DNA from: Neisseria subflava
GTDB taxonomy: Bacteria; Pseudomonadota; Gammaproteobacteria; Burkholderiales; Neisseriaceae
DNA: 64,000 bases
Direction of reading: 5' to 3'
NCBI RefSeq assembly: GCF_003044935.1
Contig: NZ_POXP01000002.1
Span: forward strand, 310,001 to 374,000
This document shows, in pieces, positions 1 through 64,000 of this stretch. The stretch's first letter is position 1, and the number at the start of each line of letters is the position of its first letter. Under the pieces are notes generated by a model. It was not told the origin of the DNA and ran no database searches. It saw only the letters and a program-made list of their open reading frames with translations. A program made the position numbers and the translations under genes.

Positions 1-842
1 AATTCGTCGATGCCGACAAAATCATCGCCGCCGGCCTCGAATTAGAAACCCTGCTTGAAGACCCCAAAGAAACCGAAGACGACGGCAAAGCCATCTGCCG
101 TGCCAACCTCAAAATCCGCATTCCCGACACCATCCTCAAGACGGCCATAGACAACAGCCCGCTGATTTACGGCAGCACCCCGTTGTCCGACATGCTCGAA
201 CAAAAACTGATGGGCAGCAACCTGACCTTTGAAAACAACACGTTCAGCACCACCCTGCTCTACACCCCCGACAAAGACGGCAAACTGATTCTCGAAGACA
301 ACACCCTGAGCACCACCGCCCAAACCCTTTCCGCTACCCTGCTGCCCTACGGCGTGAAAAGCATTGTTATGATAGACGGCAAGCCTGTATCCAAAGAGCA
401 GGCCATCAAGCTGCTGCAAAACCAAAACACGGAAGAGCCGCCGACTGTCAATCCGCAAGACATCCTTGAAAACAACGCCGCCAGCCAAGCTGCCGGCCTG
501 ACCGATGACGGCGACGATTCAGATTACGAAGTCCTGCGCCCCGACCATGAAACCCAACGCAACGAGCCGCCCGGCCTCAGCCAAAGCGAACTCGACAACG
601 CGCGCGCGCAAAACCGTCAGGCGGACGGCGAAATCAACGACCTCTGGGGCGGCTTAGACAGCGATGTCAAACAACAAATCCTCGGCGAACAACGCGCCTG
701 GATTCAAAGCAAAAAACTCAACTGCCAACAAGCAGCCGCGTCCGCAGACAACTCCGCACAAGCAGAATACCTGCGCCTGCAGTGTGAGACCCGCATGACC
801 CGCGAACGTACGCAATACCTGCGCGGCTATTCCATCAACTAA
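1..842 (+). CDS. Hypothetical protein with C-terminal LprI/DUF1311-like domain (5' end outside window)
   Basis: The reading frame is open from base 3 and runs to a TAA at 840-842, so the N terminus, any signal peptide and the start lie upstream. The C-terminal 70 residues have the spacing of LprI/DUF1311 domains: an L..L....Q..W...K..C block, then a second Cys and a T.ER...L block. Members of that family are small secreted or lipid-anchored proteins, some of which inhibit lysozyme. The upstream part is Asp/Glu/Thr-rich and I do not recognise it. A DUS hairpin follows at once. Function beyond the domain is unknown. Confidence 0.75.
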   Translation, partial: FVDADKIIAAGLELETLLEDPKETEDDGKAICRANLKIRIPDTILKTAIDNSPLIYGSTPLSDMLEQKLMGSNLTFENNTFSTTLLYTPDKDGKLILEDNTLSTTAQTLSATLLPYGVKSIVMIDGKPVSKEQAIKLLQNQNTEEPPTVNPQDILENNAASQAAGLTDDGDDSDYEVLRPDHETQRNEPPGLSQSELDNARAQNRQADGEINDLWGGLDSDVKQQILGEQRAWIQSKKLNCQQAAASADNSAQAEYLRLQCETRMTRERTQYLRGYSIN

Positions 843-850
843 AACCGATA

Positions 851-876
851 AGGCCGTCTGAACATTCAGACGGCCT
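851..876. terminator. Inverted DUS pair, likely terminator
   Basis: AGGCCGTCTGAA and its reverse complement are separated by 2 bases, making a 12-bp stem between the LprI-like gene and sppA. It lacks a long T tract. Confidence 0.6.
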
Positions 877-896
877 ACAAGAAAGCACATCACATC

Positions 897-1892
897 ATGC
901 AATACCGAATCCACCGTGAAGGCAATGCCCAAAACACACCCTCTTCAGCCTCCACACCCGTCGACAACTGGGAGCGCAACACCCTGCGTGAAGTCCTCCT
1001 CGCCGCCTACCAAGAACAGCGCCGCGCCCGCATTTGGCGCAATATCTGGCGCGGTGTCGCCGTCCTCATCTTCCTCAGCCTGATCTTCGGCTTCGCAGAA
1101 GAAGAAGGAAAAACCACGAGCATCCAAGCCCGCAGCGAACACACCGCCGTTATCGACCTGACCGGCGAAATCGGCAACGACATCGACGACCAAGTCCAAA
1201 TCCTGCGCGACAGCATGGAAGCCGCCTACAACAACGGCAACGCCAAAGCCATCATCATCCGTGCCAACAGCCCTGGCGGTTCGCCTGTCGTGTCCAACAC
1301 GGCCTTTAACGAAGTCCGCCGCCTCAAAGCCGAACACAAAGACATCCCTGTCTACCTCGTTGCCGAAGACATGTGCGCTTCCGGCTGCTACTACATTGCC
1401 GCCGCAGCCGACAAAATTTACGCCGACCCTTCCAGCATTGTCGGCAGCATCGGCGTGATCGGCGGCGGTTTCGACTTTACCGGCCTGATGGACAAAGCCG
1501 GTGTCAAACGCCGTCTGAAAACCGCCGGCAGCAACAAAGGTATGGGCGACCCTTTCACGCCTGAAACCCCGGCACAAACCCAAATTTGGGAAACCATGTT
1601 GGGCGATATTCACCAAGAATTTATCAAAGCCGTCAAACTCGGCCGCGGCGCAAGGTTGAAAGACAAACAGTATCCTGACGTTTTCAGCGGCCGCATCTAT
1701 ACTGGCAAAGAAGCCAAACAGGTCGGCCTGATTGACGACTTCGGCAGCATTTACAGCGTTGCCCGCGATGTCGTCAAAGCCCCCGAGCTGGTCAACTACA
1801 CGCCGCAAGACGATTTCAGCAAAATGCTCAGCCGCCGCTTCGGTGCGGAAGTGAAGGCTAAAGTCAAAGAAACTTTGTCTGAAATTTGGTAA
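897..1892 (+). CDS. sppA: S49 family signal peptide peptidase
   Basis: 331 aa, the short SppA form. One N-terminal membrane segment lies at about residues 52-66, so the protease domain is periplasmic. The S49 core includes RANSPGGSP (about 122-130) and MCASGCYYIAAAADKIYA with the expected nucleophile Ser162. The expected general base is Lys214 in TAGSNKGMGDP. In this family a Ser-Lys dyad cleaves leftover signal peptides in the membrane. The gene stands alone between two DUS hairpins and is probably monocistronic. Confidence 0.93.
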   Translation: MQYRIHREGNAQNTPSSASTPVDNWERNTLREVLLAAYQEQRRARIWRNIWRGVAVLIFLSLIFGFAEEEGKTTSIQARSEHTAVIDLTGEIGNDIDDQVQILRDSMEAAYNNGNAKAIIIRANSPGGSPVVSNTAFNEVRRLKAEHKDIPVYLVAEDMCASGCYYIAAAADKIYADPSSIVGSIGVIGGGFDFTGLMDKAGVKRRLKTAGSNKGMGDPFTPETPAQTQIWETMLGDIHQEFIKAVKLGRGARLKDKQYPDVFSGRIYTGKEAKQVGLIDDFGSIYSVARDVVKAPELVNYTPQDDFSKMLSRRFGAEVKAKVKETLSEIW

Positions 1893-1907
1893 ACCAAAAA
1901 ACCCAAA

Positions 1908-1949
1908 GACCGTCTGAAACCCAAAACATGGGGCTTCAGACGGCCTTTT
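1908..1949. terminator. Inverted DUS terminator after sppA
   Basis: A DUS and its inverse extend to a stem of about 14 bp around CCCAAAACATGGGG, followed by CCTTTTT. It acts on the + strand. Confidence 0.7.
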
Positions 1950-2082
1950 TATATGGTTTTTAAAATAAAACGCTGATTATTGTCCAAGCATCCATCGGCT
2001 TCATCAAATCGGCAGGCAGATGCTCCCTGATGATGCTGTTACAGGAACACATTACGCCTGCGAACGATTAAACCTTCACGCT

Positions 2083-3084
2083 TCAGACGGCCTGCTGCAT
2101 ATTGTGCGCCATATCAAGCGCGGCACGAACGGCGGTAATCAAACTGCCGGAGTCGGCTTTGCCCGTGCCTGCCAAGTTCAAGGCAGTACCATGGTCGACG
2201 GAAGTGCGGATAAAGGGCAGGCCGAGGGTGATATTCACGCCTTCGCCGAAACCGGCGTATTTGAGCACCGGCAGCCCTTGGTCGTGATACATGGCGAGGA
2301 CGGCATCGGCATCTTTGAGCAGGAAGGGTTGGAACACGGTATCGGCCGGATAAGGGCCGCGTGCGTCTATGCCCTCGGCCTGCAGGGCATGAAGTGCCGG
2401 AATAATGGTGTCAATTTCTTCGTGTCCCAAATGGCCGCCTTCGCCCGCGTGGGGATTGAGGCCGGTAACGAGGATGACCGGTTTGGCTATGCCGAACTTA
2501 TGGCGCAGGTCGTGTTCAAGAATGCGGACAACCGACTCGATTAAAGGCTTCGTGATGGTGGCGGAAATATCTTTCAGCGGCAGATGGGTGGTGACCAATG
2601 CCACACGCAGGCCGCCGCCGGTTAACATCATGACGACTTGTTCGGTATGGCTTTTTTCGGCGAGGTATTCGGTATGACCGCTGAAAAAGCCGTTGCCTGC
2701 GTGGGCATCGTTGATGATGCCTTTATGCAGCGGCGCAGTAACCATACCGGCAAACAGGCCGTCTGAAATGCCTTGATACGCCGTATCCAGCAGCCGGAGA
2801 ACATACGCGGCATTGGCAGGATTGAGTTCGCCTGCCCGACACTCGGCATCTAAAGGAATATGCAGGACTTCGAGTTCGCCCTTAGGCAACGGTTCAGCCG
2901 CTTGGGCTTGAAAGTCGCGCAGGATGACGGATTTGCCGAGCTGTTCGGCCCTTTGCGCCAACAGGTTTTTGTCGCACAAAACAACGGGGCGGCAAGGAAG
3001 GTCGGCGAAAGCCAAATCGAGGCAGATGTCGGGGCCGATACCGGCCGGTTCGCCGGAAGTGATGGCGAGAATGGGAGCAGTCAT
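2083..3084 (-). CDS. pdxA: 4-hydroxythreonine-4-phosphate dehydrogenase
   Basis: 333 aa. PdxA oxidises 4-phosphohydroxy-L-threonine in vitamin B6 synthesis. The N terminus has the family signature ITSGEPAGIGPDI. The three metal-ligand histidines of the family are at His167 (TTHLPL), His212 (NPHAG) and His267 (MYHDQG). Two DUS are built into the gene. One encodes the ISDGL stretch near residue 107. The other supplies the last codons and stop, so the protein ends Gln-Ala-Val from CAGGCCGTCTGA. It stands alone. Confidence 0.96.
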   Translation of the reverse strand: MTAPILAITSGEPAGIGPDICLDLAFADLPCRPVVLCDKNLLAQRAEQLGKSVILRDFQAQAAEPLPKGELEVLHIPLDAECRAGELNPANAAYVLRLLDTAYQGISDGLFAGMVTAPLHKGIINDAHAGNGFFSGHTEYLAEKSHTEQVVMMLTGGGLRVALVTTHLPLKDISATITKPLIESVVRILEHDLRHKFGIAKPVILVTGLNPHAGEGGHLGHEEIDTIIPALHALQAEGIDARGPYPADTVFQPFLLKDADAVLAMYHDQGLPVLKYAGFGEGVNITLGLPFIRTSVDHGTALNLAGTGKADSGSLITAVRAALDMAHNMQQAV

Positions 3085-3168
3085 GGTGTTTCTCGGTATG
3101 GTTTACAGTATTTGGACAACGTCAGGCAAAATGCCTGCCCTACTTTTGCAGATTAACACAAATACAAA

Positions 3169-3220
3169 AAGGCCGTCTGAAAACAGTTTTTGCTTGGTCA
3201 AACTGTTTTCAGACGGCCTT
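3169..3220. terminator. Long inverted DUS hairpin between convergent-side sequence and cytochrome b561
   Basis: AAGGCCGTCTGAAAACAGTTT pairs with its inverse around a loop of about 10 bases. It carries T/A runs on both sides and may work in both directions. It lies downstream of the minus-strand cytochrome gene. Confidence 0.7.
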
Positions 3221-3240
3221 GTCTGTTTACCGTTTTATAC

Positions 3241-3771
3241 TTAAGAACGGCGGCCGATCATGCGGTACAAAACGTCGTGGCCTTGAATGCGGTGGACGAC
3301 AACCATGGCGATATGGCCGGCGACAAGCGCGAAGAGCAGCCAGCCGAGTTTGCCGTGCGCCATATTGCCGAGGTTGGACATCCATTCGATTTTCTCTGGC
3401 GAACCCTGCATCACTTCGACACCGAATACTTTCAACGGACCGCGACCGCCGCCGTATTGGCGGATCATGCCGATAACGGGAACGGCGAGCATGAGAACGT
3501 AAAGGGCAAGGTGGCCTGCTTTGGCGGCAAAGCTGTCGGCGGCAGGGCGTTTGGACGCATTGAGCAAAGCCCAAACAATGCGCATGGCAATCACCAGCAG
3601 GGTGATGAAACCGATGGATTTATGCACGCCGAAGAGCGATTTGACCCATTCTTCGCCATCGTAGATGGTCCAAACGGTAATGGTGGAGAGGATGCCGATG
3701 AAACCGAGTACGGTCAGCCAGTGCAACGCGCGCGCGACGGCATCGTAGGTTTGTGGACGTGTAGCGGTCAT
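3241..3771 (-). CDS. Cytochrome b561 family protein
   Basis: 176 aa, four predicted membrane helices. Histidines suitable for two b-type hemes sit in ARALHWLT, FGVHKSIG, AGHLALY and NMAHGKLGW/AGHIAM. The prokaryotic b561 family passes electrons in the inner membrane; the partner here is not known. I chose the ATG at 3771 because AAGGAAAC lies just upstream on the minus strand. The frame stays open 23 codons further upstream, but without b561 similarity. Confidence 0.88.
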   Translation of the reverse strand: MTATRPQTYDAVARALHWLTVLGFIGILSTITVWTIYDGEEWVKSLFGVHKSIGFITLLVIAMRIVWALLNASKRPAADSFAAKAGHLALYVLMLAVPVIGMIRQYGGGRGPLKVFGVEVMQGSPEKIEWMSNLGNMAHGKLGWLLFALVAGHIAMVVVHRIQGHDVLYRMIGRRS

Positions 3772-4004
3772 AATGTTTCCTTGTTTTTGATTTGTTTGGT
3801 TTTTTGAATCGGCGGCATTGTAACAAAAATGTCCAACCAATTATGTTGCCTTTTTGAAGAGACTTCGTAAATGTTTGGAAAATTTGAAGAAACGGCGGTT
3901 TTATCCGTCAGGCTGCCCGGGCCGTCTGAAAACAAGGGCAGGAATACCACCTTCTATGCCGAACTCGGGCTAAAATAGGCGTTTTTATTCTCGGGTACGC
4001 ATCG

Positions 4005-5534
4005 ATGCAGGTTTGGATTCGGCGGTTTGCGCTGTTGCTTCTGCCTTTAAGTTTCTTAGCGGTCATGGTGGCCGCGCCTTTGCTGTCGCTGGCGTTTTAC
4101 GACGGCGAAGGCGCTTGGGCGGAAATGGTGGCTGATGACTATATGCGCCTGCGCTTGGGCTGGACGGTGGCACAGGCGGTTTTGACCTGCGTCTTGGTCA
4201 CGGCTTTGGGCGTGCCTGCGGCGTGGGTGCTGGCGCGGATGGACTTTGCCGGACGGCGCACGGTTTTACGCCTGCTGATGCTGCCTTTTGTGATGCCGAC
4301 TTTGGTAGCAGGCATGGGCGTGCTGGCCTTGTTTGGCGCACACGGTATGCTGGCGGCAGGTTGGCAGGACACGCCGTGGCTGCTAATTTACGGCAACGTG
4401 TTTTTCAACCTGCCGGTTTTGGTGCGCTCGGCGTATCAGGGATTTGTGCGTGTGCCGCAGGCGCGGTTGCTCTCGGCGCAATCTTTGGGCGCGGACGCGT
4501 GGCGGCGGTTTGTCTGGGTCGAATGGCCGGTGGTGCGCGCGTGGGTTGCCGGCGGCGCGTGCTTGGTGTTTTTATATTGTTTTTCAGGCTTCGGACTGGC
4601 CTTGCTGCTCGGCGGTGAACGTTTTGCGACGGTGGAAGTGGAAATCTACCGGCTGGTGGCGTACGAGTTGGACATGGAACGTGCGTCGGTGTTGGTGTGG
4701 CTGGTGCTGGCGGTTACAGCGGCGGCAGGCGGTTTGTATGCGTATTGGAGCAGGCGCGTGACTGTGGATAAGTCGGTCTCGCCTTTGCCTCCGCGTGCGC
4801 CGATATGGGCTTGGGAAAAATGGCTGACGGCAACGGTATTGGCCATGTTGGCAGTATGCTGCCTGCTGCCTTTGGCGGCGGTGTGGCTCAAGGCGGTATC
4901 GGCAGGCTCTTCGTGGGCAGTCTTGCTGGAAGCGCAAACGTGGGCGGCGGTGTGGAATACCGTCCGTTTCTCTGCGGCAGCGGTGGCGGCGGCAACGGTT
5001 TTAGGCGTGCTGTATGCGGCGGCGGCACGGCAAATGGCGTGGTTGCGCGCGCTGATGTTTTTGCCGTTTATGGTGTCGCCTGTGTGCATCGCGTTCGGCG
5101 TATTGCTGCTCTATCCGCAGTGGACGGCTTCGCTGTGGCTGCTGACGGCGACTTACGCGCTGTTGGCGTATCCGTTTGTGGCCAAAGACGTACTGGCCGC
5201 GTGGGACGGTTTGCCCAAAGATTACGCGGCGGCGGCGCGCACCATGGGCGCAAACGGTTTTCAGACGGCCTGTTATGTAACCGCGCCTTTATTGAAACCG
5301 GCCTTGCGGCGCGGTCTGACTTTGGCTTCGGCAACGTGTATCGGAGAATTTGCGGCCACATTATTCCTGTCGCGCCCCGAATGGCAGACGCTGACTACTT
5401 TGATTTACGATTATCTCGGGCGCGCCGGTGCGGACAATTACGGACGGGCGATGGTGTTGACGGCGGTATTGACCGCTTTGGCTTTGACGGCATTTTTGCT
5501 GGTGGACGAAGCGGAAGGGCAAAAGGCCGTCTGA
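4005..5534 (+). CDS. thiP: ThiP-like ABC transporter permease (two fused permease domains)
   Basis: 509 aa, about 12 membrane segments forming two BPD-type permease domains in tandem. This is the layout of ThiP and FbpB, where one polypeptide replaces a permease pair. Segments such as NVFFNLP, RFVWVEWP and LLGGERFATVEVEIY closely match what is known of ThiP, which imports thiamine. No binding protein (ThiB) or ATPase (ThiQ) gene is next to it. One internal DUS encodes NGFQTACY, and another supplies the Ala-Val-stop end. An iron-type substrate is the alternative. Confidence 0.72.
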   Translation: MQVWIRRFALLLLPLSFLAVMVAAPLLSLAFYDGEGAWAEMVADDYMRLRLGWTVAQAVLTCVLVTALGVPAAWVLARMDFAGRRTVLRLLMLPFVMPTLVAGMGVLALFGAHGMLAAGWQDTPWLLIYGNVFFNLPVLVRSAYQGFVRVPQARLLSAQSLGADAWRRFVWVEWPVVRAWVAGGACLVFLYCFSGFGLALLLGGERFATVEVEIYRLVAYELDMERASVLVWLVLAVTAAAGGLYAYWSRRVTVDKSVSPLPPRAPIWAWEKWLTATVLAMLAVCCLLPLAAVWLKAVSAGSSWAVLLEAQTWAAVWNTVRFSAAAVAAATVLGVLYAAAARQMAWLRALMFLPFMVSPVCIAFGVLLLYPQWTASLWLLTATYALLAYPFVAKDVLAAWDGLPKDYAAAARTMGANGFQTACYVTAPLLKPALRRGLTLASATCIGEFAATLFLSRPEWQTLTTLIYDYLGRAGADNYGRAMVLTAVLTALALTAFLLVDEAEGQKAV

Positions 5535-5588
5535 ACGTAGTCGGCTCAAATTCCCTTCACTTTCACTACACTATTGCCGCGCCTTGTG

Positions 5589-5617
5589 TCGAAAATTGAT
5601 TGAATCCGCTATATAAT
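5589..5617 (+). promoter_or_regulatory. Predicted sigma-70 promoter of hpt
   Basis: A perfect TATAAT at 5612-5617, 32 bases before the hpt ATG. The best -35 at 17-base spacing is TCGAAA, a weak match. Confidence 0.5.
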
Positions 5618-5648
5618 TTGTTTTTAACCGCACTCAACACGACCTATC

Positions 5649-6212
5649 ATGACCGACTTAGAAACCAAACGCCTTGAAACCCAAGCCATGCTGGACAATG
5701 CCGACTTGCTGTTTGACCAAGAACAATGCCGCGCGGCCTTGCAAAAAGTTGCCGACGACATTACCCGCGACTTGGGCGGCAAATACCCCCTGCTCTTGCC
5801 TGTCATGGGTGGTGCGGTGGTGTTTACAGGGCAGCTGCTGCCGCTGTTGCGCTTCCCTTTGGACTTTGACTACGTCCATGTTTCCCGCTACGGAGACAAA
5901 CTCACAGGCGGCGCGTTCAACTGGAAACGCATACCCGACCCCGAGCAAATCAAAGGCCGTCATGTAGTCGTTTTGGACGACATCCTGGACGAAGGCCACA
6001 CCATGGCCGCCATTCAGGAAAAACTGTTGAAAATGGGCGCGGCAAGCTGCCGTGCGGCTGTGTTTGCCAACAAACTGATCGACAAAAAAAAACCAACCAA
6101 AGCCGATTATGTCGGTTTGGACGTGCCCAACCGCTACGTCTTCGGTTACGGCATGGATGCCGCCGGCTGTTGGCGCAACCTCGGCGAAATCTACGCCTTA
6201 AACAATAAATAA
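5649..6212 (+). CDS. hpt: Hypoxanthine-guanine phosphoribosyltransferase
   Basis: 187 aa, type I phosphoribosyltransferase fold. The PRPP-binding loop is VVVLDDILDEGHT, preceded by PVMGGAVVFTGQLLPLL. Proteins of this kind salvage hypoxanthine and guanine to IMP and GMP in the cytoplasm. Its own TATAAT lies 32 bases upstream, and it ends before a DUS hairpin. A run of nine A at the IDKKKPTK codons is a possible slippage site. A xanthine preference cannot be excluded from sequence alone. Confidence 0.9.
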   Translation: MTDLETKRLETQAMLDNADLLFDQEQCRAALQKVADDITRDLGGKYPLLLPVMGGAVVFTGQLLPLLRFPLDFDYVHVSRYGDKLTGGAFNWKRIPDPEQIKGRHVVVLDDILDEGHTMAAIQEKLLKMGAASCRAAVFANKLIDKKKPTKADYVGLDVPNRYVFGYGMDAAGCWRNLGEIYALNNK

Positions 6213-6216
6213 AACA

Positions 6217-6246
6217 AAGGCCGTCTGAAAAATCTTCAGACGGCCT
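6217..6246. terminator. Inverted DUS pair between hpt and the PTS operon
   Basis: AAGGCCGTCTGAA and TTCAGACGGCCT with a short AAATC loop. There is no T tract after it. Confidence 0.55.
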
Positions 6247-6270
6247 CAACCCCAATAATAGGAACACATC

Positions 6271-6699
6271 ATGATAGGTTTGTTAATCATTACACATGAA
6301 ACCATAGGTGAAGCCTATCGCGGTTTGGCCGACCATTTCTTTCCCAACGGCTTCCCCGAAAATCTCCACATCCTCGGCGTACAGCCCGACGAAGATCAAA
6401 ACGACATCATCAACAACGCCATCGCCGCGTTGCAGGAATTTCCCGACAACCGCGGCGTGCTGATCATGACCGACATCTTCGGCGCAACCCCGTGCAACGC
6501 CGCACGCCGGCTGGTGCGCGAAAACAAATCCGCCATCCTGACCGGCCTCAACGCCCCGATGATGATTAAAGCCATCCAATACTCATCACAAGCCGAAAAC
6601 CTCTCCGACTTCACCGAAACCGTCAAAGAGGCCGCCATCCGGGGCATTTTCGCCATTACATCCGCACCTGAAGACCTGGTGTGCAAAGAACACGGCTAA
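6271..6699 (+). CDS. PTS EIIA component, mannose family
   Basis: 142 aa, a stand-alone EIIA-Man domain with the phosphorylatable His9 in IITHETIGEA. MTDIFGATPCNAAR is the second conserved block. In the family this domain takes phosphate from HPr and passes it to EIIB. No EIIB, EIIC or EIID gene is seen here, so a regulatory job is more likely than sugar uptake. It opens a three-gene operon with ptsH and ptsI, 49 bases upstream of ptsH with a single DUS in between. Confidence 0.9.
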   Translation: MIGLLIITHETIGEAYRGLADHFFPNGFPENLHILGVQPDEDQNDIINNAIAALQEFPDNRGVLIMTDIFGATPCNAARRLVRENKSAILTGLNAPMMIKAIQYSSQAENLSDFTETVKEAAIRGIFAITSAPEDLVCKEHG

Positions 6700-6748
6700 G
6701 GCCGTCTGAAAACATTCACTTTACGAACATTACATTTAGGGGACATTC

Positions 6749-7018
6749 ATGCTCAAACAAGAAATCGAAATCATCAACAAACTCGGCCTGCACGCGCGCG
6801 CTTCCAGCAAATTCACCCAAACTGCCTCCCAATTCCAAAGCGAAGTCTGGGTCACCAAAAACGGCAACCGCGTCAACGGCAAAAGCATCATGGGCCTGAT
6901 GATGCTGGCCGCAGCCAAAGGCACCGTGATTGAGCTGGAAACAGAAGGCGCAGACGAAGCCGCCGCCATGCAGGCGTTGACCGACCTCATCAACGACTAC
7001 TTCGGCGAGGGCGAATAA
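6749..7018 (+). CDS. ptsH: Phosphocarrier protein HPr
   Basis: 89 aa. His15 in GLHARAS is the site phosphorylated by enzyme I. Ser46 in GKSIMGLM is the site used by HPr kinase in bacteria that have one, so the protein has both control points. AGGGGACATTC precedes the ATG as a ribosome binding site. The stop overlaps the ptsI start (TAATG), which indicates translational coupling. HPr kinase is not in the window. Confidence 0.97.
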   Translation: MLKQEIEIINKLGLHARASSKFTQTASQFQSEVWVTKNGNRVNGKSIMGLMMLAAAKGTVIELETEGADEAAAMQALTDLINDYFGEGE

Positions 7019-8781
7019 TGAGCATCGTCCTACACGGTGTAGCCGCGGGCAAAGGCATTGCCATCGGCCACGCCCACCTCATCACGCGCGGCACAACGGA
7101 AGTTCCCCAATACGACATCGATCCCGACAAGCTCGATGCCGAAGTTACCCGTTTCGACAACGCCATCAAAGCCACGCGCAAAGAATTGGAACAGCTGCGC
7201 GGCGCGATTCCCGAAAATGCCCCGACCGAATTGGGCGCGTTCATCTCCCTGCACCTGATGCTGCTGACCGACGTTACCCTCTCGCGCGAACCCATCGACA
7301 TTTTGCGCGAGCAGAAAATCAACTCCGAATGGGCATTGAAACTGCAAAGCGACAAGCTCGCCGCCCAGTTCGACAGCATCGACGACGACTACCTGCGCGA
7401 ACGCAAACAGGACATGCTCCAAGTCGTCCGCCGCATCCACAACAACCTTGTCGGTCAGAGCAACGAAATCAACCTCGCCGGCAACCTGTTTGACGACACC
7501 GTCCTCATCGCGCACGACCTCTCGCCTGCCGATACCGTATTGTTCAAAGAGCAGCACATTACCGCCTTCGTGACCGATGCCGGCGGTCCGACCAGCCACA
7601 CCGCCATCTTAGGCCGCAGCCTCGACATCCCGTCCGTCATCGGCCTGCACAACGCCCGCAAACTCATCACCGAAAACGAAATCGTCATCGTCGACGGCAT
7701 CAACGGCGTCCTCATCATCGATCCCGACGAAGTCGTCCTCAACGAATACCGCCGCCTCGCCCGCGAATACCGCAGCCACAAGCGCGAACTCAACAAAATC
7801 AAAAAAACCGCCGCCACCACGGCCGACGGCATCAACATCGAACTTTTGGCCAACATCGAATCCGCCGAAGACATCAAAGCCCTGCACAACTTCGGCGCAG
7901 ACGGCGTCGGCCTGTTCCGCAGCGAATTCCTCTACCTCAACCGCGACAACATGCCGACCGAAGACGAACAATACGAAGTCTACGCCGGCATCGTCAAAAA
8001 ACTCAAAGGCAAAAACATCACCATCCGCACCGTCGATTTGGGTGTCGATAAAAATCCGCGCTGGTTCGGCCAAAACAGCACGCCCAACGGCAGCCTCAAC
8101 CCCGCGCTCGGCTTGACCGGCATCCGTTTGTGCCTCGCCGAGCCGGTCATGTTCCGCACCCAAATGCGCGCCATCCTCCGCGCCGCCGCCCACGGCCCCG
8201 TGCGCATGATGTGGCCGATGATTACATCCATTTCCGAAGTGCGCCAATGCCTTATCCATCTGGACACGGCCCAACGCCAGCTGACCGAACGCGGCGAAAT
8301 CTTCGGCCCGGTCAGCATCGGCTGCATGATTGAAATCCCGTCCGCCGCCATGACCGTCGGCAGCATCCTCAAGCTCGTCGATTTCGTTTCCATCGGCACC
8401 AACGACCTGATTCAATACCTCCTGTCGGTCGACCGCGGCGACGACAGCGTCAGCCACCTCTACCAACCCGGCCACCCTGCCGTCCTCAAAACGCTGCAAC
8501 ACATCATCCGCACGGCAAACCGTATGGAAAAAGGCGTCTCCATCTGCGGCGAAATGGCCGGCGATACCGTCTTCACCCGCCTATTGCTCGGCATGGGCCT
8601 GCGCCGATTCTCCATGAACCCCAACAACCTGCTTTCGGTTAAAAACATCATCCTGCACAGCCACACCGGCCATCTTGAAAACGATGCCGCCAAAATCCTG
8701 CGCTGCGAAGACCCGGAAAAAGCCGAGAAACTGATTAAAATCCTCAACCAAAGCGAACAGGCGGAATTACAGGCCGTCTGA
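7018..8781 (+). CDS. ptsI: PTS enzyme I (phosphoenolpyruvate-protein phosphotransferase)
   Basis: 587 aa, full length. The phosphohistidine domain has GGPTSHTAILGRS with His194 as the active site. The PEP-binding barrel follows, with GVGLFRSEFLY, GTNDLIQY and the Cys in SICGEMAGD. Enzyme I starts the relay from PEP to HPr. Its start overlaps the ptsH stop by one base. The last codons come from a DUS (CAGGCCGTCTGA, ending Gln-Ala-Val). Just behind the stop lies a copy of the pseudoazurin gene's 3' end (see repeats). Confidence 0.97.
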   Translation: MSIVLHGVAAGKGIAIGHAHLITRGTTEVPQYDIDPDKLDAEVTRFDNAIKATRKELEQLRGAIPENAPTELGAFISLHLMLLTDVTLSREPIDILREQKINSEWALKLQSDKLAAQFDSIDDDYLRERKQDMLQVVRRIHNNLVGQSNEINLAGNLFDDTVLIAHDLSPADTVLFKEQHITAFVTDAGGPTSHTAILGRSLDIPSVIGLHNARKLITENEIVIVDGINGVLIIDPDEVVLNEYRRLAREYRSHKRELNKIKKTAATTADGINIELLANIESAEDIKALHNFGADGVGLFRSEFLYLNRDNMPTEDEQYEVYAGIVKKLKGKNITIRTVDLGVDKNPRWFGQNSTPNGSLNPALGLTGIRLCLAEPVMFRTQMRAILRAAAHGPVRMMWPMITSISEVRQCLIHLDTAQRQLTERGEIFGPVSIGCMIEIPSAAMTVGSILKLVDFVSIGTNDLIQYLLSVDRGDDSVSHLYQPGHPAVLKTLQHIIRTANRMEKGVSICGEMAGDTVFTRLLLGMGLRRFSMNPNNLLSVKNIILHSHTGHLENDAAKILRCEDPEKAEKLIKILNQSEQAELQAV

Positions 8782-8838
8782 AAAATATAGGGCGCAAGTG
8801 AAATAAAACTTTTATGCCTCCACCAAAGGCCGTCTGAA
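8770..8838 (+). repeat. DUS-bounded repeat, copy A (pseudoazurin 3'-end remnant)
   Basis: From the DUS at the end of ptsI to the next DUS, this stretch matches 12760-12829 at roughly 85% by eye. Both share GGCGCAAGTGAA, then a TAAA stop-like segment, TTTATGCCT, and an AAAGGCCGTCTGAA boundary. In copy B these bases encode the last residues of pseudoazurin. Here they are untranslated. Confidence 0.7.
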
Positions 8839-8866
8839 CCCTGATTGCAAGGTTTCAGACGGCCTT
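8827..8866 (+). terminator. Inverted DUS terminator of the PTS operon
   Basis: AAGGCCGTCTGAACC and GGTTTCAGACGGCCTT enclose CTGATTGCAA and are followed by GTTTT. Confidence 0.7.
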
Positions 8867-9068
8867 GTTTTCAACCAAATACCTTTTATTTTTTTGCAAT
8901 AAAAAACCCTTTACCGATCCATTCCAGCTACTGCCCACTATGGCTTTAGGTACCCCATATCATTCCTTTTTACTAGGTCTTCAGTATACCCAAGCCCTAT
9001 ATAAACACTATCCCTTCGTTTTAATGATGAAACTTTTTATTTCGAAATATGTCTATCCCTACATTCAC
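8867..9068. other. AT-rich intergenic stretch, no gene supported
   Basis: This region is clearly more AT-rich than its flanks. An 81-codon frame runs through it on the + strand, but it has no ribosome binding site, odd composition and no recognisable domain. I read it as non-coding leader for the importer operon. Confidence 0.5.
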
Positions 9069-9123
9069 TTGAAAAAAGATTCAATACCTTATAAATTTAT
9101 AAAAAGATAGTAATTATCATCAT
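9069..9123 (+). promoter_or_regulatory. Promoter with Fur-like operator upstream of the FecB-type gene
   Basis: GATAGTAATTATCATCAT at 9106-9123 matches the 19-bp Fur consensus at 14 of 19 positions by eye. It sits just upstream of the start codon and right after candidate promoter elements TTGAAA (9069-9074) and TATAAA (9090-9095, 15-base spacing). That position suits iron-dependent repression. Confidence 0.55.
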
Positions 9124-9141
9124 ATTTTAAAGGAATGATTC

Positions 9142-10257
9142 ATGAGATTTACGCAACTTTCTGCTTTGGTTGCCGCCGCCGCTTTATCAGTCGGCTCCGT
9201 ATCCGCTTTTGCCAAACCCGTTCAGCTGACCGATATCCTCGGCCGTAAGGTAACTGTCGACCTGCCTGCCAAGCGCGTGGTGTTGGGCTTCTACTACCAA
9301 GACTACATGGCCATCGGCGGCAAAACCGCGCTGGACAACGTCGTTGGTTTTTCCAAAGCAGTTTGGGCCGACTGGGCACCACCAAGCTGGGCGGCATTCA
9401 GCAAAGCCGTGCCTAAACTGAATCAGCTGACCGACGTGGGCGAAGTGGAAGTCGGCACTTTCTCGATTGAGAAAGTATTGGCGCTGAAACCCGATTTGCT
9501 GGTTTTGGCCGAATGGCAATACAAGGCTTTGGGTTCCGATCTCGACCGCATCAACAAAGCCGGCATCCCCATCGTCGTGTTGGACTACAACGCGCAAACA
9601 GTGGCCAAACACGTTCAATCGACCAAGCTCATCGGCACGCTGACCGGCCAGCAGCAAAAAGCCGACAAACTGGCGGCAGACTACAAACGCGTTGCCGACA
9701 CCATCCAGGCGCGCGTGAAAAAAGCCAACCTGCCCAAGCCTAAAGTCTATATCGAGTTCGGCAACAAAGGCCCTGCCGAACACAGCGTTACCTTCGGCAA
9801 GAGCATGTGGGGTTCGATGGCGACACTGGTCGGCGGCAACAATATCGCCGCTTCTTCGGTCGAATTCTACGGCCCGATCAATCCTGAAAAAGTCCTCGCC
9901 GCCAAACCCGACGTGATCGTAATTACCGGCCGCGAAACCGAATTGAAGAAAAACCCTGCCGCCATGGTCATGGGCTGGGGCATTCCAAAAGCCGAAGCGG
10001 AAAAACGCCTGGCAGGCTTTGCCAAACGCGCCGGCTGGGCAAACCTGCCTGCGATTAAAAACAACCGCCTCTACGCCGCCTACCACGCTAACTCGCGCAC
10101 GCTGTCCGACAGCGCATCGATTCAGTTTATGGCCAAAGCGATTTATCCGCAGTTGTTTAAGGATTTCAACCCTGAAAAAACCTATTTGGACTTCTACCGC
10201 CAAAACCTGCCCGTCGTACCGAACGGCACGTTCTACCTCTATCCGAAAGGACAATAA
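9142..10257 (+). CDS. Iron-type ABC transporter substrate-binding protein (FecB/BtuF class)
   Basis: 371 aa with a Sec signal peptide ending about AFA/KPVQL (residue 24-25). There is no lipobox Cys, so it should be a soluble periplasmic protein. The two-lobed class III fold is suggested by the ILGRKVTVDLPAKRVV start, EKVLALKPDLLVL and EKVLAAKPDVIVI, the paired helix motifs of siderophore, heme and cobalamin binders. The ATG follows AAAGGAATGATTC. It is first in an operon with a FecCD permease and an ATPase, behind a Fur-like box. The ligand is not known. Confidence 0.87.
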   Translation: MRFTQLSALVAAAALSVGSVSAFAKPVQLTDILGRKVTVDLPAKRVVLGFYYQDYMAIGGKTALDNVVGFSKAVWADWAPPSWAAFSKAVPKLNQLTDVGEVEVGTFSIEKVLALKPDLLVLAEWQYKALGSDLDRINKAGIPIVVLDYNAQTVAKHVQSTKLIGTLTGQQQKADKLAADYKRVADTIQARVKKANLPKPKVYIEFGNKGPAEHSVTFGKSMWGSMATLVGGNNIAASSVEFYGPINPEKVLAAKPDVIVITGRETELKKNPAAMVMGWGIPKAEAEKRLAGFAKRAGWANLPAIKNNRLYAAYHANSRTLSDSASIQFMAKAIYPQLFKDFNPEKTYLDFYRQNLPVVPNGTFYLYPKGQ

Positions 10258-10269
10258 GGTAATTTAGAT

Positions 10270-10311
10270 TTTCAGACGGCCTTTTAAATCGGAAGGCCGT
10301 CTGAAATTTTT
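10270..10311 (+). terminator. Inverted DUS hairpin inside the importer operon (possible attenuator)
   Basis: TTTCAGACGGCCTT and AAGGCCGTCTGAAA are followed by TTTTT, between the binding-protein and permease genes. Partial termination here would favour the binding protein over the membrane parts. Confidence 0.6.
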
Positions 10312-10373
10312 GCGGAAGAAAAAGGCAAACCTGTTCTCCCCTTTCACAACACTCTTTTTTAAAGGTTTGAAAC

Positions 10374-11420
10374 ATGAATGATTCGGTTGTCGCCGAGATT
10401 GTGAAAAACCAGCGCAAGTTGGAAGGCAAGCGTTGGTTGATTGTGTTGATGTTTTTAGTCATCGCAGCGGTCAGTTTCCTATTCGACATCGCCACCGGCC
10501 CTGCGATGACGGACACGCTGCCCGTCGGCGAAGTGGTCAATGTTTTGCTGGGCAAACCCGAAGTCGATGAAATGAACCGCCTGATTGTGATGGATTTGCG
10601 CCTGCCGATTGCGGTGATGGCCTTGGTGGTCGGCGCGGCTTTAGGTGTCGGCGGTGCGGAAATTCAAACGCTCCTGAACAACCCGATGGCCAGCCCTTAT
10701 ACGCTGGGCTTGGCGGCGGCGGCGGGTTTGGGCGCGTCGGCGGTGATTGCGTTCGGCGGTTTCGGGCTGCCTGAAACGGTCGCCGTTCCCATCGGCGCGT
10801 TTGTGATGACCATGCTGGCTTCGGGCATCTTGTTTCTGTTTGCCTCAGCGCGCCGTTTCAACTCGGCGATGTTGGTGCTGGTGGGGATTGCGCTGTTGTT
10901 CCTGTTTCAGTCGATTTTGTCGCTGATTCAATTTATCGCCGCGCCTGAGATTTCGCAGCAGATTCTGTTTTGGCTGTTCGGCAGCCTGACCAAGGCGACT
11001 TGGGAAACAGTCATCGTTACGGCGGCGGTTACGGCGGTATGCGTGTTTCTGCTTTCGCGCGATGTGTGGAAGCTGACTGCGCTGCGCTTGGGCGAAGAAC
11101 GCGCCGTCGGGCTGGGCATCAATCTGCAATTTTTGCGTCTGAAAACGCTGGTGTTGGTGGCGGTAATGACGGCGACGGCCATCAGTTTTGTCGGCGTCAT
11201 CGGCTTTATCGGCTTGGTTGCGCCGCATGTGGCGCGGATTCTTTTGGGCGAAGACCAACGTTTCTTCCTGCCCGGCGCAATGCTGGCAGGGGCGGCGTTT
11301 TTATCGGTAGCGAGCGTGTTGTCCAAGGTGATTATCCCGGGCGCGCTGTTTCCGGTGGGGATTGTTACGTCGTTTGTCGGCGTGCCGTTCTTCTTCTGGA
11401 TTGTATTAACGAAACGATAG
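10374..11420 (+). CDS. FecCD-family iron-type ABC transporter permease
   Basis: 348 aa with 9-10 membrane segments. Family blocks include LRLPIAVMALVVGAALGVGG, NNPMASPYTLG and GFIGLVAPHVARILLG. FecCD/BtuC proteins form a homo- or heterodimeric channel for siderophores, heme or B12. Only one permease gene is present, so a homodimer is expected. It is third-party to no other transporter here: the ATPase gene starts 10 bases after its stop. Confidence 0.92.
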   Translation: MNDSVVAEIVKNQRKLEGKRWLIVLMFLVIAAVSFLFDIATGPAMTDTLPVGEVVNVLLGKPEVDEMNRLIVMDLRLPIAVMALVVGAALGVGGAEIQTLLNNPMASPYTLGLAAAAGLGASAVIAFGGFGLPETVAVPIGAFVMTMLASGILFLFASARRFNSAMLVLVGIALLFLFQSILSLIQFIAAPEISQQILFWLFGSLTKATWETVIVTAAVTAVCVFLLSRDVWKLTALRLGEERAVGLGINLQFLRLKTLVLVAVMTATAISFVGVIGFIGLVAPHVARILLGEDQRFFLPGAMLAGAAFLSVASVLSKVIIPGALFPVGIVTSFVGVPFFFWIVLTKR

Positions 11421-11430
11421 GCCGTCTGAA

Positions 11431-12198
11431 ATGTTGAAACTTGAAAACGTACACATCCGGCGCGGCGATTATGTGGTCGCCGACAATATCGATTTGACGC
11501 TGGAACAAGGCAAAGTCTATTCCGTGCTCGGCCCCAACGGCACGGGCAAATCCTCGCTGATGAAAACGATTTTCGGCGAAGTGGCGCACAAAGGCACCAT
11601 CCGCTACGGCGACGAAGTGTTGAGCAAAATCCACCTGCAAAGCTGGCGCAAACGCATAGGCTATATGCCGCAGGACACCGCCGCCGAAGCCTCGCTGACC
11701 GCGTTGGAAGTCGTGTTGCTCGGCCGCATGGACGCGCTGCACATGCACGTCGGCGACGAACTGCTGCACGAAGCCGCAAGTATCATGGAGGAGCTGGGCA
11801 TCGGCCATCTGGCGCACCGCGACGTCATGCGGCTTTCCGGCGGACAGCGGCAGCTCGTCATGTTTGCCCAAGTCATGCTGCGCCGTCCCGAAATCCTGAT
11901 GCTGGACGAACCAGTCAGCGCGCTGGATATGCACCACCAATTGAACCTCTTGGAGCGCGTGGCGCAATACACGCACGAACACAATCTGGTTACGCTGATG
12001 GTGTTGCACGATTTGAGCCTCGCCGCACAGTTTTCAGACGGCGTTATTCTGCTCGGCGAAGGCAAAGTACAGGCGCAGGGCGCGCCGCAGGACGTGTTGC
12101 AGGCGGACATGATAGGCAGGCTGTACAAAGTGGACATCGAACTTTTATACGACAGCAAAGGCCTGCCCGTTATTCGCCCGATGCGGCAGAGTGCGTAA
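11431..12198 (+). CDS. Iron-type ABC transporter ATP-binding protein
   Basis: 255 aa. Walker A is GPNGTGKSS, the signature is LSGGQRQLV, Walker B is EILMLDEPVSALD and the switch His is in LHDLSLA. It matches FecE/FepC-type ATPases that drive the neighbouring FecCD permease. The start lies within 10 bases of the permease stop, with a DUS (GGCCGTCTGAA) making up the junction. A degenerate DUS encodes QFSDGVI near residue 195. Confidence 0.93.
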   Translation: MLKLENVHIRRGDYVVADNIDLTLEQGKVYSVLGPNGTGKSSLMKTIFGEVAHKGTIRYGDEVLSKIHLQSWRKRIGYMPQDTAAEASLTALEVVLLGRMDALHMHVGDELLHEAASIMEELGIGHLAHRDVMRLSGGQRQLVMFAQVMLRRPEILMLDEPVSALDMHHQLNLLERVAQYTHEHNLVTLMVLHDLSLAAQFSDGVILLGEGKVQAQGAPQDVLQADMIGRLYKVDIELLYDSKGLPVIRPMRQSA

Positions 12199-12254
12199 CT
12201 TGACCGCTCCTGAAATGTCGGATTTGAGCATCCGGCCTGCGTTCTCCCTGCAAC

Positions 12255-12311
12255 TTATCCCCTCTCCCGCGGCAGAGGGTTAGGGAGAGGGCGGTAAGCC
12301 CAAGGCTTACC
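12255..12311. repeat. Two adjacent hairpins (CCCTCTCCC palindrome and GGTAAGCC palindrome)
   Basis: CCCTCTCCC pairs with GGGAGAGGG across 14 bases. Then GGTAAGCC-CAA-GGCTTACC at 12293-12311 forms a perfect 8-bp stem. This is not DUS-based. It could be the importer operon's 3' structure or a REP-like element. Confidence 0.45.
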
Positions 12312-12364
12312 TCTTCGACTCATCAGCCCGTCCCATATTTTTTATCCTTAGAAAGGACTCCCCC

Positions 12365-12796
12365 ATGAAAAAATCCCTCTTCCTCCTCATGCTGACCGCT
12401 TCCCTTAGCGCATACGCCGCCAACCACGAAATCAAAATGCTCGACAACGGCAAAGACGGCAGCATGGTGTTCGAACCCGGCTACGTCAACGCCAAAGTCG
12501 GTGACACCGTAACCTTCAAAGCCGCCAACAAAGGCCACTGGGTGCAAAGCAAAGCCCTGCCCGACGGCGTTGCCGACTTCCTGTCCGAAGACGGCAAAGA
12601 CTTCACCCTCAAACTCGACAAAGAAGGCGTGTACGTCTATACCTGCCCGCCGCACCGCATGATGAACATGAGCGGCGTGATTCAGGTCGGCAAACCGGTG
12701 AACAAAGCCAAAGCGCAAGCCGTTGTCGATGAAATGGAAAACCGCGCCATGCAAAGCAAAGGCCGTCTGAAAAAATACATGGCGCAAGTGAAGTAA
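12365..12796 (+). CDS. Pseudoazurin-type periplasmic copper protein
   Basis: 143 aa with a signal peptide of about 18 residues (cleavage after SAYA). The type I copper site reads His58 (KGHWV), Cys94, His97 and Met102 (YTCPPHRMMNM), with pseudoazurin spacing from Cys to His (+3) and Met (+8). These proteins carry electrons in the periplasm, often to copper nitrite reductase. No such enzyme is in the window. AAAGGA precedes the ATG. The C-terminal KGRLKKYMAQVK runs through a DUS (KGRLK). Confidence 0.88.
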   Translation: MKKSLFLLMLTASLSAYAANHEIKMLDNGKDGSMVFEPGYVNAKVGDTVTFKAANKGHWVQSKALPDGVADFLSEDGKDFTLKLDKEGVYVYTCPPHRMMNMSGVIQVGKPVNKAKAQAVVDEMENRAMQSKGRLKKYMAQVK

Positions 12797-12829
12797 ACGC
12801 GTTTATGCCTGTATTAAAGGCCGTCTGAA
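12760..12829 (+). repeat. DUS-bounded repeat, copy B (functional pseudoazurin 3' end)
   Basis: This is the source-like copy of the sequence behind ptsI (8770-8838). It includes the last codons of pseudoazurin, its stop, and about 25 bases up to the next DUS. Confidence 0.7.
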
Positions 12830-12845
12830 ACCTTTCAGACGGCCT
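12818..12845 (+). terminator. Inverted DUS terminator after pseudoazurin
   Basis: AGGCCGTCTGAAA and TTTCAGACGGCCT with a 2-base loop, followed by GTTTCCTTT. Confidence 0.6.
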
Positions 12846-12934
12846 GTTTCCTTTGCGTAAAACACGCATTAAAGCTATATCTTCCGTTTCAGTTTCCGAT
12901 AAAATAGGCCTATTCCGACACAAGATCCGTAAGC

Positions 12935-14197
12935 ATGATACGCCGCCTTTACGCCACGCTGTGGCACCTTGCCCCCTTCCTGATCCGCCGCCACCTGCGC
13001 CGCCGCGCCCTCAAATCCCCAGCCTATCTCGAGCATTGGGGCGAGCGTTTCGGGCAGGCGTATCCCAATCCCGTGCAACGCCCGATTTGGATACACGCTG
13101 TATCCGTCGGCGAAACGCGTGCGGCCGAACCTTTGGTGCAGGCATTGTGCCGTCATTTTCCCGACTCACCGTTTCTGATTACCCAAATGACGCCGACCGG
13201 CCGCGCCACCGCACAATCCCTGTTCCCCGATGCGCAATGCCGTTACCTGCCCTACGACAAATCCAAATGGGTCGCCCGATTTTTAGCCGAACACCGCCCC
13301 ATCTGCGGCATTTTGATGGAAACCGAAATCTGGCCCAACCTGATGCACGGCTGCCAAGAAGCAGGCATTCCCCTCTTTTTGGCCAACGCGCGCCTCTCCG
13401 AAAAATCCCAACGCGGCTACCTCAAAATCCGCAAGCTGGTCGAACCTGCCATGCAGACCCTCTCCGGCTGCTTTGCCCAAACCGCCGCCGATGCTGAACG
13501 CCTGCACCTCATCGGCGCGTCCAACGTCCACGTCTGCGGCAACACCAAATACGACATCGCGCCCCCCAACGACTCGCGCCCGCTTGCCGCCGCCTTTAAA
13601 GAACGCATCGGCGCACGAGCCGTCGTCGTCTGCGCCAGCACGCGCGTGTACAAAGGCACAGACGAAGCCGAGCTGCTCCTCAAAGCATGGCAGGGCTACC
13701 GCGGCAATGCCTTGCTGGTCATCGTCCCGCGCCACCCCGAAAATTTTCAGACGGCCTACGATACCGCCAAATCGCTTGGTTATACCGTGCAAAAACGCAG
13801 TGACGGACAACCCGTTTCCCCCGATACACGGGTTTGGATAGGCGACAGCATGGGCGAACTTGCCGCCTACTACCTCAGCGCAGACATTGCCTTCGTCGGC
13901 GGCAGCCTCGTCGATGCCGGCTGCCAAAACATCATCGAACCCATCTCCTGCCGCGTCCCCACCCTCTTCGGCTACTCCAACTACAACTTCGCCCAAGCCT
14001 GCAAAGGCGCAGTCGAAGCCAAAGCCGCCGTCCGCGTAGAAACTGCCGAAGCCTGGTATAGAACCACGCGCCAATATCTCGACGACGAAACGCTGCGTCA
14101 ACAGCTGATCAGCCACACCGAGCAATTCATTTCGCAACACCAAGGCGCCAGTGCCAAAATTGCCAAAGCGATTGCAGATTGTTTGAATCAGCGTTAA
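12935..14197 (+). CDS. waaA: 3-deoxy-D-manno-octulosonic acid (Kdo) transferase
   Basis: 420 aa, GT30 family. WaaA adds Kdo to lipid A at the inner membrane. The N-terminal segment includes a membrane anchor (ATLWHLAPFLI) and the catalytic Glu60 in HAVSVGETRAAEP. The C-terminal nucleotide-sugar half has GGSLVDAGCQNIIEP. A DUS inside the gene encodes ENFQTAYD near residue 272. Neighbours are unrelated, so it is probably transcribed alone. A possible -10 (TAAAAT) lies at 12900-12905. Confidence 0.96.
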   Translation: MIRRLYATLWHLAPFLIRRHLRRRALKSPAYLEHWGERFGQAYPNPVQRPIWIHAVSVGETRAAEPLVQALCRHFPDSPFLITQMTPTGRATAQSLFPDAQCRYLPYDKSKWVARFLAEHRPICGILMETEIWPNLMHGCQEAGIPLFLANARLSEKSQRGYLKIRKLVEPAMQTLSGCFAQTAADAERLHLIGASNVHVCGNTKYDIAPPNDSRPLAAAFKERIGARAVVVCASTRVYKGTDEAELLLKAWQGYRGNALLVIVPRHPENFQTAYDTAKSLGYTVQKRSDGQPVSPDTRVWIGDSMGELAAYYLSADIAFVGGSLVDAGCQNIIEPISCRVPTLFGYSNYNFAQACKGAVEAKAAVRVETAEAWYRTTRQYLDDETLRQQLISHTEQFISQHQGASAKIAKAIADCLNQR

Positions 14198-14201
14198 ACA
14201 A

Positions 14202-14233
14202 TAAAAAACCGCCTGTTCATGACAAACAGGCGG
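14202..14233 (-). terminator. Non-DUS hairpin after waaA, best oriented for the minus strand
   Basis: CCGCCTGTT and AACAGGCGG form the stem. Read on the minus strand it is followed by TTTTTTATT, a classic intrinsic terminator. On the + strand (waaA) the T tract is missing. It lies just beyond the mini-ORF stop at 14266. Confidence 0.6.
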
Positions 14234-14265
14234 AAACTGAAAAACAGTTTTTTGTTTTCAGCCGT

Positions 14266-14358
14266 TTAATTGACTAAGAGCAGGAACAGGGTTAAGATAA
14301 TCCTAATGACTGTTCGCAGTCTCAGCCATGAACGACCCGTGCGAGTGGTATGTTTCAT
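14266..14358 (-). CDS. Candidate mini-ORF, 30-aa basic-hydrophobic peptide
   Basis: On the minus strand, ATG at 14358 to TAA at 14266. The first half holds five Arg and one Lys. The second half (VIRIILTLFLLLV) could span a membrane. AGAAAGGA lies 11 bases before the ATG, and an intrinsic terminator follows the stop. The architecture is that of small type I toxins and leader peptides, but I do not recognise the peptide. No good minus-strand promoter was found. It lies almost wholly opposite the candidate sRNA, so it may be chance. Confidence 0.3.
   Translation of the reverse strand: MKHTTRTGRSWLRLRTVIRIILTLFLLLVN
14270..14298 (+). promoter_or_regulatory. Sigma-70 promoter for the candidate sRNA
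   Basis: TTGACT (14270-14275), exactly 17 bases, then TAAGAT (14293-14298). The predicted start is about 14305, two to three bases before a stable hairpin. Confidence 0.6.
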
Positions 14359-14420
14359 GATTGAAACCATCCTTTCTAGGGCGGTTTCAGCACAAAGCCC
14401 CACTGCAATGGGGCTTTTTT
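14305..14420 (+). ncRNA. Candidate trans-acting small RNA, about 115 nt
   Basis: It has a full set of sRNA parts. A promoter lies at 14270-14298. The 5' hairpin GACTG-TTCG-CAGTC (14308-14321) has a stable tetraloop. The central region has two alternative stems: GTTTCA-TGAT-TGAAAC (14352-14367), or TGAAACC (14362-14368) with GGTTTCA (14383-14389). The second shows ATCCTTTCTAGGGC in its loop. CCTTTCT is complementary to AGAAAGG ribosome binding sites. The 3' end is a strong terminator (AAAGCCCC/GGGGCTTTTTT). I cannot match it to a named Neisseria sRNA. Confidence 0.6.
14394..14420 (+). terminator. Intrinsic terminator of the candidate sRNA
   Basis: AAAGCCCC-ACTGCAAT-GGGGCTTTTTT: an 8-bp GC-rich stem and six T, with no DUS in it. 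Confidence 0.8.
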
Positions 14421-14483
14421 GCTACCAGCCCCGCGATAATTACACCCAAACTTCCTAAAATCATTCCAAACAAATTTCCACTA

Positions 14484-14529
14484 AAAAGGCCGTCAGAAAC
14501 CCAAAAATTGGGGTTTCTGACGGCCTTTT
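14484..14529 (-). terminator. Terminator built from a variant DUS pair (GCCGTCAGAA)
   Basis: AAGGCCGTCAGAAACCC pairs with GGGTTTCTGACGGCCTT downstream of the OPT gene. Both arms carry the same T-to-A change relative to the DUS, so the stem is intact while the uptake word is altered. Confidence 0.75.
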
Positions 14530-14543
14530 CTCAACCTACAAAC

Positions 14544-16553
14544 TTAACGTCCTGCTTTCAACACGCGGCGTGCAAACACGAACATACCGAAAACAAAAAA
14601 CGCCAAGCCAAGCCATTTGGCGGCCGTATCCCAGTTTTCCAGGTTCAGGGCCAAAGGCGCATCCGAACCGCCGTTGGTTACGGAGAAGGCGATGATAAAC
14701 GCCATAATCACACCAATCAGGCTCTCGCCGACAATCAAACCGGCGGAGAACAGCGTACCGATACGCTCCGCATTTTTCAGACGGCCTTCACGGTTTTCTT
14801 GACGGCGGGCGATGACGGATTTCAACACAGCCGCCAATACCGCGCCGATCACAATCGGCATATTCACAGACGGTGGCAGGTAAATACCCATGCCCACGGC
14901 CAATACTGGCAAAGCACGCTTGCCGCCGGAGGATTTGCGCAATGTGAAATCGACCGCAATCAACGCCACACCAATGGCCACGCCGGTGAAAATATAATCC
15001 CATTGCAGATTGTGCGAGAAAATACCTTGGGCGATGGTAGTCATCAAAGTTGCCTGAGGCGCGGCAAGTGCTTGGGCCGCATCCATGCCTTCACGCGGCA
15101 TTGCGCCGGTAAAGCCGTAGGCTTCATACAAAAGCTCCAACACAGGCGAAATCACCAATGCACCGACAACGCAGCCGATAATCAGCGCAACCTGCTGTTT
15201 CCAAGGCGTCGCTTTGACCAGATAACCCGTTTTCAAATCCTGCAGGTTGTCATTGGAGATCGAAGCCACACAAATCACAGATGCGCCGCAAAACAGCGTC
15301 AATGCCAGCAGGAATTTGCGGTTTGCCTCATCAACCATCAAGCCGCCGGATTCGCCGACCAACAGCAACACCAGCGAAATAATGACGATAGAGACGATGC
15401 CCACACCCGAAATCGGGCTGGAAGACGAACCGACCAAACCGGCCATATAACCGCAAGCCGCGGCCACCAAAAAGCCGATAATCGAAGCCAGCAGCGTACA
15501 TACAACCACCAACAGCCAAGCCAAACCGCCGGAAATATGCGAGTCGCCGATAAAGTGGAAGAAAGACACGCCCAACACCAGCATCATCGCCAACACCCAG
15601 GCAATCATCGCCTTAGGCGACAAATCCTGTTCCGTGCGTTCGGTCATCTGCGCACCGCCGAAATTGCGGAAAGACAGGCGCATACCCTCGACCATCGGTT
15701 TCATCAAAGTCAACAGCGTCCAAATAGCCGCAATACCGATCGTACCCGCGCCGATAAAACGGACTTTTTCCTTCCACAAAGACATCGCAAAAGGAATCAT
15801 CTCCATATCGGCAGGTTGCGGAATATGCGCCGACAGATAAGGCACGGCCACACCCCAGGCAATCGAGATACCCAGCAAAATCGCGATACCGCCGGTCAGG
15901 CCGACCAAATAACCCGCGCCCAACAAAGCCAGCGAAAAGCCCATCGGCACTTGGAACACCGACGCGCCGCCTTTAAACCAAAAGCTCGCGCTGTCCGCCA
16001 CCACGCGCAAACCGCTTGCACAGAAGCTCATCAAACCAGCCAATGCGCCGCCCGACACCAATTCCTTGATACCGCTGCCGCCTTCCTGCTGGTCCGCATC
16101 ATGGTCGCCAACCTTCAAAATCTCAGCCGCCGCCACGCCTTCCGGATAAGGCAAATCGCTCTTCACCACCATCGCATAACGCAAAGGCACAGTGAAAATC
16201 ACGCCCAAAATACCGCCGGACATACACAGCAGCGTAGTCTGCCAAAACGGGAAGCCCGCCCAATAACCGGCCATCAGCAAACCCGGCAAAATAAAAATAA
16301 TACTGGAGAGCGTACCCGCAGCCGAAGCCTGAGTCTGCACCATATTATTTTCCAGAATATTGCTGCCTTTAAAAAACTTCAAAACCGCCATCGAAATCAC
16401 CGCAGCCGGAATCGAAGACGCAAAAGTCAGGCCCACCTTCAAGCCCAAATACACATTGGATGCCGTAAAAATCACCGTAATCAACGCGCCGAGTATCATC
16501 CCCCGCAGCGTCAGTTCACGGAAACTCGCATAAGGATCAACCGCCTGTTTCAT
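14544..16553 (-). CDS. OPT family oligopeptide transporter
   Basis: 669 aa, about 16 membrane segments. Conserved family blocks include ASNVYLGLKVGLTFASSIPAAV near residue 32, PYPEGVAAAEILK, and the GxxxG-rich helices of bacterial OPT proteins. The family imports small peptides or peptide-like metal chelates by proton symport. AGGAATATTTTT precedes the ATG. One DUS near the C terminus encodes EGRLKNAE. The gene stands alone between DUS hairpins, and the substrate cannot be told from the sequence. Confidence 0.9.
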   Translation of the reverse strand: MKQAVDPYASFRELTLRGMILGALITVIFTASNVYLGLKVGLTFASSIPAAVISMAVLKFFKGSNILENNMVQTQASAAGTLSSIIFILPGLLMAGYWAGFPFWQTTLLCMSGGILGVIFTVPLRYAMVVKSDLPYPEGVAAAEILKVGDHDADQQEGGSGIKELVSGGALAGLMSFCASGLRVVADSASFWFKGGASVFQVPMGFSLALLGAGYLVGLTGGIAILLGISIAWGVAVPYLSAHIPQPADMEMIPFAMSLWKEKVRFIGAGTIGIAAIWTLLTLMKPMVEGMRLSFRNFGGAQMTERTEQDLSPKAMIAWVLAMMLVLGVSFFHFIGDSHISGGLAWLLVVVCTLLASIIGFLVAAACGYMAGLVGSSSSPISGVGIVSIVIISLVLLLVGESGGLMVDEANRKFLLALTLFCGASVICVASISNDNLQDLKTGYLVKATPWKQQVALIIGCVVGALVISPVLELLYEAYGFTGAMPREGMDAAQALAAPQATLMTTIAQGIFSHNLQWDYIFTGVAIGVALIAVDFTLRKSSGGKRALPVLAVGMGIYLPPSVNMPIVIGAVLAAVLKSVIARRQENREGRLKNAERIGTLFSAGLIVGESLIGVIMAFIIAFSVTNGGSDAPLALNLENWDTAAKWLGLAFFVFGMFVFARRVLKAGR

Positions 16554-16591
16554 AAAAATATTCCTGTATCAGGTAAACAATCAAATCAAAA

Positions 16592-16636
16592 CTTTTCAGA
16601 CGGCCTTTTGATACATCCATCAGGCCGTCTGAAAAG
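16592..16636. terminator. Inverted DUS pair upstream of the OPT gene
   Basis: CTTTTCAGACGGCC and GGCCGTCTGAAAAG are separated by 17 bases, between the divergent OPT and pyrD genes. It may be a structural DUS array more than a terminator. Confidence 0.45.
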
Positions 16637-16801
16637 CCTCTCTCTTACCATTTTAATGAACTATCCGACTACACGCAAAAGCCCTATTTATTTTCATTTG
16701 ACGCCAAACCATAAAATCATATCGATACAGACGTTTGGGGCAGTTTGACGGTTTCAGGTAAAATAACGCCAAATTCATCAACCGTTCAGAAAGCCGCCGC
16801 C

Positions 16802-17806
16802 ATGTATTCACTCGTCCGCCCCATCCTGTTCCGTTTCGATGCAGAAAAGGCCCATCATTTCACGCTCAACAGTTTGCGTTCCATCGAGAAACTCGGCCTG
16901 CTGCCCAAAGTGGACAGCCACACCCGACCAACCGAGCTGATGGGTTTGCAGCTGCCCAATCCGGTCGGCTTGGCGGCAGGGTTGGATAAAAACGGCGAGT
17001 GTATCGATGCGTTTGCCGCTTTGGGTTTCGGCTTTGTCGAAATCGGCACGGTCACGCCCAAGCCGCAGCCGGGCAATCCGCAGCCGCGCCTTTTCCGCGT
17101 TCCCGAACACCAAGGCATCATCAACCGCATGGGTTTCAACAACCACGGCATCGACGCGATGATCCGCAACATTGAAAACAGCCGCTTTAAAGGCATTTTG
17201 GGCATAAACATCGGCAAAAATGCCGTTACGCCGATTGAAAACGCGGCCGACGATTATCTGATTTGTTTGGAAAAAGCCTACGCCCACGCGAGCTACATCA
17301 CGGTCAATATTTCCTCCCCCAATACGAAAAACCTGCGCGTCTTGCAAGGCGGCGACGAGTTGAGCGCATTGTTGGAAGCCTTGAAAAACAAACAGGCGCA
17401 ACTGGCGGCCGCGCATGGCAAATATGTGCCGCTGGCAGTCAAAATCGCGCCGGATTTGGACGAAGCGCAAATCGACGACATCGCCCATGTGGTCAAATCC
17501 GTAGAGATGGACGGTATCATCGCCACCAACACGACCATCGACAAATCAAGCTTGGGCAGCCATCCGCTTGCAGACGAACAAGGCGGCTTGAGCGGCTTGC
17601 CCGTACGCGAGAAAAGCAATCAGGTGTTGAAACTTTTGGCGGAACGCATTGACGGCAAGCTGCCGATTATCGGCGTCGGCGGCATTATGACCGGCGCGGA
17701 CGCGGCAGAAAAAATCCGCTTGGGCGCCAGTGCGGTTCAGGTGTACAGCGGTTTGATTTATCGCGGCCCCGAATTGATTAAAGAGTGTTTGGCTGCGTTG
17801 AAATAA
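16802..17806 (+). CDS. pyrD: Dihydroorotate dehydrogenase (quinone), class 2
   Basis: 334 aa. It oxidises dihydroorotate to orotate in pyrimidine synthesis and gives electrons to quinone at the inner membrane. The class 2 N-terminal helices ([19 protein letters not shown]) precede the FMN barrel, with [22 protein letters not shown] (base-catalysis loop) and GVGGI near the end. The frame extends upstream to a TTG at 16745. I prefer the ATG at 16802, which matches the usual N terminus. Confidence 0.95.
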
Positions 17807-17821
17807 TACTTTTCCAAAAAC

Positions 17822-17853
17822 AAGGCCGTCTGAAATCTTTCAGACGGCCTTTT
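17822..17853. terminator. Inverted DUS terminator between pyrD and rnhB (convergent)
   Basis: AAGGCCGTCTGAAA-TC-TTTCAGACGGCCTTTT. It serves pyrD, and on the other strand rnhB. Confidence 0.75.
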
Positions 17854-17862
17854 GATATGCTT

Positions 17863-18456
17863 TCATTCTTCAAACAGATTGCCTTGTGCCAATAAGGTTT
17901 TGACCGGTGCGAAATCGCGGCGGTGTTCCGGCAATACGCCGTATTGTTTCAATGCAGCCAAATGTTGAGCCGTGCCGTAGCCTTTGTGACGGTCAAACCC
18001 GTATTGCGGATAGCGTTTTGCCAATTCATACATTTCCGCATCACGCGCGGTTTTGGCCAAAACCGAAGCGGCGGAAATCTCGATGATTTTGCTGTCGCCT
18101 TTGACCACGGCTTCGGCAGGGACATTCAAATCTTTCGGCACGCGGTTGCCGTCTATCCACACTTTGTCGGGTACGACCGACAGCCCCTCGACTGCGCGCT
18201 TCATCGCGGCCATGGTTGCGTGCAGGATGTTCAGTTGCAGGATTTCATCAGGATCGGCAAAGGCAATGCTCCACGCAACCGCCTGCTCCTTAATCATCTG
18301 CGCCAACATATCGCGCTTTTTTTCGCTCAGCTTTTTTGAGTCGGTCAAACCCGGCAGGTCAAAATGTTCCGGCAAAATCACTGCCGCCGCAAATACGCTG
18401 CCGACCAAAGGGCCTCGTCCCGCTTCGTCCACGCCTGCGCTTAAAACCGTCGCCAT
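17863..18456 (-). CDS. rnhB: Ribonuclease HII
   Basis: 197 aa from the ATG at 18456. RNase HII removes ribonucleotides from DNA. The catalytic acids are Asp10 and Glu11 ([13 protein letters not shown]), Asp102 (WIDGNRVP) and Asp121 (GDSK). The frame stays open upstream to 18567, with another ATG at 18489. Neither added segment resembles RNase HII, so I use the start nearest the catalytic motif. It is divergent from the FUSC gene. Confidence 0.93.
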
Positions 18457-18572
18457 TTCTTCACCGCCTGTCTGATTCAAAGCCGCCATTATATCTGCTT
18501 GCGGCAGAGAAATTCTGCAATAGTTCAAACCGTTGGAGAGCAGTTCAAATTTCATCTGCTTTACCAATCAGT

Positions 18573-18578
18573 TATAAT
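18573..18578 (+). promoter_or_regulatory. -10 element of the FUSC-family gene
   Basis: A perfect TATAAT, 33 bases before the ATG at 18611. The -35 region is poor (TTTCAT at 17 bases). Confidence 0.45.
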
Positions 18579-18610
18579 TTACATCCCCACATACCGATAC
18601 GTCTTACAAC

Positions 18611-19744
18611 ATGCCTGCCCAATCCGAACGCCTCCATTTTTCCGAACGCTGGCTCAACGCCTACGAACGCTACCGCTATCGCCGCCATATCCACGCCTTC
18701 CGCCTCAGCTTGGCAATCATGTTCTCCACCCTGTTGGCCAAAGTCTTCCACCTGCAACACGGCGAGTGGATCGGCATGACCGTCTTTGTCGTCCTCGGCA
18801 TGCTGCAATTCCAAGGCGCGATTTACTCCAAAGCGGTCGAACGCATGCTCGGCACGGCCATCGGTTTGGGCGTTGGTTTGGCCGTTTTATGGTTGAACCA
18901 GCATTATTTGCAAGACGGCGTTTTCTTCTATCTGATTATCGGTGTCGCCAGCGCAGTGGCCGGTTGGTCGGCAGTCGGCAAAAACGGCTATGTCGCCATG
19001 CTTGCCGGTTTGACCATGTGCATGCTCATCGGCGACAGCAGCCACCACTGGCTCGACAGCGGCCTGATGCGCGCCATGAACGTTTTGATTGGTGCCGCCA
19101 TCGCCATTTCTGCCGCCAAACTCCTGCCCCTGCGCTCCACACTCATGTGGCGCTTCATGCTTGCCGACAACCTCACCGACTGCGCCAAAATGATTGCCGA
19201 AATCAGCAACGGCAAACGCATGACGCGCGAGCGTTTGGAACAAAACATGATTAAAATGCGCCAAATCAACGCTCGCATGGTCAAAAGCCGCAGCCATCTG
19301 GCCGCCACATCCGGCGAAAGCCACATCAGCAACAATATGATGGAAGCCATGCAGCATGCCCACCGCAAAATCGTCAACACCACCGAGCTGCTCCTAACCA
19401 CCGCCGCCAAACTTCGCGCGCCCACGCTCAACGAAAGCGAAATCCGCCTGCTCGACCGCCACTTCAACCAACTCCAACGCGAGCTTCGGCTGACCGTCCG
19501 CCTCATCAAAGGCCATTACGCCCGCCGCATCCGCATCGATACTTCGCTCAATACCGAACTAAGCAAACCAGCCGCCCGCCTGCATTACGACTGGCAAGGC
19601 TTCCTCTGGCTCAGCACCAATATGCGCAACGAAATCGCCGCATTGGTGATCCTGTTGCAACGTTCGCGCAATAAATGGTTGGACAAAAAAGAGTTGCAAC
19701 GCCTGAAAGAACACCTGCGCAACGACAACAAGCCCAAATCGTAA
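18611..19744 (+). CDS. FUSC-family inner membrane protein (possible aromatic acid exporter)
   Basis: 377 aa. About six membrane segments lie between residues 28 and 180, including GMTVFVVLGMLQFQGAIYSK, which resembles FUSC/YccS/AaeB-type proteins. A long cytoplasmic part follows, rich in Arg, Lys and Met and probably helical (about 190-377). Relatives export aromatic acids or are uncharacterised. Its own -10 lies in the spacer shared with rnhB. Substrate unknown. Confidence 0.75.
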   Translation: MPAQSERLHFSERWLNAYERYRYRRHIHAFRLSLAIMFSTLLAKVFHLQHGEWIGMTVFVVLGMLQFQGAIYSKAVERMLGTAIGLGVGLAVLWLNQHYLQDGVFFYLIIGVASAVAGWSAVGKNGYVAMLAGLTMCMLIGDSSHHWLDSGLMRAMNVLIGAAIAISAAKLLPLRSTLMWRFMLADNLTDCAKMIAEISNGKRMTRERLEQNMIKMRQINARMVKSRSHLAATSGESHISNNMMEAMQHAHRKIVNTTELLLTTAAKLRAPTLNESEIRLLDRHFNQLQRELRLTVRLIKGHYARRIRIDTSLNTELSKPAARLHYDWQGFLWLSTNMRNEIAALVILLQRSRNKWLDKKELQRLKEHLRNDNKPKS

Positions 19745-19802
19745 GAGGCCGTCTGAAAAAAGGCCTGTCGTATTTTTACCCAAACCCCACCGCAAGACAG
19801 CA

Positions 19803-19839
19803 AAAGGCCGTCTGAAACCCAATGGTTCAGACGGCCTTT
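19803..19839 (+). terminator. Inverted DUS terminator after the FUSC gene
   Basis: AAAGGCCGTCTGAAACC and GGTTCAGACGGCCTTT around CAAT. A single extra DUS lies just before it at 19747. Confidence 0.65.
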
Positions 19840-19880
19840 CCATCAATTCATCCGCAATTCGCAATAAATGCCGCATAAAG

Positions 19881-19910
19881 CAAAATCCCCTGCGATTGCA
19901 GGGGATTTTT
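19881..19910 (-). terminator. Terminator of the initiator tRNA
   Basis: AAAATCCCCTGC and GCAGGGGATTTTT with loop GATT, 6 bases beyond the CCA end of the tRNA. Not DUS-based. Confidence 0.75.
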
Positions 19911-19915
19911 ATATT

Positions 19916-19992
<77 letters not shown>

Positions 19993-20004
19993 TCAGAAGT
20001 TGTA

Positions 20005-20033
20005 ACTATACGGAAAGACGGAATCGCTGTCAA
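20005..20033 (-). promoter_or_regulatory. Strong promoter of tRNA-fMet
   Basis: Read on the minus strand: consensus TTGACA (20028-20033), 17 bases, TATAGT (20005-20010). It lies 13 bases before the mature tRNA 5' end. Confidence 0.8.
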
Positions 20034-20107
20034 GCGTTTTTGACAGAAAATATCCAAACGTTGCTTTACAAAAAACCATCCGCATGGTTTAATTTTTCGT
20101 TAATAAA

Positions 20108-20192
20108 GAAACAGGGGTGCTGCTTTCAAACCGAGCGGCTGAGAAATACCCTTTACACCCGAACAGGATAATACCTGCGTGGGGAGTTTCGG
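20108..20192 (+). promoter_or_regulatory. TPP riboswitch aptamer (THI element)
   Basis: Conserved blocks are GGGGTGC, GGCTGAGAAATACCC, ACCCGAACAGGATAATACC and TGCGTGGGGAG. P1 is formed by GAAAC (20108-20112) and GTTTC (20186-20190). It binds thiamine pyrophosphate and controls thiC, which starts about 105 bases downstream. Confidence 0.95.
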
Positions 20193-20215
20193 CAAATGTG
20201 ATTTTAGATGGTTGA

Positions 20216-22186
<1,971 letters not shown>

Positions 22187-22197
22187 AACGTAAAGCA

Positions 22198-22234
22198 AAA
22201 AAGGCCGTCTGAAAATGTTTCAGACGGCCTTTTT
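22198..22234. terminator. Inverted DUS terminator between convergent thiC and murJ
   Basis: AAAAAAGGCCGTCTGAAA and TTTCAGACGGCCTTTTT. Symmetrical A and T runs make it suitable in both directions. Confidence 0.8.
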
Positions 22235-22275
22235 AGTGATTAGTCTTTAAGCCAAGCTATACGCCCTCCAGCTGC

Positions 22276-23814
22276 TTATTTTTCCACTCTCCGGAAATGG
22301 TGCGGACGGAAGCCGAGCGCGGCGAGGGAAACAAAGTAGAGGCCGCCGCCCAAGGTAATCAGGATGCAGAGTTGTCCTGCTTTTTTAAAGCCGCCGACGT
22401 GTACCCATTCAAACGGCAGATAATATTGCGCCAGCCACAAACCGCCGCCCATGACGACCAAAGAGATGGCCATTTTAACTAAAAACGCTGCCCAACCTTT
22501 GCCGGGGCGGTAGATGCCGTGTTTGCGCAAAAGGAAAAACAGCAAGCCTGCATTCAGACACGCGCCCAAACCAATAGCGAGGGACAGACCGACGTGTTTG
22601 AGCGGCGAAATGAAGGCAAGGTTCATCAACTGCGTGCAAATCAGCGTGAAAATAGCGACCTTAACGGGGGTTTTGATGTTTTGGCGCGCGTAGAAGCCGG
22701 GAGCCAATACTTTAATCATAATCAGACCGATCAAGCCGAAGGAATAGGCAATCAGCGCATATTGGGTCATTTGCGCGTCGTGCAGCGTAAATTCACGGTA
22801 CATGAACAAGGTCGTAACCAGAGGGAAAGACAACACAGCAAGGCCGACGGCGGCAGGCAGGGTCAGCAGCATACACAAGCGCAAACCCCAGTCGAGCAGG
22901 CCGGAAAACTGCTCGGTATCCTGACTGGCGGCGTGTTTGGACAAGGTAGGCAGCAAGATTGTACCGAGTGCCACACCCAAAACGCCGGTCGGCAATTCCA
23001 TCAGCCTGTCGGCGTAATACATCCACGACACGCTGCCGGACTGCAAAAACGAGGCAAAAATGGTGTTGATAACCAAGGAAATCTGCGCCACGCTCACGCC
23101 CAAAATAGCCGGCCCCATCTGTTTCATTACGCGGTTGACCGCCGCATCTTTAAAGCTGAGTTTGGGCATTTTCAAGAAGCCCAGTTTCGCCAACCAAGGC
23201 AGTTGGAACACCAGCTGCAACACGCCGCCGACAAATACCGCCCACGCCAACGCCATAACAGGCGGATCAAAATACGGTATGAAAAACAGGGAAAAGACGA
23301 TAAAGGAGATGTTCAAAAATGTCGGCGTAAAGGCGGGAATGCCGAATTTATGATAGGAATTAAGTATCGAGCCTACAAAAGAGGATAGTGAAATCAAAAA
23401 GATATAAGGGAACGTCACCCGCAGCAGGTCGATGGAAAGCTGAAACTTATCGGCATCTTTGGCAAAACCGGGCGCGGAAACATAAATTACCCACGGCGCG
23501 GCAAGTATACCCAGCGCGGTAACGATGACCAACACAAACGACAACATACCGGCCACATGACGCACAAACGCCTGCGTGGCTTCAGGAGAGCGGGTTTCTT
23601 TGTATTCCGCCAAAATCGGCACGAAGGCTTGGGCAAACGCGCCCTCTGCGAACACGCGCCGCAAAAGATTAGGCAGTTTGAACGCGACAAAAAACGCATC
23701 CGTCGCCATGCCTGCACCAAACGCACGGGCGATAATCGTATCGCGCACAAAGCCCAAAATGCGCGACACCATCGTCAGGCTGCCAACCTTGGCCAATGCT
23801 CCCAATAAATTCAT
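22276..23814 (-). CDS. murJ: Lipid II flippase MurJ
   Basis: 512 aa, about 14 membrane segments of the MOP superfamily. The N terminus ([37 protein letters not shown]) is typical of MurJ/MviN, including the Arg residues of the central cavity. MurJ moves lipid II across the inner membrane for peptidoglycan synthesis. AAGGAAAATAC precedes the ATG. It lies 9 bases behind lpxB, so the two are probably co-transcribed. Confidence 0.95.
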
Positions 23815-23823
23815 GTATTTTCC

Positions 23824-24999
23824 TTACTTGTCTTTCAGGCCATCTGAAAATCCGGCTTCTTCCAATACTGCCGCCGCCGCCAATGCCGCCGTATCTTTTT
23901 TCAACAGCAGATGCAAGGCGTGGAAATCCTGTTCCAACGCGGCTACGGCTTCAGGGCAGTCATACCAGTCTGCCACGGCCTGCGCCAGTTTTTCAGGGAC
24001 GGCGTCGTGTTGCAGCAACTCGGGAACGGCGGCTTTACCCAACAAAATATTGGGCAGACCGACATGCGGCACTTTGATTTTGTTTTTCACATACGCATAA
24101 GTCAGCGGCGAAATTTTGTAGCTGATGACCATAGGCCGTTTACACAAGGCCACTTCCAAAGTCGCCGTACCGCTGGTGACCAATACCACGTCGGCAGCGG
24201 TGCAAACCGTATCCGACTGCTTGTCGGTCAGCGTGATGGGAAGGGCGGCGAATTCAGGCTGCGCCAAAATTTCGCTAATGCGTTTGCGCGTTGCGGCCGT
24301 TGCCACAGGCAGTAAAAACCGTGCCTGCGGATAACGTTTCAGCAGCAATAAGGCCGTCTGAAAAAACACCGCCGCCATGTAATCGATTTCGCTCACACGG
24401 CTGCCGGGCAATATGGCAAACACGGGCACGTCCGCAGGCACGCCCAGCTTCTGCCGCGCCGCCGCCCTATCCGCTTCCACCGGCATGGTTTGCGCCATCG
24501 GATGGCCGACAAACTCGGCCTTGCCTCCGGCATCGATATAAAGCTGGGGCTCCATCGGAAACAGGCACAACACGCGGTTGACCTGATGTACGATTTTATT
24601 GACTCGTTCGCGCCGCCACGCCCACACCGATGGGCTGACGTAATGAATGGTATGAATGCCTGCCTGCTTGAGTTTTTCCGCCACGCCGAGATTGAAGTCC
24701 GGCGCATCGATGCCGATAAACACATCCGGCTTGAGGCGGATTAAATCGCTCACCAGCCCTTTGCGGATTTTCAAAATCTGCGGCAGGCGTTTGATAACTT
24801 CAACAAAACCGCGCACCGCCAGCTTTTCCTGATCGTACAAACTCTCGAAACCCTCCGCCTTCATACGCTCGCCTCCGATGCCGGTAAACCGCGCATTCGG
24901 GCAACGCGCCTTAATGGCACGGATTAAGTGTGCGCCGAGCAAGTCGCCGGAAGCTTCGCCGACGCTGATGGCGATAAGGGGGGAAGGATTGGGATTCAT
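23824..24999 (-). CDS. lpxB: Lipid-A-disaccharide synthase
   Basis: 391 aa, GT19 family. LpxB joins UDP-diacylglucosamine and lipid X. The N terminus has SVGEASGDLLGAHLI and IDAPDFNLGVAEKLK. The C-terminal half has LPGSRVSEI and TSGTATLEVAL, the UDP-binding region. A DUS encodes FFQTALLLL, and a one-base-altered DUS (GCCATCTGAA) encodes the terminal FSDGLKDK. It follows lpxA after a DUS hairpin. Confidence 0.96.
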   Translation of the reverse strand: MNPNPSPLIAISVGEASGDLLGAHLIRAIKARCPNARFTGIGGERMKAEGFESLYDQEKLAVRGFVEVIKRLPQILKIRKGLVSDLIRLKPDVFIGIDAPDFNLGVAEKLKQAGIHTIHYVSPSVWAWRRERVNKIVHQVNRVLCLFPMEPQLYIDAGGKAEFVGHPMAQTMPVEADRAAARQKLGVPADVPVFAILPGSRVSEIDYMAAVFFQTALLLLKRYPQARFLLPVATAATRKRISEILAQPEFAALPITLTDKQSDTVCTAADVVLVTSGTATLEVALCKRPMVISYKISPLTYAYVKNKIKVPHVGLPNILLGKAAVPELLQHDAVPEKLAQAVADWYDCPEAVAALEQDFHALHLLLKKDTAALAAAAVLEEAGFSDGLKDK

Positions 25000-25116
25000 G
25001 TGTTAAGGTTCGGAAGCTAAAAGATTTTGGGGCGGTTATTTGTCCGCCCATTTTCAGACGGCATCGACAGCAAACAGACAGGAAAACTGCCCCAATGCGC
25101 GGATTTTTGCAATCCA

Positions 25117-25147
25117 AAGGCCGTCTGAAACAGTTTCAGACGGCCTT
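25117..25147 (-). terminator. Inverted DUS hairpin between lpxA and lpxB
   Basis: AAAGGCCGTCTGAAACAGTTTCAGACGGCCTT-type stem with almost no loop. It may partly separate lpxB-murJ from the upstream cluster. A further DUS-like word (TTCAGACGGCAT) lies at 25054. Confidence 0.6.
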
Positions 25148-25158
25148 CAATCCATCAA

Positions 25159-25935
25159 TCAACGGATAATACCGCGTGTGGATTGTGCAAAAAAGTCTTT
25201 AAATACTGCCAATTCGCTTTGGGTTTCGGCACGTTTCAGGATATCTGCTTTGGCTTCTTCAAATGGAATGCCGCGATGGTAAATGGTTTTATACGCATCT
25301 TTGACGGAGGCAATCTGTTCGGCAGTGAAACCGTTGCGGCGCATACCTTCGCTGTTGAGGCCGGCCGGTTCGGCGCGGTAACCTGCAGCCATAAAGTATG
25401 GCGGTACGTCTTTGTGTACGCCGGCGGCAAACGCGGTCATGGCGTAGTCGCCGATTTGGCAGAACTGGAACACCAGCGTGTAGCCGCCCAAGACAACGTA
25501 GTCGCCGATGGTAACGTGGCCTGCGAGTGAGGCGTTGTTGGCGAAGATGGTATGGTTGCCGACCACGCAGTCATGGGCGAGATGGCAGTAGGCCATAATC
25601 CAGTTGTCGTCGCCGATACGGGTTTCGCCGATACCGGTGACCGTACCGAGGTTAAACGTCGTAAATTCGCGGATGGTGTTGCCGTTGCCGATAATCAGCT
25701 TGGTCGGCTCGTCGCGGTATTTTTTGTCCTGCGGAATTTCGCCGAGGCTGGCAAATTGGAAAATGCGGTTGTTTTCACCGATGGTCGTATGGCCGTTGAT
25801 GACGACGTGCGGGCCGATTTCGGTATTCGCACCGATTTGCACATTGGGGCCGATGATGCTGTATGGGCCGACTTTGACGCTGGAGTCGAGTTCGGCTTTA
25901 GGGTCGATGACGGCGGTCGGATGGATAAGGGTCAT
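25159..25935 (-). CDS. lpxA: UDP-N-acetylglucosamine acyltransferase
   Basis: 258 aa. LpxA starts lipid A synthesis by adding a 3-hydroxyacyl chain to UDP-GlcNAc. About ten left-handed beta-helix hexapeptide turns are visible ([19 protein letters not shown]). The catalytic His121 is in [11 protein letters not shown]. The helical C-terminal domain follows [30 protein letters not shown] precedes the ATG. It belongs to the lpxD-fabZ-lpxA order. Confidence 0.97.
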
Positions 25936-25974
25936 GCTGTCTCCTTGCTGTCTGATACAGGTATTGCCTGCAAG

Positions 25975-26000
25975 ATGCCGTCTGAACTTTCAGACGGCCC
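25975..26000 (-). terminator. Inverted DUS pair between fabZ and lpxA (AT-DUS on one arm)
   Basis: ATGCCGTCTGAAC and TTTCAGACGGCC. One arm carries the AT dialect, and there is no T tract. It is probably not a strong stop inside this operon. Confidence 0.45.
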
Positions 26001-26009
26001 GTCCCATTC

Positions 26010-26459
26010 TTACACCACGCGTTTGGCGCACATAATCACGGCTTCAACGGCAACTTGACCGTCGACTTTGGCAACGGCGTTGAATTTGCCGATACCGCGT
26101 TTGTTGGTCAACAGCTCGACTTCAAAAACCAGTTGGTCGCCAGGGATAACTTGGCGTTTGAAACGGGCGTCATCGATACCGGCGAAGAAGAAGAATTCGT
26201 TTTCTTTGCGGCCGCCTTCGCTGAGGATGGCCAGTGTGCCGCACGCTTGCGCCATGGCTTCGATAATCAACACGCCAGGCATCACGGGCAGGTCGGGAAA
26301 GTGGCCTTGGAACTGCGGCTCGTTCATGGTGACGTTTTTAATCGCAGTCAGGGTTTTCATCGGTTCGAACGCAGTAATGCGGTCGAGTTGCAAAAACGGA
26401 TAACGGTGTGGGATAAGTTTTTGAATGTCTTTGGCTTCGATCGGGAGTTGTACGTCCAT
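26010..26459 (-). CDS. fabZ: 3-hydroxyacyl-[acyl-carrier-protein] dehydratase
   Basis: 149 aa, hot-dog fold. FabZ removes water from 3-hydroxyacyl-ACP in fatty acid elongation and so competes with LpxA and LpxD for the same substrates. Active-site His53 is in [12 protein letters not shown] and Glu67 in [19 protein letters not shown] lies upstream of the ATG. It sits between lpxD and lpxA as usual. Confidence 0.96.
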
Positions 26460-26532
26460 GATGTTCGTCTTTCCTTGTTTGTATTGGGTTTAAACGTATT
26501 CGGATGCGGGGCGCGGACTGTTTGCGCCGCCT

Positions 26533-27573
26533 TTAGGCTTCGTCGCTGTCGGCAAGCTGTTTTTCCAGCGTTTTGAGGCGTTTGTTCATTTCGCTCAAAC
26601 GGTGGATATAAACGGCATTGCGCGCCCAGTCTTTGTAGCCCGACATCGGGAAAATACCGGCCAAATGCTGGCCGCTTTCGGTAATGCTGTGGGTAACGGA
26701 TGTACCGCCGCCGATGGTGGTTTTATCGGCGATTTCGATGTGTCCGACCGTGCCGACGCCGCCGCCGATAATGCAATAATTGCCGATGGTGACGCTGCCG
26801 GAAATACCGGTTTTGGCGGCGATAACGGTGTGCGCACCGATTTTGCAGTTGTGGCCGATTTGGACTTGGTTGTCGATTTTGGTGCCGTTGCCGACGGTCG
26901 TGTCGCTCATTGCGCCACGGTCGATATTGGTGTTCGAACCGATTTCCACATCATCGCCCAGCGTGACTGCGCCGGTTTGCGGAATTTTAAACCATGAATC
27001 GCCGGCGAAGGCTAAGCCGAAACCGTCCGCGCCGATGACGGCGCCGCTGTGGATTTCGACACGGTTGCCCAAAGTGCAGCCGTAATAGATGACGGAGTTG
27101 GGATGCAACACGACTTCATCGCCCAACGTGCAATCGTGTTGAACAACGGCATTGGCCAAAATACGGCAGCCTTCGCCCAATACGGTATTCGCGCCGATAT
27201 AGGCATTCGCGCCGATTTCGCAGCTTGCCGGCACTTTGGCACTGGCCTCGACAACGGCAGTCGGATGTACGCCACCCTGTGCTTTGACAATCGGCGAGAA
27301 CAATCGTGCCACTTTGGCAAAATAAAGATAAGGGTCGGCAGCCACAATCAGGTTGCGGCCCGCAAATTCGTCCGCGGCTTTTGGCGACACAATCACTGCG
27401 CCTGCCTGACTGTCGTGCACTTCGGCTTTGTATTTCGGATTGGCCAAAAAGCTGATGTGTTCTGCCTGCGCCTGATCCAACGGACGGACGGCGGTAATGG
27501 CGATATCTTCGCCTTTCCATTCGCCGCCGAGTTGGGAAACGATTTGGGACAGGGTGTATGCTTGTGAAGTCAT
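26533..27573 (-). CDS. lpxD: UDP-3-O-(3-hydroxyacyl)glucosamine N-acyltransferase
   Basis: 346 aa. LpxD adds the N-linked hydroxyacyl chain in lipid A synthesis. An N-terminal uridine-binding domain (about 1-100) precedes a long hexapeptide helix. The catalytic His241 is in QIGHNCKIG. A short helical tail (LSEMNKRLKTLEKQL) ends the protein. It follows skp after a DUS hairpin. Confidence 0.96.
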   Translation of the reverse strand: MTSQAYTLSQIVSQLGGEWKGEDIAITAVRPLDQAQAEHISFLANPKYKAEVHDSQAGAVIVSPKAADEFAGRNLIVAADPYLYFAKVARLFSPIVKAQGGVHPTAVVEASAKVPASCEIGANAYIGANTVLGEGCRILANAVVQHDCTLGDEVVLHPNSVIYYGCTLGNRVEIHSGAVIGADGFGLAFAGDSWFKIPQTGAVTLGDDVEIGSNTNIDRGAMSDTTVGNGTKIDNQVQIGHNCKIGAHTVIAAKTGISGSVTIGNYCIIGGGVGTVGHIEIADKTTIGGGTSVTHSITESGQHLAGIFPMSGYKDWARNAVYIHRLSEMNKRLKTLEKQLADSDEA

Positions 27574-27595
27574 GATAATCTGCCGTCAAGATGTC

Positions 27596-27634
27596 AGGCC
27601 GTCTGAAAGATGCCGGTTTGGGTTTCAGACGGCC
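27596..27634 (-). terminator. Inverted DUS hairpin between skp and lpxD
   Basis: AGGCCGTCTGAAA and TTTCAGACGGCCT with a 13-base loop. A partial terminator at most, as the cluster continues. Confidence 0.45.
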
Positions 27635-27674
27635 TTAGGTTTGTCTGTATGGTTACATTCGCTGCCGAGCAGGG

Positions 27675-28184
27675 TCAGTGTGCATTTAGGGCTTTGATAA
27701 CGCTGTCGGTAATGTCGTAGCGGCCGTTGACGTAAATCACATCCTGCAAGATGAAGTCGTAACCTTCACGCTTGGCCAAATCGACGATGACGCGGTTGGC
27801 ATTTTGCTGAAGCGCGGCGAATTCTTCATTGCGGCGCAAGTTGTAGTCTTCTGCCAACTCGGCCTGCTGCTTGCGGAATTTCTGTACCAGATTGCGCCAT
27901 TTTTGGGTTTCCGCTTCCTTTTGGCTGTCGTTGAGCTTGTCGCCGCTCAGTTTTCGCTCCAAAGCCTCGCCTTCCTGTTGCAACTTTTGCAAGGCGGTTT
28001 GACGGCTTTTGAACTCTTTTTCCAAAGTCATCTGAATGTTTTGCGCCTGCTTGGATTCCTGATAAACGCGCTCGGTATTGATAAAACCGATTTTCTGCAC
28101 GCCATCCGCCGCCGCTTGCGGCAACAGCACGAAACCCGGCAGGGCTACGGCGAGGACACGGAGGGTGTCGGCTATTTTACTCAT
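27675..28184 (-). CDS. skp: Periplasmic OmpH/Skp family chaperone
   Basis: 169 aa from the ATG at 28184, chosen because AAGGATTTTTATT precedes it and a signal peptide begins there. The signal ends about [25 protein letters not shown] begins the mature body. A long Lys/Gln/Glu-rich coiled coil (about 50-140) forms the tentacles that hold unfolded outer-membrane proteins. It directly follows bamA, its partner in OMP delivery. Confidence 0.93.
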
Positions 28185-28248
28185 AATAAAAATCCTTGCT
28201 TGAAAACAAACAGGCGGTTTGCAATAAGCTTGCCGCCAATCTGCCATG

Positions 28249-28287
28249 AGGCCGTCTGAAACGGACAAACCCGGTTTCAGACGGCCT
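28249..28287 (-). terminator. Inverted DUS hairpin between bamA and skp
   Basis: AGGCCGTCTGAAAC and GTTTCAGACGGCCT-type stem around GGACAAACCCG, 9 bases after the bamA stop. Confidence 0.5.
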
Positions 28288-28295
28288 AAACATCA

Positions 28296-30698
28296 TCAGA
28301 ATGTCGTACCGAGTTGGAATTGGAAGCGTTGGATTTCGTCGCCTTCTTTTTTCTTAATCGGATAAGCATAACTGAACTTCATCGGACCCAGCGGAGAGAG
28401 CCAAGTCACGGCAGCACCGGCAGAGTAACGCAATTCGTTTTTGAATGTCGATTTGTGCGTAGTGCCTACGCCATACACGTTTTGGAACGCGCCATTGGTG
28501 TAATAAGAATTGCTGCTGCTGTCATTGTAGGTTTTGTCGTCCCACACGCTGCCTGCATCGGCAAACAGGCTCAGACGGACAGTACGCGAGTCTTTAATAC
28601 CCGGCATCGGGAAGAGCAACTCTGCGGAAACGTTGGCTTTTTTGTTACCGCCGTAGCTGATTTTTTCTCCGTATTCGTCATAGACTTTCGGGCCCAGCGT
28701 ACCGCTTTCAAAGCCGCGGACAGAACCTAAGCCGCCGCCGTAGAAGTTTTCAAAGAACGGCATGGTTTTGGTTTTGCCGTAGCCGTTGCCATAACCGACT
28801 TCGCCACCCAGCATCAATGTGAAATCTTTGCTCAACGGGAAGAACCAAGTTTGGTTGTGGGTCAGAGTGTAGTATTGCAGGTCGCTGCCCGGCAAGGCGA
28901 TTTCGCCGTTTACGCCGGTCAGGTAACCGCGGGTCGGCCACAAGGCATTGTCGGTTTTGTTGCGGCCCCAGCCGATGGTACCTTTGTACAACCAGCCTTT
29001 GAAGCTACCCACGCCGCTACCGTCGCCCTTACCGTATTGATTGATAAAGTCGGCATAGCGTTTAGGCGCGCCTTTGTAGGTGTTCACGGTCAAACGCTCT
29101 GCGGCCAAACCGAAGTTCACACGGTCATATTCGGTAACCGGAATACCGATACGCAAACCGCCGCCGAAAGTTGTGGTTTTATATTGTTTCGCGCTGGAAG
29201 AAGCTTTACGCGGGTCGTAAGTCTTACCATAAAGGTCGTAGCCCAAGCTTACGCCGTCAGGTGTGAAGTATGGGTCGGTAAACGACAATGAGCCGTTTAC
29301 TGTGGTTTTACTGCGGGAAGCGCGCAGGGCAACGGATTTACCCGTACCGAACAGGTTGTCTTGAGCCACACCGGCAGACATTACCAAACCGGTATCCTGA
29401 ACCCAACCTGCGCTCAAGTCGAGCGAGCCGGTAGAACGTTCGGTCAGGCTCATGTTCAGGTCAACTTGGTCGGGCGTATTGGCCACAGGAACCGCATCAA
29501 ATTGAACGTTGTCGAAGTAGCCCAACAACTCAACGCGCTCTTTAGAACGTTGCAGTTTGGCAGAGTCGTAAGGCGCTGATTCCATTTGGCGCAACTCGCG
29601 GCGGATGACTTCGTCACGGGTTTTGTTGTTGCCGGTAATGTTGATTTCGTTTACATAGATTTTGCGGCCCGGTTGAACGGTCAGCACAAAATCAACAGTA
29701 TGCGTTTCGGCATTTGGAATCGGTTGGACATTGATTTCGCTGAATGCGTAACCTGCCTGACCCATGCGGTTTTGGATGGCTTCGAGCGAATTGGACATTT
29801 GCGCGCGCTCGTACCATTTGCCCGGCTTCATGGTCAGCAGTTTTTCCAAATCTTCTTTCGGCACTTCCAGCGTATCGCCTTCGATGCGTACATTGCCCCA
29901 ACGGAAGCGGTCGCCTTCGCTGACGGTTACTTTAATGGTTTGCTTGGTTTTGTCTTCGTTGGTTTGGATATCGGTATCCAAAATACGGAAGTTGAAGTAG
30001 CCGTTGTTTTGGTAGTAATTGGTAATTTTTTCCATGTCCTGAGCAAATTTTTGCTCATTGAACTGGTTGCTCTTGGTAATCCAAGTCCACATGCCGCCTT
30101 CGCTCAGGGACATTTGTTTCAGCAGGCGGCGGTCGGAATAAACTTCGTTGCCTTCAAAGGAAATATCGGTAATCTTGGTAGATTTGCCCTCTTCGATGGC
30201 GATATCAATAGATACGCGGTTACGGGCGAGTTTGGTTACAGTCGGAGTGATTTGGACAGACTGTTTGCCTCGGCTCAAATACTCTTCTTTCAAACCGGCA
30301 ACGGCTTGGTTCAGCGTTGCTTGGTTGAAGTATTGGGATTGCGCCAAACCGAAGGCTTCAAGGTTTTTCTTGATGGCATCGTTTTGCAGCATTTTCGCGC
30401 CGGTAATATTGAGCGAGCTGATGGTCGGACGCTCAATCACGGTCAGCAGGACTTGATTGTCCATGGTTTCGACGCGTACGTCGTCAAAGAAACCGGTTGC
30501 ATAGAGTTTTTTGATGATTTCTTCACTGCGTGCATCATTGAAATTATCACCGACTTTAACGGGCAGGTAGTTGAAGACGGTACTCGGCTCGGTGCGTTGC
30601 AGGCCTTCGACGCGGATGTCCTGAATGGTAAAGTCAGCCAATGCCATTGGCGACAGGCTCAATACCATTAAAGCGGAAGCAATCTGGTTCAGTTTCAT
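28296..30698 (-). CDS. bamA: Outer membrane protein assembly factor BamA (Omp85)
   Basis: 800 aa. BamA is the central channel of the Bam complex that inserts beta-barrel proteins. A signal peptide (about 1-21, ending ALA/DFTIQDIRVEGLQR) is followed by five POTRA domains (to about 420) and a 16-strand barrel. The barrel has GSVRGFESGTLGP (the VRGF loop-6 motif) and ends in FQLGTTF with a terminal Phe. Only 3 bases separate it from rseP. Confidence 0.98.
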   Translation of the reverse strand: MKLNQIASALMVLSLSPMALADFTIQDIRVEGLQRTEPSTVFNYLPVKVGDNFNDARSEEIIKKLYATGFFDDVRVETMDNQVLLTVIERPTISSLNITGAKMLQNDAIKKNLEAFGLAQSQYFNQATLNQAVAGLKEEYLSRGKQSVQITPTVTKLARNRVSIDIAIEEGKSTKITDISFEGNEVYSDRRLLKQMSLSEGGMWTWITKSNQFNEQKFAQDMEKITNYYQNNGYFNFRILDTDIQTNEDKTKQTIKVTVSEGDRFRWGNVRIEGDTLEVPKEDLEKLLTMKPGKWYERAQMSNSLEAIQNRMGQAGYAFSEINVQPIPNAETHTVDFVLTVQPGRKIYVNEINITGNNKTRDEVIRRELRQMESAPYDSAKLQRSKERVELLGYFDNVQFDAVPVANTPDQVDLNMSLTERSTGSLDLSAGWVQDTGLVMSAGVAQDNLFGTGKSVALRASRSKTTVNGSLSFTDPYFTPDGVSLGYDLYGKTYDPRKASSSAKQYKTTTFGGGLRIGIPVTEYDRVNFGLAAERLTVNTYKGAPKRYADFINQYGKGDGSGVGSFKGWLYKGTIGWGRNKTDNALWPTRGYLTGVNGEIALPGSDLQYYTLTHNQTWFFPLSKDFTLMLGGEVGYGNGYGKTKTMPFFENFYGGGLGSVRGFESGTLGPKVYDEYGEKISYGGNKKANVSAELLFPMPGIKDSRTVRLSLFADAGSVWDDKTYNDSSSNSYYTNGAFQNVYGVGTTHKSTFKNELRYSAGAAVTWLSPLGPMKFSYAYPIKKKEGDEIQRFQFQLGTTF

Positions 30699-30701
30699 AA
30701 A

Positions 30702-32042
30702 TTATCCAAACAAACGGTTGATGTCATTAAAGAAAGCCACAGCCATCATCAAAAGCATGGCTGCCAGTCCGAAGCGCAGGCCGACTGCCTGTATGCGCTC
30801 GCTCAAAGGCTTTCCGCGTATCCATTCGGCGGTATAGAAAACCAAATGTCCGCCGTCTAAAACGGGTATGGGCAAAAGGTTCAACACGCCTAAGCTGATG
30901 CTGACCAAGGCCAGAAATTCGAGGTAGCTCTGCAATCCGAGTTTGGCGGACTGTCCGGCGACATCGGCAATGGTCAGGGGACCGGAAATATGGTTCAAAG
31001 AGGCATTGCCTGTAACCAGTTTTCCGAAAAATTTGAGGGTCGTCCACGAATAGTTGACGGTTTTGTTCCAACCCAATTCAAAGGCTTGGGCAACGGAAGG
31101 CGTATAACGGTAGCGGATGGTTTTATCCCACTCTTTATCCGCCTGAGCGGCAAGCCCTGCTCTACCCACCAGCACGCCTGCCGACTGCTCGACGCTGTCC
31201 GGTCGGATAGCGGTCGCCAGTATTTTGCCGTCGCGCTCGTAAGTCAGCTCGATTCGTTTACCGGGGCTGGCGCGGAAGAGTTCCGTCCATGCCTGCCAGC
31301 TCTCGATGGGCTTCCCATCGGCGGTCAGCAGTTTGTCGTTTTCCTTCAAACCTGCTTTTTCGGCCGGACTATTGGCCAAGACTTTGCCGATGCGGTTAGT
31401 AATTCTAAAAGGCAAAAGGCCGATGTTGCCTTGGCTTTTCGCAACTTTACCTGCTTCAGGCGTGCCGGCGGCATCAATTATGCGGATGGCTTGGGTATTT
31501 GAGGCCGTCTGAACAGCAACTTTTACAGGGCCGGCTTCAAGGTTCAGCACCATCTCGGTTTGCGCATCACTCCAGTCTTTTACGGAGATTCCGTTGACCG
31601 ATACAATCTTATCGCCTGCCTGAAAACCTGCTTTGGCGGCAATACTGCTAGGCTCAACCATGCCGACATAGGGGCGCAACTCAGTTACGCCGAAGGAAAA
31701 GCTCAAACCATAAAGCAAAACGGCCAAAATCAAATTGGTCAAAGGGCCGGCGGCGACAATGGCGATGCGCTTGGCCGGATGCTGCTTGTCAAAGGCGTAC
31801 GGCAAATCTGCCTCTGCCACCTCTCCTTCGCGCGTATCGACCATTTTAACGTAACCGCCCAGCGGAATCGGGGCAAGACACCACTCGGTATCGCCGCGTT
31901 TTCGGGTGAAAAAGGGCTTACCAAAGCCGACGGAAAAGCGCACGACTTTAACGCCGCACCAGTGGGCAACAATATAGTGTCCGAACTCATGCAGGCTGAC
32001 CAAAATCAGAATGGCGACGATAAAGGCTAAAAAGGTTTGCAA
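30702..32042 (-). CDS. rseP: RIP metalloprotease RseP
   Basis: 446 aa site-2 protease. The zinc motif HEFGH (residues 18-22, Glu19 catalytic) lies in the first membrane helix and LDG in PVLDGGHL near the C terminus. Two PDZ domains lie between (about 110-290). The start codon is TTG at 32042: GGGGGA lies 5 bases before it and no ATG fits better. The family cleaves anti-sigma factors and remnant signal peptides. One DUS encodes VQTASN near residue 180. Confidence 0.95.
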
Positions 32043-32080
32043 AAAAATCCCCCTGAGTGGAATGTGATAATCAACGGATA

Positions 32081-32163
32081 AGGCCGTCTGAAAACCGATT
32101 ATAAAGGCAGTTGTTCCATTTTGTCTGCCTAAATGCCAAGCGGTTGACGTTTCAGACGGCCTG
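32081..32163 (-). repeat. Widely spaced inverted DUS pair between dxr and rseP
   Basis: AAGGCCGTCTGAAAAC and GTTTCAGACGGCCT are about 55 bases apart. No T tract follows, so I do not call it a terminator. Confidence 0.5.
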
Positions 32164-32174
32164 TCATTGAAGCT

Positions 32175-33356
32175 TTATTGTTTGCCGATAAAGGCTTCTG
32201 CCTGTCTACGTGTTTGCGCGTCTTGCGCCAGCAGGCCTTCGATATCGTGACGGCCGTCTGAAAAATTTTGGGCAAGGCAGTGGGCAACGACTTTGGCAAT
32301 ATCGGTAAACTTGATGCGTTTATCTAAAAAAGCGGCCACGGCAACTTCGTTGGCGGCGTTCAGCACGCAAGGCGCGGCGCCGCCTGCATTCATGGCCTGA
32401 TAGGCAAGTTTCAGGCATGGAAAACGGTCAAAGTCAGGTTTTTGGAAGGTCAATGCGGACAATGCGCCGAAATCCAGCTCGCCCACGCCAGAGTCGATAC
32501 GTTCGGGCAGGCCCAAGCAATAAGCAATCGGCGTACGCATATCGGGATTACCCAACTGCGCCAATACCGAACCATCGCGATAACGCACCATGCTGTGTAT
32601 CACGGATTGTGGATGGATGACGACTTCCAGTTTTTCCGGCGGACAGTTAAACAACCAATGCGCCTCAATCAACTCCAAGCCCTTATTCATCATTGATGCG
32701 GAATCGACGGAAATCTTGCGGCCCATGCTCCAATTCGGATGCTTGACCGCCTGTTCGGGCGTAATGCTGTCAAATGTACTTAAATCAGTGTTAAGGAAAG
32801 GACCGCCCGATGCAGTCAGGATAATCGAATTGATACCGTGCTCATTTAGACGGCCTGTGTAATCCCTTGGCAATACTTGGAAGATGGCATTGTGTTCACT
32901 GTCAATCGGCAAGACGGTAGCGCCGTTTTGACGGGCGGTTTCCATAAACAATGCACCGGAAACCACCAGTGTTTCTTTGTTTGCCAGATAAATGGTTTTG
33001 CCTTTTTTAGCGGCGGCCAAAGCCGACGGCAAGCCGGCCGCGCCGACAATGGCACACATTACGCCGCTGACTTCATCGGCAGAGGCGACATCAATCAGGG
33101 CTTGAGAACCATATAAAACCTGCGTACTGATGCCTTCTTGCTTGAGTTTCTTTTCCAGCTCGGCCGCATGGCCGGCATCGCCGATAACGGCATATTCCGG
33201 ACGGAACTGTTTGCATTGCGCCGCCAGCTTGTCCACCTGCCTATGCCCTGCCAGCGCGAACACGCGGAATTTTTCGGGATGGCGGGAAACAACGTCTAAA
33301 GTGCTTTCGCCTATGCTGCCGGTACTGCCTAATATGGTCAGAACTTGTTGTGTCAT
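32175..33356 (-). CDS. dxr: 1-deoxy-D-xylulose 5-phosphate reductoisomerase
   Basis: 393 aa from the ATG at 33356. Dxr makes MEP for isoprenoids, including the UppS substrate. The NADPH loop is [15 protein letters not shown]. The metal-binding Asp152 and Glu154 are in [11 protein letters not shown], and [19 protein letters not shown] is also conserved. A DUS encodes [11 protein letters not shown] near the end. The frame is open 23 codons upstream, without Dxr similarity. Confidence 0.95.
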
Positions 33357-33426
33357 GGTGTGTTCTTTGTGTGCTGTGCAAACGGTATTCATTGTGTTTG
33401 AAATAGATTTCTTTGCCGTTTCCAAT

Positions 33427-33471
33427 TTTCAGACGGCCTTTTACCTCCCGGCTAAACAGGCCGTCTGAAAG
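33427..33471 (-). terminator. Inverted DUS pair between the SIMPL gene and dxr
   Basis: TTTTCAGACGGCCT and AGGCCGTCTGAAAG around a 17-base loop. It begins 2 bases after the SIMPL gene stop. Confidence 0.55.
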
Positions 33472-33473
33472 AA

Positions 33474-34223
33474 TTACTCAATGCCGTATTCGATGGTAAC
33501 AACCAGTCGGACTTGTTTGCCGACGGTACTTTTATCGTAAGAACCGCCGTATTCGTCATCCTCGCTGCTGCCGGTGTCGGCATAGATGTTGAACGATCCT
33601 TGCGAAGCAGAACGCATGGCGCCCACTTTGCCACCGCCGGTTTTGGCAAATTCGGCCGCGCGTTTCTGCGCATCCTCAGTCGCCTGCGTAATCAAATCGC
33701 GTTTGATGGTTTCCAAATTGCCCAGCAAATATTGCGGATTGTCGAAGCGGATAAATTCGTTTTGCGCACGGAAATTCAAAATGGCGCGCTGGGCGGCTTG
33801 GATTTTGTCCAGTTTTTTGGTGTTGACCACAATATTGAGGTCGCCGTCGTAGCCGTTGGGCGTGCGGGTTACGTTGCCCAGTTCGTCTCGGGTTTCATTG
33901 AAAACGCGCGACACTTCGGGCAGGCCCACTTTCATTTCAGCCGCCGCAAAGCCTTGCTCACCCAAAAACTTAGACAGCTTCTTGCGTCTTGCCGTCAGCA
34001 AATCCAAAACTTCCTGATAGCTCTCGCCGTGCGCATTTACGCCCGTATTCCACGTCGCGCTGTCGGATTGGAAGTTTTTCTCCGCCAAACCTTTTACGGT
34101 AATCGTCCCCGGCTGACGCAGATTCTTAAACTGCACACCCAAAATAAACGCCGCAGCCATCAATCCCAGTGCCAACAATACGCCCAAGATTGATAAAGAT
34201 GAAATCTGTTTTTGTTCGGACAT
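33474..34223 (-). CDS. SIMPL-domain (DUF541) membrane-anchored protein
   Basis: 249 aa from the ATG at 34223, preceded by GAGGAAGCTGATT. One N-terminal membrane anchor (about 12-33) is followed by a periplasmic SIMPL domain starting ITVKGLAEKNFQSDSATW and ending VRLVVTIEYGIE. The family's function is poorly known; some members are linked to OMP quality or oxidative stress. It lies between cdsA and dxr, where the usual betaproteobacterial envelope cluster has no gene. Confidence 0.85.
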   Translation of the reverse strand: MSEQKQISSLSILGVLLALGLMAAAFILGVQFKNLRQPGTITVKGLAEKNFQSDSATWNTGVNAHGESYQEVLDLLTARRKKLSKFLGEQGFAAAEMKVGLPEVSRVFNETRDELGNVTRTPNGYDGDLNIVVNTKKLDKIQAAQRAILNFRAQNEFIRFDNPQYLLGNLETIKRDLITQATEDAQKRAAEFAKTGGGKVGAMRSASQGSFNIYADTGSSEDDEYGGSYDKSTVGKQVRLVVTIEYGIE

Positions 34224-34256
34224 AATCAGCTTCCTCAACCACGTCAGACAGGCGGT

Positions 34257-35051
34257 TTAAAACAAATATACAAAGGCGGCATAAATGCTGATAACGGCAA
34301 TCAGGCTGTCCACACGGTCGAACACGCCGCCGTGTCCCGGCAACAGATTACTGCTGTCTTTGATACCAGCCGCACGTTTGAGCCAGCTTTCCAGCAAATC
34401 GCCGCACACGCTGACAATGGTCAGAATCAAGCCGATCAAAATAGTTTTTAACCAACCGGCTTCAAAAGCCAGCCAACCGGCTTTCCATACGATGGTCATG
34501 TACACGGCAACGCATAATGCGCCGCCGATCGCACCTTCCCAGCTTTTACCCGGGCTGATGGTCGGCGCAATTTTGCGCTTGCCAAACGACTTGCCGCAGA
34601 AATACGCGCCAATATCGGCCACCCAAACCAAACCCATAATTGCCAATAAAGACAGCGCGTCTTCAGGCTGAGGGCGCAGGTAAACCAGTGCGAACCAAAA
34701 CGGCATCACCAACAACCAACCGACCGTGTAAGCCTGCCAGCCGCCGTTCAACTTCCATTTCGCCTTCAGCCACCAAGGCATGACAATCAGCCAAAACGCC
34801 AATACGACATACCAAACCAAATCAGGCAACTGCCAACCGCCGGCATAGGCAATCACGCCAAACACCAGCGTTGAAGCCAAATAATGATTGATTTTCAGCT
34901 TGTCCAAGCCGCTCATGCGGGCATATTCCCACAAAGTCAGCATGGCAATCAGGCCGCAAAACGCCGCCCACAGCCACATAGGTGCATAAAATAGCATACC
35001 CAGCATCAGCGGCAAGAGCCACAGCGCCGTCAAAATCCGTTGTTTCAACAT
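34257..35051 (-). CDS. cdsA: Phosphatidate cytidylyltransferase
   Basis: 264 aa, about eight membrane segments. CdsA makes CDP-diacylglycerol for phospholipids. The signature is near the C terminus: SVCGDLLESWLKRAAGIKDS, then LLPGHGGVFDRVDSL. I use the ATG at 35051. A TTG at 35060 overlapping the uppS stop is the alternative. GGGGTTGAGAACT lies before the ATG inside the uppS end. Confidence 0.95.
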   Translation of the reverse strand: MLKQRILTALWLLPLMLGMLFYAPMWLWAAFCGLIAMLTLWEYARMSGLDKLKINHYLASTLVFGVIAYAGGWQLPDLVWYVVLAFWLIVMPWWLKAKWKLNGGWQAYTVGWLLVMPFWFALVYLRPQPEDALSLLAIMGLVWVADIGAYFCGKSFGKRKIAPTISPGKSWEGAIGGALCVAVYMTIVWKAGWLAFEAGWLKTILIGLILTIVSVCGDLLESWLKRAAGIKDSSNLLPGHGGVFDRVDSLIAVISIYAAFVYLF

Positions 35052-35056
35052 AGTTC

Positions 35057-35803
35057 TCAACCCCGTTGCTGCTCAACCGGCAGCTGTTCGGAAGTCCGCC
35101 CGAAGCGGCGCTCCCGTTTTTGGAACGAAGCAATCGCCTCGTTCAGCGATTTCTCATTAAAATCAGGCCACAGCGTATCCGTAAAATACAATTCCGCGTA
35201 CGCCATCTGCCACAGCAGGAAATTACTGATGCGCGTCTCGCCGCCGGTGCGGATAAACAAATCCGGCTCGGGTGCATCGCCCAACATCAAATAACGCGAC
35301 AACGCCTCTTCCGTAATCTCAGTTGCACCCTCGGCAATCAACTGATTTGCCGCCTGCAAAATATCCCAGCGGCCGCCATAATCGGCGGCAATGCTCAAAG
35401 TCAAACCGGTATTGTTTGCCGTCAACGCCTCTGCCGCCTCAATCCCCTTCAGGATTTCAGCATTAAACCGCTCACGGCTGCCGATGACTCTCAAGCGCAT
35501 ATTGTTATCGTGCAAACGGCGCACCTGCTTTTGCAAAGCCTGCAAAAACAGCCCCATCAGAAAAGAAACCTCTTCCTCGGGGCGTCGCCAGTTTTCAGTC
35601 GAAAAAGCAAACACGGTCAAATACCGCACACCCAGTTCAGCACAATGCTTCACCATGTTCTCCAGCGCATCCAAGCCGCGCTTATGCCCCATCACACGGG
35701 GAAGAAAACGCTTCTTTGCCCAACGTCCGTTGCCGTCCATAATCACAGCAATATGTCGGGGGATGGCAGAGTGTTCCAAAATCGTCTGCGTACTGCTTTT
35801 CAT
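35057..35803 (-). CDS. uppS: Isoprenyl (undecaprenyl) diphosphate synthase
   Basis: 248 aa cis-prenyltransferase. It makes the C55 carrier lipid used for peptidoglycan and O-linked glycans. Asp23 in IAVIMDGNGRWAKKR is the magnesium-binding catalytic residue. FAFSTENWRRP and the C-terminal PEPDLFIRTGGETRISNFLLWQ are the other conserved regions. GAAAGGCAGAC precedes the ATG. It abuts cdsA. Confidence 0.97.
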   Translation of the reverse strand: MKSSTQTILEHSAIPRHIAVIMDGNGRWAKKRFLPRVMGHKRGLDALENMVKHCAELGVRYLTVFAFSTENWRRPEEEVSFLMGLFLQALQKQVRRLHDNNMRLRVIGSRERFNAEILKGIEAAEALTANNTGLTLSIAADYGGRWDILQAANQLIAEGATEITEEALSRYLMLGDAPEPDLFIRTGGETRISNFLLWQMAYAELYFTDTLWPDFNEKSLNEAIASFQKRERRFGRTSEQLPVEQQRG

Positions 35804-35860
35804 GTCTGCCTTTCAGGGAGCAAACCGTCCAAAGGCCGTCTGAACGGTTTGCACACAGAA

Positions 35861-36418
35861 TTAAATCGCCATCAAATCTTCTTCTTTGGCAGCCAAGAGC
35901 TTGTCTGCCTCAGCAATGTATTTGTCGGTCAACTTCTGAACCGCTTCCTCGCCACGACGTGCTTCATCTTCAGAAATCTCTTTGTCTTTCAACAGTTTTT
36001 TGATGTGGTCGTTTGCATCACGGCGTACATTGCGGATAGACACACGGCCTTCTTCTGCCTCACCGCGTACCACTTTAATCAAATCTTTACGGCGTTCCTC
36101 AGTCAACATAGGCATAGGGACACGGATCAAATCGCCGACAGAAGCAGGGTTCAGGCCCAAGTTGGAATCACGGATCGCTTTCTCGACTTTTGCAGCCATA
36201 TTGCTCTCGAACGGTTTCACACCAATCGTACGCGCATCCAAAAGCGTTACGTTTGCCACTTGGCTCACAGGCACCATGCTGCCCCAGTATTCCACTTCCA
36301 CTTGGTCAAGCAGGCCGGTATGCGCACGGCCGGTACGCACCTTAGCCAAGTTTTCTTTCAACACTTCCAGAGAACGCTGCATTTTGCCTTCAGCTGTCTT
36401 TTGAATATCATTAATCAT
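35861..36418 (-). CDS. frr: Ribosome recycling factor
   Basis: 185 aa, the usual length. With EF-G it splits post-termination ribosomes. The three-helix domain I and domain II are complete: [66 protein letters not shown]. It opens the frr-uppS-cdsA cluster and is 57 bases from uppS with one DUS in the gap. Confidence 0.98.
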
Positions 36419-36546
36419 CTTATACTTTCAATTTCATAGGAATAAAACAGGATTAACCGAGAATAGTACCGTTAAACCGCCCTCACGACAAGGCTTTACG
36501 CCCCAACAGCCTTGTTTTCTAATCGATATTTAACATCAAACAAAAT

Positions 36547-36579
36547 AAAGGCCGTCTGAAAATCTTTCAGACAGCCTTT
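36547..36579 (-). terminator. DUS hairpin with one mutated arm downstream of the DUF2818 gene
   Basis: AAGGCCGTCTGAAA-TC-TTTCAGACAGCCTT: the second arm has G-to-A in the core, so one copy is no longer a DUS while the stem stays mostly paired. Confidence 0.65.
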
Positions 36580-36593
36580 CCCTTATTCAAATC

Positions 36594-36893
36594 CTACTCT
36601 CTATTCCGCTCATTCCAAAAGTAACGCCATACGAAGCATGGGAAGGCAAAAATCAGGTAGAGGCAGACAACGGTCGCGTAAAACTCCCAGTCTTGGGCAT
36701 GTACGGCTCCGGCGCGTGATTCAAGGATATAGGCGAGAATCGCGGTAAGTAGGAAGCCTGCCAGCAATTCGATCAAGTGATGGCCGATGTGTTTGCGTTT
36801 CAGGGTGATGATGCCGAAGAATTTGGTGGTAATAAATGGTGCGTTGGCAAAGATAAGTGCCAACAGCAAAAGAATGTACATGGATGCGGTCAT
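36594..36893 (-). CDS. DUF2818 family small membrane protein
   Basis: 99 aa with three predicted membrane segments (about 3-22, 40-60, 75-92). It matches the betaproteobacterial DUF2818 family, which commonly sits right after nuoN. That placement suggests a link with complex I assembly or quinone chemistry, but the function is unknown. AAAG precedes the ATG. It lies 220 bases behind nuoN with palindromes in the gap, so separate expression is possible. Confidence 0.8.
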   Translation of the reverse strand: MTASMYILLLLALIFANAPFITTKFFGIITLKRKHIGHHLIELLAGFLLTAILAYILESRAGAVHAQDWEFYATVVCLYLIFAFPCFVWRYFWNERNRE

Positions 36894-36930
36894 GATGGTC
36901 TTTCTATTTTCAGACGGCCTGTGTGTGATT

Positions 36931-36960
36931 TTAACATGTTAAATGGGCATTCTTGCCCAT
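36931..36960. repeat. Two adjoining palindromes between nuoN and the DUF2818 gene
   Basis: TTAACATGTTAA (36931-36942, perfect 12-mer) directly followed by ATGGGCA-TTCT-TGCCCAT (36943-36960). They lie about 40 bases before the DUF2818 start and could be an operator and a hairpin. Confidence 0.4.
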
Positions 36961-37113
36961 CATTATCCGTGGAATATTCAATATCTTGATGATACCTGCT
37001 AGATGATTGTTCAAAGGATTGAGGCCGTCTGAACTTTGGGTATATTTCACCCGAATGCGAATCCTAACAAAAACGGCGACTTTGGAACAGCCGCCGTTGG
37101 TTTTGTTTGAAGC

Positions 37114-38556
37114 TTACAGGGTATTTATCAATGCTTTGGCACACCAGTCGATAACGGTTTGCGGCATGATACCCCACAGGAGCAGCAAGAAGGCATTGAC
37201 CGTCAGAACAAATTTAGCGGCATAGTTACTGCCGACCGGCTGGTCATGGTCAGGCGCATCGAAGTAGATGACTTTGACCACGCGCAGGTAGTAGAACGCA
37301 CCAATCAGCGACATGATGACGGCAAATACGGACAACCAAACATGGCCTTGTTTCAAGAGTGCCATAATTACGCCGAATTTGGCGTAAAAACCCATCAGCG
37401 GTGGAATACCCGCCATGGAGAACATAGACAGCAACATCAGGAAGGCAAACCATGCATGGCGTTGGTTAAGGCCTGCGAGGTCTTTGATGTTTTCACATTC
37501 AATGTCTTTGGTGGACAATACCATCAAAACGCCGAAGCTGACTGCCGCCATCAAAGCATAGGTAATGGCGTAATACAAACCTGCAGTAAAGCCGACTGCG
37601 CCTGCCATAAACGCCAACAGGATAAAACCCATGTGCGATACGGTAGAATAGGCAAGCATACGTTTGATATTGGTTTGCATGATGGCGGCAAGGTTACCGA
37701 CCACCAAAGAAGCAACGGCAAGGATGGCCAACATCGGCGCCCAGTCTGAATGTATGGTACCCATACCGGTAACAAGGATACGGAACGCAAAGACGACAGC
37801 GGCAATTTTCGGAGCCGTACCCACAAAGGCGGTAACAGAGGTTGGCGCGCCATCGTACACATCGGGTACCCACATATGGAATGGCACCGCACCCAATTTA
37901 AATGCAATGGCGACCACAATAAACACCATACCCAATTTCAACAACCATTCATTGGCCTGCTCATTGAAAGCAGAAGCCAAGACGGAAGCAAAATCAAGAG
38001 AACCGGTGGCGCCATAAACCATGGAAATACCATAAAGCAGCAAGCCGGAGGCCAACGCGCCCAATACGAAGTATTTCAGTGCGGCCTCGGCAGAGCGGCC
38101 GGAATCGCGGCGCAGGGCAATCATGGCGTACAGCGACAAAGACAACAATTCCAAACCGATATACGCAGTCAGGAAATGTGCCGAGCTGACCATGACGCTC
38201 ATACCCAACAGGGCAAACAATGACAGGGTGTAAAACTCGCCTTTAAAGATTTGGCGGTCTTCGTTGTACGGTTTACTGTAAATAAACAGACCAAACGTCA
38301 GTGCATACAGCACCAGTTTTGCCAAACGGGACATGCCGTCTGCAATATACATACCGTGAAAGGCATCGACACTGCCCTGCTCCCATACCGCCAATTGGGT
38401 GATGGTCACGATGATGACCGTTCCCAAACTCATCAGATGGGTCAGATAGCGGTTTTTATCGCAAATCCACAAGTCTGCCAGCAATACGACACCCAATAGC
38501 GCAAGCAGCACGATTTCGGGCATGGCGGGCATTAAATTCAAATCAGACCAGTTCAT
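37114..38556 (-). CDS. nuoN: NADH-quinone oxidoreductase subunit N
   Basis: 480 aa, about 14 membrane helices, antiporter-like subunit. The proton-path residues fall in blocks such as LLSLSLYAMIALRR and KLGAVPFHMWVPDVYDGAP (conserved Lys and Pro). It ends the nuo operon, 9 bases after nuoM. GAGGTGTGTAA precedes the ATG. Confidence 0.97.
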   Translation of the reverse strand: MNWSDLNLMPAMPEIVLLALLGVVLLADLWICDKNRYLTHLMSLGTVIIVTITQLAVWEQGSVDAFHGMYIADGMSRLAKLVLYALTFGLFIYSKPYNEDRQIFKGEFYTLSLFALLGMSVMVSSAHFLTAYIGLELLSLSLYAMIALRRDSGRSAEAALKYFVLGALASGLLLYGISMVYGATGSLDFASVLASAFNEQANEWLLKLGMVFIVVAIAFKLGAVPFHMWVPDVYDGAPTSVTAFVGTAPKIAAVVFAFRILVTGMGTIHSDWAPMLAILAVASLVVGNLAAIMQTNIKRMLAYSTVSHMGFILLAFMAGAVGFTAGLYYAITYALMAAVSFGVLMVLSTKDIECENIKDLAGLNQRHAWFAFLMLLSMFSMAGIPPLMGFYAKFGVIMALLKQGHVWLSVFAVIMSLIGAFYYLRVVKVIYFDAPDHDQPVGSNYAAKFVLTVNAFLLLLWGIMPQTVIDWCAKALINTL

Positions 38557-38565
38557 TTACACACC

Positions 38566-40062
38566 TCAAATCTTGCTTTGTGCCACATGGGCAATCAAAT
38601 CGTTTGCCGCTTGATGCACCACTTCGATAAACGCTTGCGGATACAGACCCATGCCCAATACAGCAACCGCCAAAATTGCCAAAATCGCAAATTCGCGGCA
38701 ATTGATGTCTTTCATTTCGGCAACGTGCGGATTGTGGATCGCACCAAAAATAACGCGTTTGTACATCCACAGGGTATAAGACGCACCGTAAATCAGAGTC
38801 ATAGCAGCCAACGCACCTACCCAGAAATTCACTTTAACCGCGCCCATAATCACCATAAACTCGCCCACGAAGCCGGAAGTCGCAGGCAGACCGGCATTAG
38901 CCATACCGAACAACATCATAAACGCCGCAAACTTAGGCATCACATTGACCACGCCGCCATAGTCGGCAATATTGCGAGTATGCAGGCGGTCGTACATCAC
39001 ACCGATACACATAAACATCGCGGCAGACACAAAACCGTGGGAAATCATTTGAATGATTGCACCTTTCAATGCCCAGTCATTCAATTGGCCGTTCACAAAC
39101 AGGAACATACCCAAAGTGACAAAACCCATATGGCTGATGGAAGAGTACGCCACCAGTTTTTTCATATCGGTTTGCACCAAAGCCACCATACCGATGTAAA
39201 TCACGGCAATCAGGCTCAATACGATGATCACGGGGGCAAAATAGCGTGCCGCATCCGGCATAATCGGCAGGATAAAGCGCAAGAAACCATATGCACCCAG
39301 TTTCAGCGTAATTGCCGCCAATACCATCGAACCGCCGGTCGGCGCTTCAACGTGGGCATCCGGCAACCAAGTGTGCACAGGGAACATCGGCACTTTTACA
39401 GCGAATGACAGGAAGAACGCCACAAACAAAAGCTGTTGTACGCCCAATGGAATCTGTTTGATGTTTTGGAAATCAACAATAGAGAAGCTGCCTGTCTGAT
39501 AGTACAGGTAAACCATGGCAACCAGCATCAAGAGCGAACCCATCAGCGTATAGAGGAACAGCTTGACCGACGCATAGACGCGGCGCGGGCCGCCCCATAC
39601 ACCGATAATCAGGTACAGCGGAATCAGCATACCCTCGAAGAACACATAAAACAGAATCGCATCCTGCGCGGCAAACGCACCATTAATCAAACCCGACATG
39701 ATCAGGAATGCCGCCATATACTGCGCCGGACGTTTCTGAATGACTTCCCAACCGGCCAATACCACCAACAGCGTAATAAACGCATTCAAGATGATAAAGA
39801 GCACTGAAATACCGTCTACACCCAACTGGTAGTTGATTTTCAGAAGCGGAATCCACTCGTGGAACTCGGTAAACTGATAGCCGCCACTCAAACGGTCAAA
39901 ACCGGTAAACAGGGGCAGCGTTACCAAGAAACCGGCAAGCGCACCCATGAAGGCAAGCACACGCGCCAGCGGCGCACGGCTGTCTTTACCGGTCGCCAAA
40001 ACCAGCACACCTGCGGCGATGGGTATCCATATTGCCAAGCTGAGTAGGTAGTTGGAAAACAT
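38566..40062 (-). CDS. nuoM: NADH-quinone oxidoreductase subunit M
   Basis: 498 aa, about 14 membrane helices, antiporter-like. Conserved elements are FFEGMLIPLYLIIGVWGG (Glu in helix 5), KVPMFPVHTWLPDAHVEAPT, and KKLVAYSSISHMGFV. It pumps protons in the membrane arm. The gene is separated from nuoL by a chorismate mutase-like gene and about 220 bases of spacer. Confidence 0.98.
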   Translation of the reverse strand: MFSNYLLSLAIWIPIAAGVLVLATGKDSRAPLARVLAFMGALAGFLVTLPLFTGFDRLSGGYQFTEFHEWIPLLKINYQLGVDGISVLFIILNAFITLLVVLAGWEVIQKRPAQYMAAFLIMSGLINGAFAAQDAILFYVFFEGMLIPLYLIIGVWGGPRRVYASVKLFLYTLMGSLLMLVAMVYLYYQTGSFSIVDFQNIKQIPLGVQQLLFVAFFLSFAVKVPMFPVHTWLPDAHVEAPTGGSMVLAAITLKLGAYGFLRFILPIMPDAARYFAPVIIVLSLIAVIYIGMVALVQTDMKKLVAYSSISHMGFVTLGMFLFVNGQLNDWALKGAIIQMISHGFVSAAMFMCIGVMYDRLHTRNIADYGGVVNVMPKFAAFMMLFGMANAGLPATSGFVGEFMVIMGAVKVNFWVGALAAMTLIYGASYTLWMYKRVIFGAIHNPHVAEMKDINCREFAILAILAVAVLGMGLYPQAFIEVVHQAANDLIAHVAQSKI

Positions 40063-40284
40063 AGTGGTTAACCTGTGGTTAAAATAAAAAATATAGTTGT
40101 ATGGGTTGGTTTTCAGACACCATTTCAGGAGGCCGTCTGAAAAAGATTGTGTATTTTGTATATGGCAAAATCAAGAAAAACGTATATCTACCGTTATTCT
40201 TTTATTCCATAACCGCCTAAAACCTTCTTTTCAGACGGCCTCTTCCATATTTTTCTTGTCAAAACCATTATCCGAAGATTTTGA

Positions 40285-40590
40285 CTACGCTCCGTCGGTA
40301 CGGTTGGTGTCCATCTCAAGTTTAATGAACGCATCAATCATGCTGCGCCAAACTGCTTCTGCTACTTCGGGCGACAAACCCGCCTTTTCGGCATAAGCGC
40401 GGCGAGAGGCAATCACTTGAGCCACCCGTTCGGGCGCGGAAACCGCCTGCACATCGTTTTTAGGTTTCAGACGACCAGCCTGCCGTACCAATTTCTGCCG
40501 GCGGGCGAGTAATTCGATTAATCCCTTATCCAAACCATCGATGGCTTCACGGACTTCGTCCAGGGTTTGCGGTAATTTGTCTTCAATCAT
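40285..40590 (-). CDS. Chorismate mutase type II / PchB-like protein
   Basis: 101 aa, AroQ all-helical fold. Alignment by eye with PchB and chorismate mutases places Arg14 (EVREAID), Arg31 (LLARRQ) and Lys42 (AGRLK) at the expected active-site positions, followed by APERVAQVIASRRAYAEKAGL. The family rearranges chorismate to prephenate, or in PchB splits isochorismate. No siderophore genes are nearby, so chorismate mutase is more likely. It lies inside the nuo operon between nuoL and nuoM. Confidence 0.85.
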   Translation of the reverse strand: MIEDKLPQTLDEVREAIDGLDKGLIELLARRQKLVRQAGRLKPKNDVQAVSAPERVAQVIASRRAYAEKAGLSPEVAEAVWRSMIDAFIKLEMDTNRTDGA

Positions 40591-40608
40591 TGTTGCTCAA
40601 ATTTTCTT

Positions 40609-40653
40609 TTTCAGACGGCCCTATACACAAACTATAAACAGGCCGTCTGAAAT
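40609..40653. repeat. Inverted DUS pair between nuoL and the chorismate mutase-like gene
   Basis: TTTCAGACGGCC and GGCCGTCTGAAA enclose CTATACACAAACTATAAACA. Read on the minus strand the loop includes TATAGT (40631-40636), a possible -10 for the following gene. The -35 is poor. Confidence 0.45.
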
Positions 40654-40660
40654 CCTGCTT

Positions 40661-42685
40661 TTATCGGAACAATCCCCAGAAGGTCATGCCGAGCAGTACC
40701 AATACGCCGAATACCATAGCGGCGGCATAGGTATAGATGAAGCCGGTTTGGACTTTGCGTACCTGCGCGGCAATCGCGCCGACCAGTTTGGCAGAGCCGT
40801 TGACGATACCGTTGTCGATAATAGCGGTATCGCCGACTTTCCAGAAGAAAGTACCCAATGCGCGCGTGCCTTTGGCGAAAACATTGAAATACAGGGCGTC
40901 GAGGTAGTATTTGTTTTCAAACAAAACGTAAATCGGACGGAACGCCTGTGCAATTTTCGCAGGCAGGTGCGGCAGTTTGACGTACAAGAGCCATGCGCTC
41001 AACACGCCTGCGATAGCAAGGTAGAGTACAGGCGAATGCAGGCTGTGCGACACCATTGCCAATGCGCCGTGGAACTCTTCCTTCATGATGTGCATGGTTG
41101 GATGCGCGTCGGTATTGACGAAAATCACGTCTTTGAAGAAATCGCCGTAAAGCATAGGCTCGATGGCAACATAGCCGATGATGACGGACGGAATGGCAAG
41201 CAGAATCAGCGGCAGGGTAACGACCAGCGGGCTTTCGTGCGGATTGTCGTTTTTGCCCAAGCCGTGATGTTCTTCGCCATGATGATCGTCATAATGCTCA
41301 GGCAGGCTGCGCCATTTCTCTTCGCCGTGGAACACCATAAAGTATTGGCGGAACGCGTAAAACGCGGTAACGAACACGCTGGCGAGGACGGCAAAATAAG
41401 CAAAGCCGCTGCCCGGCAGGGTGCTGTATTTCGCCGCTTCGATAATCGAATCTTTGGAGTAGAAGCCGGAGAAGAACGGCGTACCGATCAGCGACAAGTT
41501 ACCGACCAGCATGGTCAGCCAAGTAATCGGCATGTATTTTTTCAGATTGCCCATGTGGCGCATGTCTTGGTCGTGGTGCATACCGATAATGGCGCTACCC
41601 GCCGCCAAGAACAGCAAGGCCTTAAAGAAGGCGTGGGTCATGACGTGGAACATCGCCACAGAATAGGCGGACGCGCCCAGAGCCACGGTCATATAACCCA
41701 GTTGCGACAGGGTGGAATACGCAACCACGCGCTTGATGTCGTTTTGAATTACGCCCAAGAAACCCATAAACAGGGCGGTAATCGCGCCAATCACCATAAT
41801 CACCGACAGCGCAGTGCTGCTCATTTCGTAAATCGGCGACATGCGCGACACCATGAACAGACCCGCCGTAACCATCGTAGCGGCGTGAATCAATGCAGAA
41901 ATCGGTGTCGGGCCTTCCATCGAATCAGGCAGCCAAACGTGCAGCGGGAACTGCGCCGATTTACCCATCGCACCCACAAACAGGAGCAAACAGGTTACAG
42001 TAATCAAAGACCATTCCACACCGGGGAACAGTTGGATAGTGGCCGTCTGAACATTAGGCAGATAAGCGAATACATCTTGATAGCGCAGGCTGCCGCCGAA
42101 ATAGGCAAGCACCAAGCCGATACCGAGCAAAAAACCGAAGTCGCCGACACGGTTGATCAAAAAGGCTTTCAGGTTGGCAAATGTTGCGCTCGGACGTTTG
42201 AAATAGAAACCGATCAAGAGATACGACACCAAGCCCACAGCCTCCCAGCCGAAGAAGAGCTGGATGAAATTGTTGCTCATAATCAGCATCAACATGCTGA
42301 AAGTAAACAAAGAAATATAGCTGAAGAAGCGTTGGTAGCCGACTTTTTCATCGTGCATATAGCCGATGGTATAGATATGCACCATCAACGACACGCCGGT
42401 GACCACGACCATCATCATCGCCGTCATCGTATCGACCAAGAAGCCGACGGAGAAATCCAAGCCGCCCATTGTCAGCCAGGTATAAACGTTCTCGTCAAAC
42501 TTGGTACGGCTGCCATTGAGGAATCCCCACAGCACATAAGCCGACAGCAAGGCGGACACCGCCACACCGAGTATTGTTACGGTATGCGCGCTGGCACGTC
42601 CGATTTTATTGCCGAACAAACCTGCAATCAGCGAGCCTGCCAAAGGCACAAGGGCAATTACCAAATATAAAGTCATGTCGTTCAT
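40661..42685 (-). CDS. nuoL: NADH-quinone oxidoreductase subunit L
   Basis: 674 aa, about 16 membrane helices including the long lateral helix near the C terminus. Conserved blocks are FFGWEAVGLVSYLLIGFYF, GKSAQFPLHVWLPDSMEGPTP, ALIHAATMVTAGLFMV and KRVVAYSTLSQLGYM. A His-rich loop (DDHHGEEHHGLG, about 470-481) is unusual in the cytoplasmic or periplasmic linker. A DUS encodes PNVQTATIQ near residue 212. Confidence 0.98.
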   Translation of the reverse strand: MNDMTLYLVIALVPLAGSLIAGLFGNKIGRASAHTVTILGVAVSALLSAYVLWGFLNGSRTKFDENVYTWLTMGGLDFSVGFLVDTMTAMMMVVVTGVSLMVHIYTIGYMHDEKVGYQRFFSYISLFTFSMLMLIMSNNFIQLFFGWEAVGLVSYLLIGFYFKRPSATFANLKAFLINRVGDFGFLLGIGLVLAYFGGSLRYQDVFAYLPNVQTATIQLFPGVEWSLITVTCLLLFVGAMGKSAQFPLHVWLPDSMEGPTPISALIHAATMVTAGLFMVSRMSPIYEMSSTALSVIMVIGAITALFMGFLGVIQNDIKRVVAYSTLSQLGYMTVALGASAYSVAMFHVMTHAFFKALLFLAAGSAIIGMHHDQDMRHMGNLKKYMPITWLTMLVGNLSLIGTPFFSGFYSKDSIIEAAKYSTLPGSGFAYFAVLASVFVTAFYAFRQYFMVFHGEEKWRSLPEHYDDHHGEEHHGLGKNDNPHESPLVVTLPLILLAIPSVIIGYVAIEPMLYGDFFKDVIFVNTDAHPTMHIMKEEFHGALAMVSHSLHSPVLYLAIAGVLSAWLLYVKLPHLPAKIAQAFRPIYVLFENKYYLDALYFNVFAKGTRALGTFFWKVGDTAIIDNGIVNGSAKLVGAIAAQVRKVQTGFIYTYAAAMVFGVLVLLGMTFWGLFR

Positions 42686-42687
42686 GA

Positions 42688-42993
42688 TTACCCTTTCAAC
42701 TCATCCAAATCGGCAACGTTGATTGTTTTTCTGTTACGGTACACCAGCACCATAATCGCCAAACCGATGGCGGATTCAGCAGCGGCAACGGTCAATACGA
42801 AGAATACGAAAATCTGTCCGGCAGTATCGCCCAAATATTGGGAGAAAGCGATAAAGTTGAAGTTCACCGCCAAGAGCATCAGCTCGATGGACATCAGCAA
42901 TACCAGCACGTTTTTGCGGTTCATAAAGATACCCATTGCGCTGATACCGAACAGGAGCGCACCCAATACCAGATAATGTGTCAAGGTAATCAT
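42688..42993 (-). CDS. nuoK: NADH-quinone oxidoreductase subunit K
   Basis: 101 aa, three membrane helices. The conserved Glu residues of the proton path lie in [14 protein letters not shown] and [11 protein letters not shown]. Its ATG overlaps the nuoJ stop (ATGA), and its stop is 2 bases from nuoL. Confidence 0.97.
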
Positions 42994-43661
42994 GCTTTGC
43001 CCTCCCCTTCCGGCTTGAGGCCGTCTGAAACTTCGCTTTCTTCGGCAGATTCGACTTGCGGTTTGACCGCTTCCATTTTCACCAGACGCATACGGCCTTG
43101 ATCGGCGCGTACTTTGACTTGGTCTGCAGGATCCATACGTTTCGGATTGAAAGTTTTGCGGTGAACCAGTGCAATCGCGGCTACCATACCCAACAGCAGC
43201 AATACCGCCGCCAACTCAAACGGCAACAGGTAGTCAGTATAAATACGGCTGCCCAAATCGCGGATATTGTTGTAATCGGCCGGAATGTCTTTCATCAGAC
43301 CAAATGCGGCTAGGTCGGTTTTCGGGTTGACCAAAATCAGGATCAGGGCAACCGCCAACAATGTGCCGACCACACCGGCAACAGGCGCATGACGCCAGAA
43401 ACCGGCGCGCATGGCTTCGATGTCGATGTTCAACATCATCACGACGAACAGGAACAACACCATCACGGCGCCGACGTAAACCACCACCAGCGTTACGCCC
43501 AAGAATTCGGCCTGCATCAGCATCCAAATCATCGCGCTCACGCAGAAGGTCAGCACCAAATGCAAAGCGGCGTGCACAGGGTTTTTAGCGGTAACGGTAC
43601 GAACCGCACCGTACAAAACGATGGCGGCAAGGATATAGAACAGAATCGCGGAAAAAGTCAT
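42990..43661 (-). CDS. nuoJ: NADH-quinone oxidoreductase subunit J
   Basis: 223 aa. Five membrane helices occupy about residues 1-165, with [18 protein letters not shown] as the conserved third helix. The C-terminal tail (about 170-223) is longer than in E. coli, charged, and includes a DUS-encoded VSDGLKPEG. The stop overlaps the nuoK start by 4 bases. Confidence 0.95.
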
Positions 43662-43672
43662 TCGTCTGCTCC

Positions 43673-44152
43673 TTAACGATACGGCGCGTCAGCGGCTTTG
43701 CGTTTGGCGATTTCGGGTTCGTATTTGTCGCCAATGGCCAAAAGAATCGGCTTGGTCATGTGCAAGTCGCCCTTTTTCTCGCCGTGGTATTCAAAAATAT
43801 GGGTTTCCACAATCGCATCGGTCGGGCAGGCCTCTTCGCAGAAACCGCAGAAGATGCACTTGGTCAGGTCGATGTCGTAACGCTTGGTGCGGCGGGTGCC
43901 GTCTTCGCGTTCTTCCGATTCAATGTTAATCGCCATTGCCGGACAAACTGCCTCGCACAATTTACACGCAATACAGCGCTCTTCGCCGTTCGGATAACGG
44001 CGTTGCGCGTGCAGGCCGCGGAAACGCACGGATTGCGGCGTTTTCTCTTCGGGGAAATAAATTGTGTCTTTGCGGGCAAAAAAGTTTTTGAGCGTTACGC
44101 CCAAGCCTTTTACCAATTCGCCAAGCAGAAAGGTTTTTACTAAGTTAGCCAT
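43673..44152 (-). CDS. nuoI: NADH-quinone oxidoreductase subunit I
   Basis: 159 aa from the ATG at 44152 (GAGGGAACATAAT upstream). Two 4Fe-4S clusters are given by [12 protein letters not shown] and [12 protein letters not shown]. They pass electrons from NuoG toward NuoB at the membrane. Five extra codons upstream of this start are open but lack support. Confidence 0.97.
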
Positions 44153-44202
44153 ATTATGTTCCCTCAAAACAGGGATTTCGTTAGGTATTCAAAATCGCTT
44201 TG

Positions 44203-44230
44203 TTCAGACGGCCTCAAGATGCCGTCTGAA
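44203..44230. repeat. Mixed-dialect inverted DUS pair between nuoH and nuoI
   Basis: TTCAGACGGCCT (AG type) and ATGCCGTCTGAA (AT type) face each other with a 4-base loop. No T tract; unlikely to stop the operon. Confidence 0.5.
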
Positions 44231-44232
44231 AC

Positions 44233-45309
44233 TTATTTCCACAAATTCAGCGGTGAAATCATCCACACGCCCAAAATCACGATGTAGGCGAAGCCGATCG
44301 GAATCAGCACTTTCCAGCCCAAACGCATGATTTGGTCGTAACGGTAGCGTGGGAAGGTTGCACGGATCCACAGATACCAGTACAGCACCGCCGCCATTTT
44401 CACGAACATCCAAAATGCAGAAGGCGTACCGATAAAGCCCCAGCTTTGCGGGAACGGAGACAACCAGCCGCCGAGGAACATCAGCGATGTCAACGCGGCA
44501 ATCAGAATCATGAAAATGTATTCGGCAAGGAAGAACAGCGCGAATGCGAAGCCGGAGTATTCAACGTGGTGACCGGCAACGATTTCGGACTCGCCCTCTG
44601 CTACGTCAAACGGTGCGCGGTTGGTTTCGGCAACGGCGGAAATCAGATAGACGATGAAGATAGGGAAAAGCGGCAGCCAGTTCCAAGAGAATACCGAACC
44701 GCCGGCAATACCTTTGGCTTGTGCGGCAACGATGTCGGAGAAGTTCATGCTGCCCGACACCATCACGACGCACACCAGCGCGGCACTCATGGCAATCTCG
44801 TAGGAAATGCTTTGCGCGGAAGCACGCATTGCGCCCAAGAACGAATATTTGGAGTTGGAAGCCCAGCCCGCGATGATCACGCCGTAAACCGACAGCGAGG
44901 TAATCATCAGGATGTACAAAAGGCCGATATTGATGTTGGTCAGCACCCATTCTTCGTTGAACGGAATCACTGCCCATGCCGCAAAAGACGGAGCAAGCGA
45001 CATAATCGGGCCGATGTAGAATAAGGCTTTGTTTGACAGCTTCGGACGGGTTACCTCTTTAAACAAGAGTTTGAACACGTCGGCAAACGGCTGAATTAGA
45101 CCCCACGGGCCGGTCACGTTCGGGCCGACGCGAAGCTGCATAAAGCCGATGACTTTACGTTCGAAATACGTCAGGTAGGCAACGGTCAGAATCAGCGGAA
45201 TCAGGATAATCACAATTTTGACGATGACGGATACCACCAAACCTACGGTGATACCCAAATCGCCCAGACCGAGCGTTGCGGCAAAGAGGTTTTGGAACCA
45301 TTCTTGCAT
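44233..45309 (-). CDS. nuoH: NADH-quinone oxidoreductase subunit H
   Basis: 358 aa, eight to nine membrane helices, part of the quinone site. Conserved stretches are [43 protein letters not shown] (acidic quinone-site loop) and [17 protein letters not shown]. The start ATG at 45309 has GGGAGCTTGATC before it and lies 2 bases after the nuoG stop. Confidence 0.98.
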
Positions 45310-45311
45310 GA

Positions 45312-47573
45312 TCAAGCTCCCGCCAGTTCAATAGTGTCCATCAACGCACCCAGCGCGGCATTTTCGGTATGCAGCGGCAGATGCACCACGTTTTCAGGCA
45401 AACCGGCATCGGCTTTGACAGCAACCGATACGCTTGCGCCGTTTTGTTTGGCGACAGCGGTTTGTCCGTCTTGCAGGCCCAAGCGTGCCAAAGTGTTTGG
45501 ATTTACACGCGCAGCAGGCACGGCGGCATGGCTGGTTTCTTGCAACGGTGCGGAACGGCGTACGATAGAATCAGTGTGATAAATACCGACGCCGCCGACA
45601 CGGACGAGGCGGTCTGAGGCCGTCTGAATGCCCTCCTCTGTCCATGTGCTGCGGTTGTCCAGTTTGGACGGCAGACTTTCTACATCCAGCGCATCTTTCA
45701 GAATCGCAGCGGTATCGTGGTATTCAAAACCTTTCAGGTCAAACAGGTTGCCCAATACGCGCAACACTTTCCACATCGGACGCGAATCGCCGAAGCCTTG
45801 TACCACGCCGTGGAAAGATTGCAGACGGCCTTCCATATTGATGAAGCTGCCTGATGTTTCGGTAAACGGCGCAATCGGCAACAATACGTCGCACACGTCC
45901 AGCAGCGTTTCGCTGACAAACGGTGTAAACGCCATCACGCTTTTCGCCTGTTTCAACGCGGCTACGGCTTTTGCGCCGTCCGCCGTATCGATTTCAGGCT
46001 CGACGTTGAGCAACAAGACTGCCTGTTTCGGCGCGTTTGCCATTTCGGTAACGCTCTCACCGGAGTTTACATTCAAAACATCCGCACCAACGCTGTTGGC
46101 GGCTTGCGGCAAAATGCCCAGCACTGCGCCGGTCGCGTCTGCCAGCTCTTGCGCGGCGGCATAAATGGCGGCGTAATCAGGATGGTTTTGCACTTCCGCG
46201 CCCAAAATCACCGCTGCTTTTTCAGCGTTTTTCAGGCTGGCGGTAACGGCGTGTTCCGCATTAACAGACAGGTTTTTCAGACGGCCTGCCCACTCGTCGG
46301 GATGTGCGGCTTCTTGAGACAGAAGCGGCATAAACAATTCTTCTTTACTGCTGGACAATACGCTCAAGGCCATACGGTCTTTGGCGGCGCGGCGCAGGCG
46401 GGCGGTCAGGAGCGGCTGTTCTTTGCGCAAGTTCGCGCCGACTACCAATACGGCATCGTTGTCAGCCAAAGATTCAATGCTTTGTCCCAACCATTGCGCA
46501 CCTTTAAGGCCGTCTGAAAGACGTTTGTCTTGTTGGCGCAAACGGGTGGCAAAGTTTTTAACACCCAAGCCGTCGGCAAGTTTTTTGGCCAGATACAGCT
46601 CTTCAACCGTATTCATCGGGTTCGCCCAAATGCCGACTTGGTTTTGGTTGCCGTCTTTGGCGATACATTCAATCGCGCTGCGGACATATTCCAGTGCGGT
46701 TTTCCAATCTACGTCCATCCACTCGCCGCCCTGTTTGATTTTCGGGTTTTTCAGACGGCTTTCGTGATACAGGCCTTCGTAGGCGAAACGGTCGCGGTCG
46801 GACAGCCAGCATTCGTTGATGGCTTCGTTTTCCAGCGGCAACACACGGCGGACGGTATGGTCTTTGGTTTGCACAATCAGGTTGCTGCCCAAAGCATCAT
46901 GGGCAGAAACGGATTTGCGGCGGTTCAATTCCCAAGTACGCGCGTTGAAGCGGAACGGTTTGCTGGTCAATGCGCCGACAGGACACAAATCGATGACGTT
47001 GCCTGACAATTCGGTTTCCACTGCTTTGCCGATAAAAGGCATGATCTCGGAGTGTTCACCGCGGTTGGCCATGGCGATTTCTTGCACGCCGGCGATTTCT
47101 TCAGTGAAACGGACGCAACGGGTACAGTGGATACAACGGCTCATTTCCTCGGCGGAAACCAAAGGACCCATATCCTTGCCGACGACGGAACGTTTTTCTT
47201 CGGTATAACGGCTGGTGGTTTTGCCGTAGCCCATCGCCAAATCCTGCAACTGGCATTCGCCACCTTGGTCACAGGTCGGACAATCAAGCGGATGGTTGAT
47301 GAGCAGGAACTCCATCACGCCTTCTTGCGCCTCTCGGGCTTTTGCCGAATGCGTACGCACAATCATGCCGTCTGTAACCGGCGTGGCACAGGCGGGCAGG
47401 GGTTTGGGGGCTTTTTCCACGTCCACCAAACACATACGGCAGTTGGCAGCGATGGAAAGTTTTTTGTGGTAACAGAAATGCGGGATATAAGTACCGAGCT
47501 TGTGCGCGGCTTCAATTACCGTCGCGCCCTGCTCCACAGATACCTGTTTGCCGTCGATTTCGATTTGTAACAT
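45312..47573 (-). CDS. nuoG: NADH-quinone oxidoreductase subunit G
   Basis: 753 aa. The N-terminal 2Fe-2S domain has [33 protein letters not shown] and [10 protein letters not shown] bind 4Fe-4S clusters. A molybdopterin-oxidoreductase-like domain follows, without the cofactor role. The C-terminal half is DUS-rich: at least four copies or near-copies encode stretches such as RLSDGLKG, and two overlapping copies encode [20 protein letters not shown] precedes the ATG. Confidence 0.97.
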
Positions 47574-47631
47574 GGTTCGTTCCTAGTTACGGGTATTTAA
47601 TAAATAATTCTTTTAGAGGCCGTCTGAAAAC

Positions 47632-48927
47632 TTAGCACCACTTATTCGGTTTCATCGGTCCGCCGTGTTCGATGTAATGCACAAACTCATCACGGAAATG
47701 CTTGGTAAAGCTGCGGACAGGGAAGACGGCGGCATCGGCAAGGGCGCAGATAGTGCGGCCTGCCATTTGATTACCGATAGAATCCAACAAATCCAAGTCT
47801 TCCATGCGGCCTTTGCCTTCTACGATGCGGTGGACGATGCGGTAGAGCCAGCCCGTACCTTCTCGGCAAGGCGTACATTGGCCGCAAGACTCGTCGTAGT
47901 AGAAGTAGCTCAGGCGCTCAAGGGCTTTAACCATGCACACGTCTTCGTCCATGACGATAATCGCGCCGGAACCCAGCATCGAGCCGGCTTTGGAAATCGA
48001 GTCATAGTCCATATTGGTCTGCATCATGATATCGGCAGGCAACACGGGCGCGGACGAACCACCGGGAATAACGGCTTTAAGTTTTTTACCGCCGCGCATA
48101 CCACCCGCCATTTTCAAGACTTCAGCAAACGGCGTACCCAATGGCACTTCATAGTTGCCCGGACGCTCGACATGACCGGAAATACAGAACAATTTAGTAC
48201 CGCCTGCATTCGGAATACCTTTATCGGCAAATGCCTGTCCGCCGTCACGGATAATGAAGGGGACGGAGGAGAACGTTTCGGTATTGTTGATGGTAGTCGG
48301 TTTGCCGTACAGGCCGAATGAAGCAGGGAATGGCGGCTTAAAGCGCGGCTGGCCTTTTTTGCCTTCCAACGATTCGAGCAATGCGGTTTCTTCGCCGCAA
48401 ATATATGCGCCGTAGCCATGGTGGGCAAAGAGTTCAAATTCAAAATCCGAACCCAAAATATTTTTACCCAAAAAGCCTGCGGCACGCGCCTGCTCCAAAG
48501 CAGCTTCAAAACGTTGGTAGCCTTCGAAAATTTCGCCGTGGATATAGTTGTAGCCGGCTTTCGCGCCCATCGCGTAACCGGCAATAATCATGCCTTCAAT
48601 CAGGGCATGAGGATTGAACATAATGATGTCGCGGTCTTTAAATGTACCCGGCTCGCCTTCGTCGGTGTTGCAAACCACATATTTTTCGCCCGGGAAGGAA
48701 CGGGGCATAAAGCTCCATTTCAAACCGGTCGGGAAGCCCGCACCACCACGACCGCGCAAGCCGGAGGTTTTGACTTCGTCAATCACATCGGTTTGCGAGA
48801 TGTTTTCGGACAGGATTTTACGCAGGGCGGTATAGCCGCCACGTTTGACGTATTCGTCCAATGTCCAGCAATCGGGATTGGCGGTATCCACTTGGTCAAA
48901 AATCACGCCTGATTGGTAAATAGCCAT
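47632..48927 (-). CDS. nuoF: NADH-quinone oxidoreductase subunit F
   Basis: 431 aa, the NADH- and FMN-binding subunit. [16 protein letters not shown] is the glycine-rich NADH/FMN motif, [15 protein letters not shown] the FMN site, and [14 protein letters not shown] with a later Cys the 4Fe-4S cluster. It receives electrons from NADH and passes them to NuoE/NuoG. Confidence 0.98.
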
Positions 48928-48984
48928 TTTTGGTGTGCCTGTTCGTTTTCGTATCGGTTGCAGCCGTTGTTTTCAGACGGCCTT

Positions 48985-49458
48985 TTATTTCAGTTCGGCA
49001 AGTTTCTTGTCAATTGCTTCTTCGGTCATAAAGCTGCACATGCTGTGGTTGTTGACCAGCATAACCGGAGCGTCGCCGCATGCGCCCATGCATTCGCCTT
49101 CGACAAGGGTAAATTTACCGTCAGGCGTGGTTTCGCCGTAGCCGATACCGAGTTTTTGTTTGAGGTATTCGCCGGTAGCCATACCGCCGCGCAGGGCGCA
49201 GGGCAGGTTGGTACAAACGGTCAGTTTGTATTTGCCGACAGGCTCAAGGTCGTACATATTGTAGAAAGTAGCGACTTCGTAGGCTTGTGCAGGCGAGATG
49301 CCGATATAGTCTGCGACAAAAGCGATGATCTCGGGAGCGAGCCAGCCTTTTTCGGTCTGGGCAATACGCAATGCGCCCATAATGGCGGAGCGGCGTTGGT
49401 CTGCAGGGTATTTTGCCAACTCAATATCAATTTGTTTTAAGGATTCTGCGGATAACAT
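48985..49458 (-). CDS. nuoE: NADH-quinone oxidoreductase subunit E
   Basis: 157 aa, thioredoxin-like 2Fe-2S subunit. The four ligands are in CTNLPCALRGG and ECMGACGDAP. Its start shares one base with the nuoD stop (TAATG), indicating coupling. Confidence 0.97.
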   Translation of the reverse strand: MLSAESLKQIDIELAKYPADQRRSAIMGALRIAQTEKGWLAPEIIAFVADYIGISPAQAYEVATFYNMYDLEPVGKYKLTVCTNLPCALRGGMATGEYLKQKLGIGYGETTPDGKFTLVEGECMGACGDAPVMLVNNHSMCSFMTEEAIDKKLAELK

Positions 49459-50714
49459 TATCGGTCAACCTCCCCGAATACGATGTCCTGCGTACCGATG
49501 ATGGCAACGACGTCGGCCAGCATGTGGCCTTTTGCCATTTCGTCCATGCCTTGCAGATGGGCGAAGCCGGGTGCGCGGATTTTCAGGCGGTAGGGTTTGT
49601 TTGCGCCGTCTGAAATGATGTAAACGCCGAACTCGCCTTTCGGATGTTCGACAGCGGTGTAGGTCTCGCCCTCAGGAACGTGCATACCCTCGGTAAAGAG
49701 TTTGAAATGGTGAATCAGGTCTTCCATACCTGTTTTCATTTCGGTACGTTTGGGCGGAGCGAATTTGTGGTTTGTGGTAATGACCGGACCCGGATTGACA
49801 TGCAACCACTCGGAGCATTGTTTGATGATGCGCACGGATTGACGCATTTCTTCCATACGGCAGAGGTAACGGTCGTAGCAGTCGCCATTGACGCCGACGG
49901 GGATGTCGAAATCCATTTTGTCGTACACTTCGTAAGGCTGTGTCTTACGCACGTCCCATTCTACGCCGGAACCGCGCAACATGACGCCGGTAAAGCCTTT
50001 TTGCATGGCGCGCTCAGGAGAGACGACGCCGATGCCGACGGTACGCTGTTTCCAAATGCGGTTGTCGGTCAGGAGGGTTTCGAGTGTGTCGATGTTTTTC
50101 GGGAAACGTTCGCAGAAGGCATCGATGAAGTCGAGCATGGTGCCTTCGCGGGATTCGTTGAGCTGCTTCAATACTTTGGCATTACGGAATTTGCTGCTCT
50201 CGTATTTAGGCATGAAATCGGGCAGGTCGCGGTAAACGCCGCCGGGACGGAAGTAGGCGGCGTGCATACGCGCGCCGGAAACGGCTTCGTACAAGTCCAT
50301 CAGCTCTTCGCGGTCGCGGAAGGCGTAAAGGATGGCGGTCATCGCGCCGATGTCGAAGGCGTGCGAACCGATGCCCATCAAGTGATTGAGGATGCGCGTT
50401 ACTTCGGCGAACATCACGCGGATGTATTGGGCGCGGATAGGCACATCGATACCGGCAAGTTTTTCTACTGCCAAGCAATACGCCTGCTCGTTGACCATCA
50501 TGGAAACGTAGTCCAAGCGGTCCATATAGGGCAGGGCTTGCAGATAGGTTTTGGTTTCAGCCAGTTTTTCAGTACCGCGGTGCAGGAGGCCGATATGTGG
50601 GTCGGCGCGGACGATGGTTTCGCCCTCCAACTCCAAAATCATACGCAATACGCCGTGCGCCGCAGGGTGTTGCGGGCCGAAGTTGATGGTGTAGTTTCTT
50701 AATTTATTGGCCAC
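49458..50714 (-). CDS. nuoD: NADH-quinone oxidoreductase subunit D
   Basis: 418 aa with a GTG start at 50714. That gives the standard N terminus ([20 protein letters not shown]) and has GAGGAGAACTACG upstream, inside the nuoC end. A longer frame to 50762 exists but adds an Arg-rich segment unlike NuoD. The quinone-site His residues are in GPQHPAAHG, and [11 protein letters not shown] is conserved. It overlaps nuoC by 11 bases. Confidence 0.96.
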
Positions 50715-51297
50715 CGTAGTTCTCCTCACGGACGATACGCGGCGTGATCTCGCGCGGCTCAATGGTAACAGGTTGGTAAATCACGCGTTTTTGCTCTTCG
50801 TCGTAACGCATTTCCACATAGCCGGAAATCGGGAAGTCTTTGCGGAACGGATGTCCAACGAAACCGTAATCGGTCAGGATGCGGCGCAGGTCCGGATGGT
50901 TGTTGAACATGATGCCGTACATATCGAAAGCTTCGCGTTCGTACCAATCCGCGCTGTTGTAAATATCGACTACGGATTCGACTATGGGGAAGTCGTCGTC
51001 TGAAACCCAGACTCGTACGCGGATGCGTTGATTGTTTTTAACGGAAAGCAGCTGACTGACGACGGCAAAGCGCTTGCCCTGCCATACTTCGTTTTTGTAA
51101 GTGCTGTAATCGACACCGCACAAGTCGACCAGAAGCTCGAAATGCAACTCTTCATGGTCGCGCAATGCGGTCATGACTGAAATATAGTGCTCGGGCAGAC
51201 ACTCGACGGTAATCTCGCCCAAAGCTGAAATGACTTTGCTTGCCTGATCGCCAAGCACGCCGACGACGGTCTCGTATAAGTTTTGAATGCTTGCCAT
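50704..51297 (-). CDS. nuoC: NADH-quinone oxidoreductase subunit C
   Basis: 197 aa, the 30-kDa subunit. The signature [21 protein letters not shown] is followed by [19 protein letters not shown]. It is separate from NuoD, unlike the fused NuoCD of E. coli. GAGAGGACGAT precedes the ATG. Confidence 0.97.
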
Positions 51298-51309
51298 ATC
51301 GTCCTCTCC

Positions 51310-51792
51310 TTACTCGTCACGCGCGATGGTGGAAGTGCGCTTGATTTTTTGTTGGAGCTGAATCAGGCCGTAAATCAGGGCTTCCGCAGTCGGCGGACAA
51401 CCCGGCACATAAACGTCTACTGGCACGACGCGGTCGGCACCGCGCACAACGGAATAAGAATAGTGGTAATAGCCGCCACCGTTGGCACACGAGCCCATAG
51501 ACAATACCCAGCGCGGCTCGGCGAGCTGGTCGTATACGCGGCGCAGGGCGGGCGCCATTTTGTTGGTCAGCGTACCTGCCACAATCATCAGGTCGGCCTG
51601 ACGGGGGGACGGACGGAAAATGATGCCGAAACGGTCAAGGTCATAACGCGCCATACCCGCATGCATCATTTCCACGGCGCAGCAGGCCAAGCCGAAAGTA
51701 ACCGGCCACAGCGAACCGGTACGCATATAGTTCAGCACCGTATCCGCGCTGGTGGTGATGAAACCTTTTTTCAAAACGCCTTCTATTCCCAT
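51310..51792 (-). CDS. nuoB: NADH-quinone oxidoreductase subunit B
   Basis: 160 aa from the ATG at 51792, which lies inside the nuoA 3' end (10-base overlap). It carries cluster N2 next to the quinone site: [10 protein letters not shown] (paired Cys), GSCANGGG and [11 protein letters not shown] longer open frame upstream is the nuoA shadow. Confidence 0.97.
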
Positions 51793-52139
51793 TCCAGCGC
51801 ACCTTTTTTCCATTCGTAAATAAAGCCTACCGTCAGAACGACGATAAACACCAGCATAGACCAGAAGCCGTACGCGCCCAAATCTTTGAACACGACTGCC
51901 CACGGCAACATGAACGCGACCTCCAAATCAAACAGGATAAAGAGGATGGCGACGAGGTAATAGCGCACGTCGAACTTCATCCTTGCGTTTTCAAAGGCTT
52001 CAAAACCGCATTCGTAAGCCGCGTCTTTTTCGGCATAGTGACGTTTCGGGCCTAAAATTGTGCCGAGCAGAATAAACAGTACGCCGGCCGCAAGGCCGAC
52101 GAGGATGAATACGAGGACGGGAAAGTAACTGGCCAACAT
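51783..52139 (-). CDS. nuoA: NADH-quinone oxidoreductase subunit A
   Basis: 118 aa, three membrane helices, with the conserved loop [36 protein letters not shown] use the ATG at 52139, giving the normal length; another ATG lies 9 codons upstream. The ribosome binding site is weak (TAGGT). It is first in the nuo operon, behind an AT-rich regulatory region. Confidence 0.94.
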
Positions 52140-52185
52140 GGTCGTACCTAACTGGTTGACAGACAAATCTTAAAAATAGATTACC

Positions 52186-52191
52186 ATTTTA
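52186..52191 (-). promoter_or_regulatory. Predicted -10 of the nuo operon
   Basis: TAAAAT on the minus strand, 47 bases before the nuoA ATG. The -35 region (TTAAAT) is weak, which fits a promoter that needs an activator. Confidence 0.4.
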
Positions 52192-52266
52192 TCGAATTTC
52201 AAAAGCCATTTAAAGGTAAATATCAGCAAATCAGCAAAAAAACCCTAATAAATTCAATAAAGTTAT

Positions 52267-52290
52267 GAGAACAATTCTTATTCTTATTTA
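52267..52290 (-). promoter_or_regulatory. Fur-like hexamer array upstream of nuoA
   Basis: On the minus strand AATAAG-AATAAG-AATTGT-TCTC, close to the repeated NATAAT hexamer of Fur sites. It lies roughly 75-100 bases upstream of the -10, a position suited to activation. The surrounding 200 bases hold no gene. Confidence 0.4.
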
Positions 52291-52407
52291 ATATTTCCAA
52301 ATTTTAATTTCGTTTTAATCATGTATCATTTAATTCGGATTTTCCGCCTGTCCGATTTACTTCAAAAATCTGGAAAACCGTCCTTTCCCAAACCTCAATA
52401 AAAGCAT

Positions 52408-52444
52408 CAGGCCGTCTGAAAACTGATTCTTTTCAGACGGCCTG
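52408..52444. terminator. Inverted DUS terminator of the POT transporter gene
   Basis: CAGGCCGTCTGAAAA and TTTTCAGACGGCCTG around CTGATTC. Confidence 0.65.
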
Positions 52445-52473
52445 CGTACATCACATTATTTTAAATAGAAAAA

Positions 52474-53931
52474 TCAATCGACACCTTTGAGCATGCGGTT
52501 CAATACCGGGGTAAGTACCAGCAGGATACCGCAGGTTACTGCGCCGATGGTGGCCAGCATCCAGTAGAAATCCAATGGCGACTGAGCATTGTAGTAGTCT
52601 TTAAACAACACTCCGCCCAAGGTAAAGCCGATGGACAATGCTAAGAAATTCAACGCAACCATTTGTGTTTTAAACATGCTCGGTGCGATTTTAGTGGAAA
52701 ACGACAGCGAAATCGGCGACAGCATCAACTCACCTATCGTAATCGCCAGCAACACCAGCATAAACACGATAATCGGCATCGGGGTCTCGGATGAAATATA
52801 CGGAATGAAACACAAATAAGAGACACCGGTTATCAACATGGCCAGCGCAAATTTCAACGGCGTTTTAGGTTGGCGTTTGCCCATTTTCGTCCACACCGCC
52901 GCCATCACGCCGGAAAAGAGAACCACCCACATGGCCTGTATCGAATCTTTCCATGAAACAGGCACGGTAAAGCCGAAGAAAGTACGGTCAACCGTTTCGT
53001 CGAAATAAACCGTTGCAACGGTGTACACCTGAAACCAAACCGCCCAGAACATACAAATGGTCAAAAACAACGGAATATAGGCCATGATGTAACGTTTATT
53101 GGCCGCCTCAACCTGGCTGCTGCCCAGCAGGCGTGCAAAATAAGCGATAACAGTGATAATGACCACGCCCAAGAGCCAGCGTGAAAAATTCTCAAGATTA
53201 AGCGCGCCGGAAGCAATCACGCTGCCCAACACCAAAACCAGCAACACACCGACAGCTATTGCAGTCTGTATCTTTTCAGGGCGCAACGGATTCGGAGCCG
53301 GCGTATGCGGCAGGTTTTTACGGCCGCGCGAATACCACAGCAGGCCAAATGCCATACCGACGGCCGCCGCGCCGAAACCGTAATGGAATCCCATTCTGTC
53401 TTGCAAAATACCGGTCAACAAAGGGCCTAAGAAACCGCCGATATTGATGGAAATATAGAAAATGGAGAAACCGGCATCACGCAATTCGCGCAGGTCGTCC
53501 CGTTCATACAAAGAGCCGACCATCGAACCGGCAGACGATTTCACGCCGCCGCTGCCCAGTGCGATAAACACCAAGCCCAACAGCAATCCCATCAAACCCG
53601 GCACAATCGCCAATAAAATATGGCCGGTCATCACGACGATACCGGCAATAAACAGGGTACGTTCCGCGCCCCAAATGCGGTCGGCCAACCATGCGCCGAG
53701 AATAGTGGACAGGTAAACGCTGCCGCCGTATGCGCCAACGATACCGCCGGCCAAAGCCTTATCCATACCCAAACCGCCTTGATTCGCGGCGTAATACAGA
53801 TAAATCAGCAGGATGCCCTGCATACCGTAGAAGGAAAAACGTTCCCACAGCTCAATATGGAATAGGGTGGATAATTGCAAAGGATGACCGAAGAAAGTTT
53901 TCTCGGCAGAAGACAGCTTTTGACCGGACAT
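52474..53931 (-). CDS. POT-family (PTR2) proton-coupled di/tripeptide transporter
   Basis: 485 aa, about 14 membrane segments. The proton-coupling motif ELWERFSFYG (ExxERF type, about 27-36) and the family motif FYISINIGGFLGPLLTG are present. These carriers import di- and tripeptides with protons. AGGAGAACTTATTAA precedes the ATG. A single gene between DUS sequences; substrate range not readable from sequence. Confidence 0.93.
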   Translation of the reverse strand: MSGQKLSSAEKTFFGHPLQLSTLFHIELWERFSFYGMQGILLIYLYYAANQGGLGMDKALAGGIVGAYGGSVYLSTILGAWLADRIWGAERTLFIAGIVVMTGHILLAIVPGLMGLLLGLVFIALGSGGVKSSAGSMVGSLYERDDLRELRDAGFSIFYISINIGGFLGPLLTGILQDRMGFHYGFGAAAVGMAFGLLWYSRGRKNLPHTPAPNPLRPEKIQTAIAVGVLLVLVLGSVIASGALNLENFSRWLLGVVIITVIAYFARLLGSSQVEAANKRYIMAYIPLFLTICMFWAVWFQVYTVATVYFDETVDRTFFGFTVPVSWKDSIQAMWVVLFSGVMAAVWTKMGKRQPKTPLKFALAMLITGVSYLCFIPYISSETPMPIIVFMLVLLAITIGELMLSPISLSFSTKIAPSMFKTQMVALNFLALSIGFTLGGVLFKDYYNAQSPLDFYWMLATIGAVTCGILLVLTPVLNRMLKGVD

Positions 53932-54086
53932 TTAATAAGTTCTCCTAATATATCGGACAGGATTAGGCTTCAGACGGCCTATTGCACCTACCAATCATTT
54001 TTATAGAAACTATATATTACCGCCAATCTTTGCATTTGCAAAACATGTTTTAATATTTGCAAAATAATGTTTCTTTCAAACTGAAA

Positions 54087-54119
54087 AATGCCGTCTGAAA
54101 TCTTTCAGACGGCATTTTA
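54087..54119. terminator. Inverted AT-type DUS pair after prfB
   Basis: AAATGCCGTCTGAAA-TC-TTTCAGACGGCATTT. Both arms carry the AT dialect of the meningococcus/gonococcus group, unlike most DUS in this window. Confidence 0.75.
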
Positions 54120-54130
54120 TCTCTTACGGT

Positions 54131-55234
54131 TTACACACCTTGTTTCAGGCTGGCTTCGATGAAGCCGTCCAAGTCGCCGTCCAATACGGCTTTGGTGTTG
54201 CCGACTTCGTAGCCTGTACGCAAGTCTTTGATGCGTGAGGAGTCCAAGACGTACGAACGGATTTGGCTGCCCCAACCCACATCGGACTTGCCTTCTTCCA
54301 ACGCCTGCTTCTCTTCATTGCGTTTGCGCATTTCCAATTCGTACAGTTTGGATTTCAACATTTCCATCGCGGCGGCTTTGTTGGCGTGTTGAGAACGGTC
54401 GTTTTGACATTGAACCACAATCCCTGTCGGCTCGTGGGTAATACGCACGGCGGAGTCAGTTTTGTTAATGTGCTGACCGCCGGCACCGGATGCGCGGTAA
54501 GTGTCGATACGCAAATCGGCCGGGTTGATTTCGATTTCGATGGAGTCGTCGATTTCGGGGTAAACGAACACGGACGAGAACGACGTGTGGCGTTTGTTGT
54601 TGGAGTCAAACGGCGAATAGCGAACCAAGCGGTGAACGCCGGTTTCGGTACGCAGCAGGCCGTAGGCGTATTCGCCTTCCACACGGATGGTGGCGCGGTT
54701 GATACCTGCGATTTCGCCGTCGTCTTCCTCAAGGATTTCGATTTTGAAGCCTTTGCGCTCGGCGTAACGGCTGTACATGCGGAACAGCATGCCTGCCCAG
54801 TCTTCGGCTTCCGTACCGCCTGCGCCTGCGGTAATGTCGATAAAGCAGTTGTTCGGGTCGGCAGGCTGGTTGAACATTCGTTTGAATTCGAGGTCGGCCA
54901 TTTGTTTTTCCAAACCGGCCACGTCTTCCTGTACAGCTGCGAAACCTTCTTCGTCGTTTTCTTCAACAGCCATTTCGATCAACATACGGTTGTCTTCGAT
55001 GCCTGTGGCGATGTTGTCGAGGGTCACCACGATGCCTTCGAGGATTTTGCGCTCTTTGCCGATTTCTTGGGCGCGTTTGGGGTCGTTCCAGAGTTCCGGG
55101 TCTTCGGAGAGGCCGACGACTTCTTCAAGGCGGTCTTTTTTGCCTTGGTAGTCCATATAGACGCGGATGTCTTCGCTGCGCTTCTCCAAGTCGTTTAGGG
55201 TGTTGTTAAGCTGGTTGATTACTTCGGCTTCCAT
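54131..55234 (-). CDS. prfB: Peptide chain release factor 2
   Basis: 367 aa. RF2 ends translation at UGA and UAA. The codon-reading SPF is in [15 protein letters not shown] and the peptide-release GGQ in [19 protein letters not shown]. The gene is one continuous frame. At the place where many bacteria have the CUUUGAC frameshift, this gene has TAT-ATG-GAC-TAC, so RF2 autoregulation by frameshifting is absent. AAAGAAC precedes the ATG. Confidence 0.97.
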
Positions 55235-55301
55235 GATTCTTGTGTTCTTTCAAAATTTTAGGGGCGTATTGTAAGGGATTTGCCTGTTTTTTTCCATGAC
55301 C

Positions 55302-55343
55302 GAGCCGTCTGAAAATGTGCAGTTTGGATTTTCAAACGGCCTC
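55302..55343. repeat. DUS pair with one mutated arm overlapping the truC end
   Basis: GAGCCGTCTGAAAA and TTTTCAAACGGCCTC; the second arm has one G-to-A change. It encodes the last residues of truC (Glu-Ala-Val-stop). Confidence 0.55.
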
Positions 55344-56048
55344 GGTTTTGAATTTTTCCATCCAAAGCCGCCAGTCGTTGTCTGTCGGCGCGTTTACGGT
55401 AATCCGACTACCGTCTTCTATGCTTTGAAAACTGAGGCTTCGCGCGTGCAACATCAGGCGTTGCGTGCCGATATGTTCGGCAACGGCATGGTTTTGGCGC
55501 AAATCGCCGTAGTTGGTGTCGCCGACGATGGGGTGGAAAATGTGTTTCATATGGCGGCGGAGTTGGTGTTTGCGGCCGGTGTGCGGCGTGAGTTCGGCCC
55601 ACGAATAACGCGAGGTCGGATAACGCAGGGCGGACTGGAACGGCAACTCGGTTTGTGCCAGACAACGGTAGGCGGTTTGCGCTTCCTGCAATGTGGCTTC
55701 GGTCTGCGCTTCGGCGATTTTGTCGGGCATATATTTGAGGGCGTAATCAATCAGGCCGTCTGAAGGCAAATGACCGCGAACAATCGCCCAATAGTTTTTT
55801 TCGATGGTTTTGTTTTCAAACTGCTGCGTCAATAACCGTGCGGCTTCCGTATCGAGGGCAAACAGCAAGACGCCGGAAGTCGGGCGGTCGAGGCGATGGA
55901 CGGGATAGACGTGCTGCCCGATTTGGTCGCGCAGGGTCTGCACGGCAAAACGGGTTTCGTGTTTGTCTAACCAGCTTCGGTGCACCAGCATTCCGGCAGG
56001 TTTGTTGACGGCGATGGTGCGGCTGTCGCGGTGGATAATATCTAGCAT
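55332..56048 (-). CDS. truC: tRNA pseudouridine synthase C (RluA family)
   Basis: 238 aa from the ATG at 56048. TruC makes pseudouridine 65 in tRNA. The catalytic Asp is in VHRLDRPTSGVLLFAL. ELTPHTGRKHQLRRHMKHI and HPIVGDTNYGD are the RluA-family motifs. A longer frame to 56108 adds 20 residues without similarity. One DUS encodes LPSDGLIDY, and a mutated one supplies the C terminus. RluA-type rRNA modification is a lesser alternative. Confidence 0.9.
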   Translation of the reverse strand: MLDIIHRDSRTIAVNKPAGMLVHRSWLDKHETRFAVQTLRDQIGQHVYPVHRLDRPTSGVLLFALDTEAARLLTQQFENKTIEKNYWAIVRGHLPSDGLIDYALKYMPDKIAEAQTEATLQEAQTAYRCLAQTELPFQSALRYPTSRYSWAELTPHTGRKHQLRRHMKHIFHPIVGDTNYGDLRQNHAVAEHIGTQRLMLHARSLSFQSIEDGSRITVNAPTDNDWRLWMEKFKTEAV

Positions 56049-56189
56049 GGCGGAGCAGTGAAAATAAAAGCAGATATTGTAACGGGCTTTTGAAAATGTA
56101 GCAGGCACACTTGCCGCCGAAACCCAACTTTCAGACGGCTCGCCCCTTTCGGGTTACAATACCGCACATAAAAACACGAAGGAAAAGCC

Positions 56190-56918
56190 GTGAGCCTGCT
56201 CAAAAAACTGCCCAAACCCATGCTGCCCGACGAAACCCGCCGCGATATTCAGGCGCGTGAGTCGTATCATGTATTGAAGATTATTTCCGAATTTGTCGAA
56301 GCCGGCGAAGAATTGCGCGCCATTCAACCAGCCGTCAGCATTTACGGCAGCGCGCGCACGCCTGAAAACCATCCCGACTACGAGTTCACATTGCGCTTGG
56401 CCCGCAAACTGTCGGATGCCGGATTTTCCGTCATTTCCGGCGGCGGGCCGGGCATTATGGAAGCGGCCAACAAAGGCGCGTTTGCAGGCGCAAGTCCGGC
56501 GGTGGGGCTGAATATCGTGTTGCCGCACGAGCAAAAAGCCAATCCCTATCAGGATTTGTCGATTAAATTCCAACACTTTTTCCCGCGCAAAGTCATGTTC
56601 GTCAAACACGCCGTGGCGTATGTCGTCATACCCGGCGGTTTCGGCACGCTGGACGAATTGTTTGAAAGCCTGACTTTGGTGCAAACCGGCAAAACGCCCG
56701 ACCGCCCGATTATCTTAGTGGGCAAAGCATTTTGGGCGGGACTGTTGGACTGGATACGCGAGCAGTTGCTGGGCAGAAACCTGATTTTGGAAGAGGATTT
56801 GAACTTGATTCGAGTCATCGACGACGAAGACGAAATCATCGAAGAAATCTTCGCCCATTACGAAAACCGCCTGGAAGACTTGTCCGAACACCAAAATGCT
56901 TGGTCACTGGGGCTGTAA
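56190..56918 (+). CDS. LOG-family Rossmann-fold protein (TIGR00730)
   Basis: 242 aa. The two family motifs are SGGGPGIMEAANKGAF (about 90-105) and PGGFGTLDELFE (about 150-161). Relatives remove ribose phosphate from cytokinin ribotides or from nucleotide monophosphates. Whether this protein does either is not known. The start is GTG at 56190, chosen because GAAGGAAAA lies just upstream. A possible -10 TACAAT lies at 56155-56160. Confidence 0.9.
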   Translation: MSLLKKLPKPMLPDETRRDIQARESYHVLKIISEFVEAGEELRAIQPAVSIYGSARTPENHPDYEFTLRLARKLSDAGFSVISGGGPGIMEAANKGAFAGASPAVGLNIVLPHEQKANPYQDLSIKFQHFFPRKVMFVKHAVAYVVIPGGFGTLDELFESLTLVQTGKTPDRPIILVGKAFWAGLLDWIREQLLGRNLILEEDLNLIRVIDDEDEIIEEIFAHYENRLEDLSEHQNAWSLGL

Positions 56919-56976
56919 AAAACTAAGGTTTCAACTGACAAAGGGCGGTTATCCCACCTACCCTTTGCTTCATTAA

Positions 56977-57013
56977 TAAAGGCCGTCTGAAAATGTTTTC
57001 AGACGGCCTTTTA
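56977..57013. terminator. Inverted DUS terminator between convergent LOG gene and ABC exporter
   Basis: AAAGGCCGTCTGAAAA-TG-TTTTCAGACGGCCTTTT. Symmetrical, so likely bidirectional. Confidence 0.8.
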
Positions 57014-57028
57014 TCTTCTTTCAAAGCG

Positions 57029-58885
57029 TTAATTGTTTTCCCACTCGACATGCTCACTCAAGAAGCCGCCGCTTTGGTGCGCCCAAAGTTTGGCGTACAG
57101 GCCTTGTTTCTCGAGCAACTCGGTGTGGCTGCCTTCTTCGATGATGCGGCCTTTGTCCAAGACGATGAGGCGGTCCATCGCGGCGATGGTGGAGAGGCGG
57201 TGGGCGATGGCAATCACGGTTTTGCCTTCCATCATTTTGTCGAGGCTTTCTTGGATGGCGGCTTCGACTTCGGAGTCGAGCGCGCTGGTGGCTTCGTCAA
57301 GCAACAGAATCGGCGCGTCTTTGAGCATAACGCGGGCGATGGCGATGCGTTGGCGCTGGCCGCCGGAAAGTTTCACGCCGCGTTCGCCAACGTGCGCATC
57401 ATAGCCGCGTCGGCCTTTGGCATCGCTTAAGTTTGGAATAAAACCGGCGGCCTCGGCGCGTTCGGCGGCGGAAATCATTTCGGCTTCGGTTGCATCGGGA
57501 CGGCCGTAGATAATGTTGTCACGGACGGAGCGGTGCAGCAGGGAGGTATCTTGTGTCACCAAACCGATTTGGGCGCGCAGACTTTCTTGGGTCACGCTGT
57601 CCACGTTTTGGCCGTCGATCGAAATCGTGCCGCTTTGCGGTTCGTAAAAGCGTAGGAGCAGGTTGACGATGGTGGATTTACCCGCGCCGCTACGGCCGAT
57701 CAAGCCGACTTTTTCGCCGGGTTTGATGTTCAGATTAAAGCCGTTAAGAAGCGGTTTGCCTGCTTCGTAGGAGAAATCGACATGATCAAACTTGATTTCG
57801 CCTCGGGTGACTTTAAGCGGCAAGGCTTGCGGCTTGTCGAGGATGGTGTGGGGTTTGGACAGGGTGGCCATGCCGTCGTTGACAGTACCGATGTTTTCAA
57901 ACAATCGGGCAGATTCCCACATGATGTATTGCGACAAACCGTTCACACGCAATGCCATGGCTGTGGCCGTGGCTACCGCACCTACGCCGACTTGGCCGTG
58001 ATACCAAAGCCAAATACCCAAGGCGGTCGTACCGACGGTCAGCGAACTGTTGACGATAAAGCTGCAGGTGTGCAGCAGCGTTGCCAAACGCATTTGGGCA
58101 TGGACGGTTACCATAAACTCTTCCATCGACTGCTTGGCATAAGCGGCCTCGCGCGCGCCGTGGGAGAAAAGTTTGACGGTGGCGATATTGGAGTAGGCGT
58201 CGGTAATGCGGCCGGTCATCAGCGAGCGTGCATCGGCCTGACGCGCAGCGGTTTTGCCGAGTTTGGGAATCAGAAAGCGCATAATCATCGCGAATCCAAT
58301 CATCCAGCAGATAAACGGCACGATAAGCCAGGCATCGAATGAGGATAGAATCACGCCGGAAGTGATGAAGTACACCAGCACATACACAACCATATCGGCA
58401 ACGGTCATCACGACATCGCGCAGCGCCAGCGCGGTCTGCATGACTTTGGCGGACACGCGTCCTGCAAATTCGTCCTGATAAAAGCCCAGGCTCTGCCCCA
58501 GCATCAGGCGGTGGAAATTCCAGCGCAGGCGCATGGGGAACACGCCTTGCAGGGTTTGCAGGCGCACATTGGAAGCGAAAAAGGTCCAAACGGCAAAAAA
58601 TGCCACCATGGCCATCATGCCGATTAATGCATGGCCTTTTTCAACAAAAAGCGTTTGCGGCGTATAAGCGCCGAGCCAGTCGACCACCTTGCCCATAAAT
58701 TGGAACATCAAGGCTTCCATAATGCCGACGCCGACCGTAAACACGGCCAACACGGCAATCCATTTGCGCACGCCTTCAATGTTGCTCCAAATAAACCGCC
58801 ACAACCCTTTTTCTGGCGTTTTCGGGGCGGCTTCGGGATAAGGATCGATGCGGGACTCGAACCATGAGAATATTTTTTTAATCAT
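57029..58885 (-). CDS. ABC exporter, fused membrane and ATPase domains (MsbA/multidrug type)
   Basis: 618 aa half-transporter. Six membrane helices lie at about residues 40-330. The ATPase domain follows with Walker A GRSGAGKS, signature LSGGQRQRIAIARVM and Walker B ILLLDEATSALDSEVE. It would work as a homodimer exporting lipids or drugs. No partner gene is adjacent, and the substrate cannot be told. It stands alone between DUS hairpins. Confidence 0.9.
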   Translation of the reverse strand: MIKKIFSWFESRIDPYPEAAPKTPEKGLWRFIWSNIEGVRKWIAVLAVFTVGVGIMEALMFQFMGKVVDWLGAYTPQTLFVEKGHALIGMMAMVAFFAVWTFFASNVRLQTLQGVFPMRLRWNFHRLMLGQSLGFYQDEFAGRVSAKVMQTALALRDVVMTVADMVVYVLVYFITSGVILSSFDAWLIVPFICWMIGFAMIMRFLIPKLGKTAARQADARSLMTGRITDAYSNIATVKLFSHGAREAAYAKQSMEEFMVTVHAQMRLATLLHTCSFIVNSSLTVGTTALGIWLWYHGQVGVGAVATATAMALRVNGLSQYIMWESARLFENIGTVNDGMATLSKPHTILDKPQALPLKVTRGEIKFDHVDFSYEAGKPLLNGFNLNIKPGEKVGLIGRSGAGKSTIVNLLLRFYEPQSGTISIDGQNVDSVTQESLRAQIGLVTQDTSLLHRSVRDNIIYGRPDATEAEMISAAERAEAAGFIPNLSDAKGRRGYDAHVGERGVKLSGGQRQRIAIARVMLKDAPILLLDEATSALDSEVEAAIQESLDKMMEGKTVIAIAHRLSTIAAMDRLIVLDKGRIIEEGSHTELLEKQGLYAKLWAHQSGGFLSEHVEWENN

Positions 58886-59055
58886 TGTTTTTGCAAATTT
58901 GATAAGACGGCCAGGCCGTCTGAAAAGGATAACTCAAATACATTCAAGGCTGTATTTTACGGGAAAAATCCAACTGATGACAGCAGATACCGTCAGTCCG
59001 ACCAAACCAATCTATCGGCTTGGCCATCTAAAAATCCCTTTGCTTTGCCCAAAAC

Positions 59056-59092
59056 AAAGGCCGTCTGAAACTTTTCAGACGGCCTTTGCCGG
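59056..59092. terminator. Inverted DUS terminator after sstT
   Basis: CAAAGGCCGTCTGAAA and TTTCAGACGGCCTTTG with a 2-base loop, 20 bases past the sstT stop. Confidence 0.65.
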
Positions 59093-59112
59093 ATTGGGCT
59101 TAACCCTAAAAA

Positions 59113-60336
59113 TTACTCTTTACGTTGACGACCCAAATCGGCAGCGGCAGTAAACAAAACGTCGGTGGAAGAGTTCAACGCCGTTTCTGCAGAGTCTTGA
59201 ATCACGCCGATGATGAAACCGACGGCAACCACCTGCATGGCCACATCGTTATCGATACCGAACAGGCTGCACGCCAATGGAATCAGCAGCAACGAGCCGC
59301 CGGCCACACCGGATGCACCGCACGCACTGACGGTAGCCACCAGGCTCAACAGCAGGGCGGTGGCGAAGTCAACCGTAATGCCTTGCGTGTGCGCCGCAGC
59401 CATCGCCAAAACGGTAATGGTAATGGCCGCACCGGCCATATTGATGGTTGCACCCAATGGAATGGAGATAGAGTAAGTGTCTTCGTGCAGACCCAGTTTT
59501 TTCGCCAATGCCATGTTCACAGGGATGTTGGCGGCGGAAGAACGGGTGAAGAAGGCATACACGCCGCTTTCGCGCAGGCAGGTAAACACCAGCGGGAAAG
59601 GATTGCTGCGGATTTGCGACCACACAATAATCGGGTTGACCACCAACGCAATAAACAGCATACAGCCGAGCAATACGGCCAACAGCTGCATATAGCCGGC
59701 AAGCGCTTCAAAACCGGTTTCCGCAATGGTAGAGGACACCAAGCCGAAAATACCCAGCGGCGCAAAACGGATAATCCATTTCACAACGGTCGAAACGGTA
59801 TCGGCCAAATCGGCCGCCACTTGGCGGGTCGTATCCGAACCGTGATGGCGCAAAGCCGCACCCAATATCAGGGCCCAAGCCAAAATGCCGATATAGTTGG
59901 CATTGGCCAGCGCGTTAATCGGGTTGGCCACCAAATTCATCAGCAGCGTTTTCAACACTTCGATAATGCCGGAAGGCGGCGCAACGGATACATCGCCGGC
60001 CGCACGCAGAATCAGCGTAGTCGGGAATGCCATACTGGCAATGACTGCCACCACGGCCGCGGCAAACGTACCGAAAATATACAAAATTAAAATCGGTTTG
60101 ATGTGGGCCTGATTGCCTTTTTGGTGTTGCGCAATGGCGGCAGTCACCAAAACAAATACCAAAATCGGTGCAATAGCCTTAAGCGCACCGACAAACAGGC
60201 TGCCCAGCAGTCCTGCGCTGATACCGACTTGCGGCGCAACTGCGCCCACAAGAATACCTAAAACCAAGCCGATGGCGATTTGCACCACCAGGCTGACGCT
60301 GTTGATCGCGTTTAAAAGCGGATTGCCACTTGCCAT
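59113..60336 (-). CDS. sstT: Serine/threonine:sodium symporter
   Basis: 407 aa, DAACS family. Conserved regions are [42 protein letters not shown] and [20 protein letters not shown], which form the substrate and sodium sites. SstT imports serine and threonine. AAGGAACGGAT precedes the ATG. Confidence 0.95.
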
Positions 60337-60717
60337 ATCCGTTCCTTCAATTTAAAGATATGTTAAAAAAGTCTTACATTCTAAAATAAAAAATCATTTG
60401 TCGGCGAGGTTTTCATGCACACCTCACAAAAACAGCATTAAAGTTTAGCATTTATGACACAGTTGGCACTTTATACCAAAAATACAGTCAAACCCGCTCA
60501 AACCCTACTTTAAAGTATGCCCATACCGTTGCTTTACTTCTCTATATCTTGCTTTCAGACGGCCTGAAATCTGCGCCATAAGGCCGAATACAAAGGCAAC
60601 TTCATCAATCAAAATACAAAAACATAAATATTACAATCAGATAGAAACAAACCAAAATCCGCCCTTACGTCACATTTTGCAACATTATCGCGCTAAATTT
60701 CCGTTTATAACCATAGC
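60337..60717. other. AT-rich spacer between divergent sstT and tamA
   Basis: About 380 bases with no supported gene. It holds a single DUS (TTTCAGACGGCCTG near 60553) and several AT runs suited to divergent promoters. Confidence 0.6.
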
Positions 60718-60746
60718 CTGAAACCTTGCAGAAATAATGTTAAAAT
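60718..60746 (+). promoter_or_regulatory. Predicted promoter of tamA
   Basis: CTGAAA (60718-60723), 17 bases, TAAAAT (60741-60746), 37 bases before the ATG. Confidence 0.5.
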
Positions 60747-60783
60747 CCCCAAACTGAAGAATTGTCGCTGTCGAACACACATC

Positions 60784-62625
60784 ATGACCAAACTGACCTA
60801 CCCTGTTTTATTTGCATCATTGGCGCTCGCCTACGGACACGCGTTGGCAGTAGATACTTCCGTTCCCAAAGCGGAAGACTACGAAGCTGTTCCCGAATCC
60901 GAAATGCCCAAGCAGCCCAAAGACGACCAAACAGGCAAACTCAAGCCCAAATTCCCCGTCAAAATCGACACCCAAGACAGCGAAGTCAAAGAAATGCTTG
61001 AAGAATACCTGCCGCTGATTACCCAGCAGCAGGAAGAAGAGCTGGATAAAGAGCAGGTCGGCTTCCTCGCCGAAGAGGCACCCGACAACGTCAAAACCAT
61101 GCTCCGGACCAAAGGCTACTTCAACAGCAACGTCAATATTCAAGACCACGGCGAGAGCTACACCGTCAACGTCACCACCGGCCCACGCACCAAAGTCGAC
61201 AACGTCAGCGTGGCCATCCTCGGCGACGTATTGAATGACGACAACTTGGCCGAATACTACCAAAATGCGATGGAAAACTGGCAGCAGCCCGTCGGCGAAA
61301 ACTTCGACCAAGACGGCTGGAGTGCAAGTAAAACCTCCGTACTCAGCGCGGTAACACGCAAAAAATATCCATTGGCAAAACTCACCACCACCCAAGCCAC
61401 CATTAATCCCAATACCCAAAAAGCCGACTTGAACGTCATCGTGGAGAGCAACCGCCCCATTTACTTTGGCGATTTCCAAATCACCGGCACACGCCGCTAC
61501 CCTGAGAGCGTGGTTTCTGGCATGGCGCGTTTCCACCCCGGTTCGCCTTACGACTTGGACAAAATCCTCGACCTGCAACAGGCGCTAGAACAAAACGGCC
61601 ACTATTCCGGCGCGTCCGTACAAGCCGACTTCGACCAACTGCAAGGCGACCGCGTTCCCGTCAAAATCAACGTGACCGAAGTCAAACGCCACAAACTGGA
61701 AACCGGTATCCGCTACGACTCCGAATACGGAATCGGCGGCCGCATCGCCTACGACTATTACAACCTCTTTAACAAGGGCTACATCGGTTCCATCGTTTGG
61801 GACATGGACAAATACGAAACCACGCTGGCCGCCGGTATCAGCCAACCGCGCAACAACCGCGGCAACTACTGGACCAGCAACGTTTCCTACAACCGCTCGA
61901 CCACGCAAAACCTTGAAAAACGCGCCCTGAGCAGCGGCATTTGGTATGTCCGCGACCGCAACAATATCGATGCCCGGTTCGGCCTCGAATTCATTACCGA
62001 AGACCGTAAAGTCCCCGACACCAGCTACGATTTGGGCCGAAGCCATGCCACCATGCTGACCGCCTCATGGAAACGGCAAAGCATCGAAACCGAGCTGCAT
62101 CCTCAAAACGGCTACTACCTCGACGGCAAAATCGGCTCGACCTTGGGCAAATTCCTCTCCTCCACCCAAATGGCACGTGCCACGGCACGCGCAGGCTATT
62201 TCTTCACGCCTGAAAACAAAAAACTCGGTACGTTCATCGTACGCGGACAGGCAGGCTATGTTTATGCCCGCGAAGGCGAAGAAGTGCCGTCCAGCCTGAT
62301 GTTCCGCACCGGCGGCGCAACTTCTGTACGCGGTTACGAACTCGACAGCATCGGCTTGGCCGGCCCCAACGGCTCCATCCTGCCGCAACGCGCCTTGGTG
62401 GTCGGCAGCCTCGAATATCAATTCCCGGTCACCAAAAGCTTCTCCGGCGCCATCTTCCACGATGTCGGCGATGCGGCAAGCAACTTCAAACACATGACCT
62501 TAAAACACGGTACCGGCTTGGGCGTGCGCTGGTTCAGCCCGGTTGCGCCGTTCTCCTTCGACATTGCCTACGGCCACCATGACAAAAAAATCCGCTGGCA
62601 CATCAGCTTAGGCACAAGATTTTAA
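60784..62625 (+). CDS. tamA: Outer membrane translocation/assembly protein TamA (Omp85 family)
   Basis: 613 aa. A signal peptide ends about ALA/VDTS (residue 22). Three POTRA-like repeats (about 90-300) include VGFLAEEAPDNVKTMLRTKGYF and PIYFGDFQITGTRRYPESVV. The 16-strand barrel follows, with TGGATSVRGYELDSIG (the VRGY loop motif) and the terminal SLGTRF. TamA works with TamB in outer-membrane biogenesis, and tamB starts 78 bases downstream. Confidence 0.94.
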   Translation: MTKLTYPVLFASLALAYGHALAVDTSVPKAEDYEAVPESEMPKQPKDDQTGKLKPKFPVKIDTQDSEVKEMLEEYLPLITQQQEEELDKEQVGFLAEEAPDNVKTMLRTKGYFNSNVNIQDHGESYTVNVTTGPRTKVDNVSVAILGDVLNDDNLAEYYQNAMENWQQPVGENFDQDGWSASKTSVLSAVTRKKYPLAKLTTTQATINPNTQKADLNVIVESNRPIYFGDFQITGTRRYPESVVSGMARFHPGSPYDLDKILDLQQALEQNGHYSGASVQADFDQLQGDRVPVKINVTEVKRHKLETGIRYDSEYGIGGRIAYDYYNLFNKGYIGSIVWDMDKYETTLAAGISQPRNNRGNYWTSNVSYNRSTTQNLEKRALSSGIWYVRDRNNIDARFGLEFITEDRKVPDTSYDLGRSHATMLTASWKRQSIETELHPQNGYYLDGKIGSTLGKFLSSTQMARATARAGYFFTPENKKLGTFIVRGQAGYVYAREGEEVPSSLMFRTGGATSVRGYELDSIGLAGPNGSILPQRALVVGSLEYQFPVTKSFSGAIFHDVGDAASNFKHMTLKHGTGLGVRWFSPVAPFSFDIAYGHHDKKIRWHISLGTRF

Positions 62626-62645
62626 CAAACATACACCATCCATTC

Positions 62646-62682
62646 TTTCAGACGGCCTCAGCCATTCCAGGCCGTCTGAACA
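62646..62682. repeat. Inverted DUS pair between tamA and tamB
   Basis: TTTCAGACGGCCT and AGGCCGTCTGAA around CAGCCATTCC. There is no T tract, so the operon probably continues. Confidence 0.5.
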
Positions 62683-62703
62683 ACAGACAAACAGAAAAAT
62701 ATC

Positions 62704-64000
62704 ATGACCGATACTGCAAACACTTCCACGCCGTCTGAACAACAGCCCGCCCCGCCAAAGCGCAAAAAACGCCTGTTGCGCGGCCTTGTCCTGTCCGCCT
62801 TGGGCGTATTGACCGTTTCCGCCGGCGCGATCGGCTGGCTGGTCGGTACGGAATCGGGTTTGCGTTTCGGTTTGTACAAAATCCCGTCATGGTTCGGCGT
62901 CAAAATCTCTTCGGATACGCTGAAAGGCACGCTGATTGACGGGTTTGAAGGTGACAAATGGTTGATTGAAACAGAAGGTGCGGATGTCAAAATCAGCAGC
63001 TTCCGCTTTGATTGGAAACCGTCCGAACTGACCCGTCCGTCCTTGCACATTACCGAAGTCGTGGCCGGCGACATCGCCATCGTGACCAAACGCACGCCGC
63101 CCAAAGAAGAAGAGCCTTCAAAAGGCCTGCCCGACAGCATAGACCTGCCCGTTACCGCCTATCTCGACCGTTTGGAAACCGGCAAAATCAGCGTGGGCAA
63201 GCGTTTTGACAAGCAGACCGTCTATCTCGACCATCTGCACGCAGCCTATCATTACGACAAAAAAGAACACCGCCTCCACATCAAAACTGCCGATACGCCA
63301 TGGAGCAGCTCGACAGGCGCGGTGGTGCTCGGTTTGAACAAACCCTACGTCCTCAATACCGCCATCTACACCAAAGGCCAGCTTGAGGGCGAAACCATAC
63401 ACAGCACGGTGCGCCTGTGGGGCAGCCTGCAAGACGTGTATACCGACCTGCTGCTCGACGGCGACAACGTTCATTTGTCTGCCAAATCCACCATCCACCC
63501 ATTCGCCGACAGCCTCAACGAAACCGTTGGCGAAATCCTGGTTAAAGGTTCCAACATCAATCCGCAGGCCTTCCTGCCCAGCCTGCCCAAAGCGCGCCTG
63601 AATTTCGATGCCACCACCATTCCGTCCTTTACAGACGGCGTTGCGCTGGAAGGCTCGATTGACTTGGAAAACGACCAAGCCGGTTTTGCCGATGAAAATC
63701 ATATCCCCGTCAAACGCATCCTCGGCGAATTCATCGTCGACGATAAAGGCACGGTCATGATTGAAGACATCGGCGTCGACCTGCTCAAAGACGGCAGCAT
63801 CGATGTATCCGGATCAATCGATACCGCCCAAGACCAGCTCAAACTCGCACTGGGCATCAACAATACCGGCGCAGACGACTTTGTCCGTCAAAACATCGCA
63901 GGCCGTCTGAACGGCAGTATCGACGTCAAAGGCGAAACCTCCTCCCCCGTTGTCAACTGGAATCTCGACAGCGGATTTGCGCGTACAGACGGCATGCTGT
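62704..64000 (+). CDS. tamB: Translocation/assembly module protein TamB, N-terminal part (runs off window)
   Basis: 432 codons are visible without a stop. A cytoplasmic start rich in Pro and Lys is followed by one membrane anchor (about residues 25-48). Then come repeated beta-strand segments of AsmA/TamB type (DTLKGTLIDGFEGDKW, ISSFRFDWKPSEL, GSIDVSGSID). TamB spans the periplasm and partners TamA, and relatives help move phospholipids. Two DUS are coded within it (TPSEQQ and AGRLNGS). Confidence 0.9.
   Translation, partial: MTDTANTSTPSEQQPAPPKRKKRLLRGLVLSALGVLTVSAGAIGWLVGTESGLRFGLYKIPSWFGVKISSDTLKGTLIDGFEGDKWLIETEGADVKISSFRFDWKPSELTRPSLHITEVVAGDIAIVTKRTPPKEEEPSKGLPDSIDLPVTAYLDRLETGKISVGKRFDKQTVYLDHLHAAYHYDKKEHRLHIKTADTPWSSSTGAVVLGLNKPYVLNTAIYTKGQLEGETIHSTVRLWGSLQDVYTDLLLDGDNVHLSAKSTIHPFADSLNETVGEILVKGSNINPQAFLPSLPKARLNFDATTIPSFTDGVALEGSIDLENDQAGFADENHIPVKRILGEFIVDDKGTVMIEDIGVDLLKDGSIDVSGSIDTAQDQLKLALGINNTGADDFVRQNIAGRLNGSIDVKGETSSPVVNWNLDSGFARTDGML

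Follow-up and report, generated by a model that had tools for sequence, protein, structure and literature searches.

Introduction

The described systems closest in layout to the locus reported here are the AapA/IsoA and Ibs/Sib type I toxin–antitoxin systems. In AapA/IsoA of Helicobacter pylori, according to the parts of the published account drawn on here (PMC6733600), a 30-residue peptide is encoded at several loci per genome, the antisense RNA stands opposite the leader, the Shine–Dalgarno sequence and the start, and the antisense −10 element falls inside the reading frame. The Ibs/Sib systems of E. coli likewise have several copies, a tiny peptide and a cis-antisense RNA that covers the ribosome binding site (PMC4147584, sections used). 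Among the small RNAs of Neisseria, the siblings NmsRA/NmsRB (NgncR_162/163) have UC-rich anti-Shine–Dalgarno motifs, through which they act, and several stem-loops, as far as the excerpts of PMC5362039 and PMC9973317 go. The Neisseria parts of one review, in the portion available, name type II toxin–antitoxin systems only, and in the main texts of the openly available papers searched we found no type I system described in this genus.

We analysed a window of 64,000 nucleotides from Neisseria subflava (contig NZ_POXP01000002.1), in which a preliminary description had placed a candidate undescribed small RNA, possibly of the Hfq type and acting in trans. The small RNA with its promoter and structure is supported by comparison with relatives; the trans-acting role is not. 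Its entire stretch lies opposite a 30-codon frame of the other strand and is, by coordinates, complementary to a predicted peptide mRNA from the leader hairpin through the Shine–Dalgarno sequence and start codon to codon 18. The mRNA of AapA/IsoA is 225 nt long, against about 230 nt here, whereas IsoA3 has 80 nt and the Neisseria antisense RNA about 116 nt, and H. pylori belongs to a different bacterial group (PMC6733600, same parts). This likeness is one of layout alone, drawn without sequence comparison, and no curated family matched the Neisseria peptides. With Ibs/Sib, too, the likeness is by layout and not by peptide sequence, and Sib spans the whole ibs coding region, whereas the Neisseria antisense RNA covers about the first 18 of 30 codons (PMC4147584, sections used). 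The NmsR/NgncR RNAs differ in both locus and sequence.

The pair is probably a type I toxin–antitoxin-like module in which the RNA of the preliminary description would be the cis-antisense antitoxin. From the minus strand would come the mRNA, short and folded, of a 30-residue peptide that is basic and hydrophobic; from the plus strand would come the antisense RNA, whose promoter lies within the 3′ portion of the peptide gene. By pairing with the mRNA leader, Shine–Dalgarno sequence and start, the antisense RNA would block translation and perhaps lead to decay by RNase III; should it disappear, synthesis of the peptide would follow, with an effect on the membrane.

Layout of the locus and the peptide gene

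The features of the locus are listed in Table 1. The promoter, the GACTG-TTCG-CAGTC hairpin, the TGAAACC/GGTTTCA stem with ATCCTTTCTAGGGC and the terminator with six T are all present in the sequence as first described; a simple terminator scan gave no entry for the last of these. On the minus strand, two invariant stretches correspond to the Shine–Dalgarno sequence and to the start ATGAAAC; the 30-codon frame that opens there is found again in relatives. The peptide gene of the window has a −10 element, a Shine–Dalgarno sequence and a terminator of its own; among the copies, the sense −10 was recognised by simple patterns in a part only. An earlier in-frame ATG overlaps the Shine–Dalgarno sequence and would give an alternative peptide of 34 residues. 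Our count of 30 frames with a Shine–Dalgarno sequence is too low, because for some copies, including that of the window, the start rule chose a start of this kind.

Table 1. Features of the two-strand locus (positions in the window)
Feature	Position	Strand	Remarks
Antisense RNA promoter	14270..14298	+	−35 TTGACT 14270–14275, −10 TAAGAT 14293–14298, spacer 17; inside codons 21–30 and the stop of the peptide gene (its last third)
Predicted antisense RNA, about 116 nt	14305..14420	+	predicted ends; covariance model match 14305–14418
Antisense RNA terminator hairpin and T6	14394..14420	+	arms AAAGCCCC (14394–14401) and GGGGCTTT (14410–14417), running into T6 at 14415–14420; same palindrome as the leader hairpin of the peptide mRNA
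Peptide mRNA −10, TGTAAT	14439..14444	−	TATAAT in several relatives; predicted start near 14432
Predicted peptide mRNA, about 230 nt	14203..14432	−	predicted ends
Shine–Dalgarno sequence AGAAAGGA of the peptide gene	14370..14377	−	complement of the loop first described
30-codon peptide gene MKHTTRTGRSWLRLRTVIRIILTLFLLLVN and stop TAA	14266..14358	−	
Peptide mRNA terminator	14203..14233	−	stem 14233–14209, then T run

The set compared here comprises 43 copies, drawn from chromosomes of Neisseriaceae, from filamentous prophages and from small plasmids. The C-terminal end was in frame in 39 of them, which gave 36 distinct genes of 90 nt, of which 34 are free of internal stops. For codons 1–19 the dN/dS ratio was 0.378 (69 pairs), compared with a mean of 0.90 in column shuffles, none of 200 being as low. 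The other five frames gave 0.96, 1.13, 0.93, 1.53 and 0.44, and the last of these, a low ratio in one antisense frame, counts against the coding argument. By this codon measure the peptide frame is under purifying selection, and the gene is almost certainly real. The predicted peptide is basic and hydrophobic and would be of membrane type, its hydrophobic C-terminal half being read from the sequence. Type I systems have a short hydrophobic peptide gene coding for under 60 amino acids, and a gene of 30 codons agrees with this. For six of the peptides, Pfam gave no family at its cut-off (two weak matches, E 0.01 and 0.024) and NCBIfam no family at all; PHROGs gave weak matches only (best E 0.046) and the PDB none.

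The peptide mRNA is predicted to be strongly folded. At full length the mean unpaired probability of the Shine–Dalgarno sequence was 0.32, and in five shortened forms it was 0.64, 0.65, 0.51, 0.34 and 0.62. In eight VN-type genes, codons 3–7 were the most variable of 76 blocks (diversity 0.438 versus 0.093 in codons 8–30); these codons stand opposite the loop of the second hairpin of the antisense RNA.

Two further observations concern the 5′ end. In the window, the mRNA start GGGGCU (14427–14432) repeats an arm of the leader hairpin (14396–14401 with 14410–14415), giving GGGGCU-AGCCCC-GGGGCU, in place of which the prophage copies have GGGGAU-AUCCCC-GGGGAU; the matched change suggests an alternative 5′ pairing of the peptide mRNA. 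Prophage-type copies (L103–L106, L108–L110, L118, L120–L122) also have, upstream of the leader hairpin, minimal start–stop frames (ATGATTTGA, ATGACTTAG, ATGACATAG) that consist of ATG, a single codon and a stop behind a strong Shine–Dalgarno sequence.

Copies, mobility and decay

BLAST with 14262–14430 found relatives in 13 of 46 genus genomes, at more than one place in three of them (G008, G016, G045); this sample takes in records named Neisseria iguanae, N. weixii and Bergeriella denitrificans. A covariance model at E ≤ 0.01 matched 13 of the 46 genus genomes and 15 of 83 family genomes, a few weakly, and a 16-peptide profile added copies that had escaped the searches with DNA and RNA. A first search of the family at E ≤ 1 gave matches in 55 of the 83 genomes, mostly weak and partial. 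With a 23-peptide profile, 22 of the 83 matched at E ≤ 0.02, one of them (G062) inside a 762-aa frame and probably false. The set of 43 includes three identical copies from one genome (G021). Left out of it were this G062 match, the second locus of G043 (L011, with a shifted frame and promoter-like sequence kept), L012 with a masked stretch, the remnant L018 and the weaker matches of the first search.

Nothing convincing was found outside Neisseriaceae in an order-level profile search of 399 genomes; 20 matched at E ≤ 0.05, and the 15 outside the family were short and weak (E 0.006–0.05) and were taken as chance. Matches on Burkholderia and Azospirillum plasmids (E 0.3–0.8) were set aside, as the stop and the conserved motifs were missing. 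Phage records and viral contigs gave no match; one of these searches used a single peptide, and another gave 200 pattern stretches, none of which was confirmed.

The distribution of the cassette is patchy. In one near relative (G014), waaA is 99% identical to that of the window and the cassette is absent, leaving an empty site; the missing length is about 258 bp, counted by eye. A Zot-family gene lay beside the copy in all four loci tested and an IS110 transposase in all three tested, as in the layout of Neisseria filamentous prophages. Copies were also present on five plasmid records, namely meningococcal pJS-B, two records like it, and pNL3.2 and pNL18.2 of N. lactamica; the part of PMC9779448 used takes pJS-B to be a filamentous prophage in circular form. 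At one locus (L133, in G037) a small IS-type transposase-like sequence is situated between waaA and the cassette, and at another (L102, on contig C67 of G033) three copies of the peptide gene stand in tandem within about 850 bp.

It was found that the frame is open in 36 of the 43 copies and the antisense promoter present in 41, with both in 35. Six copies have the promoter only, one the frame only (with an altered end and a 25-nt spacer) and one neither. A frame counted as open if it coded for 28–38 amino acids, by which rule L102_3335 and L102_4078, with a shifted stop, were scored as not open. G025 carries a copy that is nearly identical apart from a TGA at codon 11, and all three copies of G008 are damaged; both findings speak against a toxin–antitoxin-like module, as does the patchy distribution. 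The same coding and promoter conservation, and the carriage on prophages and plasmids, would also suit a small membrane peptide that is not toxic but regulates, or that serves a filamentous phage, for example in superinfection exclusion, with its level set by the cis-antisense RNA. We consider this unlikely, since promoter-only copies outnumber frame-only copies six to one, as would be expected of a frame that does harm when unguarded, a comparison that is based on small numbers of related copies and depends partly on the length rule.

The predicted antisense RNA and its promoter

The fold of the 117-nt RNA had an energy of −43.1 kcal/mol (z −3.47), which was equalled by 1 of 200 shuffles. Conservation of the stem and loop in relatives had been set beforehand as a test of the small RNA, and both TCCTTT and TTCAT proved invariant across 14 aligned copies. 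The named structure was paired in 90.8% of cells, and in a comparison with 500 shuffles it exceeded all of them on four of five measures and was reached by one on the fifth. Covariation, also proposed as a check, was seen as double-sided changes at seven pairs; the shuffles averaged 1.8, and none of the 500 reached seven. Together with the conserved promoter, this pairing supports a small RNA as first described. In Rfam no family reached its gathering threshold at this place; RF02590 came closest, with 32.6 bits (E 1.4e-5) where the threshold is 208, and was not taken as kinship. Elsewhere in the window there is a TPP riboswitch at 20103–20202 (72 bits).

The complementarity of the loop to a Shine–Dalgarno sequence is real, and the predicted target is that of the gene opposite, in cis; the loop matches a Shine–Dalgarno sequence because it is the complement of this one. 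It had been suggested instead that the RNA is of the Hfq type and that its loop targets other mRNAs in trans. The structure and loop are indeed conserved, and the NmsR siblings of Neisseria use such motifs (PMC5362039, PMC9973317, excerpts), but the conserved loop and TTCAT are together the complement of the Shine–Dalgarno sequence and start codon, and when the genome of the window was searched for the 13-base loop complement with 0–1 mismatch allowed, the cis site was the only one. Sites with two mismatches numbered nine, compared with seven for the reversed control pattern. Action in trans is thus not needed to explain the loop, and we regard it as very improbable as the main function, although the RNA may have a second role in trans. 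The related idea of an ortholog of a named small RNA was also not upheld in the case of the NmsR/NgncR pair. The lrp-side locus and the TCC/CTTG pattern of that pair are not found at 14305..14420; the same genome has, next to an AsnC-family gene (L021, about 1135–1400, contig C1), a tandem pair carrying TTTCTCCTCTATTTCTCCTTTGTAGACTTGG that fits, by eye, the published TCC32-34 / TCC43-45 / CTTG54-57 spacing of NmsR/NgncR_162-163.

As for the promoter, three promoter-like sites were found in 1 kb on both strands, compared with 0.7 ± 0.9 in shuffles, so that chance alone could still give a single site. A TTGAC-N17-19-TANNAT element is present in 41 of the 43, and this promoter and the overlap with the predicted mRNA by coordinates point to a cis-antisense RNA, itself predicted. 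The codon of Leu22 is TTA or CTA in 34 of 34 distinct genes, compared with 41 of 196 leucines elsewhere (Fisher p 5e-20, a value overstated because the copies are related and the test ignores it). Ser29 is AGT in 24 of 24 cases versus 3 of 29 elsewhere, and Gln30 is CAA in 26 of 26 versus 9 of 16. In addition, GTCAA is kept in both SQ-stop and VN-stop genes, which differ in frame by one base, with a spacer of 17 or 18. Coding has no need of these frozen codons or of GTCAA across a frame change, which argues that the antisense promoter is kept for itself. It is very probable that the antisense RNA is made.

The terminator palindrome is roughly symmetrical, with 5.1 versus 4.8 U per window on the two strands (39 leaders, a crude count, as the hairpin finder chose a wrong hairpin in a few rows), and the consensus folding energies barely differ (−22.25 versus −19.49); neither helps to tell the strands apart. 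The same bases serve both strands, and so the peptide gene alone might be real and the plus-strand promoter a by-product of its codons, the least credible of the alternatives in view of codons 22, 29 and 30, fixed to promoter-like DNA, and of GTCAA. A possible regulator palindrome over the −10, TTAAGATnATCTTAA, was rejected; it occurs at two places in the genome of the window (one exact, one with one mismatch) and is lost in distant copies, and was therefore taken as a by-product of the codons.

Discussion

The reading as a type I toxin–antitoxin-like module is supported by the conservation of the coding frame, the Shine–Dalgarno sequence and the antisense promoter, by several copies per genome, by copies on mobile elements and by the presence and absence of the cassette; both transcripts, the repression and the toxicity are what we infer. 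More tentatively, and at somewhat less than even confidence, the copies may make up a new, mobile family of type I modules in Neisseriaceae. Filamentous phages (including meningococcal pJS-B) and small plasmids would be its carriers, and it would have become established in chromosomes on repeated occasions. In such a family the hypervariable stretch of the peptide gene would double as a pairing loop, so that each antitoxin is specific to its own copy, and the module would serve the maintenance of filamentous phages or competition between them.

If the toxin–antitoxin-like reading is true, it would add an unannotated family of 30-codon genes and a candidate maintenance or competition module for the filamentous phages and small plasmids of Neisseria. 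It would also mean that the anti-Shine–Dalgarno loop of a candidate small RNA can be the opposite strand of a very small gene, and that what was plausibly called a small RNA is here apparently one half of a conserved two-strand module.
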